Source: Prorocentrum cordatum
Taxonomy: Eukaryota > Sar > Dinophyceae > Prorocentrales > Prorocentraceae
DNA: 64,000 nucleotides
Assembly (NCBI GenBank): GCA_963575745.1
Contig: CAUYUJ010015276.1
Span: forward strand, 84,501 to 148,500
Direction: 5' to 3'
Below, in pieces: positions 1-64,000 of this stretch. Numbering within the stretch: position 1 is the stretch's first letter; every line of letters starts with the position of its first letter. Position numbers and translations under genes: made by a program. The notes beneath the pieces were generated by a model. The model did not search any database, had not been told where the DNA came from, and saw only the letters and a program-made list of their open reading frames with translations.

Positions 1-888
1 CCGCGCCCGCGCCCCTTCCGCCCCTCCCGCCGATTACCTTCTCCGCCCATCCACCGCGCCTTCGCGGCATTGCCCTCGTCGCCGCCCCGCCCGCGCGGCC
101 CGCGCCGCAGGCCGTCGCCGTCGGCGTAGGCGAGGCGGAGGTCGCGCGCCCGCGCGGAGCGCGCCGCGGGCGCATGCTTCGCCGCGGCTGGGGCGCGGGA
201 GCGCTGCGAGCGCTCGATTGCCTGCAGGCAAGGAAACAGTTTCCCATCGGTTGGTGCCCCCTTTTGCCGCGCCCTGCACCCATGTTGCGCGCTTCGGTGC
301 GCGCCTGCCACCGCGTCCCCGTGGGACTTAGCAACTTGCCCATGAGCCCTCGCCGCGTCGTTTCTGGGGGGGCCCTGCGGGCGCCCCGCGATTTCCCATC
401 AGGTGCTCAGCGGTCCTGCGGGGGCCCCTTCGTAGCGTTTCCAATGAATTTGGTTCGGCCCTGCGGGGCGCCGTCGACGCGGGTTTCAGCGGCAGCTTCA
501 AGACGCGCGTAGATCTGTTGGCGATGGAAATACACGACGCGTCGTTCACGATTCCCGTCGCCCTGGTTTTGCCCGCGGCCCCTGGGGCAGCGAGGTTCCC
601 GCGAGGGCCCCGTAATCGTTATTCGGGGAGAGGGGGGAAGGGTGCATGGGGGCGGCGGAGGGGAGGGGGGGGGGCTCATGAGGGCGCATATAGCAGGGTT
701 CGGGGGAGCGCGGACGGCGCGGGCAGGCAGAGGGGGGGGGGGGGCGGAGAGGCGGACGGAGGCAAGAACGGCGACGACGCGGGGAGCTGGCGGGGGGCGG
801 GAGGCTGGCGGAGCACGGTCAGCAGGAGAGGGGGAATGGGGCAAAGAGAGGGAGATAGCGAGTCATCGCCATCATCCACGCCATGACA
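1..888. other. GC-rich spacer, no supported gene
   Basis: Open frames exist on both strands but they overlap, are dominated by Arg/Ala/Pro/Gly and show no domain, so I treat them as composition effects. A purine-rich tract of G runs and GGA-like steps occupies roughly 630-860. The last bases lead into the spliced-leader-like sequence at 889. Confidence 0.5.
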
Positions 889-910
889 TCCGTAGCCATT
901 TCGGCTGGGC
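889..910 (+). other. Degenerate spliced-leader-like sequence upstream of the first gene
   Basis: The stretch begins TCCGTAGCCATTT, as the dinoflagellate spliced leader does, then has C for T, keeps GGCT and diverges over the last four bases. Seventeen or so of 22 positions match. It lies 74 bases upstream of the ATG at 984 in the sense orientation, where a relic leader inherited by a retroposed mRNA would be. It could be chance. The gene downstream seems to have introns, which argues against simple retroposition unless they were gained later. Confidence 0.35.
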
Positions 911-983
911 GACAGGCATCGCCGTCGCGCAGGGCGGCCTGCTGGCCGACTAGACCCCCTGTCGCTATTTACACCGCTCCGCC

Positions 984-2282
984 ATGTCACACATTGTCGC
1001 GGCTTGCCGCCAGATATTGGATCACATGGCCGTCTCCATCGAGACAATAGGGTCGGCCGATCTCGACCACGGGACGGCGATGCTCAGGGAGTCGCTCGGG
1101 GCCGTGGGCGGCCTCGCAGTCGCCAACGCAACTAGAATCCTCTCCATGCTGAACGGCTCGGCGCTCGGCGGCGAGCAGAAGCGCACCGTCGCGGGCATCG
1201 CCAACGGCAAGGTCGCTCTGTCGGGCCGCCCGCGCAGCGCTGGCCTCCCAGATCGCCAGAAGACTCAGGATTGCGTGACGTGGTGCAACTACCTGACGCA
1301 GGAGCTGCGTCTGAACTTTGGTAGCTGCGCCCCGCGGGCTTCCACGCGGCACGGCGCTGGGGCGTGGAGCGAGGAGAGCGGGTGGACGCGGGCGGGGCCA
1401 CGGCGCGCGGGGGCGCAGCCCTTCGCGGTTCTGCCCCGCCCCCCCCCCCCACCCCCCCCCCCCCCGCACTCCGCCCTTGCCCTCGCTCGCCGCTCCCCCC
1501 CCCCCCCCCCCCCCCCATCCCTGCAGGACCTCTGGGAAAAGGTGATGGACCCGCGCGTGCCCTGGGCCACGGTGCTTCAGCGCATTGCGGCCAGGTGCGA
1601 TGACATCGGCCTGTCCAGCCCGAACGAGAAGACCACGCTGGCAATGTGGGTGACGTTCCTTGCGCGCAGGCCCCCACCCGAGTCGCACGGCCAGGCGGCG
1701 CCAGACGAGGCGCTGCGCAAGGAGAACGAGATCGCGAACGAGCTCTACCTCCTCAGGTCGCGGCTCAGGCTCGAGCACCACGGCAAGCTGCTCCGCTACC
1801 CGACCGACCCCCGAGATTTGCAACAGCAGAACCCGTCACTGTGGAGGGCGGCTTACCCCGCCGACGGGCCCGTGGCGAGCAAGGTAAGCACCCTCTCGAT
1901 TGACCTGATGATCTCGAGACTCCCGTGCCGCACGACACAATCGACAGTGAGGGCAGCCAGCGTCGCGGCGCCGCCGCGGAGGTCCAGTCGGTTCGCACTG
2001 GCCGTGGGCCCCCAGCTGCAGTCAGCTCTCGCGCCGAATTACAGCCAGCCGTTGCTGCAGCAACCGGTCCACCCGCAGCTGCACCACGCGCAGCACCCTG
2101 TGCACTGGCCGCCGCAGGGCGCGCCGCAGCCGCACGGCAGCGCCCCCGCTGCACCGCTGGTCAGCGCGGCGCAGGCATCCCCGCCACATGGCGGGCCCCC
2201 CTCGCCAGCCGAGGGCCAGCTGTCCACGCCAGGACGTCGGCGGCCGCGGGGCAATTTGGGGGTCACCCCCCTGCTTGATTAA
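984..2282 (+). CDS. Hypothetical protein, probably three exons
   Basis: I do not recognise the family. The start is the first ATG after a short leader. Exon 1 (984 to about 1328) encodes a helical, mildly hydrophobic segment. A C-rich insert follows, ending in CTGCAG at 1526. A GC donor at 1329 gives an in-frame 198-nt intron, whereas the GT at 1321 gives the wrong phase. Exon 2 (1527-1883) encodes a helical region with DLWEKVMDP and a charged ENEIANELYLL stretch. A strong donor (GTAAGC at 1884) pairs with CTGCAG at 2021 in phase 0. Exon 3 (2022-2282) is Gln/Pro/His-rich and likely disordered. Both introns are multiples of three without stops, so retention would also give protein. The antisense frame is also open through high GC, but the helical exons favour this strand. 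Confidence 0.55.
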   Translation: MSHIVAACRQILDHMAVSIETIGSADLDHGTAMLRESLGAVGGLAVANATRILSMLNGSALGGEQKRTVAGIANGKVALSGRPRSAGLPDRQKTQDCVTWCNYLTQELRLNFGSCAPRASTRHGAGAWSEESGWTRAGPRRAGAQPFAVLPRPPPPPPPPPHSALALARRSPPPPPPPSLQDLWEKVMDPRVPWATVLQRIAARCDDIGLSSPNEKTTLAMWVTFLARRPPPESHGQAAPDEALRKENEIANELYLLRSRLRLEHHGKLLRYPTDPRDLQQQNPSLWRAAYPADGPVASKVSTLSIDLMISRLPCRTTQSTVRAASVAAPPRRSSRFALAVGPQLQSALAPNYSQPLLQQPVHPQLHHAQHPVHWPPQGAPQPHGSAPAAPLVSAAQASPPHGGPPSPAEGQLSTPGRRRPRGNLGVTPLLD

Positions 2283-2757
2283 GTATTACATGCGCTTGGC
2301 AACTCGACAGATAGCGTTCGCATTCCTCGCGGGCCCGCTGGGCCCCCGATGGGAACATGTTATGTTATGTATTACATGTCTATGGTGTAGATTTCCACCC
2401 TTATCATTGTAGCACGTAGTATGTCGCTTGACGCCGTTAATGCATAGTGCTTTCTGCAGTGCCCCAAAATGCAACGATGGACCATGCTAGTTCCGAGCCC
2501 CGTCCGCTCCTAGCTTTCTTGCGGCATCGACTTGGGTTCAAGAGTTGCGCGTGCTTCTTTGGCCCCATATCGAATGAACGCGACAACGTCGGCCCATCGT
2601 CGGATTCGAATGGTAATTCTGCCCCTACCGATAACTTTTGTTTCATGGGATATCCCAACTATAAGTCCCCGCTAGCTTGTTCGATCGCCGCCCTCGCCTT
2701 CTCGCCGCCCTGGCCGTCGCCAGCCCCAGCTCCCTGACCGCGAGGACGGGCGCCCGC
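2283..2757. other. Spacer between the first two genes
   Basis: It is less GC-rich than its surroundings, with short ATGTTATGT-like repeats near 2355. I see no gene. It probably holds the 3' end of the upstream gene and the leader of the next. Confidence 0.4.
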
Positions 2758-2759
2758 AG

Positions 2760-3394
2760 TTGGCGACGGCGCTGGCGCTGCCTCCGCGGAGAAGACCGAC
2801 CCCCCGATGAAAGCCAAAAGGTTGATGGCGGAGATGGCCCGAGAGTTCGAGGCCGTCATCGGCAAGGAGCGCCGCGGGGAGGGCGACTGCGACGAGGGCG
2901 AAGGCGACGACGACGCGGGCGCCGCCCACGTGGCCAAGCGCCCCGCGGGCAAGGTCAAGGGCATGAAGGGCGGCAAGGGCAAATGCGGCATGAAGGGCAA
3001 GAGGGGCAAGAAGGCCGTGATTAAGCGCCCCGCCGCCCGCGGGGCCGAGGCCATATCGCCCCTGCAGTTCCCTGGCGCGCCGAAGGCGCCCGTGGCGCCC
3101 ATGGAGTTCCGCGGCTTCAGGAGTGGAAAAGCTTGTCGGCCATTTGCCGCCCGTCCTTTGCTTCGCCCCCCCAACCCAGTTTACATTTTCAGCCCCCGAG
3201 CCGCGGGGCAAGCCTTTCGCGCCTGCTTGCTCGGAATTTCTGGGCAGCGGTTCTACACGAGCGCGCCCGCTATGCGGTGGAGAGCGTTGCGCCAGGGGGA
3301 GCGGGTGGACACGGGTTTTTCGTTCAAGGGGGTCGAGCAGGCTGCCAGGGCATCGTGGAAGTCCCTTGTGCGCTACATCACAGCCAAACCATGA
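2760..3394 (+). CDS. KRPAA-linker protein with conserved C-terminal dinoflagellate domain (partial 5' end)
   Basis: The reading frame holds an acidic helical start (KAKRLMAEMAREFEAVIG), a Lys/Gly-rich linker containing KRPAG and IKRPAA, then PGAPKAPVAPMEF and a C-terminal block with YTSAP, WRALRQGERVD, FSFKG and WKSLVRYI. Linkers of KRPA type followed by a short domain with YTS, a W-R pair and a closing W-x2-L are familiar to me from dinoflagellate predicted proteins, and their function is unknown. The first two parts and the C-terminal domain are separated by 117 nt with GC at 3131 and CTGGGCAG ending at 3247. Removing it joins GFRSGK to RFYTS in phase 0. The segment is also open without splicing. 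An acceptor at 2759 suggests an upstream exon. The first ATG in the frame is at 2807. Confidence 0.55.
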
Positions 3395-3699
3395 GTTCGG
3401 CACGGGGGTCGGGGCATACACGCGCGGTCCGCATGCGACCAGGCAAGTGCGACAATCAGGGCCCATAGGGGGAGGGCCACGCAGCTAGGAGGCGTTGTTC
3501 CGCGAGTTTGCGCAGACAATCGCCCTCGCCGCCATCGTCGCTGTCGCAGCCGTCGTCGCCGTCACTCGCGGGAGGCTTCGCCCCTCATCGTCATCATCGC
3601 AGGCTTCGCCCCTTCATCACCATCATCGCCGCTGTTGCACTGATCATCAGCGTCGCAGTGGCCATCTTCATCTTCGACGAGGCTGAAAGTACACTCTTA
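3395..3699. other. Spacer with degenerate CGTCATCGTC repeats
   Basis: Between about 3530 and 3680 the sequence is a degenerate mixture of CGTCGC and CATCATC steps. No gene is supported. Small ORFs here are His/Ser/Arg-rich repeat translations. Confidence 0.45.
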
Positions 3700-4078
3700 T
3701 GGCCCCATAGCCCCACAGGCCTATAGCCCTATTATCATATAGCCCTATAGCCCCATGGCCATATTGCCCCAGCCCTAGCACTACAGCACTTTAGCCTCGT
3801 AGCCCTATAGCCCTATTGCCCAAGTGCCGCATGGCCCTATAGCCCTTTAGCCCTATAGGCCTATAGGCCTATAACCCTATAGCCATATAGCCCTACAGCC
3901 CTGTAGCCCTATAACCCCATCGCCCCATAACCCTATATCGCTATAGCCCTATAGCCGTATAGGCCGATAACCCTATAGACCTATAGTCTTATAGCCCTGT
4001 GACCTTATAGCCCAATCGCCCAATGGCCCAATATCCCAATAGCCTTACAGCCCCATAGCCCTGTAGCCCTATAGCCCT
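3700..4078. repeat. Degenerate tandem array of TATAGCCC
   Basis: About 380 bases consist of variants of the 10-12 base unit TATAGCCCTA, such as CCATAGCC, CCTGTAGCC and GGCCTATAGG. Unit length drifts, as expected of an old minisatellite. It is not a plain CCCTAAA-type telomere repeat. Confidence 0.85.
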
Positions 4079-4899
4079 GAGCGCATCACGTGCGATTGTT
4101 CTCGCCGTTCGTCGCTCTCTCAGGGTGGGGAAAAGAGACCGTGCGGGGCCACCGCGGGTGGCGAGAGCGTCGAAACCATGCGACTTGTTCTGTGAGGCGA
4201 AGCCATCACGATTCGAGAAACTACGAGGGGAGACGCCTCTGTGGCTCAAGATGGGGATTTATTGGCATGGGCTGAGATGGGATGTTCTGGTCAGGCGTAA
4301 CTGTCTGTAAGTGTTTGTAACTCTTTGCGCTTCGTTAGAGGTCGTTCGCGGCCGCCCTGTAAGTGTTCCTAAGTTGTTGCAAGTTGGTTGTGGTTTTGGT
4401 CCACGGGCGGTCATAACTGAACTTACTAAGTCTGGTAAGCCGCAGCAAGTGTGTTAGTAACTCTGTGGAGTTATAAGTCGTTTAAGAAAATCTACCGATC
4501 TGGTGGCACGCCTTACTTGTGTTATAACTAGAGTTAGATAACATATAAGTTATGTTTTATGTTCGGTACGCCGAACGACGCATGACGTTGGGCTCCCCTG
4601 GGGCTTCTTGGGGGGCTCTTGGGGGTCCCTTGGGGCGGGAGGGGGGGTAGTCGATTGCAGCCCCCCCTCGGAGGCCACGATCCTCGTGAGAGGTGGTGAA
4701 AAATAGCCTCCCCCCTGGGGATCTCCCGAGACCCAGCCGGGGATCGGCCGGGGTATTTTTTCGCCCGGGCCCCCCCAGGGGCCGCCCCGCGCGCGCGAAG
4801 TAGACATATTGTTAAGTAGTTACCGGAGATCTTAGCACGCCTCTAACCCGTTGGGCCGGCGAATTTAATGTTCATCACTGTCACCACATGAATTGGGAT
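4079..4899. other. Spacer, no supported gene
   Basis: There is a more AT-rich segment (4270-4560) with GTAAGTGTTTGTAACT-like repetition and a G/C-run segment (4590-4800). The only sizeable ORF (minus, 4550-4807) is Pro/Gly-rich and follows the C/G runs. I see no gene. Confidence 0.4.
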
Positions 4900-5140
4900 A
4901 GTATGGCGTGGGGTGTTCTGTGGCACCATGTTTTGACATGATATGTTGGAAAAGGTTATGTTACGGTACGCTCTGTTCGGTCATTTTGTGTTCTGTCGTG
5001 TTCGTCGTCGCTATGCTCTGCTGTCGTCTTGTGATATGTTATGCTATGTTATGTTATGCTGTGGCATGGTAAGACCTGGTCTGTCAGGGTGTGTTCTGTT
5101 ATGCTCGGTTCTGTGATGCTCTGTTGTGCTATGTCGTGCT
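4900..5140. repeat. Degenerate TGTTATG / TCTGTTATGC repeat
   Basis: Short units of the type TATGT, TGTTATGC and CTGTTGTGC recur in irregular order for about 240 bases. No coding signal is seen. Confidence 0.6.
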
Positions 5141-5390
5141 CGTCGAGGGCGCGAGGCGGGACCGTCCAATTAGCTTGGGGTCCTAGCGGCCGCGGTATGT
5201 AGGGCGGGGTTAGTCTGGCGCGAGGCGTTTGTGGTTGTTTTCTTTGGTTCGCGTTTGTTGTTCTGTGTTTATGGTATTGCTGTTTGAACAACTCGGGTCA
5301 ACTCGGGGTTTGGACGGCCGCGGTAGGACCCCCCAACCGCTCGGGTGGGAGACACAGTGTTGTCTGGGGCGCGAGCGGGTCGAGGGTGGG

Positions 5391-5599
5391 GAGGAGGAGG
5401 AGGAGGAGGAGGAGGAGGAGGGGGAGGGGGAGGAGGAGGAGGAGGAGGAGGAGGAGGAGGAGGGGAGGAGAGGAGGAGAGGAGGAGGAGGAGGAAGGAGG
5501 AGGAGGAGGCGGAGGAGGAGGAGGGAGGAGGAGGAGAGGAGGAGGAGAGGAGGAGGAGGGAGGAGGCGCAGAGGAGGAGGAGGAGGAGGAGGAGGAGGC
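5391..5599. repeat. (GGA)n microsatellite
   Basis: About 200 bases of GAG/GGA triplets with a few interruptions. The long Glu-, Gly- or Arg-rich ORFs across it on both strands are translations of the repeat and are not annotated as genes. Confidence 0.9.
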
Positions 5600-5614
5600 T
5601 AGGGGAGAGGCAGA

Positions 5615-5720
5615 GGCTCCTGAGAAGCACCCGTGCCTTTCAGACTGCATTCTTAGAGTGCGCGGGCCCTGTCTGGGGAGCAGCCTGCTTCGGAGAAGCC
5701 CTCCCCCCTCCCCCTACCCC
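5615..5720. repeat. Dispersed repeat, copy 1
   Basis: The segment with GAAGCACCC, GCGCGGGCC, GAGCAGCCTGCTTC and GAAGCCCTCCC, then a C-rich tract and GCGCGCCGCCA, corresponds in the same order to 7365-7502. It follows a G-rich tract in both places. Confidence 0.45.
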
Positions 5721-5754
5721 CGTCTGCGCGCCGCCAGATGTTGGTGGGGCGCGA

Positions 5755-5905
5755 GGGGGGGGGGGGGCGAGCGTGTCGCGGGTGGGTTGCGCGTCGGTCG
5801 CGCGCTGGTCGCGGGCGGGTTGCGTGGGGGGTCGCTGGTGGGTCGCGAGGGGTCAGTCGTGGGGTGGCCGCCGGCAGGCTGCGGGTGGGTCGTGGGCGAC
5901 GCCTA
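5755..5905. repeat. GTCGCGGGTGGG-type minisatellite, short copy
   Basis: GGGTTGCG, GGTCGCG and GGTGGGTCGTGGG units alternate here. The same type of unit forms the longer array at 54815-55043. Confidence 0.55.
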
Positions 5906-5911
5906 CGGTGG

Positions 5912-6078
5912 AGTCGGGCCTGTCCCTTTACAGGTGGGATTACCAAAAAACAGTCCAAAAATCGTCTGGGGACGATTATTTTGTATTGTTGTATCATTGT
6001 GGGATATTTGTGGGGCATAATTAGGGTATGTGTTATCTTTCGTCCAGAAACCGCCTGTAGGGGGACAGGCCCGACCTA
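5912..6078. mobile_element. MITE of the TTAA/GTCGGGCC family, copy 1
   Basis: The left end reads AGTCGGGCCTGTCCC followed by TTTACAGGTGGG. The right end is its reverse complement (GGGGGACAGGCCCGACCT), giving terminal inverted repeats of about 30 bases around an AT-richer core. Copies 2-4 lie at 25106, 28191 and 28542. It has no coding capacity. Confidence 0.8.
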
Positions 6079-6486
6079 AGACTGCGGTAGGTTCGTGCGG
6101 CGTTGGCGCGCCAGCGATGCCAGCGACGTGGAAGTACCGAGGGACACGGTAATACCACGTGGAACCGAAGGAGTTAAGTTTTGAACGATCGGGGCGAATG
6201 ATCGTTTCGGTGTCAAGATTTTGTGCGTGCGCCGACGCCGCACAAGCCTACCGTACAACACAAACAGTAAACGACAGAATTCATCATCGCGCAAGCCCAC
6301 TTCAGGCACGCACGTGGTGTAAGACCGTTCGGCCCCCTGCCTCGGACGAGGCCGAGAGAGGCCTGGAAAGGGTTCGTTTCCTCCAGTCGGAGGTTCTGAC
6401 GGATAAGCGGTAACGAGGGAAGCGTGGGGGTTTTGATTCTGGGATGTTGGGGTGTTTCTGTGCCAAAAGGGGTAAGTATTTAGCTT
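6079..6486. other. Spacer, no supported gene
   Basis: ORFs on both strands overlap each other and show no domain or biased composition that separates them from chance. Confidence 0.35.
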
Positions 6487-6603
6487 CGCTCGGACATGTG
6501 CGTTTTTGTCTCGACAGGGACCATCGATGAGCATTCTGGGCCATCTTGGAAAACAACCGAGATCGAAAAATGCATTGGGAATGGACGTACAAGCGATGTC
6601 GAG
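6487..6603 (+). repeat. About 120-bp dispersed repeat, copy 1
   Basis: It contains GCTCGGACATGTGCGTTTTT, AGGGACCATCGATGAGCAT and a terminal AATGGACGTACAAGCGATG. The same ordered blocks occur at 31805-31930 and 32217-32341. The T run and ATGGACGT motif are the best conserved parts. Confidence 0.65.
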
Positions 6604-7364
6604 AGTATAGGCCCTGGGCCCGAGGAGGGGGCCAGGGTTCAGCGAGTTTGGTCAGGGGGGGCTACATTATTGGAAGGCAAGGCGGTTCTCACATGATCTC
6701 ATGCCTTTGGAGAAGCTGTCTTTCTGGCCTTCGAGCATCTAAGATGCGCCGTGTCATGCGACAAACCAGAGGCGCCAGCGTGTGGATAAACATGGTGCGA
6801 CCTTGGTGCCTTGAAGGTGGGCAGCTGGGAATTCTGCAATCTTGGATGTCTGCCACTGTTGTCTTTCGCACGTCTTTGCGTCCAATCGTGCCTCCCTGTC
6901 GACTTAGCGTCAGGCGCATCCTCAATGGATTTGCTCCGTGACCGTACTAGCGTTTTGTCTCACTTGCCTCCGGCATCAGTCTCTCCGCCGGATTGGGCGA
7001 TGAAGTCTAGATTCCTGTAGGGAGTGCCATGGTCAGTGCATGTTGAAGGCCAATCGGAAGGTTTGGTCTGTTTCAATTTGTACATCTCTTTGGCCGCAGG
7101 ACCTTGGCAGAACATGCTTGTGTTGCGATTGCAGTCGTGCCGGTGTTCCTTCGCGGGGTGAAGATGGATTCTCGACCATAATTGCTGACATTCTGTCAGT
7201 GGTCGGAGGCCACATGCGAACCCTACCCCACCACCCCACGATTTCTAAGGGGGGAGGTGGGGTTTACTTCGCTCGGAAGGTCCCGAACGAAGCGGACCCC
7301 AATTCCCTCTACAGAAACTCTGGGGTGGTGGGTCAGCCACGCGCAGAGGGGGATGGGGGGAGGG
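6604..7364. other. Spacer, no supported gene
   Basis: A + strand ORF at 7040-7426 has a fairly ordinary amino-acid mixture with some cysteines, but no recognisable domain and a weak start context. I do not call it. G runs occur near 7240 and 7345. Confidence 0.35.
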
Positions 7365-7502
7365 GGGAGGGCTTCTTAGAAGCACCCCTGCTTCTTAGAA
7401 GCCGCGGGCCTTCTCTATGGATGTAAGTCCAGCGCCTTCTAAGAAGCAGCCTCCTTCTAAAAAGCCCACCGCCCTCCCTCCACCCCCTTGTGCGCGCCGC
7501 CA
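7365..7502. repeat. Dispersed repeat copy 2 with GCTTCTTAGAAGC palindromes
   Basis: The palindrome GCTTCTTAGAAGC occurs in close succession, followed by the related CCTTCTAAGAAGC and CCTTCTAAAAAGC. The order of blocks matches 5615-5720, where the palindromes have decayed. Confidence 0.5.
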
Positions 7503-7856
7503 AAATTCTGGGGTGGGGGGGGGGGCAGGGCTCGCACGTGGCTTTCTCTAAGGGGGGAGGCCGGTGCAGTTCTGCACTGGGAGATTGAGGAGAGCCTGCG
7601 GGGCGGGTCGGCCGGGAGGGGGCCGTGCCTCGGGAGTTGGCCCGCAGTCCCGGTGGCCATGGAGGAGGAGGACGACGACGAACAGGAAGCTCAGGAGCGA
7701 AAGAAGGACGTACACGTACATGAATCCACGTTGTTTTCGAGATTTCGCATTCGGCGAATATTCGTATCACGCGGCCGGTCTCGCGGGTCAAGGGGCCGTG
7801 TTCATGTGAATAGTTGGGCGCGTACGTCCTTTGTGGGCTCCCTAGAAGCGGCATGC

Positions 7857-8057
7857 TTAGGGGAACAAACATTGACATAAGCATAAAAACTCGGAGGTCC
7901 GCGCGGATTTCTCGGATCGGCGCTGGGGCCCCCCGGCGGCGCCTCCGGCGCCGCCCCTGACGCGCTCCGCGCGCTAGGGAGGGGGGTCCAGCGCCGATCC
8001 GAGAAATCCGCGCGGAAACTCAGAGTTTTTATGTTTATGTCACTTTTGTTCCCCTAA
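7857..8057. mobile_element. Foldback element / MITE with about 75-bp inverted arms
   Basis: The element begins TTAGGGGAACAAA and ends with the reverse complement, TTTGTTCCCCTAA. The arms continue inward through GACATAAGCATAAAAACTC and TCCGCGCGGATTTCTCGG with few mismatches, then through GATCGGCGCTGG. They enclose a GC-rich centre of about 50 bases. Total length is about 200 bases. There is no ORF of note. I could not assign clear target-site duplications. Confidence 0.85.
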
Positions 8058-8078
8058 TGCTGGCGCATACAGTGGAGT

Positions 8079-8226
8079 CCCGTGCCAAGAAACACCCTGC
8101 TTGCCTCCGGGGTGCCATGGTTTTCTTGGGTCTCGATGGTTCTGCTTCGGAAACGCGCAGCGTTCCCGCACCACACATCAATGGCCGTCCTGGGATCTCA
8201 GGGTTGGGTTTCTTGCTTCTTGTGGG
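8079..8226 (+). repeat. Dispersed repeat shared with 25331-25443
   Basis: GCCAAGAAACACCCTGCTTG, GGGTGCC and GTTGGGTTTCTTG occur in the same order at both places. Here the repeat lies just right of a foldback element; the other copy lies just right of a MITE. Confidence 0.6.
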
Positions 8227-8229
8227 CGG

Positions 8230-9130
8230 GCCTCAATTGGATTCGACCCTGTTGGGGGCCTCTTTGGTGTGTCTCACTCCTCAGGCTGTCTTGGAGGCCT
8301 TCCTGGGTCGTATTCGGGCGCTTTAGGGCCCGTCTTGGATGGTTCTTGGGCCGTCTTGGGGCCATTTTGGGGCCGTGCTAGGGGGCGTTTGGGGCCGTTT
8401 TGGGGCTCTCTCGGGCTTCTCTTGCGGCTCGGTGGGGCCACTTGGAGGTAGTTTTGGGGCCTCAGAGGCTAATCGTAAGCGAAAGTGCAAACCGGCAACA
8501 TGGATATCGAGGGTATCGTGTGCCGTCTTGAGGCCATCTGGAGCCATCGTCTGGAGGCCATCTGAGCCGTCCTGGGGCCAAATTGAATTATTGTGAGGCC
8601 ATCTTGAGGTCTGCTTGCGGCCTCTTGGTGTTATCTTGAGGTCCTCTTGGGCAGTCTCCCAAACCTGGTGCACGCATTGGGCTGGTGGGGTTACGCGAGG
8701 GGTTGGTGGAATGTCCTGCACGACATAGGGCCCGCAGAAGAGCCGCCTCAGTGAGCACGCTGAGCCGTCTTGGAGGTCTTTTGGGCAGTATTGGAACATT
8801 CTTGATGCAGTCGTGGGGGGTGACGGGGCGATCTTTAGGCTGTGTTGCAGTCCTCTTGGTCTCATCCTGGGCTCTCTTTGGCCATGTAAGGGCCACCTTG
8901 AAACAGTAGAGGCCTCGGGCGCGAAAGGGCGATACGGCAACACTGCATTTAGTTCCTGATGCGTTCAAGGATTTGGGCATCTTCGGAGGCTGTCTCTTGG
9001 GACAACTTTGGGGACCTCTTGGGGCGGCTTTGACAAGATTGGGGCCTCGTGATGGCTATCTTGAGCCATACGAGGCTCTCCCGCGGAAGGTTAGAGGCCA
9101 TATTGGGGCATCTTGGGCCACTTGGGTTGT
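8230..9130. repeat. Degenerate repeats of GGCCATCTTGGGG type
   Basis: Variants such as GGCCGTCTTGGGG, GGCCATTTTGGGG and GGCCTCTTGG recur every 15-40 bases. Similar material fills 9700-10220 and, in the opposite orientation, 33190-33430, 38600-39140 and 50030-50280. The ORFs across it have no supporting features. Confidence 0.6.
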
Positions 9131-9699
9131 CATGAGGCAAGTTTACATATTCAATAGGCCGACTTGGAGACAGATCGGACGCGCAAGGGACATGCAATCT
9201 TCACATCTGAATGTATTGGTGGGGGTCCCCGAGCCCCCCTCCGCCAATACCAGCTAGCCAATCAGCCAGCACGGCATCGAAACAAGTTCCGCCAAGACGT
9301 ATTACACGGCACAACATTTGCAGGGGGGGCGTTGTATTGTTGTCGATTCGCGTATCATCACCAGCCACGGATGTCGTCTGGGTGTGCTTGTCGGTCTAGT
9401 TCGTCTCTGACGGTGCTGTTTGCCGGACTCACACCGAGCGGTCGACCTCTGCGTGTTTATGGTCGCGCCGCCGCGCCATTTTGGCTGCGCATATTTGCTG
9501 GTCGCCACCGGGATTTCCAACGCCACCGGGTTTGGGAGTATCGGTCCTGGCTCTCCTCCTGAGTGGTTGCCCGCTCGCTCGCTTCGCTTGCCTTTCTTTT
9601 CCTGCTGCCTAGTCGTGGCCCGACTTGTGTTCGGACGGCTTTCGACCCGCCTCGCGAGCCTGTTGACCAAAAGTCGAATCACCAGCCCATCTAGACATG
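9131..9699. other. Spacer, no supported gene
   Basis: A + strand ORF starting at 9420 runs through it into the repeats beyond 9700, without a domain. CCATTTTGGCT at 9476-9486 matches 11 bases of the spliced leader, but the flanks do not match. I treat that as chance. Confidence 0.35.
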
Positions 9700-10220
9700 A
9701 GACCCCAAGCACGTTTCCAGCAGTCAACCATGCATGCCTTCGTGGGTCTTTCCCTCTGGGAGTCTCTTGGAGGCCTGTTCTTTCTCAGGGGGCTGTTTGG
9801 AAGCCCTCAACCTTCTTGCCTTTTTGGCGCCCTTTTTTGGAACCATCGTGGAGGCCATCGAAAAAATACGTGGGATCCTTCATTCGGGTCTCCCCGTCGG
9901 AGGCCCCGCATTTGCCTCAGGGGCGATATGGGGCGCTCTCTTTGGTCGTTGTCAAGCCTTGGTCAATTTCAATTGTGCAGTCTTGTAGCCATCCTGAGGC
10001 CTCAAAACCAACCGCGAGCGAACCAGCATGTTCTTCAGGTGTTGGGCAGAGCTTGGCCTCGCATGGGCGTCCTTGGGGGACTTGGGTGCCACTAGGAGCC
10101 GTCTTGTGCTCGGTTTAGGACACATTGGAGGCATGTCGTGCCATTTGGGAGGCCATCTTGGGCGATCGGGGATCATCTTGGAACAACCCTGGGCCGTCTT
10201 GAACACGCCCACCCAAGGGA
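9700..10220. repeat. Degenerate GGCCATCTTGGG repeats, second block
   Basis: The same loose motif family as 8230-9130: GGAGGCCATCG, GGCCGTCTTG and CATCTTGG steps recur. No gene is supported. Confidence 0.5.
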
Positions 10221-10428
10221 CCAGTCCCAGGGGAGGCGGTAGAGGGTAAAGGGGAGGGGTAGTCGTACACCCCCAACCTGGCGCAGTCAGCAGCAGGGCG
10301 TTGGCCTGTCTTCGACTCCCGCCATCTCACACGGCCCCTTCTCAACTGTATACGCCTGCCCGATCCTTTCGTAGAAGGCCTCCACGTCCAGCAGCGCCTA
10401 GAGGGACGAGGAGGAGGCCTTTTACGAC

Positions 10429-10631
10429 GAAGGGAGGAGGAAGAGGAGGAGGAGGAGTTGGAGGAGGGAGGGGGAGGAGGAGCGCGGCGGCCGGGCGTGC
10501 AGTTTTTGCGCGGGGCGGGAGGCACGGGCTCAAGGACTGAGGAGGAGGAGGAGGAGGAGGAGGAGGAGGAGGAGGAGGAGGAGGAGGAGGAGGAGGAGGA
10601 GGAAGAGGAGGAGGAGGAGGAGGAGGAGGCT
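10429..10631. repeat. (GGA)n microsatellite
   Basis: GGA/GAG triplets, interrupted between about 10470 and 10540 by a GC-rich insert and uninterrupted for about 90 bases after that. The poly-Glu and poly-Ser ORFs are repeat translations. Confidence 0.9.
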
Positions 10632-11329
10632 CCCCGTGACTGTCGCCGTCGCCCCGCCGATTTCGGCAGCCGCATACCGTCCTGCCCACATCAACGATAT
10701 TCTTGTCCATGCGATCCGATGTTGTCATCATGGTTGCCTTCTCGTTTGCAATAACATGTGAGTCAGAACGCGCCGTTCCTGGACACGGCCCAGTCGACGC
10801 GATCGTTTCGGGGGTCACCGAGTCAGTGCTCTGTTCGTCGGCCCGCCGCCCGGCCACGGGCGCCCTCCGGGAGGCGCCAACCCCGCCCAGGTGCGCTCCC
10901 CCAGCGCCGGGCTGGAACAGGGCGCGAGCGGTTGTTGCGGCGCGGCACGCCGCGCTGGAGGTGGCGCCAGAGGCTTTGCGCCTCTTCTGGCACGCGCGCA
11001 GGGAAGAGGAACATGCTTCTTCATAATTTGGGCCTTCCTCGCGGAGGTCTTCGTGGAGGACTCGGGGGATCGGGGGCGCCTCGGGGGAACAGCAGGGGTT
11101 GCCTCCTGGAACTCTCGCCGTGGACGGCCGGGACGGGGCCGTGGGCCTGGTCCCCGCGGGGTCCGTGGCCGCAGCCAGGGTCCTAGCAGCGGACATGGAG
11201 CAGACTTCCCAGGCGTCCTGGGCTCGAGTGCCGCGGGGAAGCGGCCCTGGCCCCATGGGAGACCGGCATGAGCACTGGACCCCGGTGGGGCAGAGCGTAG
11301 ACAGCGGCTTGGCCACCGCCCGCATGTTA

Positions 11330-12890
11330 TCTCTGGTCGCCACTGGGAGCATCTCCGCCAAGGCTGGCAGTCCGTTCGCAGCCAAGCTGTCCGGTTTAGC
11401 CATGGCCAACGATGACACTCGCGCGGTGGTGGTGGCGCGCCGTGTGCTTAGCCCGTAGCCACGAGATTCGCCAGGCAGCCGGGACCGCGCATGTCCGCGT
11501 GGGCACGTCGGCAGGGGCCGAGGCTTTGCAGAAGGTGGTGACCGCCGCGGCGGAGGAGTTGCCCGACTCCGGCTTTGTCTCCATCGACGTGAGGTCGGCT
11601 TTCCAGAAGTGCCGGCGCCGGGAACTTTTCCGAGCCTTGCGCCGGCGGCGCCCGGACTTGGAGTTCCTTGCCAACACGATGCATGACCGCCCTGGGCAGC
11701 ACGTCCTCCGAGGAAATGGGGGGCCGAGCGAAGTGTCGCGACAAGTCTTGGGCCTCGACGAGGGCTGCCCTCCGCCGGCGTTTTTCGCCATCCTTCTGGC
11801 AGACCCAGTGAGCACCTTGCGCCAGGGGTTCCAGGCATTGCACGCCAAGGCGGAGGCCGTTGCAAACCTCGACGACATTGATTTTGGGGTCCTCCGCGAG
11901 CGCCTCGAGCAGGCCATGCAACTGGCCACCCAAGCAGTCGGCAACATCGGTCTGGAGCCCAACGTGACCAAGACGAAGTTCTGGTTCCGCTCTGGCGCGC
12001 CTGCCGAGATTCCCGCCGCCTTGCTGCAGCGCGTCGCTCCGGAGCTGCCCTGCCTCGGGGGTTCGACGTTGTTCACGCGGAACCTACGTCGCCAGGTGGA
12101 GGGAGACGGCTGGCGCGACGTACTTGCTGGAGCGCAGGGGTCTGCCCAGGTGGATCGCGCCCAGGCCCGGCTTGCTGCCTTCGCCGCCCGGTTGGACGCG
12201 CTCATCCGCCATGGCTCGGCTAAGCACGACGCTTGGGTAACGTTCGCCAACTTCGCGAACGGCGCTGTCACCTACGCTCGACGAGCCCAGGCCAGCGACC
12301 ATCAGCAGTGGCGGCGTCATGGCGACCAGGTCGCCGCGGTGGTGGAGGACTGGCTAGGCGGGTCGCTGTCTGACCTCTCGCGCGAGGTCCTCTTCGTGCC
12401 CGCCAAGCTCGGCGGCGGCGGCCTGGCGGGCGCGGAGTCTCGGACGGACGCTGGCTTCCTCGTCTCCTGGGCCCAGGCAGAGGCCGTGGTATACCGCCTG
12501 CAGCGCGTCGAGACGCCGGCGCAGTCCGAGCAGGCCGCTCCGCCATTGCACCAAGCCGTGCGCGCGGCCACGGAACGCGCGCAGGCGGCGGGCGGGTCGG
12601 CGGCCGCGCGGACCCAGAAAGCCATGTCCAAGACTCTGGTGGCCAGGCGGAACCGGGACCTCAGAGCGGGATTGGAAGGCGACGCAGCAGCGCCCCTCGA
12701 ATTCGCAGGCAGCAGAAGGCGGAGCGTGGCTCCAAGCGACGCGTCGCGACAAGGACGCGTTGTCGGACGACGCGTTGCGCCCCCGCCTGCGGCGGCGCCT
12801 CCTCTTCGAGGATCCGGCCGCGCAGTGGGCGGCGCCGTGCGCGCCTCGCGGAGCTCGCCGAGCCTGCGGGTGCATTGCGCGGCCCCCGCT
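11330..12890 (+). pseudogene. Decayed LINE reverse transcriptase fragment
   Basis: The frame ending at 11458 carries DDTRAVVVARRV, matching the early RT block that reads D-x-R-P-V-x-V-x3-R-R in LINEs. After a one-base shift near 11446 the next frame continues with GTSAGAEAL, motif A (SIDVRSAFQKCRR), motif B (GLDEGCPPPAFF), a motif C-like NLDDIDF and motif D (GLEPNVTKTKFWF). Motif C has lost the aromatic residue of Y/F-x-D-D. The frame stays open to 13217, but after about 12745 the LINE-like sequence (LSDDALRPRLRRRLLF) is in a third frame. There is no endonuclease domain upstream, so this is a 5'-truncated, broken copy of a family related to, but different from, the minus-strand LINE next to it. 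Confidence 0.8.
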
Positions 12891-13977
12891 GGGGGAGCCA
12901 TATTTCATTTCATTTCATACCGCTTGCGGCGACGTCCGGTCCGGCGCCCGCGCCCGCGCCCGCGGACGCGCCGCGCCGTGCCGCCAGCCCCCGCGGCGGC
13001 TCACTCAGCCCTCACCTGGGCGCCGCGGGCAGTGGAGAGAGCTGCTAGGTGGCCCCGGTTTGGTGACGGTCTTTCACTCCCCATCGTTGGCCCCCCAAAG
13101 AGTGCGAGTGCTCACCAGACCGGGCCGCCCACGGGCCCCGGCTCACACCGGGGGCGCCCATGCGTCGCCCCAGGGCCTGGTCAGCGGTGCAAGTGCAGGC
13201 GTCGCGGGGAGAGCTAGCAGAAGCAGCAAGCGACTGAGCTCCGCACCCTCCCCCGCATGCCCTGGGGCCAACGGTCAGACATGGCGAGCGCATAGACCAC
13301 AAGGTGAAAGGCAACCAATGGGCCCAAGGGATGCCGCGCACGCCCATTGCAACCCATAGGTAGCACGAGGTCAACAGCCCGGCGGAAGCCCGGTGAGACG
13401 GCCCGAAGAGACGGGGAACGGGGGCAGAAGTCCCCACAGGCACGGCCCGAGCGCGACCAAAATTGCCCCGTGGCCAGCAGGGCGGACTGGCCTGGCCCCG
13501 TCAGACCACCCAAGGAAAAAGCACGAAGAGGGGGCGAGGGGGGGAAAGGGGAGGAACGAAGCAGGGCACACTGACACGAGGCGCGGGGCTGTCCTGGCGC
13601 GTAGCAGGCGGCGGCAACCGGGTGCCTGGCCGCTCACTGCGACTCACTATGAGCCCGTGCCGGGTGGCTGACTTCACCTTGCCACCCCGCACCACCCCCT
13701 GGGCAACGACGGGGGCCCTCCCCGCCCACCGGGCCCTGCCCAGGTGCGGCGAACGCCCCTGGCGCCCCAGGGCGTGCAACGCAGAAGAGGCGGAGAAAAG
13801 AAAAACGGGGGCGGGAGCAGGGCTTTCCACCCGAACACCCAGAACTGGGCTAGACGCGGTGCACGCCCTTTGCACCCCAAAAGCGGCGCGCGGTCTACAG
13901 GCTGGCGGAAGCGAGGGGAGGGGGGCAGAACAGCAGCAGCGAGAGGAGAGAACGCAAGCCGCACGCGCTACCCCGGG
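12891..13977. other. Spacer between two LINE copies
   Basis: It is the presumed 3' region of the minus-strand LINE, which ends at 13978, and of the + strand RT fragment. No poly-A tail or clear target-site duplication is seen. Large ORFs on both strands have no domains. Confidence 0.4.
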
Positions 13978-14952
13978 TTACCCCAAGTGCGCCCTGCAAA
14001 TCGCTACAGCAACATAGCGGACTTGTGCCACGCGCGTCTCTTCAGGCACCCCTTCCCTAAACAGTTGGAACAAAGCGAGGTCGCGCGCAGAGGGGGCAGG
14101 GAGAGCAATAGCCGGCCATGGCGCTGCCCGGTGACCATCTAAGGCGGGACATTGGAGGAGGGCGTGAGCCACGTCAACATCCTCAGCTCCGCACGCAGCA
14201 CACCGCGCCAAGCGACGGGGCAGGATCGGGGCGCCCAGCACCGGGGAATGCCAACACCCAGACGTACGCACAACAGCCCAAAGCTGGACCATTTGCCACG
14301 TGGGCGGGCCAAAATCAAGGTTCAGGAACTCCGCGGGGCGCTGGGCAGGCGAGGACTGGAGACTAGAAAAAGGGCGCTCGAGGGCAGGCAGAAACACTGA
14401 GGCCACCTGCTGAAAAGCTGCCAAGTCAGCCGCCACCAGGGCAGGTCGAACAAAACCGAGCTCATACTGCCTCAGAACAGCCCTACGTAACCCCGGGTCC
14501 GCCCGCACAGCATCCAGAGGGTAAGCTTCAAAGAGTTGGCATTCAGTGACCCGGGGGATGGGCGGAGAGAACGCCGCCATGTGAGAGGGCACTTTTTTTG
14601 CCCAGGTGCTGACTGTTAGCCCATCAGCGAGGTCCAACATGGCGCGAGCAGGGTGCCCCTCCTGCTGGAGCTGAGCGCGGGCGAAGGCCATGATTGTGCG
14701 CTCCACCATTTTGGTCCCCAGCCGAAGGCGCCAGCCACATTGGGCAAGCGCGACCTCAGCTGGGATAGGGGGGCCACAAGCGCAACCCAAGAGGCGGCGG
14801 GCCCATGCTGCCTGCATGGAATTAAGCTTCCACTGCGCACGTGCCGCGCAGAAGAGGAAGGGGGCAGGATACATAATTGCCGACTCAACGCGGGCTGGCA
14901 CCATGGCACAAATGACAGGCAAGGCAAAGCCACCCGTCTCCCCCAAAAAGAG
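13978..14952 (-). CDS. LINE ORF2, C-terminal part with CCHC zinc knuckle
   Basis: About 322 residues continue the RT polyprotein after a shift in a G run near 14970. The segment contains a Trp/Arg-rich thumb-like region and, near residue 240, CAACGAEDVDVAHALLQC. This is a C-x2-C-x8-H-x4-C knuckle as found downstream of RT in many LINEs, where it helps bind template RNA. It ends with a normal stop. Joined to the upstream frame it would complete the polyprotein. Confidence 0.75.
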   Translation of the reverse strand, partial: LFLGETGGFALPVICAMVPARVESAIMYPAPFLFCAARAQWKLNSMQAAWARRLLGCACGPPIPAEVALAQCGWRLRLGTKMVERTIMAFARAQLQQEGHPARAMLDLADGLTVSTWAKKVPSHMAAFSPPIPRVTECQLFEAYPLDAVRADPGLRRAVLRQYELGFVRPALVAADLAAFQQVASVFLPALERPFSSLQSSPAQRPAEFLNLDFGPPTWQMVQLWAVVRTSGCWHSPVLGAPILPRRLARCAACGAEDVDVAHALLQCPALDGHRAAPWPAIALPAPSARDLALFQLFREGVPEETRVAQVRYVAVAICRAHLG

Positions 14953-14959
14953 GACACTC

Positions 14960-17086
14960 TCAAAAATATTGCCCCCTGGCCAAAGTTGCCTTCAACAGGG
15001 GGGCGAATGACAATTCATCGTCCAAAAGGACGCCCAGTATTGCTTTCTGAGAGACCACAGGGCACCCAACATCCCCCGGCGGGGCGCTGCCACACAGGGC
15101 AAGAGCCGCGGTCTTCCCTGAGCCGCAATTAAAACGCGCTCGGGTGCGGAAAGCGCATCGCGAGCAGGCTGACTCGGGCTCCGACGACGCGATCGCGCGC
15201 AAAGCGCCGGGGGAGGAGCACGCGACGGTCAAGTCGTCCACAAATTGTAATGGAGGCAGATGCCACGCCCCCAACAGATCCATTAGGTACGCGCGGTCAG
15301 CTTCCGACGGCAGCCGGGTCGCCAACTCCCGGATCCTCGCGCAAGCGCCAGCGTGAGGTGGGTGCTCCGCAGCAGCCGCCGCCGCCGCCCCCGCAGCCGC
15401 CGCATGGAGTTCAGCCGACGCACAAACCATGGCCGGGCGGCCCTCCACCGGCGCTCCGAGAGGCACCGCCAGACGGAAGTGCGGAGGAACCCATGCTGCC
15501 GATCCACACGGCAGCCTGTGCTCCACCTCGTGGTAGAGCCACTTCAGCTGAGCGTTGAAAACTGGAACGCTAAACCGCCGACCTTGGGCAGGGCCGCCCC
15601 CGAGTTCAAAAGACGACGACGCGAGGCCCTGCAAAGCCACGAATTGGCGGTCGGAGGCAATGAAGTCATCTAGAAGCAACCAGTCGGTACCTCGTGCTCC
15701 CGCCGAGTGGGCGTTGATGAGCATGGCCAGGTGGGACGCCACATCGAAGGCCCACTGCAGGTCAGTGACCGCCCAATCAATCGGCAGGCCCTGGGCCGCT
15801 CGGCACTGGGCATGGAGGAGGAGGGCAATTAGGAGAACCAACGGATCACCTACCCCACCCTGCTGGGCCACCCCACAATATGCCTCAAGCCGACGCCTAT
15901 TCCGGGAGGTCCAAAGGCCATCCACCACCGATGCCATCACGGTGGAGATGGAGATGGGCCGCAGGCAGTTGAGTTGACGTACCACGCGGGGCCCCGACTT
16001 ATGCAGGGGTGAGATCTGACGGGCCGACCACAGATTGCTGGTGAGACCGCAGTGCCGAGAGATATTCGCCACTGCCCTTGTAAGCCGCCGGCCCATTGGC
16101 ACAGGTGACTTCAGGGACGCGTAACACCCCTTCAAAGCAGCCGACGTCGGCTTGAGAGCATCAAGCATGTCATCCACCTCGCGCGTAGTGCACAACGGCT
16201 CCTGCGCGCCAAGCGGCGACGCTAATTCCGGGCCGCCCCCAGCAGCCCGGATGGGCGTGACCGGATCCCGCTGCGCGATAGCAGCGCCCTCGTCAAAAGG
16301 GAAGACATTGCGGACTCGCGCAAAGAGGTCCTTCTCAATCCGCGCCAGCATGTCAGAGGGGTCAAGGGCCTGGCCTGTCTCCGCATCAACAAGGGCAATC
16401 TTGAACGCACGCTGTTCTGCGAAGACACGCGAAACGAACCGCTCCGCTGAGCCAGGGTCCTGCGCCCGCAAGCGCGCATACTGCATTGCAGCACGGTGCC
16501 GTTGGGCCCACGCCGCATCAGCCGCCGCCCGCTTAAGGTCCTCATGCTTATCGAGTGCCTGCGGGTTAATCAGTTCCCTCGCGCTCCGCCGCTGGGCAGC
16601 CCCCGCCACTGCAGCTCGCGTGGCTTCCGCAGAATGGCCTAATATAACGTGCGCTGCATCCCGCGCCCAAGCAGCCGCGTCCACGAAAATGTGCCCTTCT
16701 GCCTTCGAGGCTCCACCTCCGAACCAGCATGGGCGCAGCCACGGTTCACCAATGAGGGATTCGACGGACACGGCAAGTGAGTGCAGGAGTGGGGCCGCGC
16801 TTTCAAGGGCCGCGTCCCACTGAGGCCCCGTGCGCCACGCAACCCTGCCGAAGCCAACATCACACCGTGGCGGACAGGAGACAGGCATTGACCCCACCAC
16901 AAGGCTATGATCAGAAGAAACGCCCGGCGCCTCGAGCACATGAACTGGCTGCACCTCCTGGTCGTCGGGCGCCAGCACCAGATCAATACAGGTGCCAGAG
17001 GAATGCGTAGGCACCGGGGGGTTCCAGGCCAGGAACTGAGCAGAACCCAACAGGGCTTCAATGGGGCACAATGCGCACACTTGCAC
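14960..17086 (-). CDS. LINE ORF2, end of endonuclease domain and reverse transcriptase
   Basis: The first 80 residues finish an APE-type nuclease: GTCIDLVLAPDD, then SSDHSLVVG, the catalytic SDH block. The RT follows with PLHK and RPISI in the early blocks, motif A TDLQWAFD, motif B GGGPAQGRRFSVPVFN, motif C FVDDLTVA and motif E LGVLLDDEL. The catalytic aspartates of motifs A and C are all present, so the RT core looks intact. It copies the element's RNA at a nicked target in the nucleus. It stops after GQYF at 14960 through a shift in a G run. The next frame carries the knuckle. The start at 17086 is not a true start: the nuclease begins in the frame upstream. Confidence 0.85.
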   Translation of the reverse strand: MQVCALCPIEALLGSAQFLAWNPPVPTHSSGTCIDLVLAPDDQEVQPVHVLEAPGVSSDHSLVVGSMPVSCPPRCDVGFGRVAWRTGPQWDAALESAAPLLHSLAVSVESLIGEPWLRPCWFGGGASKAEGHIFVDAAAWARDAAHVILGHSAEATRAAVAGAAQRRSARELINPQALDKHEDLKRAAADAAWAQRHRAAMQYARLRAQDPGSAERFVSRVFAEQRAFKIALVDAETGQALDPSDMLARIEKDLFARVRNVFPFDEGAAIAQRDPVTPIRAAGGGPELASPLGAQEPLCTTREVDDMLDALKPTSAALKGCYASLKSPVPMGRRLTRAVANISRHCGLTSNLWSARQISPLHKSGPRVVRQLNCLRPISISTVMASVVDGLWTSRNRRRLEAYCGVAQQGGVGDPLVLLIALLLHAQCRAAQGLPIDWAVTDLQWAFDVASHLAMLINAHSAGARGTDWLLLDDFIASDRQFVALQGLASSSFELGGGPAQGRRFSVPVFNAQLKWLYHEVEHRLPCGSAAWVPPHFRLAVPLGAPVEGRPAMVCASAELHAAAAGAAAAAAAEHPPHAGACARIRELATRLPSEADRAYLMDLLGAWHLPPLQFVDDLTVACSSPGALRAIASSEPESACSRCAFRTRARFNCGSGKTAALALCGSAPPGDVGCPVVSQKAILGVLLDDELSFAPLLKATLARGQYF

Positions 17087-17748
17087 CCTGGCTCATGCCG
17101 GAGGACCTGGGGCAAGTGGATATTAGCATCGCCACACACGAGGAAAAGAGAGCTCGGATGTCGCGCCCTAAGCTCCTGCAAGGAGTGCAGAATAAACAAC
17201 CATGTGTTTACATCGCCACCAGGAGCCGGATAGCAAGCACAAAAAACGAGGAGTGGCGTGGCAGCAGACGCGCTGTCATCCCAAATAGCAAACCATTGAG
17301 CCCGCGGGCCAGACAATTCCGCAATCGGCCGCAGTGCACAAGAGAGCTCCGTGCGTACGAAAACACCAACGGCCCCCCACTCCGTCGAACGCACCCCCAG
17401 CCACACATACGGAAAGCCAGACGGGAGACACGCGCCAGGCGGAAAGCGGGCACCTGGCAGCACGCAGATATCCACCCCGCGCGCTACAAGTGCGTGCCCC
17501 ACGGCCTCCAGCCTCCAGTCCAACAACGCATCCGTGCCTAACGCAATGAAGCCCGTTCTGCCTGGGTTGAGGATGGCAAAACACAAAGGGGGGCCGGGGT
17601 CCGGAGCAGGCGGGCTTCTCGCTGCGAAAGCTGAGGCTTCAGTCTCTGTAATGCATCCCGCATATGGGGACGCGATGGGGCGCTGGGGGGGGCCCGCCTC
17701 ATGGATGGGGTGACGCGACCTCCCCCCTAATGAGACGGCGAAGAGCAT
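16639..17748 (-). CDS. LINE ORF2, N-terminal endonuclease-like domain
   Basis: From about residue 55 the frame reads FAILNPGRTG (the LN block), then DICVLPGARFPPG, STEWGAVGVFV, LLVFCACYPAPGGDVN and FLVCGDANIHLPQ. This order matches the APE/exonuclease-III fold. The position that normally holds the metal-binding Glu (Q-E-T/S) reads PGA. The Tyr block and GDxN are kept. The family nature is clear up to about 17070, after which the match continues in the neighbouring frame. An 80-residue ORF at 17941-17699 (MEPEAAPLDSLRAAV) probably supplies the true N-terminus, joined by another shift near 17730. Confidence 0.7.
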   Translation of the reverse strand: MLFAVSLGGRSRHPIHEAGPPQRPIASPYAGCITETEASAFAARSPPAPDPGPPLCFAILNPGRTGFIALGTDALLDWRLEAVGHALVARGVDICVLPGARFPPGACLPSGFPYVWLGVRSTEWGAVGVFVRTELSCALRPIAELSGPRAQWFAIWDDSASAATPLLVFCACYPAPGGDVNTWLFILHSLQELRARHPSSLFLVCGDANIHLPQVLRHEPGCKCAHCAPLKPCWVLLSSWPGTPRCLRIPLAPVLIWCWRPTTRRCSQFMCSRRRAFLLIIALWWGQCLSPVRHGVMLASAGLRGARGLSGTRPLKARPHSCTHLPCPSNPSLVNRGCAHAGSEVEPRRQKGTFSWTRLLGRGMQRTLY

Positions 17749-17941
17749 GCGCGATGGTGGCGAGATGCTCGGCCGAGGGCCCCGTCTTACTTACTAGCGC
17801 CGGCGGGAGGGCAGGAGCACGCCCCTGCAGCGCCCGCACGTCCTTCAAGGCCGCGGCACGCTCCAAGGGGCGGGTCTCACTCCCCAACCACCGCGTGACC
17901 GCTGCGCGCAGGCTGTCCAAGGGCGCCGCCTCAGGTTCCAT
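17699..17941 (-). CDS. Probable N-terminal piece of LINE ORF2
   Basis: Eighty residues with an ordinary helical composition (LDSLRAAVTRWLGSE, AEHLATIAHALRRLIRG) lie directly upstream of the endonuclease frame and overlap it in another phase. At about 17730 its IRGEVASPHP runs parallel to LGGRSRHP in the endonuclease frame, as expected for one sequence split by an indel. No known domain. Confidence 0.45.
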   Translation of the reverse strand: MEPEAAPLDSLRAAVTRWLGSETRPLERAAALKDVRALQGRAPALPPALVSKTGPSAEHLATIAHALRRLIRGEVASPHP

Positions 17942-18756
17942 CGGGCCCCTAGTACTCAGGCACTCGGGGGCGGATCCGCGCGGGCCGGGATATGTCCCAC
18001 TTGAGCCAAGGGCCGCGTGGAGTCGAACCCTGGCGGTTGGCGGCCCCCGCCAGTGCTCCAGCGGACTTGGGGCAGAGGGGCAGAAGCGGAGCAGAGAGAG
18101 GGCTAGGCGGTGCCACGCGATGCGCGCATGTCACGCTAATGACGACAACAGACAGGGAGGACAAGTGCAAGGGACGGGGCGAAAGCAGGAAGGAAGGAGG
18201 GGAGGCAGGGCACGGAGCAAGGGGGGGGCAACGACGGACGACGAGGACGACGACGACAGCAACAGCGACGACAACCACCTTGCTAACAGGGGGTGAAATA
18301 CATCTCTGGAAGGGAGGATTCGATGACACCCGCCCCCCGGCACGGGTCAGCCGGGGGCTGCCCGACCGGCGGCCGGCGTCTTTGGCAGTCACCTGGCAAC
18401 CGTGGTCAAACATCCGTGCACACAAGAGGAGGATCGTAGCACCGGCAAGAGCAAGTCAGGCGGGATGATAGGGCAGCGGCACGAACGGGCGGGAGCACTC
18501 GCGCACGCTCTTTTTCCGCCTGCCCAGCACGCTGGGCCCGGTACATGAAAAGATGAGGTGTTAATACTGGCAAGGCAAAGCAGGCCGCCCAATTAGCACT
18601 CGAACCCTAATCCATAAGGCAGCAAGTGCGCGAGGTATTGCGCGCAACGTCGCGCGCTTCTAGGCTTCAGGGGGCCGAACGGGAAAAACAAACTACGACA
18701 ACTACTACTGGTTGCGCACCACTCACTCAGATGCTAGACCCAACCGATCCTGACAC
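17942..18756 (-). other. Spacer between LINE ORF1 and ORF2
   Basis: About 0.8 kb. At 18230-18420 it holds a copy of a block seen also near 20700-20800 and 21160-21270: GAC-rich triplets followed by CAGCCGGGGGCTGCCCGAC and GGCCGGC. No gene is seen. The short B-box-like GGTTCGACTCC on the minus strand near 18030 does not fold into a tRNA. Confidence 0.4.
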
Positions 18757-20572
18757 TCTCACTGATACCGCGGCAAGGGGGGGGCCCCACCCGCCGGCGC
18801 TGCAGCGGGAGCGGCGGCAGCGGCCGAGCCAGGGGCCCCAAGGGCCTGCCGGGAAGACAAGCGGGCTGGCGCAGCAGCGGATACCACCTCTGCGCGAGGC
18901 TCCAGGACGCTGGGCACTACCGACTGGACGGGCCCGAAGAGGTACAGGAGTTCCTCAATGTGTTCTGAGATAACGGTGCGGCAAGCCCTCACCAAGACCC
19001 TGCCCGCTCCACGGTTGACGAGCTGGAACATCATGGTCTGCTTGGGGCTCAAGCTCCACGTGACTTCAACTGCGGGCTGCGTGTTATCGCCCCTCGGAAC
19101 CCCACGCGGCGCCGGGTGCGACGGCTTAGACTTGGGGGGGAGGATGTGGACGCCGAGAGCGACCATGACGTTGTGCATGTCAACCTCTGAGTGGCACTGG
19201 GTAGCAAATGTCAGGACGAGCTTGACGGCGCGCTTGTTTCCCACCGCCTCATGGGCCTTAGCAAGCCAGGCGGTGTGAGCCGACTTGACCTCGTCCCAGG
19301 TGGACAGCTGCGCGCACACACGGGGGTCCACGGGCGCTCCTGGGCGCACAACACCACCCGGTGGGCGCACCGTGCCCAAGGCAAGGGGTGCGGCTGGGGT
19401 ACCGGCGGGGGCGGCTGGGGCGCCCGCGGCGCCCAGGGGAGGCACCGGCGGGATGGGCACGGCACCCGGGGCAAGGTGCACTGCCGGGGCCGCAGCCGGC
19501 GCGAATAAAGCACCCGCGAGTCCTGGGGGCCACGGCGCAGGTTCAGCAGGGCCGGCCATAGGACCAACTGGGGCAGCCGCTGCGTGGTCTGCCGCCAGAG
19601 GGGGGGGGCCGAAGACAAGTTCTGTTGGGGTGCAGCGGTGGTGGCCTTGGCGCGAATGGCATGCTCATTCAAGTGGACCCGTAATTCCTGGAGGCGTCTC
19701 AACCTCTGGGCAACCTCCTGCGGGATGTCACGAACGATGAGGTTGGATGTAGTGTGCAGCCACACGCGGTTGCCGGAAGCAGGACTGTGATGCTCCCCCC
19801 ACGGCCCGCGGCGGGCCTGGAGCTCCTGGAACTCCCTCTTCATATCCTCGAGCGTCGGCTGTCTAGGGGGCCTGGCCGCAAGCTCCACTGGTGGGCCGGG
19901 CTGAGGGTCTCGCACGTCACCCAGGTGGTCCCGCTGGCTGATTCCCGAGGCACGATGCATGAAGTAGAGCGCCCCACTTAGCGCACGTCGCGCTTCCCAC
20001 CCAGGCGGGAGGGGTGGCGGGCTCGTAGGCGGCGGTCCTGGAGAGGGCTGCTGTTGCTCCCTGGCGGTGGGTGGCGCCCTCGGCGGAGTGTGGGGCATGG
20101 GCGGCTGCTGCGGCGGCGGTGGCGGCGGCGGCGGCTGCGGCTGGAGCTGCTGCAGCGCGAGCCCGACCGTTGCGCCCTCGAAAGCGGCAGCGGGCTCCCT
20201 CACGGGGGGCTGCGCCTTCACCGTTAGGGCATGATCCCGATGCACACGCTGGGGCGATATGCCAATCCAGCCCAGCGGAGGGCCGAAGGCGCCGGGGGGC
20301 GGGTTGCCCGGCGGGGGGAGGCCGCAGGGGGCCGCTGGGGCAGCACTTGCACTAGCATCCCCGCCCTCAGTGGGGGCCTTCTCCGTCGGAGCAATAGATG
20401 GCACCGGGCTGCTCGAACTGGGGCTGCGCTGGCTGGCGCGGCGCCTGCGGCGGCTGGGTGTCCGCGAGTCAGCGCGGCGCCTATGGCGGCTGACAGGGCT
20501 GCGCTGGCTCCGAGAAGGCCGGCGGCGGCGGTCCCGCCCCCGGGAGCGGGAGCGACTACTGTCCCTCGGCAT
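18757..20572 (-). CDS. RS-rich, WW-like protein; putative LINE ORF1 (frameshifted)
   Basis: The ATG at 20572 opens MPRDSSRSRSRGRDRRRR, an RS/RD-rich head of about 70 residues like those of splicing factors. Proline-rich linkers follow, then LPPGWEARRALSGALYFMH near residue 200: the first Trp, the YF pair and the His of a WW domain are present, but the second Trp position is not (SQRDH). A helical region follows with LEDMKREFQELQARRG and IVRDIPQEVAQRLRRLQELR. A run of nine G/C near 19600 breaks the frame. The rest (19559-18759) has an Ala/Pro linker, STWDEVKSAHTAWLAKAHE, KLVLTFATQCHSEVDMHNVM and VTWSLSPKQTMMFQLVNRG. RS regions and WW domains bind splicing factors and Pro-rich ligands. Such a protein as a LINE ORF1 would be unusual. 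It could instead be a host gene or a captured one. Confidence 0.6.
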
Positions 20573-21166
20573 TTTCTGTCCTTGAGCCCCGTGGCTCCCA
20601 ACAAAGCGGCAGTGGCATGAGCTTGCGAGGGTGATGCCGACATCCTCCCAACCTGCGACAACGTCACAGGCGACAGCACGTCGGCATACCCAGCCACGCT
20701 GACCATGTGGGGCATTGACATGACAACGGCAACGACGACGCCCGCCCCCTCCCGGCCAGCCAGGGGCTGCCCGACAGACAGCCGGAAGCATATGAGCACC
20801 ACAATCTAAAACAATGACGTCCAGTGGAGCACAGGACGGGGGGCAGCACAACGCGGCACGACGAGGCGGGGCAGGGCGCGACCAACGACACAGCACCGGC
20901 ACAGCCCACCCCCAGCAAAAAGCAAACGGCACCAGGGGCACGGCACGACGCGGCACGGCACCGCAACAGCACAGCACGGCACCGGAGCAGGGGGCGGCGG
21001 CGGCGCCGAGCGAAGAGAAAAGAAGAGAGGACCGGAGCTTGGCACGCAACACCGCACACCCCACGAGGCAAATATATGTTCACGTAGAGACAAAGGTCCA
21101 AGCAACGGGGATGGCACAGGTCAGTTACACCATCAGAGAAATGGAGGTTAACGGTGGACACCGACG

Positions 21167-21216
<50 letters not shown>

Positions 21217-21423
21217 AACGACCGGAACCACCCGGGCCAACCTGAGTTGCCCGAGAGACGGCCGGCGATACACATGCTCGCAACATACAACAAAGACCCC
21301 ATCATGACACGAGCCAACGACCGCAAGATTGGCACTGCACGTTTTGGGGAAGAACATGCTAATGTAGGCAGACGTGGGAACGCAACTGTGACACATGAGG
21401 GCAACAAGCAAAGACAATGTTTC
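20573..21423. other. Upstream flank of the LINE with two related GAC-rich blocks
   Basis: Blocks at about 20700-20800 and 21160-21270 share the layout of 18230-18420 (GAC triplets, then a GGCTGCCCGAC-like motif). If they belong to the element they may be repeated 5' monomers, as in some LINE promoters. That is inference. The uninterrupted triplet run is at 21158-21228. A + strand frame of Asp repeats crosses it. Confidence 0.4.
21158..21228. repeat. (GAC)n microsatellite
   Basis: About 70 bases of GAC/ACG triplets, nearly perfect in their second half. Confidence 0.9.
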
Positions 21424-22604
21424 TCAGGACTCCCGCTGGTGGGCGCACAAAGGGTGCAGCCGAAGCGCTTTGGAAAACTCACGGCAGAAGAATTGCATAT
21501 CATCCACGGTTTGGGCGTTGGTCATGTGCGCCTCCAACGCTTCTGCCGCTGGCAGATCGCCACTCTGTCGAAACTCATTGACAAGAGAACCCGCTATCGC
21601 TCTGTAAGCGAGCCACGCCTTCCGCAACAGCGTAGCATAAAAGGTTCTGGCGCCCTCCGAGGAAGACGAGTCCAGTAGCTTCGTTGGGAAGCCAAAGTAT
21701 TGGTTGAGAAATCTTCGTGCTCCTGGTCCAACAAGCATGTGGTAATTCCAGTCGCTCGTGAGGCGCTTGGATTTCAGGGGAAGTCTGCTGTAGCGGTGCC
21801 TGGTGTAGATCCTCCAGGCGTTTTTCTTACAAAAAAGCCGAACGATGGAGCCGATGCATTGTGCAGCGACAACATCAGCTCAGCCTTTGAGCGCACGCTA
21901 TTGTCCACATTTCGGAGGGGAAGGTGATCTATGGATTCCGCCACGAAATAATCGCGCCTTGCTAAATGATCGAGGGCCTCTTCCTTAGAAAGCGACTTCA
22001 ACTCAGAGTACCGCCTTTTGCTAAATACCGAGTGAACCGCGAACATCTGGCAGGGGTGCGACATTTTGGCCGCCACATGCCGGATGATGTCACGCGGTCC
22101 CTGGCCTCGAAGCTCCGACAAGTCATCCAAAACTACGTTGGCAAAAGCAAGCGCGCAGCAGACTGACAACGCATATGCAAACGTCCATCTAAACTTTGCC
22201 GGCAACTTGTCCATAATCGTATCTTGGACCCCCGAACAGGGGGCTGCAAACTCGTCTGCAAGACTGGTAGCTCGAAGTATTTGGCCGTTGGTGTACCCAC
22301 TATCCAAGAATGGCAGAGATTCGAGAGACAGGCGCTGCCGATCCGGGAGATCGTAATCTGCCCTGTGCACGTGCTGGCCTCGAACCGCGAAGAGTTGAGC
22401 GAGCGCTCTCAGGATCTCCTGCCGCCCCTGTCTGGGAGGCTCGAAGGCGTAGTACTCCTCATCCGCCTCGTCGTACCGCTTGGCCTCCGGCGCCGGCACT
22501 GGCCGCGTCTCCGGCTCTGGCCGCGCCTCCGCCTCGGGGCAGTGGCGCTTAGGAGGCCGGCCTGGCAGCAAGGGCGCATCGTCACTGTCGCTGGGGGCGG
22601 CCAT
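21424..22604 (-). CDS. Retroposed hypothetical gene with spliced-leader relic, one frameshift
   Basis: The start is the ATG at 22604 (MAAPSDSDD), 50 bases downstream of an exact spliced-leader copy, so the 5' end of the parent mRNA is effectively visible. About 90 residues of acidic, Pro-rich sequence lead into a helical domain (EILRALAQLFAVRGQHVHRA, LSLESLPFLDSGYTNGQILR, MDKLPAKFRWTFAYALSVCC, LKSLSKEEALDHLARRDYF). The frame ends at 21772 with TGA after ADFP. The next frame continues without loss (PLKSKRLTSDWNYHMLVGPG ... FFCREFSKALRLH) to a stop at 21424. The break is one base in a CCCC run. No intron fits: a GTAAG at 21830 gives the wrong phase. Total is about 393 residues. I do not recognise the family. 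The absence of introns agrees with retroposition. The function could survive if the shift is a sequence error. Confidence 0.65.
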
Positions 22605-22654
22605 GGCACACCGAGCCGGCGCGCGCTGCCCTCTCTGCCCGCCAGCTGAAAAGG

Positions 22655-22676
22655 CTTGAGCCAAAATGGCTACGGA
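22655..22676 (-). other. Exact dinoflagellate spliced-leader relic
   Basis: On the minus strand the 22 bases begin TCCGTAGCCATTTT and end GGCTCAAG, identical to the leader added to dinoflagellate mRNAs by trans-splicing. It is followed by CCTTTTCAGCTGG and not by the GTA donor of an SL RNA gene, so it is a leader copied back into DNA with an mRNA. CCTTTTCAG could serve as the acceptor for a new leader. Confidence 0.95.
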
Positions 22677-23660
22677 AGGGGCCTGCTGCGAGAAGGGGCC
22701 TGGCTTCTCGCGGGGCCGCATTTGCTGCCGCGACGGGCTCGCAGAATGGCGCCGCGGGGATTCTGATGCCCTCGCAGAGCAGCGCGTGCCCCGGCGGGGC
22801 CGCCCAGGCGCAGACGGCTTGGCACGGGCGGTGCTCAATGCGGTCGTGCCCAGAGGCCCCGCAGGCCCCGGGCCCTCGTGTATAAGACGCGTCGGTCACG
22901 GAGGCGACGTCGGCCGACGCCGGCGCCGCGCGGGCCCACGCGCGCCGCCCAGGCCTGGCAGCTGCTTGATCTGGAGCGCACAAAGCACACGGGCTCTCCC
23001 GGTGCAGAGCTGCTGCCTGCCGTCATCGAAGGAGGAGGGCGGCGGGGGCGCGAATTCCGTCTGTGGGCGCGCTCGGTCTTGCCGGAGGGCCCCTGGCGAG
23101 CAGAGCAGCTCGCCGATCTCCGCTGCCGGCTGGCCGTGCCGCTGCAGCGGGGCGTCGCTGCTTCGCTGCTCGCTGCCAGCGCCAGGGCCGCACGCCCATG
23201 GCAGTTAGCTAGTGCGCAATCCGCCGGTGACCTCCCAGAGCCCCCCGAAGCCCCCAGAGTTGTTGACGTCTTCTGCTGTTCCTTAGTTTTTGCTGGTCAG
23301 CCCCCGCTCCCTCTCTTCCTTCTCTCCTTCCCCGCCCTTTGCCTCCGGCGGGCGCGCGCGCGCGCCTAAGGGGGGGTCGGGCGAGTCGCGCCCCTCCGCC
23401 GCGCGTCCGTCGCCTCCGCCTTCCGGTTCCTTCCTGCTCCCCGCTCCCTTTTCCCTCCACCTTGCCGCCCTGTATGCATTGTTTTTAGGTGTGTGTCGCG
23501 GGTACCCGGGCGGTCTTTGGCCATCCGGGCGTCAACAAACACCTGGATAGACACACCCCCTTGCCATTTTTTCTCGCGGACCTCCGGCCGATGCGCCTGG
23601 CCCCGGTGCACACCAGTTCTAAAAAAGAGTTGGTGCTGGGGCCGCGGATTCAGCCAGGAG
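22677..23660. other. GC-rich spacer, no supported gene
   Basis: Overlapping ORFs on both strands are Ala/Arg/Gly-rich without domains. It holds the promoter region, if any, of the retroposed gene. No TATA-like box is evident. Confidence 0.35.
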
Positions 23661-23724
23661 GGAGAGGAGGAGGAGGAGGAGGAGGAGGAGGAGGAGGAGG
23701 AGGAGGAGGAGGAGGAGGAGGAGG
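23661..23724. repeat. (GGA)n microsatellite
   Basis: About 60 bases of almost perfect GGA. Confidence 0.9.
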
Positions 23725-23957
23725 TGGATGGGGAGGTGCGCAGACAGGTCTGGATCTCGTATTTTATCGACCTGGCGCAGCGCCTCCCGCAGCGGTCCCT
23801 CGCGCGGCCGCGCGCGCAGGCACTCGGCCCGCAGCGGTGGCACCGCGGGCGGCCGGGCCCCGCGGGGCCGACGCGAGCGCGCGTGTCCGCGATGGAGTGC
23901 AGGACGGGCCCGTGCCTGCCGCCCTTCGCACACTGCACGCCCGGCCGCCGCGCCACT

Positions 23958-24490
23958 CCTCCTCCCTCCTCCTCCCCTCCTCCTCCTCCTCCTCTCCTCC
24001 TTGCTCTCCTTGCTCCTCCTCCTTGTTCCTCCTCCTCCTCCTCCTCCTCCTCCTCCTCCTCCTCCTCCTCCCTCCTCCTCCCTCCTCCCTCCTCCTCCTC
24101 CCTCCTCCTCCCTCCTCCCTCCTCCCTCCTCCCTCCTCCCTCCTCCCCTCCCCCTCCTCCTTCTCTTCCTCCTCCCTGCTCCTCCTCCTCCTGCTCGTCC
24201 TGCCCGTCCTCCTGCTTCCTCCTCCTCCTCCTCCTCCTCCCTCCTCCTCCTCCTCCTCCTCCTCCTCCTCCTCCTCCTCCTCCTCCTCCTCCTCCTCCTC
24301 CCTCCTCCCCTTTCTCCTCCTCTTCCTCCTCCCTGCTCCTCCTCCTGCTTGTCCTGCCCGTCCTTCTGCTTCCTCCTCCTCCTCCCTCCTCCTCCACCTC
24401 CTCCTGATTTCACTGCGAAAATCTGCATAGTCTTGGAAGACGAACCCAACCAAACCCTCCTCCTCCTCCTCCTTCTCCTCCTCCTCCTGA
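23958..24490. repeat. (CCT)n microsatellite block
   Basis: CCT/CTC triplets with CCCT and TTCCT interruptions for some 450 bases, a gap around 24410-24455, then a further short CTC run. The interrupting piece CTGCTCGTCCTGCCCGTCC recurs as CTGCTTGTCCTGCCCGTCC, so the block grew partly by segmental duplication. All poly-Leu/Ser/Pro/Glu ORFs here are repeat translations. Confidence 0.9.
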
Positions 24491-25105
24491 TTCCTGATCC
24501 CCAAGGGCCGCATAGTCTTACAAGAGGCGGTCAACCCAATCCTGCTTCGCAGGGAAGGTACGTGAAGTGGCGCCACTGACCGAAAGGGGGGGCAACCCCA
24601 CTTGGGGGAGGGAGGGGAGGCAAGGCGGAGAGGAGGGCAGCCGGCACGACAGGGAGGGGAAGAACAGGAGGGGGGAGTCCCGGCAGTCTGATGAACCCCC
24701 TTAGCGCACCCTCCCCACTGGCAGGCCCAGTTTCCTCGGTGACCTTGCATCTGGGGGAGAGGAGGCGTTGGGGGGGCATCGGGGAGCCAGGGCTCGACGG
24801 TTGTTCAGGAGGGAAAGAAACACACAGACACAACGAATCGTCGATTTCCCAGAAAATATGGGAAAACATGCGAAGTGGGAGGGAAGACAAAAACCAAGAA
24901 AATCTTGGAAACTATGGGGAATCTGTGTCTTTGTGTGTATTTATTTGTGTGTCCCAGGGCTCGACGGTTGTGCAGGCGCGCATGGGAGAGGGCGCACTCC
25001 CCAGCCCGCAGTCCCTCATCGGGCACCCTGAGCCACTGGGCGCCGTGGCTGCCGGCGGCGCTCGGGGGTCTTCGCGTTCATCGAGGGGAGGCGAGGAAGG
25101 TAGAT
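24491..25105. other. Spacer, no supported gene
   Basis: CAGGGCTCGACGGTTGT occurs at about 24788 and again at about 24956, about 170 bases apart, suggesting a local duplication. No gene is supported. Confidence 0.4.
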
Positions 25106-25299
25106 TTAAGTCGGGCCTGTCCCCCTACAGGGGGATTTTCGACGAAAAATAAAGAATACTCCAAAAACAATCCAAAAAATAGTTCAAACATAGTCTGGGC
25201 ATTATTTTCTGATTATTTTTTTACATGTTTGGTGTATGTTTGGAGTATTTTTTTATTTTTCGTCGAAAATTCCCCTGTAGGGGGACACGCCCGACTTAA
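25106..25299. mobile_element. MITE of the TTAA/GTCGGGCC family, copy 2 (best preserved)
   Basis: The 194-bp element is bounded by TTAA on both sides. Its ends are TTAAGTCGGGCCTGTCCCCC and the reverse complement GGGGGACACGCCCGACTTAA. The arms extend inward through CTACAGGGGGATTTTCGACG for about 55 bases. The core is A/T-rich. TTAA at both ends is the target preference of piggyBac-type transposases, but the ends do not otherwise show the piggyBac signature, so the superfamily is inferred. Confidence 0.85.
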
Positions 25300-25330
25300 A
25301 GGTAGGTGGACGTGGAAGGTACAATGGGGG

Positions 25331-25443
25331 CCCATGCCAAGAAACACCCTGCTTGCCACCAGGGTGCCCTGGGTGTCATTCGGTTCGAAGGTTTTGCGAT
25401 GGAACGCGTGACGCTGCCGCACCAAAAGTTGGGTTTCTTGTGG
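25331..25443 (+). repeat. Dispersed repeat shared with 8079-8226
   Basis: See the copy at 8079. The shared blocks are GCCAAGAAACACCCTGCTTG, GGGTGCC and GTTGGGTTTCTTG. Confidence 0.6.
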
Positions 25444-25691
25444 AAGGTTTCTCATGGTCGGGCCCCATACTGTAGGTGGAGAAGCCATTGAGGAGGGGGA
25501 GGCTGTGGCGACGGCGGGGTCCACGCTCGCCGGTGGTGGCCGCTCTCGCCGCCGTCGCGGCGGCGGCGGTGGCCTTGTGTAGCAACTGCTCTTGCTGCGA
25601 CGCTTGTGCGTCTTGACGCAGCTGTTCCTGCTGCACATGCCTCCTCCCATACATGACATCCCACCGTACCCAAGTCACGTGCGTGCTCTGA

Positions 25692-26024
25692 ATGCTGCCA
25701 AGCTCTGATGTCAGATGCCCTCTTGTGGCTTGCAGCTGGAGCGACGAGCTGCTGAAGAACAGGCGGGTACGAGTGCGGCAGTTCTTTGGCTTCCACCCAA
25801 GGTATTTACGGTTCACGCGTGAGTGTGAGAGGTACATGCGGAATCTCGGACGGCAGGATTGGGCAGCTATTCAAGCTGAGCGCAAGGACAAGTTTCTCAC
25901 TGCGACCTCCAGCGACACGAGGGGCAAGTGGAACACGAAGTTGTTGAACTGGAAGCCCTTCTTCCGCACTGTCGCGCAGAGACCGGTGGGTCGACACCGC
26001 AAGAGGTGGGGTGACCGTGAGTGA
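25692..26024 (+). CDS. Possible retroelement remnant (RT C-terminal type)
   Basis: About 110 residues with RVRQFFGFHPRYLRFTRECE, WAAIQAERKDKF, WNTKLLNWKPFFRT and QRPVGRHRKRWGD. The last pattern (W-K/D-P ... R-P-G-R-x2-R-W-x-D) is typical of the region after the RT in several non-LTR elements. No RT core is nearby. The amino-acid mixture is ordinary, unlike the repeat translations around it. Confidence is low because the match is one motif. Confidence 0.35.
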   Translation: MLPSSDVRCPLVACSWSDELLKNRRVRVRQFFGFHPRYLRFTRECERYMRNLGRQDWAAIQAERKDKFLTATSSDTRGKWNTKLLNWKPFFRTVAQRPVGRHRKRWGDRE

Positions 26025-26592
26025 CCCGCGCAAGGCATTTCAGTCAGCTGATGTCCTATTCTTTTTCCCCCTTGTTTGCTGGCTGCGCCGGGACAGTGCG
26101 CCCACAGGTGCCGCCCTCCTGGGCGGAATGCAGCCGCTCGCTCGCTCGCCCAAACCTCCTCGATCCCAGGACCCACGTTTTGGTTCCCCAATTTTTTTCG
26201 GCTTTAGCACGAACCTTCATTTACTCAGCGGGATGCACAAAACGTGTGGGAGAGCCAAGGTACCCCTGTTGTAACGGTGCAAAGGGAGGGTGGAGGCGAG
26301 ACAAAGGGCGGAGGGAACATAACATCGAAGGAAAAGGAGGGGAGACCACGCCGGCGCCTGCCAACATCCTTGGCACAGTCGTGGCAGCGCTGGAACGATA
26401 ATAACGGATCGAGTTGTATATAAAAGTTATGGGCGAGTGGACCGAGCGGAGTTCTATCAATGTCATTGTTGCCGTCCTAGCCCTCAGCCTCCTCCTCAGC
26501 AAGATGGGGCTCACGCGTGGGCCGTCAGATTCAGCAGGGCGAGCAGTAGGCATGCACACACGCTGGGCAGGCAAGGTCGCCTTCTCCTTCAG
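26025..26592. other. Spacer, no supported gene
   Basis: Mixed composition with no repeat structure and no convincing ORF. Confidence 0.35.
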
Positions 26593-26771
26593 TACAGTCG
26601 GGGCGTTGACTTAAGGAACCCTAAATAAGGAACGAGGCCCCTATTTTCATAAGTGAAACTTCGATTTCAGATCGAAGACCTAAGGGAAACCGAAGGCAAG
26701 CTGCGAACTAATGAAGGAACACGGAGCCCCTCCCCAATGAAAAGGGTTCCTTGATCAGCGCCCCGACTGTA
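26593..26771. mobile_element. MITE with TA-flanked CAGTCGGGGCG inverted repeats
   Basis: The left end TACAGTCGGGGCGTTGACTT and the right end ATCAGCGCCCCGACTGTA are near-perfect inverted repeats, continuing through AAGGAACCCT / AGGGTTCCTT. The element is 179 bases. A TA duplication followed by CAGT is the pattern of Tc1/mariner-pogo-type MITEs. The core contains TTCGATTTCAGATCGAA, a small internal hairpin. Confidence 0.8.
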
Positions 26772-26777
26772 GTCTCC

Positions 26778-27306
26778 TCAGTCTCTGAGCCTGGCGCTCT
26801 CCTGCGCGTCAAGGGCACGCACGGCCGACACATCTCCGTGACGCACCCATAGGCTAGGCAGGACGGCGGCCCTGGCAGCAGACAAACGCGCAGCCCAGTG
26901 TGGAACTCCCGACCGCACGAGATGCAGACAGAACCCGAAACACATCCATTTGCGGGCAGTACTTATATCCATATCCAGAGCGTCTTGGACTTTTCGGGAA
27001 GAGGTGCCGCAACGCCGAGGCGCACTGGATATGGATAAAATCAAGCCTCTTGGGGCCAGATTTTTATCCATATCCAGTGCGTCTACGGTTTCTGGGGAAG
27101 AGAGCCCAAGACTCCAAGACGCATTGGATGTGGATATAACTATCGCCCGCACCATTGACCTCATCACCTTCGGGGTGGAACCTTGCCACGTGGATCTTCC
27201 AACCCGCTGTACGCCTGTCCAGAAGCCCGCACCGGTAACAGACGTGGCTGGTCGGACTCCTCTCAGGGGCAAACGGGGGAGGGGGGGACCCTTTTCCGCA
27301 GCACAC
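26778..27306 (-). pseudogene. LINE 3' tail remnant with C2H2 finger, disrupted by inverted repeats
   Basis: On the minus strand 27250-27190 encodes CYRCGLLDRRTAGWKIHVAR followed by FH, a C-x2-C-x12-H-x4-H finger such as closes many LINE ORF2 proteins. Further down, the frame ending near 26780 has WAARLSAARAAVLPSLWVRH, also in LINE-tail style. Two inverted-repeat units (26963-27038 and 27064-27139) lie between them and have presumably split a single tail. The reading is tentative. Confidence 0.4.
26963..27139. repeat. Two tandem foldback units with TTATCCATATCCAG arms
   Basis: Unit 1 (26963-27038) runs from TTATATCCATATCCAGAGCG to GCACTGGATATGGATAA. Unit 2 (27064-27139) runs from TTATCCATATCCAGTGCG to GCATTGGATGTGGATATAA. 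Each can fold on itself, and the units are related to each other. Confidence 0.75.
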
Positions 27307-27517
27307 GCAGCGAGCGATCTCGTTACCCTGAGACGGGTCTTGTCACGCTCGTGGGTTCGAGTTCATTTCCACGCAGCGTGCACAAAAAAAAAGGCAGGCT
27401 CATTCCTTGCACAACCCACCATCTCCCTCAGAAGCCCTCCGATGTTCTAAAAGTTCTGGACAAGTGAAAGCCTTATCCAAAATACATCCCTCTCAATTGC
27501 CCAGGCCGCGTACACCG

Positions 27518-27600
27518 CACCCTCCTCCTCCTCCTCCTCCTCCTTCTCCCTCCTCCTTCCTCCTGCTCTCCCTCCTCTCTCTCTCTCTCTCTCTCCCTCG
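27518..27600. repeat. (CCT)n then (CT)n microsatellite
   Basis: CCT triplets followed by a pure CT run of about 20 bases and GCAGCAGCAG. Confidence 0.85.
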
Positions 27601-27879
27601 CAGCAGCAGCAGCCGATCCCCGCAGAATCTTCAGGTTGAGTCGGAAGCTGGGCGAGGGCTGCTAAAACCGTGGCTGCTAAAACGGCCCTCACGGAAGGAA
27701 AAACAGCTTCCCGGAATGAGGCGCGGCACGCGAAACAGTCAACGGGCTTCCTCCCGGAAGGACGAAGACCGCTTCCCGGAGGTCGATTTAGCAGCCACGG
27801 ATCTGGCAGCCCTTGCCCGGCTTCCCAACCACCACTACCAAAGGTAGGACGGGGGAGGAAGGAGTACGGGGAGGTCCAC

Positions 27880-27975
27880 CTACTCCTCCTCCTCTCGTCC
27901 TTCTGCTTCTCCCCCTACCCCTCCTCGTCCTCCCCTCCTCCGCCGCCTCCCTCTCCTCCTCCTCCTCCTCCTTGT
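27880..27975. repeat. (CCT)n microsatellite
   Basis: CTC/CCT triplets with interruptions. Confidence 0.8.
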
Positions 27976-28190
27976 CCCTCTACCTGTTGTAGTGGTGCCC
28001 GGCTTCCGATTGAGGATCACCCGCGGGGGGGCGCGAAGCTCCTCGCGCTCCCGCGCCCTGCGCGCCGCGGTCTTGGCCAGGGCGGCCGCCCTTCTCGGGG
28101 GAGGGGCCGCGGCGCGAGGGGGGCGCAACAGATCGCGCAGCGCGGGGCACCGAGCGCGCAGCTCGGTGTCCCGTCTTGGGGGGGAGGTTC

Positions 28191-28377
28191 TGTCGAGCCT
28201 GTTCCCCCACAGGGGGATTCTCGAAGACAAATAAGAAATACCTTCAAAATGCCCCAAGAAGGACAGAACATAGTCAAACAATAGTCCCCAGACTTTTGTT
28301 GGAGTATTTTTTGACAATTCTTGGCGTTTTTTATTTCTCGTCGAACATCCCCTTGTAGTGGGACAGGCCCGGCTTAA
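28191..28377. mobile_element. MITE of the TTAA/GTCGGGCC family, copy 3
   Basis: It runs from GTCGAGCCTGTTCCCCCACA to GGGACAGGCCCGGCTTAA. Internal blocks ACAAATAAGAAATA and GAGTATTTTTTGACAATT correspond to the core of copy 2. Sequence divergence is higher than between the arms of copy 2. Confidence 0.75.
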
Positions 28378-28541
28378 GGGAAAAAATCCCAGCAGCCTCA
28401 CCGACAAGGTGCGGCGGGCATTCCGAGAACGCTTCCACTTTACGACGAGGAGGCCCAGAACAGGAGAGTGCTGAGCGGCCGCCATGCCCGCTCGGGGGCC
28501 CCACTTCCCCGCGAGTGATGCGCCCGCCTCGCTGCGAAGTG

Positions 28542-28702
28542 TAAGTCGGGCCTGTCCCTCTACAGGGGGAATATTCAAAAATAGGCCAAACATTGTCTGG
28601 GGACGATTTTTCTAGTATCTTCTATCATGTTTGAATATGGTGGGGGTATCTTTAAAAAGCTGTCGGTCCAAATCCGCCTCTACGAGGACATGCCTGACCT
28701 AA
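28542..28702. mobile_element. MITE of the TTAA/GTCGGGCC family, copy 4
   Basis: It starts TAAGTCGGGCCTGTCCCTCT and ends GGACATGCCTGACCTAA. The core shares GTCTGGGGACGATTTTT with copy 1. It lies only 165 bases from copy 3, in the same orientation. Confidence 0.75.
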
Positions 28703-29520
28703 TCGAAGTTAGGTGACCTAACTTTTGAAATCCCCGACAGCCTCACCGACAACGGATGTCGCTCAGCCCTGGAGCGCCCAGGCAGCGGCAGAAGTTGGAG
28801 CCCATGCCGCCCGTGGACGGAACATGCCGCACCCCTGTGGCGCCACCTTTGAGATTGTTAATGTTACCCTCTGGGCCATAGCGCGTTGCAAGGCTCCCTC
28901 CAAGGGCGTCGTGGGCACTACCGCATGGCGGCTCGCACCACATCCTGTGATGCCGGGCAAGAAGAGGATGTTAGTTTATGCCCTTGCCGCCTCCCTCCCC
29001 ACCCACCCCCATCATGCCCGTGATCGCCGCGAATAAACATCTGTGTTCTTGCTTCACCTCTTGTGTTTACTGTTTGTCCCCCCCGCGCGCCAAGGACCGT
29101 TCCGCTCGCGGCCTTGGTGCGGGCGGCACGCGCGAGATGGCCGCGGGGGGGCCTCGGGGCAGGAAAAGGCACCTCAGGAGCGGCAAAGATGAAGGTGACG
29201 ACCAGGGGAGGTGAATCTCAGGACCGGGGCCATAATACCTCCCCAGATTCGGGGCATAAGAGATGGGGGCCAGTGCAAACGAGGGTCAGCAAGGGCGCTG
29301 TATCCTGCAGGATCCTGCGAAGGCCCCCTCTGGCTGACCCAGGTTAGCGAGCCGCTCGTGGCCGCGAGGCGGCCGCGCATATTGGCTGACCAGGGTTTGC
29401 GAAGACCTGCGATACAGTTTTTTTTCCTGCATTGCAGTTTTGTGGTTTCCTGCTGACCCGGGTCCGGATTGACCCCGGTCAAAAGATCACCGACAGTTTT
29501 CGGGGCCTTCTTCTTTTTTC
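28703..29520. other. Spacer, no supported gene
   Basis: A + strand ORF (28725-29036) has ordinary composition but no domain and an equally open antisense frame. CAGCCTCACCGACAA occurs near 28395 and near 28740, flanking copy 4 of the MITE. No gene is called. Confidence 0.35.
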
Positions 29521-29735
29521 CCAACCATCCTGTGGTGTTGGGTCCTCGTTTTGAAGAGACAGCGCACCGCGTCCTCTCCTCCTCCTCTCCTCCTCCCCTC
29601 CTCCCTCCTCCTCGTCATCGTCACGCAACCATCCTGTGGTGTTGGGTCCTCGTTTTGAAGAGACGGTGCCCCGCGCTCCTCTCCTTCCTCCTCCCCCTCC
29701 TCCCTCTTTCCATCATCACCATCATCACCATCAAC
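29521..29735. repeat. About 104-bp tandem duplication
   Basis: CAACCATCCTGTGGTGTTGG GTCCTCGTTTTGAAGAGAC (two adjacent blocks) starts at 29522 and again at 29626, each time followed by CTCCTCC-rich sequence. Confidence 0.85.
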
Positions 29736-29850
29736 AACATCATCATCATCATCATCGTCAGCACCATCAGCATCATCATCGTCGTCATCATCGTCATCGT
29801 CGCAGTCACCATCGTCGTCATCATCATCTCCGTCATCGTCACAATCATCG
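29715..29850. repeat. (CAT)n / (CGT)n microsatellite
   Basis: CATCATCACCATCAT and CGTCGTCATC triplets. The Met/Asp/Ile/His-rich ORFs are repeat translations. Confidence 0.85.
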
Positions 29851-29879
29851 CCATCAGCTTCGGCACACCCCTTACACGT

Positions 29880-30385
29880 TTCGTGGCCCCATAGGGAGCT
29901 CCACCGAAGGTCCCCGTGGCGCAGTTCGCATGCGTCTCCCCCACCCAGCACAGCGTTCCGTGGCCCCATAGGGAGCGCCACCTAAGGTCCCAGTGGCGTT
30001 GTTCGCATGCGTCTCCCCCATCCAGGACAGAGATTCGTGGCCCCATAGGGATCCCCACCGAAGGCCCCATTGGCGCAGTTCGCATGCGTCTCCCCCGCCC
30101 AGGACAGCGTTCCGTGGCCCCATGGGGAGCTCCACCGAAGGTCCCAGTGGCACAGTTCGCATGTGTCTCCCCCATCCAGGACAGCGCTTCGTGGCCCCAT
30201 AGGGATCCCCACCGAAGGCCCCATTGGCGCAGTTCGCATGCGTCTCCGCCGCCAAGGACAGCGTTTCGTGGCCCCATAGGGAGCTCCACCGAAGGTCCCA
30301 GTGGCACAGTTCGCATGCGTCTCCCCCATCCAGGACAGCGCTTCGTGGCCCCATAGGGAACGCCACCGAAGTCCCAGTGGCGCAG
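29880..30385. repeat. 77-bp tandem repeat, about 6.5 copies
   Basis: GTGGCCCCATAGGG recurs at about 29883, 29960, 30037, 30114, 30191, 30268 and 30345, a constant 77-base step. Alternate copies share variants (GAGCTCCACC versus GATCCCCACC), hinting at a 154-base higher-order unit. Since 77 is not a multiple of three, each copy is read in a new frame, yet long ORFs stay open on both strands. I regard them as non-coding. Confidence 0.95.
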
Positions 30386-31804
30386 TTCGCCCTTGCACGG
30401 CCGTCGCGGCGTCTGGCGTCTTTCCTGTTGGTGGATTTGTCGGGGTCCCTTGGGGTGCCTTTCGTGTGATGCCTTGAGGCCGTGTGGGCCCGTCACAGGG
30501 CAGCTGTCGTTGGTGTCGTCTGTAGGCCGTTTTGCGACATGTATTGGCCGCATTGGCCCAGCTTTGGCTTGGCGTGGGGCCGTTGTGTCATCGGCCGTGT
30601 CCTGGTCCTGTTTGTTGACCTCCGAGGCTGCGACAACATCGGGGGCTCCAGCCAGAAAGCCGTCCGAGGACGGAGCAGCGGCCCGAGCCAATGGGTTAAC
30701 ATTGAACGAACATTGCGAGGGGAGAGCAGAGAGGGGAGGGAGGAGGAGGAGGAGGAGGAGGAGATGGAGATACAGGAAGAGGAGAGGGCAAGGAAAGCTC
30801 CGGGCCCGACGACGACATCCACGTAAGTATCAACTCGCACCGAGTCCGGCCCGGCCCCTCGTGGGCCCACGACCGGCGCGCGTGCGCCGCCCTGGCTAGT
30901 CCAGAGAGGCGAATGATGGGCCTGTTCCACCAGTGCCACCATAAGTTGGAGGGGGGAAGGAAGTGGAGGAGGAGGAGGAGGAGGAGGAGGAGGAGGACGA
31001 AGAGGAGGAGGAGGAGGAGGAGGAGGAGGAGGAGGACCCTCTCTTCCCTAACTTGTGGTGGTGGTGGTGGAGAACAGGCCCATCAGCGCAGATGTCACCG
31101 GGGTATGGTCGATGTCGCCCTTCGAGAGGGAACACACGAGTGAAGGCGCAGGGCCGCCCACGATGCGATTCGATTCGATCCGATCTGCAAGTTGGAGCCA
31201 CGACTCCGATTCCATTCGATTCGATCAGGGGCACTGGCATCGGCCGGCGTCAGCTTGAGACAGGCGCGGCGATCCGATTTCGCGATTCGACCCAGCTCAT
31301 GCTGGAAGGTGGGAGGCAAATGTGCACGTGGCCTCCATGTCGGAAAGCGGCAGCCCACTGGCGGATGACAGCGGCAGCGGCGGCCCTGAGATCTCGGGCA
31401 CGGGCAGGGCGTGCGGCGGAACCTCCTCCGGAAGATCTTGTCCAGCCTGGGGCTCGGCCCGGGCGCAGTCAAGGTTCTGAGAGGAGGACTGTTTTGGATT
31501 CAGTAGAGGCGTTGGTTTTCAGTATCGTTTAACCGATCCCTATCCCCATCCCCGTCCACAGCTCGAGCCCCGCCGTCTCACCACCTCGGTTGGGGATACG
31601 CCCCGCGAGACCCGACGGGAGCAGGCCTACACCCCCTATCCAGGGGGGGAAATCGGCCAGCGGGGCCCAGCCCACGCTGGTGGGGATGGGGATCGGTTCA
31701 TTGAACGTTGCTCAGGTTTTCGGGCCGTTCCGCAGGCCTAGGCCAGGGAGTGCATTCGAGGCCGAGGCCCGCCGTGGTCCGAAGAGCGCCGTCGCTCTTC
31801 GTTC
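30386..31804. other. Spacer with two GGA microsatellites
   Basis: GGA runs lie at 30738-30776 and 30963-31034. Around 31165-31225 GATTCGATTCGATCC and its near-reverse GATTCGATCAGG form an imperfect inverted repeat. ORFs are repeat-driven and no gene is supported. Confidence 0.4.
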
Positions 31805-31930
31805 AGCATCTCTCGGACGTGTGTGTTTTTTTCCTTCGGCGAGGACCATCGAGGAGCATCCTTGATCATTTGGCGAAGAAACCGCGCACGAAACCGAAAA
31901 AAGCACGGGGAATGGACGTCCGAGCGATGG
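31805..31930 (+). repeat. About 120-bp dispersed repeat, copy 2
   Basis: CTCGGACGTGTGTGTTTTTT, GGCGAGGACCATCGAGGA and GGAATGGACGTCCGAGCGAT in that order. It is directly upstream of the foldback at 31961, and copy 3 is downstream of it. Confidence 0.8.
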
Positions 31931-31960
31931 CCAGTCTTCGTCCAGCATCTCTCATTCAAC

Positions 31961-32106
31961 GGGCGAAGAACGGTACAAGATAACCTTTTTCGCCGTCGGG
32001 GACACCTGCCCCGGGGCGGCTGGAAAGCTTATACCTTTACGGTGGCACCGCCCCGGGGCAGGTGTCCCCGACGGCGAAAAAGTTTATTTCGTACCGTTCT
32101 TCGCCC
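31961..32106. mobile_element. Foldback element with about 60-bp arms
   Basis: The left arm starts GGGCGAAGAACGGTAC and includes CTTTTTCGCCGTCGGGGACA and CCTGCCCCGGGGCGG. The right arm is its reverse complement, ending GTACCGTTCTTCGCCC. The loop is about 25 bases. Mismatches are few, so the element is young or maintained. Confidence 0.9.
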
Positions 32107-32216
32107 GCTGACTCGTGGTAGCACGAGGACTGCACCCGGTCGGCGCGCGGGCTCCTCGGGGCCGGGGCGGCCCAGAGCTCCGCCTCGGTGCAAAGTAGCG
32201 CCTTCTTGGACCGGGC

Positions 32217-32341
32217 CTCGCTCGGACGTGTGCATTTTTTCTCGGCGAGGACCATCGAGGACGATCCTGGACCATCGAGCAAAAGAAACACGCACGACAC
32301 CGAAAAACGCACTGGAAATGGACGTCCGAGCGACGGCAAGC
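32217..32341 (+). repeat. About 120-bp dispersed repeat, copy 3
   Basis: CTCGGACGTGTGCATTTTTT, GGCGAGGACCATCGAGGA and GGAAATGGACGTCCGAGCGA, as in copy 2, with about 85-90 percent agreement by eye. Confidence 0.8.
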
Positions 32342-32579
32342 GGAGGTTTTCTCACCCGAGGGTGCTCTCAGCAGCAGTTGCGCCCCGCGGAGAGGCGTCT
32401 GGGGGTGCCCGGGCCGTCCCGAAGGGCCGCCTGAGACCCGAAGCTTAGCTGGAAAAAACCGACCTCCTCGCGTCGTGAAAGAAACCCGCCGGGAAGTGTC
32501 TGGCCCGGGTTTGTGAAAGGCAGTGCCTGCTAGAGTCAAGAGGAGAGAGAAACAGGCAAAGTACCAACATGGATATGAA

Positions 32580-32680
32580 GTAGGGTACATTCCAAAGTAC
32601 CCCCCACCGAAAGTACGTAGGTACCAAAGTACCCACGAAAGTACCTACGCCGAAAAAAGTAGGTACTAAAGTACCCCCAC
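32580..32680. repeat. AAAGTACC repeat, short array
   Basis: CCAAAGTACC, CGAAAGTACG and GTAGGTACC steps. The same family fills 45479-46121. Confidence 0.8.
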
Positions 32681-33946
32681 CATTTTTGAGCAGGCAGTCG
32701 CCGAGGCAAACGCCCTAAAATTGGCGAGCGGGGCCGATCGCCAGCCGAAGCTGCACCATGGAAACCACGCGGCATAATAGGTTGGGCACTTGGTGGCGAG
32801 GTGTTTGGCACGCGCGCCATCGCGGACAGGCGGGCGGGCGGACCTCAATGGGCGCATCGTTAGGGCGGGACATCAGAGCAGGCGGATGGGCTGTCAGGCA
32901 ACCGATCGGACGGACACAAACGAGCGGGTCGGGCGGGTCGGGCGGGCAGGCGGGCCGCGGCGGGGGGGGTCGGGCAGGCGGGGGGCGCGAGCCAGCCCGA
33001 AAGCAAAGCTCTCTTATGGTAACGTCTCCCTGCTCCTGCTCCTGCTCATCCTCCTCCTCCTCCTCCCCCTCCTCTCCCTCCTCCTCCTCCTCCTCCTCCT
33101 CCTCCTCCTCCTCCTCCTCCTCCTCCTGCCAGAGAATCACTTGCTACCGCAAACCCATTGAGAAGGAGAGCCGATGGCTCCAATGTCGCCACATGGGGCT
33201 CCGAGAGGTCCCCACTAGAAGCCCCAGAATGACCCAAAGAGTGCCCTAGAGTGCTCATGGGGCGCCCCTGGGAGGGACGCGAATGAGACAGATCTGGTCC
33301 TGAAGGATCGGCGCGATTGAAATACACCCCGCGGTTGACCGCTGATCTCAGGAATGCCGAGAGATACCCACGCGGCCCCAAGGCGGCCCCAAGAAAGCCC
33401 AAGCATACTTCCAGATGCCACCACCAGAACCCCAGAGGACCTCAACTCTGCCCCCCGTGTTCCCCCGACGGGCAGGGGCCTCGTTTGCGTTGCTTTGGGG
33501 CGGGGGGGGCTCCTGCAGTGCGGTTTCGGGGTAATAGAGTCGACGCTCCGCGTATCTCAATCAACCCTTCTTGAAATGATAGTCTAGGGTGTCGGAAAAA
33601 TGGAACGCAGAACGAAATCACGACCTGCCGACCGTGATCGTGCAAGCATCTTTCGGGTGGGAGCTCACTGGTGCCAGGCGAATGGTGAGGGGGACGAGGA
33701 TGAGGGCGCGAGGGAGGGGTGGCGAGATGAGGTTCGGAGTGCGAGTGCGAGAGTACAGGCGAGAGGATAGGGATGAGGATGAGGGGAGGATGAAAGCGAG
33801 AGGGTAGAGAGGATATGGGAATTGCAAAGATACGGGTATGATGGCGAAAGTTAGATGTCCCAACACTCTCTCTGGCCAGCGTCGCACGCGCTGATCCCAG
33901 CGCCGTAGTTGATGACGTCGGCGCATCGCGCCACTGGGCTGTGCTG
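32681..33946. other. Spacer with CCT microsatellite and degenerate repeats
   Basis: A (CCT)n run lies at 33042-33128. Degenerate GGCCCCAAG-type repeats occupy 33190-33430, in the orientation opposite to those at 8-10 kb. Region 33590-33900 is GAGGATGAGG-rich. It contains the 3' flank of the minus-strand gene ending at 33947. No other gene is seen. Confidence 0.4.
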
Positions 33947-36900
33947 TCAGCCCTTGAGCGACGAAAGCTTCGCCGCCCACTCCACGACGTCCGAGCGCAC
34001 GTAGCTCATGATGTTCGCCTCGGTCATCTCCTTCTTGTAGGTGTTCACGACGCGGCGCAGCTTCGGCGGCTGACCGTTGCTCGTCTTGTAGGCGTGGACC
34101 AACAACGCAGTGTACTTCGTGGCGAGGGCCATCTTCAATACGTCATTGGCCTCACTGATGGCCTCGCTGTCTGTCGTGACGTCGAAGGTCTGAGCCCACG
34201 ATTTCGCCTGCGCCATGGCCTCATTCACCTTATTGATCATCGTCTGGTAGGCACTCCCGCCAATAGTCAAGATGGTCTCCTCAACCCGCTGCAAAACTTT
34301 CTCGATGCCCACGCCCTCATTCAGCCCCGTGTCCCATGACTGGTCGTAGGAGTCGGTGCCTTTGGAGAGCGGCTTCAACACATTCGTCTTCTGCTGGAGG
34401 GATGCCGTCATCATGTCCGCGCACGCCTGCGCTGCCTCATTCATCCCGTCGATCGATGCCTGCAGGTCCACGTTTAAACTGATCACCTCGTGCGCGAAGC
34501 CAGCGGCCTGGATAGACAAGATCGTGGAGCGAATGCCCTGCACGACGCGGACCGCGTTGACCTCAAGCAGCCGAGACTTGTCGTCGCCCGCCAATCGTAT
34601 CCACTCCTCGCGGTGTTGCACGAGCGGGCCCCAGTGCTGGAACATGGCTGTCACCTTGTTGAGCTTGGCCGCATGGTCCTCGACCAACCAATCTGTCTCG
34701 GCGAGCTTCAGGAGGATGTGCAGGCACGGGGTCACGTCCTTCGGCTCACCGCAGTTCTTGCAAGCACACTCGTAGATGTGCGAGAAGATGGCGGCGGCGC
34801 TGTCCCTGTAGTCCGCCGCGCCCTTGCCGCCAGCGGCCAGCACAGAATCGATCGCGGCGATCACTCCGTTGCGCTTCTCGGGATTGGTCAGGAACTCCTC
34901 GGTCATGGACGTCGCAAGCCGCGAGAGGCCCTGGCAGGCGTTGAACTGGTTGATGTCGCGTTCCCTCTTCTCGATCTGGTCTAACGCTTTCAGCCGCAAG
35001 GAGAGCTTCTCTGGCAAGCTGGTCTTAGCCATGATGATCGGCGCCTTCATCTCGGCCAGCCACGCAATCAGTGCGGGGTCAGCCGCGCCGTCGACACCGT
35101 CGCCAAACACGTAGCAGTCGACGTACTCGCCGATTTTCGCGGCCACCTTGAGCTTGAAATTGTCGAAGGACCCTGGCCGACAATACGTCACGACATTCGG
35201 CAGCATCTCGAGCGCGGCCTTCAGAGACCCAGACTGCACCGCCGCGTTGATGTCCGAGCCAGCGTCCAGCGTCGACATCGTCTTCATCATCACGGGGAAA
35301 AGCTCATTCGTCTTCGGGTAGAACTGGTCGAACTCTTCCTATGCCGAAGCCCACCACGTTGGAAACAATTCGCTGGGGGGCAGGCCCGCGCATGTCGAGG
35401 CTGTCGCGAAGGGCGACGGAGCGGAGGCGAACTGGGCTCCGAGCTGGGCGCGAAAGGATGGCGGGGGGCTCTATGATGGACGGGTCGGCCATTGGGGCGC
35501 GCGCGAGGGGGGGGCAGAAACCAATCAATGCACGCCGCCCCAATGGCCGCCCCGTCCACTACCCAGGCACCCCGCACATCCACACCCCACTCGAGGCCCA
35601 CCTGGATCCCCTCCGCCCCCAACTCCTCTCCGGTCACTCCCCCCACCCCTCGCCCCCGCCCTCGCTAGAAACAAATCGCACGGAGAAACTCCTAGCCCCC
35701 CCCCGCCCAACTGCCGCACCCCCGACATGCGCGGACAACTGCCCTCGGGCGTTTAACGTGGGCTTGGCCTTGAGAGCAGTGTAGTGCGTCGAGCGCTTCA
35801 CGGCCAAGTTCAGGTGGTGCAAGCACACCTTCCCAAGCTCCGACGATCTGGCATCCGTCATTGTCGTGAGCGCGTCGCTGTGCTCCAGGCACTTGGGGCC
35901 TGCGATGCACAGCAGCGCTTTCAAGCACGGAGTCATCGACGAAACGAGCTCGTCGAAGGTCTCATCGTCAGGGCACTTGTTCGCCAGCCAGTCGAGGCAC
36001 GTGCTGCAGAACGCGACAAGCTTGGACTGCCCGCCCCTGCCAGCCTGGATGTGGTAGGCCAGCGCCCCCGAAAAGAACCCTTCGCAACTGGGCATCTTGT
36101 CCGAGACGCTACCGTCGCAAGTGATGACCCTTGGGCGCGTCGGCTTGAACTTGTCGTCAACGTTGCCATCTGGATGACTCACCTCCCATGGCGCGATGAT
36201 GTAAAAGAAATCGTTCATGTCCATGTCGGGCAACTTGATCGTCTCTGTAACCTTCGAGGCAACGCCAGAGGGGTCGGCGTCCGAATCGAAAGCTCGGCTG
36301 GGCCCGCGGAGCGGAGATGAACACCGCCTTGCGCGCTCGACCGATTGCTGCCTATGACCCACCCCCAGCGTGAACCACTGACCTTCAGCTTCAGCACGTC
36401 CATCTTCCACATGCTCGGCATATCCTCGTCGCCCTTCTCGATGGCACAGAGGAGGTCCTCGAGCTTTTGCTTCGGCACGGTCGCGATGGGCTTCTCGACG
36501 AGCCCGCAGATCGCGTCGCAGACCGAGATGTGCTCACGTAGTTTGTCCGCGGTCTCTGAATCTTGCACCGTGGGATTCGACTCCATGATGCTCGCATGCG
36601 ACTCCTTGGCCCAGCGAAGTTCGCGGCCCATGGCGACGCCTGACCAGCGCCTGTTCACGTCCAGAGCGGCAATGCGACGATCGACGAGCTCCTCCACTTC
36701 GGACTGCTTTGCCTCGGACACCGCCGACTTGGCTGTGCGGGGCTTCGCTCCTGGGGTCCTCGGCACACCGCGGCCTCCCTCGCCCGCGAAGACGGTCCGC
36801 GAGCAGGCCATCGCCGTCGGGTTCAGCATCGGGCCAGCCGAAACAGCAACAGCTCCACCAAGCTGCGACCCAGCAGCCGCTTGGGCACCGCCCGGGCTGC

Positions 36901-38113
36901 CGAACTGGCTCGAGTCGTGCTCCTCGGCAAGCTGGCGCGCCACCTTGAGCTCCACTTGCGCCTTCCTGTAGGCATCCCTCTTCAACCTCAAGGACTCCAA
37001 GGTATGATTCTCCGTGCGCGCCTTCACGCAGACGGTCTTCATCTTGCTCTCCTGCGCAATTGCCTTAGAGGGGTCCACTGCGCAACTCGCGCAAGGATGC
37101 CCGACAGCGCCCCTGGCCCCGATCGCTACCCCCACCCCCTGAACGAAGGGGGGGATGGGGAAGGGAGGGGCGGGCGGAGTAAGAGGGGGGGACAAGGTGA
37201 CGAGGGAGGAGGGTGGGGAGGACTAGGACGACAAGAAAGATATGGAAGAGGGTCAAGAGAGTATGCACCAGCAATTAGCAGGGTCAGGTCCAGAAGGGGG
37301 AGGAGGATGAGCGGCGGGAGAAATGCCCAACAACCAACACGGCTGGCTGAGGAACGATAAAGAAGGTAGAGGGGGCGAAGGCCGCTGTCGGACACTTAAG
37401 CGTGAGTGGCCCAGCGTTCCACCGCGCCGATCCTTCTTCACGTGCGCGAACGTGCCCGCAGACTGCGCCTCGAACATCTGCTGGGACGGCACCATCTTGT
37501 GCGCGGCCATCTTGGCGACGACTTGGGTGGTCACGTCGTACTCCAGGTACGGGCGGTTCGGGTTGGGTACCAAGATGCCGTTGTAGGAGTCCCCCTCGTG
37601 GTCGGGCAGGTCCTGCAGCTTGATGCCCAGCTTCTCGGGGTCATCGTGGAGCACGTCTGCCACGAGCTGCGCGCGACTCAAGCCGACCATCGGCTTCGCG
37701 ACCGAGACGATGAACTCTGCCCCCTCGTCGACGGACGTCGGGAAGGACTGCCCGCGCTCGCCCGCCTCGGTTCGCTTGGCTTCCTCCCAGCAGTCGTGGA
37801 TGTGCGAATCCTCGTCCTGCACGCCTTGCTGGACTACCTCCGAGGAGCCGAACTGGGTGAAGCCCTTGGAATACCTGTCGAAGCAGGCGGTGCAGGACGG
37901 CACCGTCGTGTCCCTCATCTTCTGCTCGGTGTCGGTGCAATCACACGTGCCGCACTCGAAAGCGGACGAGAACGCAACCAACGAGAGTTGGGGTTCGGAG
38001 TGCACGTCGTCCCCATCGCCGCCGCCGTTGCCACTCTTCTTGCGCTTGCGGGCGGCCCCGACTGTCCTCGGCAACGGTGGTTGAGTGTCGGCCTTCTGGC
38101 CGCGCTTGCCCAT
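33947..38113 (-). CDS. Zinc-cluster/helical protein of dinoflagellate type, four exons
   Basis: Exon 1 (38113-37423) starts MGKRGQKAD with a basic region (ARKRKKSG) and a cysteine cluster (Cys 54, 57, 59, 74, 77). The first intron (37422-37078) starts GTGGAA and ends GCGCAG in phase 1, joining KKDRR to VDPSKA. Exon 2 (37077-36383) encodes a coiled-coil-like region (LRLKRDAYRKAQVELKVARQ) and a long linker. The second intron (36382-36252) starts GTCAGT and ends TCGAAG in phase 0. Exon 3 runs from 36251 (VTETIKLPDMDMND) to about 35769 (GC donor after TALK) or 35727 (GT donor). Exon 4 (35338-33947) begins EEFDQFY after a CATAG acceptor and encodes about 460 helical residues with a CACKNCG pair. 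Total is about 1,086 residues. Similar layouts, an N-terminal Cys cluster followed by long helical regions, are common in dinoflagellate predicted proteins of unknown function. Phases agree at the first two junctions, which supports a live gene. Confidence 0.75.
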
Positions 38114-38140
38114 GGCAAGGTCGCTAGAGAGAGTGACGGT
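38114..38140 (-). promoter_or_regulatory. Candidate trans-splice acceptor upstream of the four-exon gene
   Basis: On the minus strand CGTCACTCTCTCTAG ends at 38124, ten bases before the ATG at 38113. A pyrimidine tract with AG this close to a start fits spliced-leader addition. It could also be the end of an intron in the leader. Confidence 0.4.
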
Positions 38141-38570
38141 GTGTCAGTGCTCACACTGGGCCCGTCGAACTACAAACAGGAGTGTGCTCGAATCCTGCCG
38201 CGAATTTGAGCCACAATGGCACTGTGGGGCAACTGAGGGTGAATGGGGATCGCAACATGGGCCGTTCAATGGGGAGGGCGGCGGTCGCCTGTCTGGAACG
38301 GCCACTACAGCGCCACCGACCGCACAGCGAGAACCCCAGGTCTCGTCGGGCGGCCCATCGATGCAAGGCAGGGCGGGGAGGCGGGAGAACGGCGAGCGAT
38401 GGGATAAACCCAGAGTGGCCGTTTGTTAGCGGAGCTCCTTATAGGGCAACGAGCTGTGCGGGAGGTGTGCCACCTTGCACGCGGCCTCACATGTGAGCCA
38501 TGCCATTGGAAACTTCGGTGGAACTATATATAAGGACAGTATTTCCCTTCGGGAGCCGGGGCGCTCCTCC
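38141..38570. other. Intergenic region, no gene seen
   Basis: It is the upstream flank of the minus-strand gene. It contains no TATA-like box that I would defend and only chance ORFs. Confidence 0.35.
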
Positions 38571-39140
38571 GCCTACCCCCGACCCCCTGGGTCTGGACGA
38601 AGGGCCCCACCAGATGTAATGGGGTAGTTGGTGGCCCAAGATGGCTCCGAGAGGGGCCCCGATGGCCAGAGATGGTCTCCAGAGGATCGAGCGCGATAGC
38701 CCACGATTGCTCCAGGTACTTTCGAACGTGTCCCCAAGAGGCCAAATGCCATTCCAAATGTGGCCCCAACTAGGCACGGGGCCACCCAAGAGATACACAG
38801 AACGGGCAAAAGGTCGTACAGAAGACCAGGTGATACTCGACGGTTCGACTCCGATCGGCTCGGGTGGCTTCGAGATGGCCCCAATAAAACCCAGGAGGAC
38901 ACTTGAGAGGCACAAGAGAGCGCACAGGGCGGCTCCAAGGGCGTCCAGGAGCGCCCTGAGATCACCCCAAAGTAGCCCCCAATAGTGGATAATTCGAGCC
39001 CTACTGTTGAGGGGGAGGAAACACAACTCCTGGTTTGATCGGCTGTCCCCGAGTGAACCCCAGAGCCCCTGATATTGCACCGAGAGGACACCAATATGGC
39101 CCCAAGAGGACCACGAGGGAATGCACAAGACGTCCGTACT
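38571..39140. repeat. Degenerate GGCCCCAAGATGG repeats
   Basis: Steps such as GGCCCCAAGATGGC, GGCCCCAACTAGG and GGCCCCAAGAGG, the reverse-complement orientation of those at 8230-9130. ORFs on both strands follow the repeat. Confidence 0.55.
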
Positions 39141-40353
39141 AAAACTTTATTTGCTCCAAGAGGCTATCCGAGACTTACTTCGACCTTTGATGCCCATCTT
39201 ATTAGCTATGCGATGGGCAAGATAGCAACTCGCCCATGCAACTCACTTGGGCATCGTATCTGGATGGGTTGGCGGGGGCGCCCAAAGCTGGTAGGGGGGG
39301 TGCCCAACGCGCGCATGGCACCAGCCTGGTCCTCAACCGCCTCCTCTCCGCCGTTCCTTCAGTTAACCCTTCTCCACTCCCACGTCGGTTCCTTACCACC
39401 GATCCCCGCTCATCCTTCCGCCCTTCGACCTCCTCCCCCTCATCCCCCCCCCGCGCCCTCTTCCAGCGCGAGCGCAGTGCACGCGCGGGGCGCGGGCCTG
39501 CTGCGACCGCCGCGCGGGCGTCGTCCACGGCGGCGGCGCCCGCGCGGCGAGGCAGGCGCGGGCGGGCAGGACAGACGCAAGCGGAGGATGACGACGACGC
39601 CGATTGTGACGACGCTACCACGCTCGAGGACGACCCGAGAGGAGGTTGCGAGGACCTAGCGAAGGACGGAATGGACGAACGAGTTGTGCAAGTGCCGATA
39701 AGAGGGAACTCAGTAAGGTGGAGGGGAGAGGACAGTAACTTACTATATGACGAAGCGGTGGAAGAGAGGGGACAGGCGGAGGCACGTTCAACCAAACAAA
39801 CATGGTAGCAGAGAGGCGAACGGATGAGGCGAATGTGAGGAATAACTTTACGAAATGGAGGAGGTGGGGGAGGGAGGGAAGAGGACGGGCGATGAGGATC
39901 GGCAAGATGAGTGGCGGTGGAGGGCGAGAAAGAGGGGGCAGGGGGGGGCGGGGAAGGGAATCGCGAGAAGGAAGGAGGGGGGCGGGCTTGTAATGGAGGA
40001 CGGTTGGGTTTCAGCGGCATCTAGCCGCGACCCCTCGACGCGCAGCGCGGTCGCGCCAGGAGGCGTCGCACGAGTCAGGCGGCCACTCGACCGCTCACCC
40101 CAGACTGCGTCAAGCGACGCTCGAAGCAAGAAATTGTCCACACTTGCGCGCCGATGGTGCGCCAGCAACGAAGATGCACGCGAAAATCCACATGCGAGGA
40201 CTCACATAAAAGGGTGCAGCTGCCTCATCATAACATTCATCCCGCCCCCTTCCCTCATCATTGGCGTGGTCATTGACCCCCCCGTCATCGTCGTCGTCCC
40301 CCTCTCTGTCATCATTGAGGCGCTGCTGCCTTGGCAACTGCACCAGCGACTCG
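39141..40353. other. Spacer, no supported gene
   Basis: C/T-rich near 39340-39480 and purine-rich near 39840-39990. A direct/inverted AGCTATGCGATGGGCAAGAT motif lies near 39205. The long minus ORF (40020-39202) is Ser/Pro/Ala-rich and strand-asymmetric in composition, so I do not call it. Confidence 0.35.
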
Positions 40354-41344
40354 CTATTGCTCCGTGCCCTCGGAGTCACGCACAACCTGGCTGGCAGATG
40401 CAAGTTGGTGGCCGAGCTGGTCAAACACGCAGCCATGCGAATCGTCGGCCACGTCAATCCAGCCCCGTCTCTCAAGCGCCAGGGCGGCCTCGCTCTCGCT
40501 GTAACCGCTCGGGGCTGGTCCGCCAAAACTTGGCTTCAAGATCCAGCGACGCTTGCTCTGAGGAGGCACGATTCGCCCGAACGCTGGGTCCGAGCTTTTC
40601 GCAAGCGTCTCCGAGGCGGGCGAAGTGACACCAAACTTTGCGGGCGTCTTCGCACCAACGCTGCTGTCGAGACGGCTGGCATGCTCGGCTGGCATCGGCA
40701 GATCTGCCTGAGCCCCCCTCTTCCTCTGAGGGCTATCCTCAACTAAAACGCAAACTGCATGTGTGTCGGCCTCTGGGACCGCACGCTTCGGCGCCGACGG
40801 CTCTGGCGGCGCGTTGGCCACCGCACTCGCCGCGGCGCCCGCGGCAACCTCGGCGCAAGATGCCCCCGGCGGTCCCCCCCTCAGGGTCGCCATCGGCAGC
40901 GCCCGAGCCACGCTTCGGAGGAGCAATCCACCCAGAAGGCGCCAGTTGGCCAAGGTGCGGCCGAACTTCCTCGGCGCCCTCGTCAGCTGGCAGGCAGGCC
41001 CGCGGCGCAACGCCGTTCTCGGCGTCATAGCACGCTTGCTCTGCTCGCCAGCCCGAGTCGAAATGTGAGAGCTCCTGGGCGCTCAAAGACAAAGGGGGCT
41101 TAAAATTGTTGTGCTCATCCTCTGGCCCAGCCTGCTTGTCGCCGTCTGTCTCCTGACGGTGGCCCTCCGAGCAAACAGAAGAAACTTCGGTCGGCGCGGG
41201 CGGGTCGGAGTACTGAGGTCCAATGATGAGGATAGTACAAGGGATCGTTGCCTCGACCCGTTGCTCGTAGCTCGTGGGTTTGGTGGGGTCTGTGACAACT
41301 AGGTTGAGGCCCCCCGTCAACTGGAACCCCATTGGCGCCAGCAC
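40354..41344 (-). pseudogene. Hypothetical gene with one frameshift
   Basis: The first frame (41344-40880) reads MGFQLTGGLNLVVTDPTKPT, TIPCTILIIGPQYSDPPAP and LSAQELSHFDSGWRAEQACY. After a run of seven C near 40876 the next frame continues VEDSPQRKRGAQADLPMPAE, RRWILKPSFGGPAPSGYSES and EAALALERRGWIDVADDSHG to a stop at 40354. The composition of both halves is protein-like and continuous across the shift, which suggests one ORF of about 325 residues broken by an indel or a sequence error. I do not recognise it. The antisense frames are also open. Confidence 0.4.
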
Positions 41345-41530
41345 GCTTCACCTGACAATGATACGCCTTCGAAATGCGCGCGTGCTACAACAAGCTTGGA
41401 CCAGATGGCGGCTCTGACCACGAGGATAGAATGCACATGACAGGGGCAACGCGTAATTGTGGCGGTGCGTTTTGCAGTGAATGAGCAGCGCCGAGTGGTG
41501 ATGGTATTTGATTTCGGTAGAATTTCATGC

Positions 41531-42290
41531 GTTAGCCAGCGTGGGCCCCAAAGGGCCCATTATTGCAACAGGCGCGGTGCAATATACGTGGTGCTGTGTA
41601 TGCGATGCAACCCGTGTAATGCAAACTTTGCGGTGCAATTCAACGTGCTGTTATAGATGAGATGCAGCCTATGTGCTGCAGTCAATGCAGCGCCTTTGTG
41701 GTGCAATGTATGCCGTGCGACCTACGTAGTGCAACATACGCGGTACAGCCTATGTGGTACAATGTATGCGGTGCATCCGACGTAATGCAGCTTATGCTGT
41801 GCACTCTACGTGGTTCAGTGTATGATATGCACCCGATGTAATGCAATGTTTGCGGTACGTTCTATATGGTAATAATGTATGCCATGCATCCTGTGCGTTG
41901 CAGCTCATGCTTTGCAGCCTGTGGTGCAATGTAGGCGTTGCAGCCTACGTGATGCAATATGTGTGCGGTGTGCGTATGGGAGGCAACCTGTGTGTTGCAA
42001 TGCGTGTGGTGCAGTCTATGTGGTGCCATCTGTGCGATGCAGCCTATGCAATGCAGTCTACGCGGTGCCATCTACGTGGTGCAATGTCCGCGACGCAACC
42101 TATGAAATGCAACCTACGCGTGGCGCAATGCACGGCGCAACCCATGTAGCGCAACCCGTTGGGTGCAGCATGCGCGGTGCAGTGTAAGTGGTGCAACATA
42201 CGTGACGCAGCCGACGCGGTGCAGTCTGTGCGGTGCAATGCATGCGACGCAGACCGCGCTATGCAATATACGCGGTGCAATGCGTGCGAT
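41531..42290 (+). repeat. GTGCAATGTATGCG repeat array, copy A
   Basis: It begins GTTAGCCAGCGTGGGCCCCA and GGGCCCATTATTGCAA, then alternates GTGCAATGTANGCGGTGCA and GCCTATGTGGTGCA-like units of about 10 bases in pairs for 750 bases. The same head and units occur at 49786-50000. Protein-like Met/Cys/Ala/Val frames on + are repeat translations. Confidence 0.85.
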
Positions 42291-42690
42291 GCGGCGGGCG
42301 GCGGCGGGCGGCGACGGGCGGCGCGGGCGGCGACGGGCGGAGATGGCGGCGATTGGCGGCGACGGTGGCGGGCGGCGGCGGGCTGCGACGGGCGGCGCGG
42401 GCGGCGACGGGCGGGGGCGGCGGCGGCGACGGGCGGCGACGGGCTGCGACGGGCGGCGCGGCGGCGATTTTGTTGCGATGACCCCGAGGCGACGGCGGCG
42501 GGCGGCGACGGACGGCGCGGGCGGCGACGGGCGGCGGGGCTGCGACGGGCGGCGACGGCGGCGGGCGGCGGCGGGCGGCGACAGACAGCGCGAGCAGCTA
42601 CGGGCGGGGATGGAGGCTGCGGGCGGCGGCGGCGACGGGCGGCGACGGGCGGCGGCGGGCGGCGCGGCCGCGATTTTGCTGGGGGGGGGC
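42291..42690. repeat. GGCGGCGACGGGC minisatellite
   Basis: About 400 bases of GGCGGCGACGG/GGCGGCGCGG units, G-rich on the + strand. Confidence 0.9.
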
Positions 42691-45478
42691 GGGGGGCGAG
42701 ATGGCCAACGCAAACACGAACCCCTACATTCAAGTACTTGCCCGAACGAGAATTCGGGCGGCGGCGGCGCGCGGCGCTGCAGGCGGGCGCAGCGATTGCG
42801 CAGACAGCGGTGGCACGATTCCCTTTGGCGAAGGAGACGGGGCGGCGCTCGCCCCAATAGCGGCGCGCGTTGCGCCGCTGCCCCTGGGGCGATGCGCCGC
42901 GGGCCCGCGCGCTTCCACGCGCGGCGCGCTTGCGCGCGCTCCCCGAGCTCTGGGCGCCACGGCTGCAGCGCAGCGCCCTGCCCATGCCCGATGGAAAAAA
43001 AACGCCCGTCGCCCTGGCAGCGCGCGCCAATCCTTGCCGCGCGCCGCAATTCCGACGCCGCGCTGGCGCGCGCCACCGCCCCCCCCCCTCGCCCCGCCCC
43101 GTTCTGCCCCGCCGCCGCCGCCGCGCGCGCTGGCGTCGAGCCGCGAAGCCCAGCCCTGCGCCGAACGCCGCTGGCATTGGCCCCCACCACCACCACGCAC
43201 GCACGCGCGCGCATATATGCGCCAAGCCCAGGGACCGCAGCGCTGCGCGCCCGTCAGTGGTGCCCGCCGCGCCAACCACCATGCAATAACATTGCACTTG
43301 CGTGCCCGCTCCCTTCCACTGTTTGTTCGCTGACCCAGCAGCGCCAGATCGCCGAACTCGGCGCCCGCCGCAACGGGCCACTACTGCGCGCGCGGGCCAT
43401 GCAGTCCGAGAGCGCGACGCCTGAAGGCAGGAGCAGATGCCGAAATGCGTTGGCCGCGAAGCGGGCGCGAACTTCGACTTCGAATCAGCAGAACACGCCG
43501 CGCCCGAAACTTCGCGCATTGCGTCGCTCAGCGTCGCGACCTGCTGACCCGCCGCACGCGCGCCCGCATCCATGGCCATGAACCGCGGGCCCCGCCCGCT
43601 TGCGAACACCGCGCTCTGCGACTTCGGGGGGGGGGGAGGGCAAAAACCGCGCCTGCAATTGCTTCGGCCCCGCGCGATCGGCGCGCGCGCGGCCAAGAGC
43701 CCCGCGCCCCCATGCCGCAGGCGCAGGCCAGCTGCTGAAGACCCCGTGCCGTGGGACGCGGGCGCAGATCCCAACGCCGCGGGCGAGCGCGCCCGCGCTC
43801 GCGGCCGAACGCGGGCCCGACCCCTCAGGCCCTGGCATTCAGCTGCGAATGCACCAGCACCCCGCGGAATCGCCAGCGGGCGGGGGGCAGACGCGAGGCG
43901 CGACAAGCCGCGGGCGACACCCGCGCCGAAGCGAAGCGGACCGACGATTGCCAGGAGCCCGACGCGCCAGGCCAATGGCAAAATCCACAGCGCCACTTGC
44001 GATGAGCCCCCTGCAGCTCGAATGCGCGAGCCCCCCAGCGCGGTGACCCTGGTAGAACGCAGCTGCGCCCGAGTCTCGCGCCCGCTGCGCGCGCGACGCC
44101 CAGCGCCGCGCGGCCGAAGCCGCGGCCGCGGGCCTGCCCCCCGCGCGCTCGGCCCCCGATGCGCCCAGGCGAGGGTCCGTCGGCCCGCGTCGCCCCCCCT
44201 CGCCCGCGGGGCAGGCACTTGCGCGGCGCGGGCAGGGGGCAAGATCAGCACGGGGAGACGTGCGACCCGCAGCGCCAACCAAGTAGCCGAGTCGCATCGC
44301 CAATTGCAGCGGGCCACGATCGCGCACGCAGCGGCAGCGGCGCCGACCTCCGCGACCGACGCCCCAATCGTGCGCGCCCGCGACCGCGCGCTTTGTGCAG
44401 TCGGCCGCTAAGCCGAACGCCCCAAATCGCCAGCCACGGGAACCGTTGCTCAGCCGCGCGCCAGGCTACGGGGCCAACCCCGCGCCGCGCGCGCCGCCGC
44501 CGCCCCTTCCACCGCGACCGCCAGCTTGCCCGAAGCAAAACGCCCTTCTGCAAGCGCCCTGTTGCAACTTGGCACCGGGCACCAGGCAGCGGGTGTTTGA
44601 GCGGGCCCGGCGGTTCTCTTGCGAGCTGGCGCGGCACGGGCTGTTGCCCCGCAGCGCCCCCCCCCCCCGTCTTGCCACATCCTCGCCCGCCCGCCCGCCC
44701 CGCGCGCGCGCCACCGCCGTTCGCGCGCGCGCAACGCACGCGCGTGCGCGCGCGTGCCCCGCCACCACCGCCACCGTCACCCCGCCCATCCACCGCTGCC
44801 GCCGCCGTCGGCGGCACCGCGCCAGATGGCGCCGCGCCCAGCGGCGTCGCTGCTTGCATTGGGCGCGCCGTCGGGGCCACGGGAAGCGCCCCTACAAGGG
44901 GGGCGCATGTAGCCGAGCGCAGCGACGCTGGCGAGTGGAAAGGAAGGTGCGCTCTCGCGCCGCTTGTCCACCGCGGCGCATGGTGAAGGCCCGACGCCGC
45001 AGCGCGCGCCCAGCAGCCCGCGCTGTCGCCGTTAGGCCCGCAGCGCGCCTGGCAGACAATGGTGAACGCAGCCTGTCGCAATGCAGAAGGCGAGTGAAAT
45101 TGCGAATGGCCCCCTGCGCGCTGGGGGGGGGGGGGGCGCGGCAAATGCCATCGCGCGCAATCGCCCAACCTTTGGAACGGCGAAATTCTCCCAGGCGCGA
45201 CAGGCCACGGTTGAGCGGGGTGTGTACATTTTCGATAAAACCCACCCGGGAACGCAGGTGTCACCGCGCCTGGTAAAAACGAAAATTCGCGCATCGCCAG
45301 CCCGCGCCACTGCGCCCGCGCGCGCCAGTAGAATACGATGGCGGGCATCGCGCGCCCGCGGCCCCAGCGCGAACTTAGCGCGGGCGCCCCCCAGCCCGCG
45401 GGCTGCCCCGACCCGCGGCATACCCGCCCGCGGGAGGGCGAGGGGCGGGGCGGGCCACTGAATACCCGCGGCCGCCGA
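42691..45478. other. Extremely GC-rich block, left part, no supported gene
   Basis: GCGCGC-rich sequence with Ala/Arg/Pro ORFs open in several frames at once on both strands. I find no domain or splice-site pattern that selects one. A shared origin with the right part (46122-49785) is likely given the same composition and the flanking arrays. Confidence 0.4.
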
Positions 45479-46121
45479 GGTACCTCCCAACGTACATCCC
45501 GAAGTACATGCAGATTTTTTAGCCGCGCGCTTGAAAATCGCACTGGCGCGGCAAAGTACATGCGCACGTACCCTCCGAAATTGAAGTACCTACGCAAGCA
45601 CCTACCAAGGTACCTGCCAAAGTACCGTCGCATTGGAAAAGTACATCCCAAAGTACCTACGCAGGTACCGTCGGATTGAAAAAGTACCTACCGAAGTACC
45701 GTCGGACGGGAAACGTGCCTCCCGAAGTACCGTCGGGCGAAAAACGTACCTCCCAAAGTACCGTCGGACGAAAAAAAGTACCGTCCTAAGTACCTACGTA
45801 CCTCCCGAAGTACCTCCTCAGGTACCTAAAGTACATACCGAAGCACCGCCGGATTGGAAAAGTACCTCCCAAAGTACCTACGCAGGTACCTACGCAGGTA
45901 CCGTCGGATTGAAAAAGTACCTAACGAAGTACCGTCGAGCTGGAAAAGTACATCCCAAAGTACCTACGCAGGTACCGTCGGATTGAACATGTACCTAAAG
46001 TACCGTCGGACAGAAAAAGTACCTCCCTAAGTACCTGCGTACCTCCCAGTACCTCCCAACGTACCTCCCGAAGTACCTCGCCGAATCTAGATACCGAGCA
46101 GGGTACATCCCGAAGTACCTA
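45479..46121. repeat. AAAGTACCTNCCGAAGTACC array
   Basis: About 640 bases in which GTACC recurs every 10-35 bases in units such as GAAAAAGTACCTCCC and AAGTACCGTCGGAYNG. Units of about 27-35 bases with CGTCGGAT are interspersed with plain GTACCTCCC. A Lys/Tyr/Thr/Pro-rich + frame (45633-45986) is a repeat translation. Confidence 0.9.
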
Positions 46122-49100
46122 CCGAAAATTACCCGCAGGCGCACCGCGTCGGCGAATGCCTGGCGATAAGGTAGCGCACGTGGGGTTACCGCCGCCGCCG
46201 CTGGGGGGTAGCACAGGGGGGCGGATGCCAGCGCGCGCGCGGTGGCGCCGTTGAAGAGGCGCGTCGCAGGATTAACCTGGCGAGCAACCAGCGAGTTTGC
46301 CTAATTCTACGCGGCACCGCCAAAGCGCGCAGCGCTGATGGCGGATCCGCTTGCCACGCGCATGCAGCTCAGCTGGGTCGGCTAACGAAGCGGGCCCTTT
46401 GCCGCGGCAAGCGACCTTCTGGCTGCCAGGTGGCACCCCTGGAGTTGCAAATATAATGCAGATACAGCATTCGGCAGTTGGCGCCCCTCCCCCCCCCCCT
46501 CTGGGCTTGCAGAGCCAATGGGCCGCATTCGGCGTTCTTCAGGCCTTCCTCGGCGATTCGAACTTTATGGCGGCGCGGCGCTGCATGCGACGTCATGTTG
46601 CGCCCAGGGCCGCGCACCGCCGCGCGTACTTCAGAACCCCGCAGCGCCTTAGGGCCCTCGGCTCAGCCGCAGGAGCGCGCCGCGGCGCCTCGATCGCCGA
46701 GCTCGCACGCATGATACCTGAGGCGTTGCTTGCTCATGGCGCGCCTTGACTTGGAACGTATCCTGGGGCGGGGTTTCCTCATATGGGCACCGCTGTATTC
46801 TCGTCGGAAAGTCATTGAACCTGCGCCCTGCCCCCAAGAACCACCTGCATTGTCGCTGGCGCCTCCGCGAGAAGCGCCGAACTTGCATTGCGTTGAAGGG
46901 GGCGCTGTGCCCATCCCCCTCGCGTTCCGCGCGCGCCTGGCAATCGCGCGCGCTTGCCCCGCGCGGCTGCTAGCCCCCAGGCCCAAACTTCGCGCGCTTG
47001 CCCGAGGAGCGCGCGCACCCCGCGCAGCAGCTCGCTTCTAGACCCCGCGAAGAAAAGCGCACCCGCCCCAAGATCTGCGCTGCTCGCGTACACCTCCACA
47101 TGGAATTACGCTGTGCGGGTGCGCTTCCATGTAGCATGACTGTCCTGGACGGGTGGGCCATTGGCGCCGCGGCTGGGCTCGCCGCGTCGGGCCCGATACG
47201 TTGCCCGCCGCCATGGGCCAGGCTATTGCGGCGGTGCCGAGTCGACCAGGCCCGCGGCGCCCCCGCCCACTGCTTGCCGCGGCGAACCCCGAGGTCGCGG
47301 AGGGCGCGCGCAAGCCGCGCGCCCCCCCCCACCCAGCCGCGGATGCCAACGGCCGAGACCGAGGGCGCGGCGAATGTAGATTGTAAGTCCCTACCCGTTG
47401 CGGCGAAGGTGGCCCCGCGCGCGAGCATGACCCCCCTCGCAATCGTCGTTGCGGCACCGCCTGCGCTCGCCACGCGTTGCGCAGAGGCTCGCAAGCTCGC
47501 GCGCGCGGGGGCGCGCCGAATAATTCCAGCGCCCGATTGGGCGGCGCGGGCGAGACCAAACTTGGGCGGTGCATTATGGGCGCGGCGCCTTGCCATCGGC
47601 TTGCGTCTGGCCGACGCCCCGATGTCGCGGCCCAGCCGCCAACGTTGCATCGGCATTTCAGCGCTGCTCTTCAGCGCCGTCAAGGGGGCGACAACGCCAA
47701 ACGCCGCCTGGACAACCATCGCGCTTGAAGCTCGCGATGGCAGGGCCCCCCGCGCGCGGTTGCTCCAGCGACGCGCCCCCGCCGCGGCGCGAATGACATC
47801 GCCCCGCCATCGCCCTTGCGCGGGTGGTGGTGGTGGTGTGGGGTGGGGGGGGGAGCAACCGCCGCGGTTGGCGCGCCAGACATGCAACCGACCTGCGGAC
47901 TCTGTGCAGCCAGGGCGCTCGCCCCGCGCGCCGCTGCGCCGCGACCGACCCCGAAACCCACCCATTGACGGAATTATGGTATGATGCAAAGCTTCAGACG
48001 CGCAGATGCTCTGGGGCGCCTGGGCGGCCAGCGTTGGCTACACCACTGACACCACTCAGTTGGCGCGGGCGCTGCGTTGCCCCGCTGGCGCGCGGCGCGC
48101 GTTCCGCCGACGCGTTGCACCGTTGCGGCCGCGCGCGATGCGCCTCGGGCTGCGCCAGCAGCTGTAGCGCCATCTTGAGTCGCCGCGTTGCCGCGCCGCG
48201 GCAACGCCGCAGTCGCGCCTCCACGACGCAGCGCGACGGCGGCTGCGGCGCCTCCTTCCGCTCGGCTCGCTGGCGCCATCTACCCGCCGCCCGCGCCGCA
48301 GCGAGACGGCGGGCGACGCGCCCGCTGACGCGCGCTAGCCCGCCGCTTGCAAATGAGTCTACATCGGCGGGCAGTTGTCCGGCGGCGCCCGCGCAGGGCG
48401 CAACCGCGACCCCCCCCCCGTCTTCTGACGCAAACCCGACTGCAACACCCAACGCGTGGATTCCCGCAGCGAAGCCGAACGCGCGGGCCCCCGCGCGCGG
48501 CCTCGCCCACGAGGCCATGCCGAAGACGCCGCCCCGCGACAGAACTACGCCCGCAGACCGCAGCGCGCGAGCCCCGCCCGAAAGCTCACACCCAAAGCGG
48601 GCCGCCCGCGCGCCAACCCGCAGCGCGGGGCCCGCCCACGGCATTTCGCCCCTAGAGGTTCGCGCAGCCCGCCGCGCAGGGCCCATGCCGCTGCGCCCAT
48701 CGCGCGGGGGCGCGCCCTATCGGTCCTGCGCAAGGCGAAGCACCCGTGGGGGCCTGCACACAACGCCCCGCGCGCTGCGGGCCCGCTCATGGGGCCGCCC
48801 ACGGGGCCAAGCACACGTCGCCGCTTCCGCGGCCGAGCCCGCGGGCGTTCGCCCGCGCGGGCAACGCGCCACAATCACCGCTCAGGCGCCGCCGCCACCG
48901 CGCAGCTCCCGCGCCCAACGGCCCACCCCCCGCACCCCCTCTCAAACAAACAGCCAGCCCGCGCGGCGCCGCCCGCGCGAGCCGCCAGGCCCCCAGGCGC
49001 GGCGTCGGCGAGATCTGTTGCGACGCGCCAGGAGAATGCGTATAAGAAGCGAACGCGCACGCGCGCGCCGCTGTCCCTCGCCCCGCCGCAGCACCCGCGT

Positions 49101-49785
49101 TCGCACGCTTCGTGCGCCGATAACTGGCTAAGGGAAACGGATGAAGGAGAAGCGGCCCGAGGGCCAGAGGCGGCGTGCGGCCGTCGGGCCGACCAACGGG
49201 CTGCGGCGGTGCAGGCGGGCCGCCATCCTCGTCCAGACCCCTGGCTGGGGGCAGCGCCGCCTTCTTCGCCGCGCGCGAAAGCGCGCCGCGCGGGATCATC
49301 GCGACCGCGCGCCGCGCGCCCCTCGCGACACCTGCGCCGCGCCGCCAGCGACCCGCAAGGGCAGGTCTGCAGCGCCGCGCGCCGAGCTCGCACCTGCACT
49401 CCGCGGCGCGGCGCCGCGTCGGGCAAGCTGGCCCCGCGCGCTCCGACAAGCGACGCTCGGCATGCGAACGCGCGCCTCGCATGGCAACTGTCCTGCGCGA
49501 ACATGCGCGGCCAGGCGCGCGATCCCCGAGAACGCGGGGCCCAGCGCTGCGCGGCAACTGCTCGCGGACGACGCCGCGCGCGGCTGCTCGAGCGCGGGCG
49601 AAGCTACATGTCACATGCCAGCGTGGCGCGTCTGCCCAGCATTGCGGCCACTGGGGCAAAGCGCGCCCTGGCGGGCGCCTGCGCTGAGCACCTGTTGCAC
49701 GCGCTGCGCCATGTCCAAGCCGTTTCGCGCCAACGCGCGAAACGCGCGCAAGTTTGAGCTTATGCGACGAGCCAACCCACTATAG
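46122..49785. other. Extremely GC-rich block, right part, no supported gene
   Basis: It is like the left part. Several ORFs exceed 200 codons but overlap one another and consist of Ala, Arg, Pro, Gly and Ser in proportions expected from GC content. Less GC-rich islands (46430-46570, 46740-46850) show nothing recognisable. Confidence 0.4.
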
Positions 49786-50000
49786 GTTAGCCAGCGTGGC
49801 CCCAAACTAGTGGGTTATCGCAAACTATGCGGCGCGCTACACGTGGTGCAAGGCACGCGGTGCAACCTAGGAAATGCAACATATGCGGTGCAATGTAGGC
49901 GACGCAAGCATACGCAATGTAACCTATGTGCTGCAATGTTTGCGGCGCAGGCTACGTGGTGCAATGCATGCCATGCAACATATGTGGTGCACCCTGTGCG
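49786..50000 (+). repeat. GTGCAATG repeat array, copy B
   Basis: It begins GTTAGCCAGCGTGGCCCCAA and GTGGGTTATCGCAA, as copy A does, and continues with GTGCAANNTANGNNRTGCAA units for about 170 bases. Confidence 0.8.
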
Positions 50001-50498
50001 GTGGCGTGCCCCGCGGCGGACTTGTTTCCCAAGAGGCCCCATGAGGCCCCCGCGAGGGTTCAAAGAGGCTCCAGAGAGACCCCTTAACAATGCCGCAAGT
50101 GGCGCCCAAGATGGTCCCCGGATGGCCCCAAAGCAAGTTGCATTATACAGGTTTTGTCGCGGCCCCGTGGGGAGCGCCCCAGGATCATCAAGAGGCCTCA
50201 AGAGGCACCAAGGAAGCCCCCCCCCCCCCGCACGAGGACCCCAAGATGGCTCTTGCGACGGCTCCAAGACTTCCCAGGGACGGTACCAAAGCAAGCTACA
50301 TGGTGTGGTTCAATGTGCGTGTTTTCGATATCATTATTATACTCGGGGGTACTCAGGGGATCTCATGGTTGACCTTGTTGTCTGTGGTTGTGTAAGCTCA
50401 CATGGGAGATATACTACAACTAGGAACTCGTAGTCTGGGAGCACAGGGTGCAGCATGCTCCACAGTAGCATACCCTACGGCCTACGGTAGTCTCTGAG
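50001..50498. other. Spacer with degenerate GGCCCCAAG repeats
   Basis: Repeats of the 38.6 kb type fill about 50030-50280. The remainder is the upstream flank of the next ORF. CCTACGGCCTACGGTAG near 50475 is a small imperfect palindrome. Confidence 0.4.
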
Positions 50499-51230
50499 TT
50501 GCGGAACATGAATTGCCCAGGTGATGGAGGTGATCAAGGTGGCGGCGGCGACGCTCCCAGGACTCCTGAAGGCGGGCGCGGCGGCGACGTTCCCAGTCTC
50601 GGAACCGATGGCGGCGCCGCGGCTCCCGATCCAGAGCCGGCGCCGGAGGAGCCGCCGAGTGCTCCACAGCCACCAAGGGTTGCACCAGGTCGCGTGACTC
50701 GAAGCGTCCATCCAGATACGATTTCCAATTGGGCTGGGACCAATTTCAGAATAACGCACAGCCAGACAAAGGGGTGCCCACGAGGTCGATGGCAAGCGGT
50801 TTGCCCATATCACAAAAAGAACGAGGCTACAGCGTGTACTCGTCAGTTCGGCGTCAGGCCTGGAGTTGACAAGGATAGAGCCCGATGTCAGGCGAAGTAC
50901 TGGTGCTTGAATGCGATAGCTTTCACGCGCAAGCGGGATCATGCGGCATCCCCACTCCCTGGCATTCTTCTACCAGAGGAGGCTATGGACGAGCAAGCCG
51001 AGACCCTCCCGCCAGCACCAGATCGGAGCGAGCTCTTAGATGACGATGAGTTGGATGCGCTTGAACACTTGGAGGCCCCAGCTGCACCAGCGCATATTCC
51101 AGCAGTTGCTGCGCCTCACGGTGAAGACGAGGATGGAGAGCCCCGTGAGGAGGGGCCGCGACCCAGTAGCTCGAGTAGCTCGAGTAGCTCGAGTAGCTCG
51201 AGTTCGAACGCCAGCGATAGCAGCGATTGA
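50499..51230 (+). CDS. Hypothetical protein with Cys/His segment, acidic and Ser-rich tail
   Basis: The ORF starts MRNMNCPGDGG with a Gly/Pro-rich disordered head. Residues about 70-145 form a compact segment: WAGTNFRITHSQTKGCPRGR, WQAVCPYHKKNEATACTRQF and CQAKYWCLNA. The C-P-x-H ... C spacing resembles a small zinc-binding module that I have seen in dinoflagellate predicted proteins, but the function is unknown to me. The C-terminus is acidic (LLDDDELDALEHLE) and ends in a Ser run encoded by repeated AGCTCGAGT. Start and stop are clear, no intron is needed, and a terminal repeat slightly weakens the call. The antisense frame is partly open as well. Confidence 0.55.
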   Translation: MRNMNCPGDGGDQGGGGDAPRTPEGGRGGDVPSLGTDGGAAAPDPEPAPEEPPSAPQPPRVAPGRVTRSVHPDTISNWAGTNFRITHSQTKGCPRGRWQAVCPYHKKNEATACTRQFGVRPGVDKDRARCQAKYWCLNAIAFTRKRDHAASPLPGILLPEEAMDEQAETLPPAPDRSELLDDDELDALEHLEAPAAPAHIPAVAAPHGEDEDGEPREEGPRPSSSSSSSSSSSSSSNASDSSD

Positions 51231-51315
51231 AGCATTTCGCATCGAGGACTTCGGGCATCCAGCCCAGCTAGCACTTTGGAGCTGTGGTAGGCCAGTCCGA
51301 TGAATACCCCTCTCC

Positions 51316-51828
51316 TGGCCGCTCCTCCTACTCCTCCATCTCTCATATTCCTCATCCTGCTCCTTTCCCCTCCTCCTCCTCATCCTCCCCTCCTCCTCCT
51401 CCTGCTCCTCCTCCTGCTGCTGCTGCTGCTGCTCCTCCTCCTCCTCCTCCTCCTCTCGGGTAGCGCCGACGACAGTGGACCCCCCCATTACTCATCGGCC
51501 AGCGCCCTCGAAACGCCGCCGAAACGTCTTGCCTCGCATCCGTGGCGACTCGGGCACCCCTCGATCTCCCAAAGGAGACTTGGGTCTCCCTCGATCTCCC
51601 TGTCCCTCCTCCCTCTTCCCTCTTGTCCTCTCCCTCCTCTCTCATCCCTCCTCTCCTCCCTCCCCCCTCTCCCCGCCTCGCTCTCCCCCTCCTCTCACTC
51701 CCCGCCTCCTCCCCACCTAGCCTCCTAGCCTCCTCCTCCTCCTCCTCCTGCGCCCCCTCCCCATCCCCATCCCCCTCCCCCTCCTCCTCCTCCTCCTCCT
51801 CCTCCTCCTTTTCCTCCTCCTCCTTAGG
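51316..51828. repeat. (CCT)n / (CTG)n microsatellite block
   Basis: CTC/CCT triplets with a CTG run at 51413-51433, a unique stretch at 51460-51590, then CCCT-rich sequence to 51828. ATCTCCCAAAGGAGACTTGGG / GTCTCCCTCGATCTCCC near 51570 are local repeats. Confidence 0.85.
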
Positions 51829-52017
51829 CACTTCGAGTGCCCAGGCCCGTCCTGCCCCTCCCCCATCCCAACTACGGCCGCAGAGCGTGGGTCCTAGGGC
51901 AGTTCAGCTCAGAATTGCGAGGTGCGATGCAATTTCTAGCGAAACCCAGCAAAACAATATCGAAACAGCAACAAACGCACAACAACGCAACACATGCGAC
52001 ATATGAGTGCATTTGGG

Positions 52018-52123
52018 GTGGTACGGAATGGCACGGAATGGTGCGAAATGGCACGGAAAAAGCAGGGGTCAAAACGGTACGGAATGGTACGGAATGGTAC
52101 GGAATGGTACGGAATGGTACGGT
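52018..52123 (+). repeat. TACGGAATGG 10-bp tandem repeat
   Basis: TACGGAATGG is perfect in the last five copies (about 52075-52123) and variant earlier (GCACGGAATGG, GTGCGAAATGG). Confidence 0.9.
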
Positions 52124-52334
52124 GTAGGGGTTGTGGTGGTTGGTTTTGTGGTCAGTTCAGGGTTGGGCAGGGTTTGCATTCGTTTTTATACAAGGAGCAG
52201 GAAACCAGTTCAAATCACGTGGTTTTCATGAAAACAACGCAAATGAGCATTGGATTTGCGCGGTTTCGGTTCGGCGTTGCCTCTCGATGCTCTGATGTCT
52301 CCAGAAACATCGTTCCAGGCAGGTTTGACCCCCG

Positions 52335-54161
52335 TTGAGGCCGCGCAGGGCTCAAGCTCTGCGAGGAGTAGGCTGCGGTCTCGTCGCGATGCTTTCGAGG
52401 CCCCTTTTTGAGCGCGATGTGGGGCCTGCAATGTCTGCCAGGCCGGCTGCCCTGACGACTCCAGCATTAACGATGACAGGCAGAGAACGGCCTGGCGCAT
52501 CACCTTGGCGCCTCAACAGGGTTGGCCCCACCACGGCAAGTGAAGCGTTGATGTGGGCTCCGGCTTTCGTGAACATGCTCCAAACTAATGGGGCTCACAT
52601 CGTCGACCTGGCGGGCGCCAGCGGCTTCCTCCTCGAGAACTTTGCCGAGGCTTTGTCGGGCGGCATCGACTTGCCGACAGACTACAGTGGCATGGGCGGG
52701 CCAGAGCTTGCAGTCTCCATGGTCGTGCGTGCGATGGAGTCCAAGTGCGGCGTCACATTCCCAAATGTTCAGTGCTCGCGAGCCGGCGACGTGGCAGAGC
52801 ATTGTCGCACCGTGCTTGCAGGGCACTCTGGGCAACTCGCGCCAAAATGCATCTTCTCTGAAATATTGGGCCGCTGTCCGCCTTGGAAACTTAGAAAGCT
52901 GAGGAGCATGATGAACATGGAGAAGACCAGGGTGCGGGGCAAACTCGCAGCCGCCAAGAGTTGTGACACTGGCGTCAAGAAGATCGAGATCATCAAAAAA
53001 AGCGGGGGTCTCATTCATGCGAAGGGCAGCTCGCATGATGATGGAGAAGAAGGATGAGGTCGAGGGCACGGAGACGCCGTGCCCTGCGTGGTGCTACAAG
53101 CACAGGAAGTTCTGCCAGGTCGTCGGTACATCGTCGAACGCGCGGTCAGTATCTCGGGGCATGATCGCAGGCATCATCTGCTATGATTGGAGTGTCCGGG
53201 GAGCCAAGGAGGGCTGCCTGGGCGATTCCGCCATGGCCTTCCTCGAGTTCATCAGGGAGGTTATCGATGGCGACTTCGATTGGCTCATTCTGGAATGCAC
53301 GCGGCACTTCGATGATGAACGCGGCCTTGAGCCCCTAAGTGGTTATTACTACGTGGTGGTGCTATTGATCTCCCCGTTGTTGTTCGGCATCCCCAGTTCG
53401 CGCCAGAGGAAGTGCATGCTATTGATCCGCCGTGGCAGGCGGGAGTGGCTACCCGAGGTGCACGCCACGGGGCACCGGGAGGCTTTCGAGGCGCTCTTCG
53501 CCAGGGAGGTGGCCATGCACGGCGACGAGATGAGGCGGGCTCCAGCGAGCGCCCTCTCGGCGCACAAGGAGGGGCGGAGTGAATCGCCCATGTGCTTGCT
53601 CTTGCTCCCTCCTGCGCTGCTAGGCTGCTCTGCTCTTGCTCACCCACGTCTTCTCTCTCCTCATCCCCTTGCTATCTTCTACCCCCCCTCCTCCCCCTGA
53701 CCCCTGATTCCCCTCCTCCTCCACCTCCTCGTCCCCCCCCCCCCCCTCCTCCTCCCCCCCCCCCCCCCCCCCCCCCCTCATCCCCAGCATCTTCTTACTG
53801 CTAATGATCCTCTTACTCCTCCTCCTCCCCTCTGACTCGATGCTTCCACCGCCCGCGCAGGACTCCATGGCAGCGCAGCGAGGCCTCCCGCCGAGAACAC
53901 TGGGTGGCAAGGAATTCACATTTTGGCAAGTATTTCCGCCAGCACTGCGACGCCATGTCGCTGGCGCTACGCAGCGTTACCACATCGACCGCCATGACGT
54001 GGAGTCGGAGTCGAGCCGTGCCATCACCTGGGCTCGCCATGCTTCCCGATGGGGGGGTGAATTCTTTGGGCGGGAATGGCATGCACGCAGCAGCAATCGG
54101 AGGTGCGTTCATTTTCTCGTTCGCTTGCACGAGGCCTGTCCATTCGCGCGAGGCTGCGTAG
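52335..54161 (+). pseudogene. DNA cytosine-5 methyltransferase-like gene, broken
   Basis: The order of motifs is that of C5 DNA methyltransferases, which transfer a methyl group from S-adenosylmethionine to cytosine in DNA. Frame 1 (52335-53057) has motif I as DYSGMGGPELA (residues 116-126), then SRAGDVAEHCRTVL and CIFSEILGRCP. In the next frame (52963-53700) IICYDWSVRGAKEGCLGDSA corresponds to motif IV (normally P-C with catalytic Cys; Ile here before Cys), LECTRHF to motif VI (normally E-N-V), and FGIPSSRQRKCMLLIRR to motif VIII. After a C-rich stretch, a third frame (about 53862-54161) has NSLGGNGMHAAAIGGAF, the G-N-x-x-x motif X. The join between frames 1 and 2 shows no convincing splice pair, so it is probably a frameshift. 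The third may be a real exon after the AG at 53860, though I found no donor in phase. Related methyltransferases are carried by retrotransposons in some dinoflagellates. No RT lies next to this one. Confidence 0.65.
53579..53860 (+). other. Candidate intron of the methyltransferase-like gene
   Basis: A possible donor GTGAAT at 53579 and a CCCGCGCAG acceptor ending at 53860 enclose a C/CCT-rich tract (53700-53777). The phases do not join cleanly, so a different donor or an indel is needed. Confidence 0.3.
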
Positions 54162-54814
54162 CAGAGGTAGTGCAAGCACATGGCATATGTTTCAGGTTTC
54201 CAGCTTACCGGGCTGGGGGTAAGTGGTCGCCATAGCTGATTAGCAAGACCATGCGGTCCGGCGGTGCAATCCTCATCGTCCTCATCTTTCTCCACCTCCA
54301 CCTCTCTCTCCTACTCCCACCTCCTCCCCCTCCTCCTCCTCCTCCTCCTCCTCCCATCGCCTCTCCCTGACTCTCTCCTCCTCATGCCCCATGCTCCCCC
54401 TCCTTCACCAACTCCACCTCTTCCAACTCCTCCTCCATCCCCCTCCCCCTCCTCCTCCCCCTCCTCCTCCCCCTCCTCCCCCTCCTCCTCTTCCTCCTCC
54501 TCCTCCCCCCCTCTTGCCTCCTGCGCCGCTGCGCCTCCTCCCAGGGAAGGCCGGGCCAAGCGTCGAGAGCCTGATGTTGTGCTAAGTGCGCGTTGGCGCC
54601 CTCAATGCCATAGCATGGTTCGCATCGTTCCCATCGTCACTCCTCCCCCAGGGCCCCAGGGGCCCCTCCTCATGGTCCTTCTGTGGGGCTGGAATTTCGC
54701 GGCTCCTTAGCCCCCATCAGGTCAAGCATGGGAGCATCGAACGACAACTTATCGACAACTTGTCAACTTACGTAGCACCCCGCAATTGCGGATAAGAGTG
54801 AGTGGGCGGCCGCG
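54162..54814. other. Spacer with (CCT)n microsatellite
   Basis: CTC/CCT triplets fill about 54284-54540. No gene. Confidence 0.5.
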
Positions 54815-55043
54815 GGGTGTGTCGCGGGTGCGTCGCGGGTGGGTCGCGGGTGGGTCGCGGGTGGGTCTCGCGGGGCGGGCCGCGGGTGGGTCGCGGGTGG
54901 TTCGCGAATCGCGGGTGGGTCGCGGGGTGGGTCGCGGGTGGGTCGTGGGTGGGTCGCGGGTAGGTCGCGGGGTGGGTCGCGGGGTGGGTCGCGGGCGGGT
55001 CGCGGGCGGGTCGCGGGCGCGTCGCGGGCGGGCCTGGGTGGGG
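54815..55043 (+). repeat. GGGTGGGTCGC G-rich minisatellite
   Basis: GGTCGCGGGTGG units of 10-12 bases recur about 20 times. Closely spaced GGG runs on the + strand could form G-quadruplexes (inference). The frame is open on both strands and the ORFs are repeat translations. Confidence 0.9.
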
Positions 55044-55328
55044 GCGACGCAACAAAACAAAACAAACTAACGACAACAAGAACCCTCGCCGTGGATCCCC
55101 ACTTCAGCCACGCACCCAGGGACAGTGAATGACCGTTCGGCCCCCTTCACTCTCATGATCATCTCCACGCATCGTTCATGCCATAGCAATGGAGCAGCCG
55201 AGCAGTCGTGATTAGTGGTTCGCAAACCACTCGTTCGCCCGACCTTGCTGCTACCTGGCCTTCGATTTCAGCTCCTCGCCACGCCAGCGGCGCCGCCTCC
55301 GTTCGACGAGGACGCAGAGGAATATTAG
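55044..55328. other. Upstream flank of the second zinc-cluster gene
   Basis: About 285 bases with no gene of their own. They probably hold an intron or leader of the following gene, since its frame is entered through an AG at 55328. Confidence 0.35.
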
Positions 55329-58300
55329 GACTCGGTGTTCAACGCAACGGATGGCGAGGACGCCGCCGCCGAGCCCGACGCCGACGCCGCGGCGCAGGCA
55401 ATGGGCGACGACAAGGCCAACGCCAATGGCAAGGGCAAGAAGGGGCGCGGCCGGGGCCGCGGCCGCGGCAGGGGCGGCGGCACAGGAGGTGGCCGCGGCC
55501 GCGGCCGCGGTGGCCGCCGTGCAGCTGCAGTTGCTGGACAGAGCGGCGCCTCCCACGGGGCGGCCGACGGCGGCGGCGAGGTGGCGGTGCCGGAGGCAGA
55601 GGATGAGCCGACATACAGGTGCACAGAGTGCGCGAAGTGGAAGCCTGAGAGCTGCTTCTACGCGGGCCAGTGCAGGTGCTCCGAGTGCAACAACGACAAG
55701 CGCAAGTGGGAGCGCTACCTTGCCCAGGAAGACGCCGTCAACTACTACGGGGAGATGGAAGGGGGGAAAACAAGGAGATGGCTGAAGCGACCTACAAGGC
55801 TTGGAAGGAACACCGTGGAAGCGCTACGAAGGTCAGGCACAAACAGAAGTTTTCCATTCGCGAGTGCGCCAAGTCCTGGGAGGCCAAGAAAGGGGCTCGC
55901 AAGACCGAGCGGGGTGAGATGATGTGGGAGGGGGAGTACTACGAGTTCGCCTAGACCGCGAAGGCATGCTATTTGACAAAGCCCGAGATGGAAGCGAATT
56001 GGGCGAAGTGGGTCGCTGACCCGCACTGGCCCAAGGATAAGGATGGGCCCCGCGGCTACCAGCGCTGCTTGGTGAAGACCAAGGACCTCCTCGATAAGTT
56101 TGAGGAGGCTTCCAATAAACATGAATTCAAGGAGGCCGAGAAGCTGAGTAAGAATGTCAAGCAAGACGTCATCGACAAGAAACGGAAGGCTATCTTCGCT
56201 GGGGACGCAGATGAACCGATGGACGCCAACGACCTAGCGCACGGAGACGGGTTGGTGAACAAAGCTTTCAAGGCGTTTGGCAAGACCGGGGCGGCAGGGA
56301 GCATGAATGGCGACGCGTTGATGCCCGCCTTCGAGGACTTGAAGAACGAGGCCGCGAAAAAGAGAAAGGGCATGCACGCCGCCGGGGACGAGGGCGAGTG
56401 CTCCGATGGGGGAGACGACGAGACCGACGCAGTGACCAGGCGCGGCGGCGGCGCCGCCAGCAGCGTCGCAGATGGGTCGAGGGCGACGCCTGAGAAGCTT
56501 GAGAAGCCCGTCTTCTTCGACCCGACGAAGATCAACAAGGCCGCCCGCGCCTGCGACAAGCAGGTGGTCAAGACGAAGAAGGCTCTGCAGGACGTGCAGT
56601 ACATGATGCCCCAGGCCATCGCGGAGGTCCAGCAGGGGCCGGAGTCCATGGAGATCAAGAACAAGCTCAGTGGCGAGTTGGCGACGGTCCTTTTCCGATC
56701 CAAGTGGGTTGCAGCGGCCCTGACTAATGTGCCGATCCTGGCCGAGCTGATCAAGGCGACCCAAGATGACGCACAAGACCACCACCCTGTGTTGGATGTT
56801 GCGTCCTTGGACTTGGCGGCGTTGTCCCGCTCGGGCCCGTGCCCTGGGTTCGAAGGTCTGACGTGTTTCTCGGATCTTGAGCAGCGCAAGAGCGCCATGC
56901 CAGCAGCGACTTCAGGAGGGGATCTGAAAAGAAGTATGGACGCCAAGAAGGACCGGTTCAGACTGCATGGCGTGCTCGCCGCCTCTTGCCGCACAGCACT
57001 GGCCGACATGAAGAGCGCCAAGAACAGCATCATCGCTGTGCTTGAGGAGGCCAAGAAGGATGAGGAGAAGAAGGGGGGGAGCAAGAAGCGGCGTGGTGGC
57101 GAACCAACCCAGGAGGCGGGGAAGCAGAAGGCCACTCGCAACCGCGGTAGCTTGCCGGCTGTGTTGACGAACGAGTGGGCCGAGAAGTACGGGTCGCAGT
57201 CGCAGGTCGAGTTCCGCGGGCAGGTCTACAGGGGCAGATTTGACAACGTCGACTACAGCAAGCCGTTCTTGATCTCTGGGAATATGCACATCGAGGACAG
57301 TGGGTAGACGAGGAGGAAAGGGAGGAGGAGGAGGAGGAGGAGGAAGAGGAGGAGGAGGAGGAGGAGGAGGAGGAGGAGGAGGAGGAGGAGGGAGGAGGAG
57401 GAGGAGGAGAAGGAGGAGGAGGAGGAGGAGGAGGAGGGAGGAGGAGGAAGAGGAGGGAGGAGTAGGGGGGATAGGACGAGGAGATGAGGAGGATGAATCA
57501 ACATGAAAATGACAAGTGCAGTCCGACAGGAGTGGAGCAGCGAGTGTCCTGCGTTCAAGACCTGGCTGAAAGACTTCGGCGCGATGTTCGAGGAGAGCAC
57601 CGAGAGGATCACAGAGGGTCGGGCTGCCATGAAAGCTGATGTCGACGCGGCCTCGTTCACCCGCGGGAAGGTCTCCGAGATCACCAACAATGACCCAGAC
57701 GTTGTTCTCGACATCAAGGGCCGCGACATCGCGAAGATGGAGTGCACCGTGCAGTTGGTGAAGCAGATGATGCCGACGGCGTTCGGCATCATGGCTGGCA
57801 ATGTTTCGTCAGCCATGTTCGAGTTGGAAGAATTGAGTTGCTTTCGATTCAACGGGGGAGGCACCCGCGCCTTCGCCGTGGTCAGCGCCAAGGATGTGGC
57901 AGAATTCCTATCGAAGAGCAAGACGGCGACGACTTCGCAGATGGCCCCTGCTTGGTTCAGCAATGCTTCTCAGACCGACCTCGAAGCGTTCACTGAAGCT
58001 GGGTGTAAGATTCGGAGCGCCACCTGCGGTTCACAAGATGTGGTTTTCACTCCAAGTGGCTACGTCGTCTGCCATCGTGTTCTCGAAACTTCTGATGTGA
58101 CTGGCATTCGGGCCCCGTGCGTCGCGAAGCCCGACGCCAGCAACCCCCCCTTCTCCATCGGCGGCCTCGCTGGCGCAGGCAAGCAGAACCCGACTACTGG
58201 GCAAGCTCTGAAATTCATTAACGATGTAATGCAGTGGTCGCCGGAGGAGCCGCTGAGCGCGGAGCAGGTGGGGACGGCGAAGCAGGAGCAACAGCGCGCG

Positions 58301-58465
58301 GCTGAGGAAGAAAAGGCGGCGAAGGAACAAGAGGCGAATAAGCAAGAGGATCTGGCGAAGCAGGATGAAGAGGATCAGGCGAGGGATCAAAAGGAGAAGG
58401 CGAAGGAGGTGGCGAAGCAGGAGTCGGCGGACGCGGCCGATGCGGCGGCGGCGGTCGCGGAGTGA
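55329..58465 (+). CDS. Second zinc-cluster/helical dinoflagellate protein, frameshift and in-frame stop
   Basis: Entry is probably through the acceptor ATATTAG at 55328 (the frame has a TAG just before). An acidic/Ala head leads to an Arg-Gly region (GRGRGRGRGGG) and a cysteine cluster C-x2-C-x7-C-x5-C-x-C-x2-C (YRCTECAKW, SCFYAGQCRCSECNNDKRKW). At a run of six G near 55760 the frame shifts, and the family sequence goes on as ENKEMAEATYKAWKEHRG and RGEMMWEGEYYEFA. TAG at 55952 follows, after which the same frame continues TAKACYLTKPEMEANWAKWV and DKDGPRGYQRC. Dinoflagellate members show MMWE...-F-T-x-x-E--W and GPRG in this order, so the stop interrupts conserved sequence. The frame then runs to 57303, where a 213-nt intron (57304-57516) joins DSG to AVRQEWSS in phase 2. 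The last exon (57517-58465) ends in a Lys/Glu/Gln-rich helix. Either a recent pseudogene or two sequence errors. Confidence 0.65.
57304..57516 (+). other. Intron composed of GGA repeats
   Basis: It starts GTAGACGAGG and ends TGACAAG. Between these it is almost entirely GGA/GAG triplets (57308-57470). Excision joins the flanking frames in phase 2. There is no pyrimidine tract before the acceptor. AG at 57529 is an alternative acceptor but gives the wrong phase with this donor. Confidence 0.55.
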
Positions 58466-59254
58466 GCGCAGGGCAGCGACCGGGGCCAGGCCGAGCAGGC
58501 GCCGCAGGGGCGCCCGCCTCCCAGGGCACCGCAGCACTCCTGGCCACCTCCTCAGGAGCGCTGGGGGCTTTCCAGGGACGGGGCGGGGATCGCGTCATCT
58601 CCTGAGGCGCAGGCTAGCTCGGACATTTCGCACTAATTTGGCTTGTCGGCCCTGACTGCTCGCGGCCGCGACGCCATGCAACAGGCCGCAGGTAGCCTGC
58701 GGTCGTTGGGTTTGGGTTCGGGGTGGCCTGCGAGAAGACAGGCCGACAGATCTGTGCGAGTAGCAGATTCTGCAACAACAACAGCAACGACATCATCATC
58801 ATCATCATCAGCAGCAGCAGTGGCATCATCATCACCAACACCACCTACCTTCCTCCCCCTCCCTCTCCCCCCCTCCCACTCCCTCCCTCCATCCCTCCCT
58901 CTCCCTCCCTCCCGCCCCCTTCCTCCCCCCCGCCCGCCATCTCCCCATGCGCCACCTCACTCCCCCTCTCTCCCTCCCCGCCAGAGCGGCCAGTGCCTCC
59001 GGAAACCGAGCTTGGGTTGAGCTTGGGCTTGAGCGAGCCTGGGGCTGAGCCTAGGAGAAGAAGGGTGAGTAGTGGGAGGAGGGCAGTGGGAGGGCAGACC
59101 AGGGGGGAGGGAGTTGGAAGGAGGAGGGAGTGGTACGAGGGGATCGCCCTGTTCCTGCCCCCGCGGCGCTGGAGGAAATCGAGGAGAAGAGAGCAGACAG
59201 AGGATGACAATGATGATGATGATGACGACGATGATGATGATCATGATGATGATG

Positions 59255-59286
<32 letters not shown>

Positions 59287-59464
59287 GATGATGATGGTAG
59301 TGATAAGTTCAAACGCGATCCAGTAACCGACGCAGACGCAGACGCTGCCCCCCCCCTCTAGCTTCGGAATTCCGAGAGCACAAACGGAAGAGGAGAGAGG
59401 AGGATAGGAAGCTGGCGGAGGAGAGGGCTGATCGGATTGGGCTATGGTAGCAAACTGTTCTCAG
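58466..59464. other. Downstream spacer with CAT, CCCT and GAT microsatellites
   Basis: CATCAT/CAGCAG runs lie at 58787-58830, CCCT-rich sequence at 58853-58980 and a (GAT)n run at 59200-59308. No gene is supported. The Asp/Met-rich ORFs are repeat translations. Confidence 0.6.
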
Positions 59465-60045
59465 GCGTCTTCATACTTTAGACTGGTGTTTCTCAGCGTT
59501 CCCTGTCGGTTCGCGTGCATTTCAGCTCCGTAGCTGGCCTGGAGCTCGCATCAAAGCAAACGCACAGCATTGCCCGTAAAAGATTTACAGTTCGAATCGT
59601 CTTTAATTGACAGCTTTGCTTGCAGACCGATTTGGGGCGTCTCGATACCGTAGGCGAATGTGCCTGATGATTTTTGTTTCGGGCGTGCGTTCCAGCTCCG
59701 TAGCCAACCTACAGCTCGAATAAAGTAGAGAAAACTAAAGTGGAGAAAACAAATATCATTTCTCAAAACTGGGGTCGGCGGTAAACCGTCAACCTTGGTT
59801 ACCGCCAGAAGCCCGTAGAGCTTCCCCACGATATACATGGGCAACATGCGCGCGCAGCAATCTCGCAATCCGCGCGCGCGAGGGCGGTTTTATAGAAGTC
59901 TGTTTCACAAGCCCTTGCTTGTCCACACTCGAGCTCGTCTCGATACTGCAGACTAGCGCTCGTGATCATTCCCATTCGACTGTCTGCTTTCCTTCCATCT
60001 CTGTAGCTCGCCTACAGCTCGAATTAAGTAGAGTAAACCAACACC
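59465..60045 (+). repeat. Three spaced copies of a roughly 100-bp repeat
   Basis: Copies at about 59465-59570, 59634-59745 and 59935-60045 each carry GCGTCTCGATAC-like sequence, then CAGCTCCGTAGC, CCTACAGCTCGAA and TAAGTAGAGTAAAC. The second and third agree best. Between copies lies unrelated sequence of 60-190 bases. Confidence 0.7.
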
Positions 60046-60164
60046 GCCGATCTAAAAATTGAAGAGCGCAGATAGTTTGTAAGTCGCAGCTCTGGTAGTA
60101 GACCGATCTCAACCGTCTTAATGCTTTCAACTAGGGAGTAGGGAAGAAGAGGATGAGGAGTTCC

Positions 60165-60450
60165 CCCCCCCCCCCCCCTCCTCTCGCTCCCGCCCCCCCC
60201 CTTCCTCCGCTTCTTCCTTCGTCCACTCCCTCGTCCTTCTTCTCTCCTCCATTATCCCGCTGGCCTCCTCCCTCCTCGCCCCCCCTGCCCCCACTCCCCC
60301 TCCTCGTCCTCGTCCTCGCCCTTTTCCTCCTCCTGCCTCCTCCTCCCCCCCCCCCCCCCCTTCCCTCCTCGTCCTTTTCCTCCATCATTCCTCATCCTCC
60401 CCCTTTCATTTCGCCCTTATCTTCCTCTCCTCTCCTTTATGTTTCTTCTC
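60165..60450. repeat. C/T-rich microsatellite block
   Basis: CCT, CTTC and C runs. The Pro/Leu/Ser and Gly/Glu frames are repeat translations. Confidence 0.85.
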
Positions 60451-60960
60451 CGCCCTCTGTTCCAAACGACTAATGTGAACTTCTGCTACAGTACAACACA
60501 GGCGCACCGAAGCGATGTCATTTACCTACAATACGACATTAATGTGTCATTTACCTCACTAATGTGAGATTTACCTACAGTTCGACCCACAACGCAACAC
60601 TAATGTGTCATTCACCTATAATACAAGCCGACTGCAGCGTTCACCTACAATGCAACATAAGTGGTGCCCCACCAAGCCCCCAACGGACAATCTAACAGTG
60701 AGGATTGGAGCCGGTTGGGCGGTTCGGGTGGCCCGCCAAAGCTCCAGGAGGTTCGTCGTTTTTGTCGCCCCGTGGAGGCCGTTCTCGGCATTGGTGGCCG
60801 CTAGAAATCGGATCCGGAGCGGAAAACTGCGCCGAAGGGAACCCGCGCGGGGTCCGGGGGCAGATTTTTCCAGCGGGGTGGCCCTCGCCCCTCCCTTGAC
60901 CGAGTCTCTCGGGGCCTGTCCAGTTCAGACCCCCTGTCCGTTTCCAATTGGAGGAGGCTC
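60451..60960. other. Upstream flank of the histone-like gene
   Basis: CATTTACCTACAATACGACA-like repeats (TGTCATTTACCTACA) recur between 60490 and 60660. The remainder is GC-rich. A + strand ORF runs through but in a frame not continuous with the histone fold. Earlier exons of that gene could lie here. Confidence 0.35.
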
Positions 60961-62496
60961 ATGGGCACCGCCCCGAGCCATCTCTCGGGCGAGTTCGACA
61001 GGACATTCCACCCGGGCAGCGCGACCCATTGCTTGTGCGAGTTCGACAAGCTCGCGCGCTACCAGAACAGCGAGAAACAGAAGAGGGCCCGGCAGTGCGA
61101 CACGGCCGCGCCGCCGCCCAAGGCCGCGGGGAGCTCCGCCGCCACAGGCCGCGCGACGAGCGACGAGCCCGAGGCCCAGGCCGCGGGGGTTGCCGCCGCC
61201 CAAGGACGTGGATTATGGCCCCCCCTGGCGCCTGAGCGCTCGAAATCTCCGTCCGCGGGCGGAGGGGGGGCCGCTCCTGCGGGCCTCCGGCTTCCCGGGG
61301 ATGTAGATTTCGAGCGCTCTGGCGCTGGGGGGGGGTGCAAATTCTACGCCCCGGGGGGGGTCTCTTCGCCCCCCAGGCAGCGGCCGCCCGCGCGAGCCCA
61401 TTGGCGGCCCGGCAGGCGCTGGCCGACGCGGCCCCCGTCGAGGGCGGCGTGGAGCATGGGGGCGAGGACGCAGCAGTCAAAAAGGTGCTGGCGGCGGCGC
61501 ACGTAGCCGCCTTGCGCGGGGCAGAGGCCGCGGCGGCGGCCAGCCCGGCTCCAGCCGCGCGAGGGGTGCACGGCCAAGCGCGTTCCCAGGAGGAGCGGAA
61601 CGACAGGCGCAGGGCGCGGGCGGTCGCGGCGAACCTGAGCGACAGAAACCGCGAGTTCTCCAAGGCCGCCTTCACGCGCTTGGCGCGGGAATTGGCGGAG
61701 GAGATCACCACGGACATGGGCTGCGACGCCAGAAAGTGGAGTGCCGCGGCCCTGGCTGCCTTGAAAAGCAGCTCTGAGCAGCACCTGGTCGAAGTCCTGG
61801 CGAAGTCCAACTGGTGCGTTGGGCGATCGATAACGGGCCCCTTGCGACCCGCCTCTCGCTGGATTTCGCGCGGGGGACCGCCGCGCGCCGCCGCGGGCCA
61901 CTGGGCGCCGCCGAAGACCGCCAAACAGAGACCTTTAGGAAACGCAAAGGCCGCCGAATACCCCCGCAGACCGCCGAAGGCCGAGGGGCAACAAAGGGTC
62001 GAGCACGCAAGGTTCGCCATCCACAACAAGCGGCAGACGCCCCATTCGAGCGGCGTCCAGCTGCACACTCGCGCGATGGCCAAGGGGCGCGTCAACCCCG
62101 CGTGCGTCGAGGAGAGGCGGCAGCTCCGGAGGCAGCCCGAGAACCGCGAGGACAGGAAGGCCAAGGCCAAGAAGCAGCGGCGTGAGTGAGATAGGAGCGG
62201 GCAGGGGTCTCCCACGGGCTGATGAGGGCAGCCGCGGGGCGAATGGCTTACAGGCGAATGAGAAGATCCGCCTTGTCGCTAGCGGCTGGGGTTCGCCCAG
62301 AGGCCGATGAGGCAGCCTGGGGCCTGGGGGCTGATAGCCCGCAGGGCGCTAGCTGTTTTCGGAGGCGTGCGCGTTTCCATTGGAGATGTCCACCCCCGCC
62401 TGCGGCATCCTTCCTCTATCCATTTGTCATTTCAGTGGGAGGCGGGGCGGTCGCCGGCGGAAAGGTGGAAGGGGGGGGGGGGGAGGAGGGGGAGGG

Positions 62497-62527
<31 letters not shown>

Positions 62528-62568
62528 CAGGAGGTGGAGACCCCAGGGCGCGCGCGCCGCAAAAGGAC
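60961..62568 (+). CDS. Histone H3-fold protein, CENP-A-like, at least four exons (3' end open)
   Basis: The fold is split by introns but reads clearly. Helix 1 is AAFTRLARELAEEI, aligning with H3 PFQRLVREIAQDF. A loop TTDMGCDARKW leads into helix 2 SAAALAALKSSSEQHLVEVL, aligning with SSAVMALQEASEAYLVGLF. SNW then joins FAIHNKRQTP (H3: NLCAIHAKRVTI), followed by GVQLHTRAMAKGR (H3: DIQLARRIRGER). Exons: 60961-61207 (ATG at 60961, tentative), 61381-61813, 62012-62181, 62436-62568. Introns are GT-AG with matching phases: GTGGAT...GGCAG, GTGCGT...GCAAG, GTGAGT...TTTCAG. The fold starts near residue 176 of the model. The N-terminal part is Ala/Arg-rich and unlike the H3 tail. After the fold come about 30 Arg/Lys-rich residues, then an acidic exon (EDEDEDEDEG) and RARRKR. 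If the third intron is retained, a stop occurs at 62187. Histone H3 forms the nucleosome core in the nucleus. See Findings for the centromeric features. Confidence 0.8.
61208..61380 (+). other. Intron 1 of the histone-like gene, repeat-derived
   Basis: After AAGGAC it starts GTGGATTATGGCCCCCC. Inside, CCTGAGCGCTCGAAATCTCC and GTAGATTTCGAGCGCTCTGG are inverted repeats around a G/C-rich centre. Its first 60-odd bases match the start of the candidate intron at 62569. The acceptor is GGCAG at 61380 in phase 1. The GCCCCCCAG at 61376 is an alternative with another phase. Confidence 0.55.
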
Positions 62569-62754
62569 GTAGATTTTGGCCCCCCTCGGCGCCGAAGCGA
62601 CCGAAACCTCCGTCCGTGGGCGGCAGGGGCCTTTGAGAAAGGGGCCCCCCACGGCGCGCCTCGGGGGGCCCGCCTCGTCTCCGCGGCCGGGCGCGGCTGG
62701 AAAAACTGGGCTTGTCCCGCCCCGGGAGGGGCCCAGGGGCCCGTTTAGGAGGTC
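62569..62754 (+). other. Start of a candidate fourth intron, same repeat as intron 1
   Basis: After AAGGAC it starts GTAGATTTTGGCCCCCCT, then CCTCCGTCCGTGGGCGG. Bases agree with intron 1 at roughly three of four positions over the first 60. No acceptor was identified; the intron may run through the GTC repeat downstream. Confidence 0.5.
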
Positions 62755-62787
62755 GTCGGTGTCGCCGTCGTCGTCGTCCGTCGTCGT

Positions 62788-62822
<35 letters not shown>

Positions 62823-62827
62823 CTCGT

Positions 62828-62902
<75 letters not shown>

Positions 62903-62951
62903 GGGGCTCGTTTCGGGATCGTCGCCGTCGTCGCCGTCGCCGTCGCCCTTG

Positions 62952-63019
<68 letters not shown>

Positions 63020-63031
63020 CGTCGCCGTCGC

Positions 63032-63069
<38 letters not shown>

Positions 63070-63118
63070 TCCGTCGTCCGTCGTCGTCCGTCGTCGTCCG
63101 TCGTCCGTCGTCCGTCGT

Positions 63119-63156
<38 letters not shown>

Positions 63157-63228
63157 CGTCGCCGCCGCAAGCGTCGTCGTCGTCGCCCGTCGTCGTCCGT
63201 CGCCGTCGCCCTCGCCGCTGCCGCCGTT

Positions 63229-63261
<33 letters not shown>

Positions 63262-63270
63262 TTTCGGTTC
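62755..63270. repeat. (GTC)n microsatellite, about 500 bp
   Basis: GTC triplets with GTCC and GCC interruptions. It is one of the longest triplet blocks in the window. Val/Ser/Arg or Asp/Thr ORFs are repeat translations. Confidence 0.95.
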
Positions 63271-63533
63271 GGCCGGCCCGCGCGCCGGCTCGGCTCGGCC
63301 GGACGAGGGAGAGGAGGCGACGAGGAGGAGGGCGAGGAGGAGGAGGGGGGTGGAGGAAAAGGAGGAGGATGAGAGCAGGAGGAGCCAGCGTCGTTTCCGC
63401 TCTCGGCGCGCCGCCGCTCTGCGGGTGGCCTCGCGCGCTCCGCGGTGTAAGCCATTTGGCGCAAGCTACGCGTCGCAAGGTATGGCGTTGTTCGTAAGAG
63501 TTGCGTCGTGCCGGGTAGGGTGCGAACTATGTT
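63271..63533. other. Spacer or intron end, no gene called
   Basis: A GGA-rich run (63302-63380) precedes GAGAGCAGGAGGAGCC, whose AG could be an acceptor for a further exon of the histone-like gene (a frame with DESRRSQRRFRSRRAAALRV follows). Not decided. Confidence 0.3.
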
Positions 63534-63962
63534 GTGAGATCTGCGTTGCGTGAGCTTTTTGGCGTGGCCCATTTTGTGCAAGCTATCGAAGACGCCCACA
63601 GCGAATCACCGCCGCCCTTTGCCTTTTGGGAAACGCCTCTGCGGCCAATCGTTGGCCCCAGGACGGCCCGAGCAATCGGATTCTGTATCCCCCCAACCGC
63701 TCTGGAAACTCTTCGGCGAACACTTTCGGAAAATGACTGGTTATTTAATGATTACTACCTTGGGCGTGTTCCTGCGAAGGCGCAGGTCGCAGTGGGGTTT
63801 CATGAGGCCCACTGTGGTAAGGCATCAGAGGCATCAGAGGAAGAGGAGGAGGACAAGGAGGAGGGGGGGGAGGAGGAGGAGGCGGAACAGGAGGATGAGG
63901 AGAAGGAGGACGCCGCTCGGGCGTTCCATTTCGTTGGGGAGATACACATTTTTAGCGCATGA
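63534..63962 (+). CDS. Hypothetical exon or small ORF with acidic tail
   Basis: The frame has an ordinary mixture for about 95 residues (FVQAIEDAHSESPPPFAFWE, PPTALETLRRTLSENDWLFN, DYYLGRVPAKAQVAVGFHEA), then a Glu-rich stretch from a GGA microsatellite, then FHFVGEIHIFSA and a stop. It could be a downstream exon of the histone-like gene or a separate gene. No domain is recognised. Confidence 0.35.
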   Translation: MRSALRELFGVAHFVQAIEDAHSESPPPFAFWETPLRPIVGPRTARAIGFCIPPTALETLRRTLSENDWLFNDYYLGRVPAKAQVAVGFHEAHCGKASEASEEEEEDKEEGGEEEEAEQEDEEKEDAARAFHFVGEIHIFSA

Positions 63963-64000
63963 GCTCCTTTGGTCTCAACGGCGCTGAAATGGCTTCAGAG

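Follow-up and report, generated by a model that had tools for sequence, protein, structure and literature searches.

How do dinoflagellate chromosomes, in which most of the DNA is packed by means other than nucleosomes, mark the site at which they are pulled apart? A candidate gene that bears on this lies near the end of the 64-kb window, the whole stretch of Prorocentrum cordatum DNA analyzed here. By its predicted protein, it is a very divergent member of the histone H3 family with three hallmarks of CenH3. It is a good though unproven candidate for the centromere marker that these algae have been missing.

The window is dinoflagellate, since it contains an exact 21-nt match (22675 to 22655, minus strand) to the dinoflagellate spliced-leader sequence. 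The pattern had no matches in 100 shuffles of the sequence, even with three mismatches allowed. The G+C content of the window is 63.6%. The published P. cordatum genome is described in a passage of PMC10666404 as having an elevated G+C content and introns rich in introner elements with inverted repeats, and the window fits both traits.

The histone gene is genuine. Its model spans 60961 to 62572 on the plus strand in four exons and encodes 328 amino acids followed by a stop codon (Table 1). The reading frames, the SNW/FAIHNKR join, the AFTRLARE and DARKWSAAA motifs, the long loop 1, and the acidic exon were all found where an earlier reading of the sequence by eye (the sequence-only reading) had placed them.

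Table 1. Features of the histone gene model and its surroundings, with GC content at codon positions 1/2/3
Feature	Position	Strand	Description and basis	GC by codon position
TTCAG, possible trans-splice acceptor	60924..60928	+	Shortly 5' of the ATG; putative, from sequence only	
Exon 1	60961..61203	+	Start codon (ATG), then the N-terminal extension up to residue 81 (MGTAPSHLSG...); open frame	0.64/0.62/0.91
Intron 1	61204..61376	+	Introner-like; holds a 56-nt inverted repeat	No codon periodicity over 61204-61377; third position 0.69
Exon 2	61377..61813	+	Ala-rich linker, basic stretch, helix 1, loop 1, most of helix 2; Pfam PF00125, PDB phmmer	0.74/0.59/0.86 (61377-61811)
Helix 1	about 61671-61706	+	In exon 2	
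Loop 1	about 61707-61736	+	In exon 2; H3 loop 1 plus five residues	
Trp202	61737-61739	+	In exon 2	
Intron 2	61814..62011	+	198 nt, GT..AG/G; cuts the end of helix 2	0.73/0.67/0.70
Exon 3	62012..62181	+	End of helix 2 (FAIHNKR), loop 2, helix 3, basic linker; profile alignment	0.64/0.46/0.96
Helix 3	about 62049-62081	+	In exon 3	
Intron 3	62182..62435	+	GTGAGT...TTTCATTTCAG; sequence	0.61/0.64/0.67
Exon 4	62436..62572	+	Acidic Glu/Asp/Gly tail, basic end RARRKRT, TAG; splice consensus and frame	0.89/0.52/0.89 (62438-62569)
Second copy of the left part of the intron 1 element	62555..62629	+	81% identity to 61194-61268 over 75 nt	

Third-position GC was 0.91, 0.86, 0.96, and 0.89 in exons 1 to 4, against 0.69, 0.70, and 0.67 in introns 1 to 3, where no clear codon rhythm is seen. 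The codon-position GC contrast of exons 1 to 3 is not uncommon as such and was reached by 140 of 3,000 random windows from the first 60 kb. It is used as coding evidence because it lies in the predicted frame and ends at the predicted introns. The frame signal is weak in the Ala-rich part of exon 2 (61380 to 61580), where first-position GC (0.91) exceeds third-position GC (0.84). Positions 1 and 3 are equal in exon 4, a pattern that the GAG/GAC repeat alone could yield. Exon 1 is backed by no homology, only by its open frame and codon-position GC. It also contains a 27-nt stretch repeated 48 nt apart (60974 to 61048; 81% identical; SHLSGEFDR and THCLCEFDK), which is a small in-frame duplication.

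The intron at the end of helix 2 had been proposed from the sequence alone, and it was recovered as the best choice. Around it, 835 GT/GC/GA-AG pairs were tried, and 773 stayed open. Intron 2 ranked first of the 773 by the H3/CENP-A profile, with 47.1 bits; the next choice scored 42.4 bits and the unspliced sequence scored 33.8 bits. It contains no in-frame stop, so the open reading frame from 61236 to 62189 reads straight through it. If intron 3 were retained, the protein would end at the TGA at 62187 to 62189.

The join of exons 1 and 2 is the least certain in the model because intron 1 fits no standard donor/acceptor pair. Its boundary is ambiguous by one base (61204 to 61376 with GG..AG or 61205 to 61377 with GA..GG), and the spliced product is identical. 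Dinoflagellate introns with GC and GA donors, and with other boundaries besides GT-AG, are reported in a part of PMC11453091. The arms of the intron 1 inverted repeat (61219 to 61274 and 61279 to 61334) are 79% complementary. The two copies of the element match at 83.6% over 61 nt by blastn. The TAG of exon 4 (62570 to 62572) lies inside the second copy, so the true C terminus is uncertain. Another intron may begin at this copy, with the gene continuing in another exon. As modeled, one gene holds two introner-like inverted-repeat copies, and the acidic exon takes its stop codon from the second.

By its sequence, the predicted protein belongs to the histone H3 family and has the H3 fold. The spliced candidate matched Pfam PF00125 (core histone) with 34.4 bits (cut-off, 26.4 bits; E = 3e-8). 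With intron 2 left in, the score was 21.5 bits, under the cut-off. In the local H3/CENP-A profile, the spliced candidate scored 47.1 bits and its shuffles reached at most 12.7 bits (1,837 of 2,000 gave a score). Among 1,185 open reading frames of at least 30 codons in the window, the gene's own unspliced frame scored 32.2 bits and the next scored 4.9 bits. The names H3, Cse4, or cnp1 were carried by 58 of the best 60 of 177 PDB matches; of the remaining 2, 7on1_e had a gene-model name and 7xcr_E was called "Histone domain-containing protein". The profile search and the PDB matches thus bear out the H3 assignment of the sequence-only reading.

The fold agrees with this assignment. In a hand alignment, 26 of 75 residues were identical to H3. 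Of the 25 positions taken as buried, 20 retain a residue that is hydrophobic or small, with Thr included. Five of seven DNA-contact residues of H3 are retained (R69, R72, K115, R116, and T118). H113, R116, L126, and R129 of H3 are also retained.

Other families were rejected. Human H4 scored 11.2 and 7.1 bits in the two profiles described below, and membership in H4 was rejected. A match to CENP-T_C was below threshold (13.5 bits; cut-off, 28.1; E = 0.078), and membership in CENP-T was rejected. A viral histone origin found no support in searches of viral_contigs. No relatives were found in viral_contigs and genome_contigs (bacteria and archaea only). A single-sequence query of a 5.8-billion protein collection gave 363 candidates, none with E <= 0.001. 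A second such search of this collection gave 217 candidates, none with E <= 10. Such searches work only where query and target have exact words or peptide patterns in common, and they missed even known CENP-As, so these results are no proof that relatives are absent.

The candidate carries three differences from H3 that the sequence-only reading had called CENP-A-like, and the profile, the PDB matches, and the feature counts back them. Gln68 in helix 1 is replaced by Thr (AFTRL), loop 1 has five additional residues, and Phe84 is replaced by Trp. The span from Phe to Phe is 23 in the candidate and 18 in H3. We compared these features in the best 120 of 8,000 scored relatives, from a search whose profile included the candidate and four CenH3s. 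Of these relatives, 118 were parsed. The Gln was present in 43, and 41 of the 43 had a span of 18; the other 2 were H3.1/CENP-A chimeras with a span of 20 and Trp. The 75 Gln-less relatives all had spans of 19 to 28, with Trp in 73, Val in one, and Phe in one. All 46 rows with a visible centromeric name, chimeras aside (one name, P0111, was partly visible), were Gln-less with Trp and had spans of 20 to 27, a range that includes the candidate. P0108 was Gln-less with a span of 20 but had Phe, and it grouped among the H3s in the tree, so two of the hallmarks can occur outside CenH3.

Four working criteria were used for euglenozoan cenH3, and the Trp is not among them in the part of PMC7052976 that lists them. 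They are an insertion of one or more residues in loop 1, absence of the conserved Gln of helix 1, a divergent N-terminal tail, and a divergent histone fold. The candidate qualifies on all four. The candidate has five inserted residues and Thr in place of the Gln. It has 179 residues before the helix 1 Phe, and its translation contains no H3-like tail, in line with the N-terminal extension noted earlier. Its fold is divergent at 26 of 75 identical residues, which is weakly diagnostic because the same is true of many dinoflagellate H3s. The CenH3 of Dictyostelium is described in an excerpt of PMC9252888 as having no long loop.

Two further features depart from the relatives. Asp123 of H3 is Gly in the candidate and is kept in all 75 Gln-less relatives listed. 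The EIRxxQ motif of alpha-N is absent in the candidate and is kept in 74 of the 75 listed. Neither is a published criterion. Other unusual residues are Phe at C110, Asn at A114, and Ala at I130.

The candidate scored 47.8 bits in a CENP-A-type profile and 33.4 bits in an H3 profile, a preference of +14.4 for CENP-A. The CENP-A-type profile contained 23 rows and the H3 profile contained 8, with P0108 and P0057 left out of both. A centromeric name was present on 12 of the 23 rows, and the rest were chosen by their features. The CENP-A-type profile is the broader of the two because of its 23 rows against 8, and simulations were meant as the control. When rows were left out one at a time, the CENP-A profile won by 18 to 34 bits for all four CENP-A-type rows tried (of 23), and the H3 profile won by 28 to 37 bits for all three H3s tried (of 8).

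The simulations used random divergence, with no insertions or other indels and no dinoflagellate background, and sequences with at least 25 bits in one profile were scored. From H3, 1,800 sequences were made at 35 to 45% identity and 1,695 were scored; none reached +14.4, and the maximum was +2.1. From CENP-A/Cse4, 1,800 were made and 1,352 were scored; 578 reached +14.4. Single reversions left a preference of +9.0 (Trp to Phe), +10.1 (Thr to Gln), or +7.3 (five loop residues removed). With all three hallmarks undone the preference fell to -3.0. It is thus carried by exactly these features, and elsewhere the fold gives CENP-A no advantage.

The PDB ranking leaned the same way by a small margin. 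The first eight rows by phmmer scored 36.5 to 33.9 bits; seven were named Cse4, and one carried a gene-model name only (7on1_e). H3.3C was next at 33.8 bits, and Cse4 was ahead of canonical H3 by less than 3 bits. The cnp1 match scored 29.9 bits and ranked among the H3s. Human CENP-A and CID were not among the best 60 of 177 matches. In a MAFFT alignment, the identities to CenH3s were 37% (Cse4), 30% (cnp1), 28% (human CENP-A), and 27% (CID). Identity to three H3s was 24 to 31%, and canonical H3 (31%) was closer than human CENP-A.

Phylogeny is uninformative for the placement of the candidate with H3 or CenH3. In the first tree, it was a saturated branch with about 10 changes per site. A 28-row tree drew on the first one and kept 19 of its 24 CENP-A-type sequences and 8 of its 9 H3 sequences (P0059, P0067, P0096, P0108, P0111, and P0057 were out). 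It placed the candidate outside the eight H3s with support of 97/97. For the same 28 rows, neither a grouping of H3 with the candidate (p-AU, 0.396) nor one of Cse4 with the candidate (p-AU, 0.634) was rejected. According to a passage of PMC2939574, tree position was not enough to place uncharacterized divergent H3s in CenH3.

Marinov and Lynch describe dinoflagellate H3s as mostly deeply diverging, some extended with very divergent tails; in the part of their paper at hand, no H3 group clusters robustly with CenH3, and the presence of CenH3 is not excluded (PMC4751559). Bayer et al. list a CSE4-like H3 in Symbiodinium Mf1.05b (excerpt of PMC3329448), and a CENP-A-like transcript is annotated in Breviolum minutum (excerpt of PMC7710908). 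CSE4-like annotations in Symbiodiniaceae are thus already known, and the candidate is not the first of its sort. The sequence-only reading was right that the centromeric histone of dinoflagellates is poorly known, although such annotations preceded it. A section of PMC6723414 calls CSE4/CENP-A-type naming of dinoflagellate H3s premature. According to part of PMC3603444, dinoflagellate kinetochores lie at the nuclear membrane, and a classical DNA-binding interface is thought more likely.

The candidate resembles several of these systems. It shares with Cse4, CENP-A, and cnp1 of fungi and animals the H3 fold, the Gln-less helix 1, a long loop 1 ended by Trp, and a long divergent N-terminal tail. 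Unlike them, it lacks EIRxxQ, has Gly for Asp123, and carries an acidic C-terminal tail, and its identity to the four CenH3s compared is only 27 to 37%. The fold residues it shares with canonical H3 include A111, I112, and H113 besides R69, R72, K115, R116, and T118; unlike canonical H3, it has the longer loop 1, Thr for Gln68, Trp for Phe84, and no H3-like tail. By published description only, it is like the extended dinoflagellate H3 variants in its extended, divergent tail and deep divergence (part of PMC4751559). It is likened, also by description only, to the CSE4-like transcript of Symbiodinium Mf1.05b and the CENP-A-like one of Breviolum minutum, which are dinoflagellate H3 variants annotated by similarity as centromeric (parts of PMC3329448 and PMC7710908).

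From the protein sequence, we tentatively read the gene as an H3 variant of the CenH3 (CENP-A/Cse4) type with a centromeric function. The hallmarks and the preference of +14.4 bits speak for the CENP-A-like reading made earlier; the score of -3.0 once the hallmarks are undone and the missing Asp123 and EIRxxQ speak against it. The alternative named at that time, a fast-evolving non-centromeric H3 variant, stays about as likely. Such variants are numerous in dinoflagellates and would mark transcribed or boundary chromatin. With DNA packed by other proteins, the constraint on H3 would be weaker, and the loss of the Gln, the growth of the loop, and the Trp could have arisen by drift. Most dinoflagellate H3s diverge deeply, and extended, divergent-tailed ones are described in portions of PMC4751559 and PMC6723414. 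Trees cannot tell the cases apart, and the absence of Asp123 and of the alpha-N motif fits relaxed constraint. Apart from the three hallmarks, H3 has a slight edge in the fold (-3.0). Against drift, all three CENP-A diagnostics are present together, and none of the 1,695 scored simulations, which were free of indels and of a dinoflagellate background, matched the CENP-A preference. Removal of the five loop residues still gives +7.3, above the simulated maximum of +2.1.

A third reading is an H3-derived, non-nucleosomal histone-fold protein whose partner is H4 or another fold and which would be a subunit in chaperone, transcription, or kinetochore (CENP-T-like) machinery. Its acidic tail would bind histones or other basic chromosomal proteins. 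We consider it improbable. The acidic tail, the lost alpha-N, the altered H3-H3' interface, and the weak sub-threshold CENP-T_C match fit such a protein, but five of seven DNA contacts of H3 and H113, R116, L126, and R129 are retained, and the core histone model was the sole Pfam match above its cut-off. A decaying pseudogene or unexpressed copy is very improbable: the stop codon lies within a repeat element and the single-sequence queries of the protein collection, which has transcriptome proteins (eukprot) among its entries, yielded no relative, but all exons are open, their third-position GC is 0.86 to 0.96 against 0.67 to 0.70 in the introns, and the homology-optimal intron has consensus splice sites.

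If the gene encodes a CenH3, the protein would pair with the H4 of the cell and would contact DNA at the retained R69, R72, K115, R116, and T118. The long loop 1 would be an exposed surface recognized by a dedicated loading chaperone. Loop 1 is recognized by cenH3 chaperones, at least in Drosophila, in a passage of PMC8015243. Where chromosomes attach to the nuclear-envelope kinetochore, the protein may stand in for H3 in the few nucleosomes present. Its long N-terminal and acidic C-terminal tails may be flexible contacts to kinetochore or chaperone partners, and the acidic tail would bind basic partners. Gly at D123, Phe at C110, Asn at A114, Ala at I130, and the unrecognizable alpha-N probably weaken the H3-H3' four-helix contact and the binding of DNA ends. 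This eroded interface points to a particle that is unusual or less stable, not a standard octamer. That the dinokaryon keeps a working CenH3 particle, with a weak H3-H3' interface and an acidic tail, at the sites of attachment to the nuclear-envelope kinetochore is a rather doubtful extension of this reading. The gene nonetheless offers a single target for a tag or antibody. It could locate dinoflagellate centromeres, or the same target could show that divergent H3s with the look of CenH3 act otherwise.

The remaining observations concern the rest of the window. The spliced-leader match (22655 to 22675, minus strand) sits in an open minus-strand frame of 373 codons (21777 to 22895) and has the look of a retrogene's 5' mark. 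This frame had no Pfam matches at E <= 0.01. A plus-strand frame of 605 codons (11400 to 13214) had a weak match to the reverse transcriptase RVT_1 (24.0 bits; cut-off, 29.6) and is possibly a retroelement remnant. A minus-strand frame of 622 codons (19214 to 21079) weakly matched a WW domain, at 22.4 bits against a cut-off of 26.9. Rfam gave no matches at gathering scores over the window. On the 3' side of the histone gene, positions 62757 to 63260 contain about 500 bases of a (GTC)n-type simple repeat.
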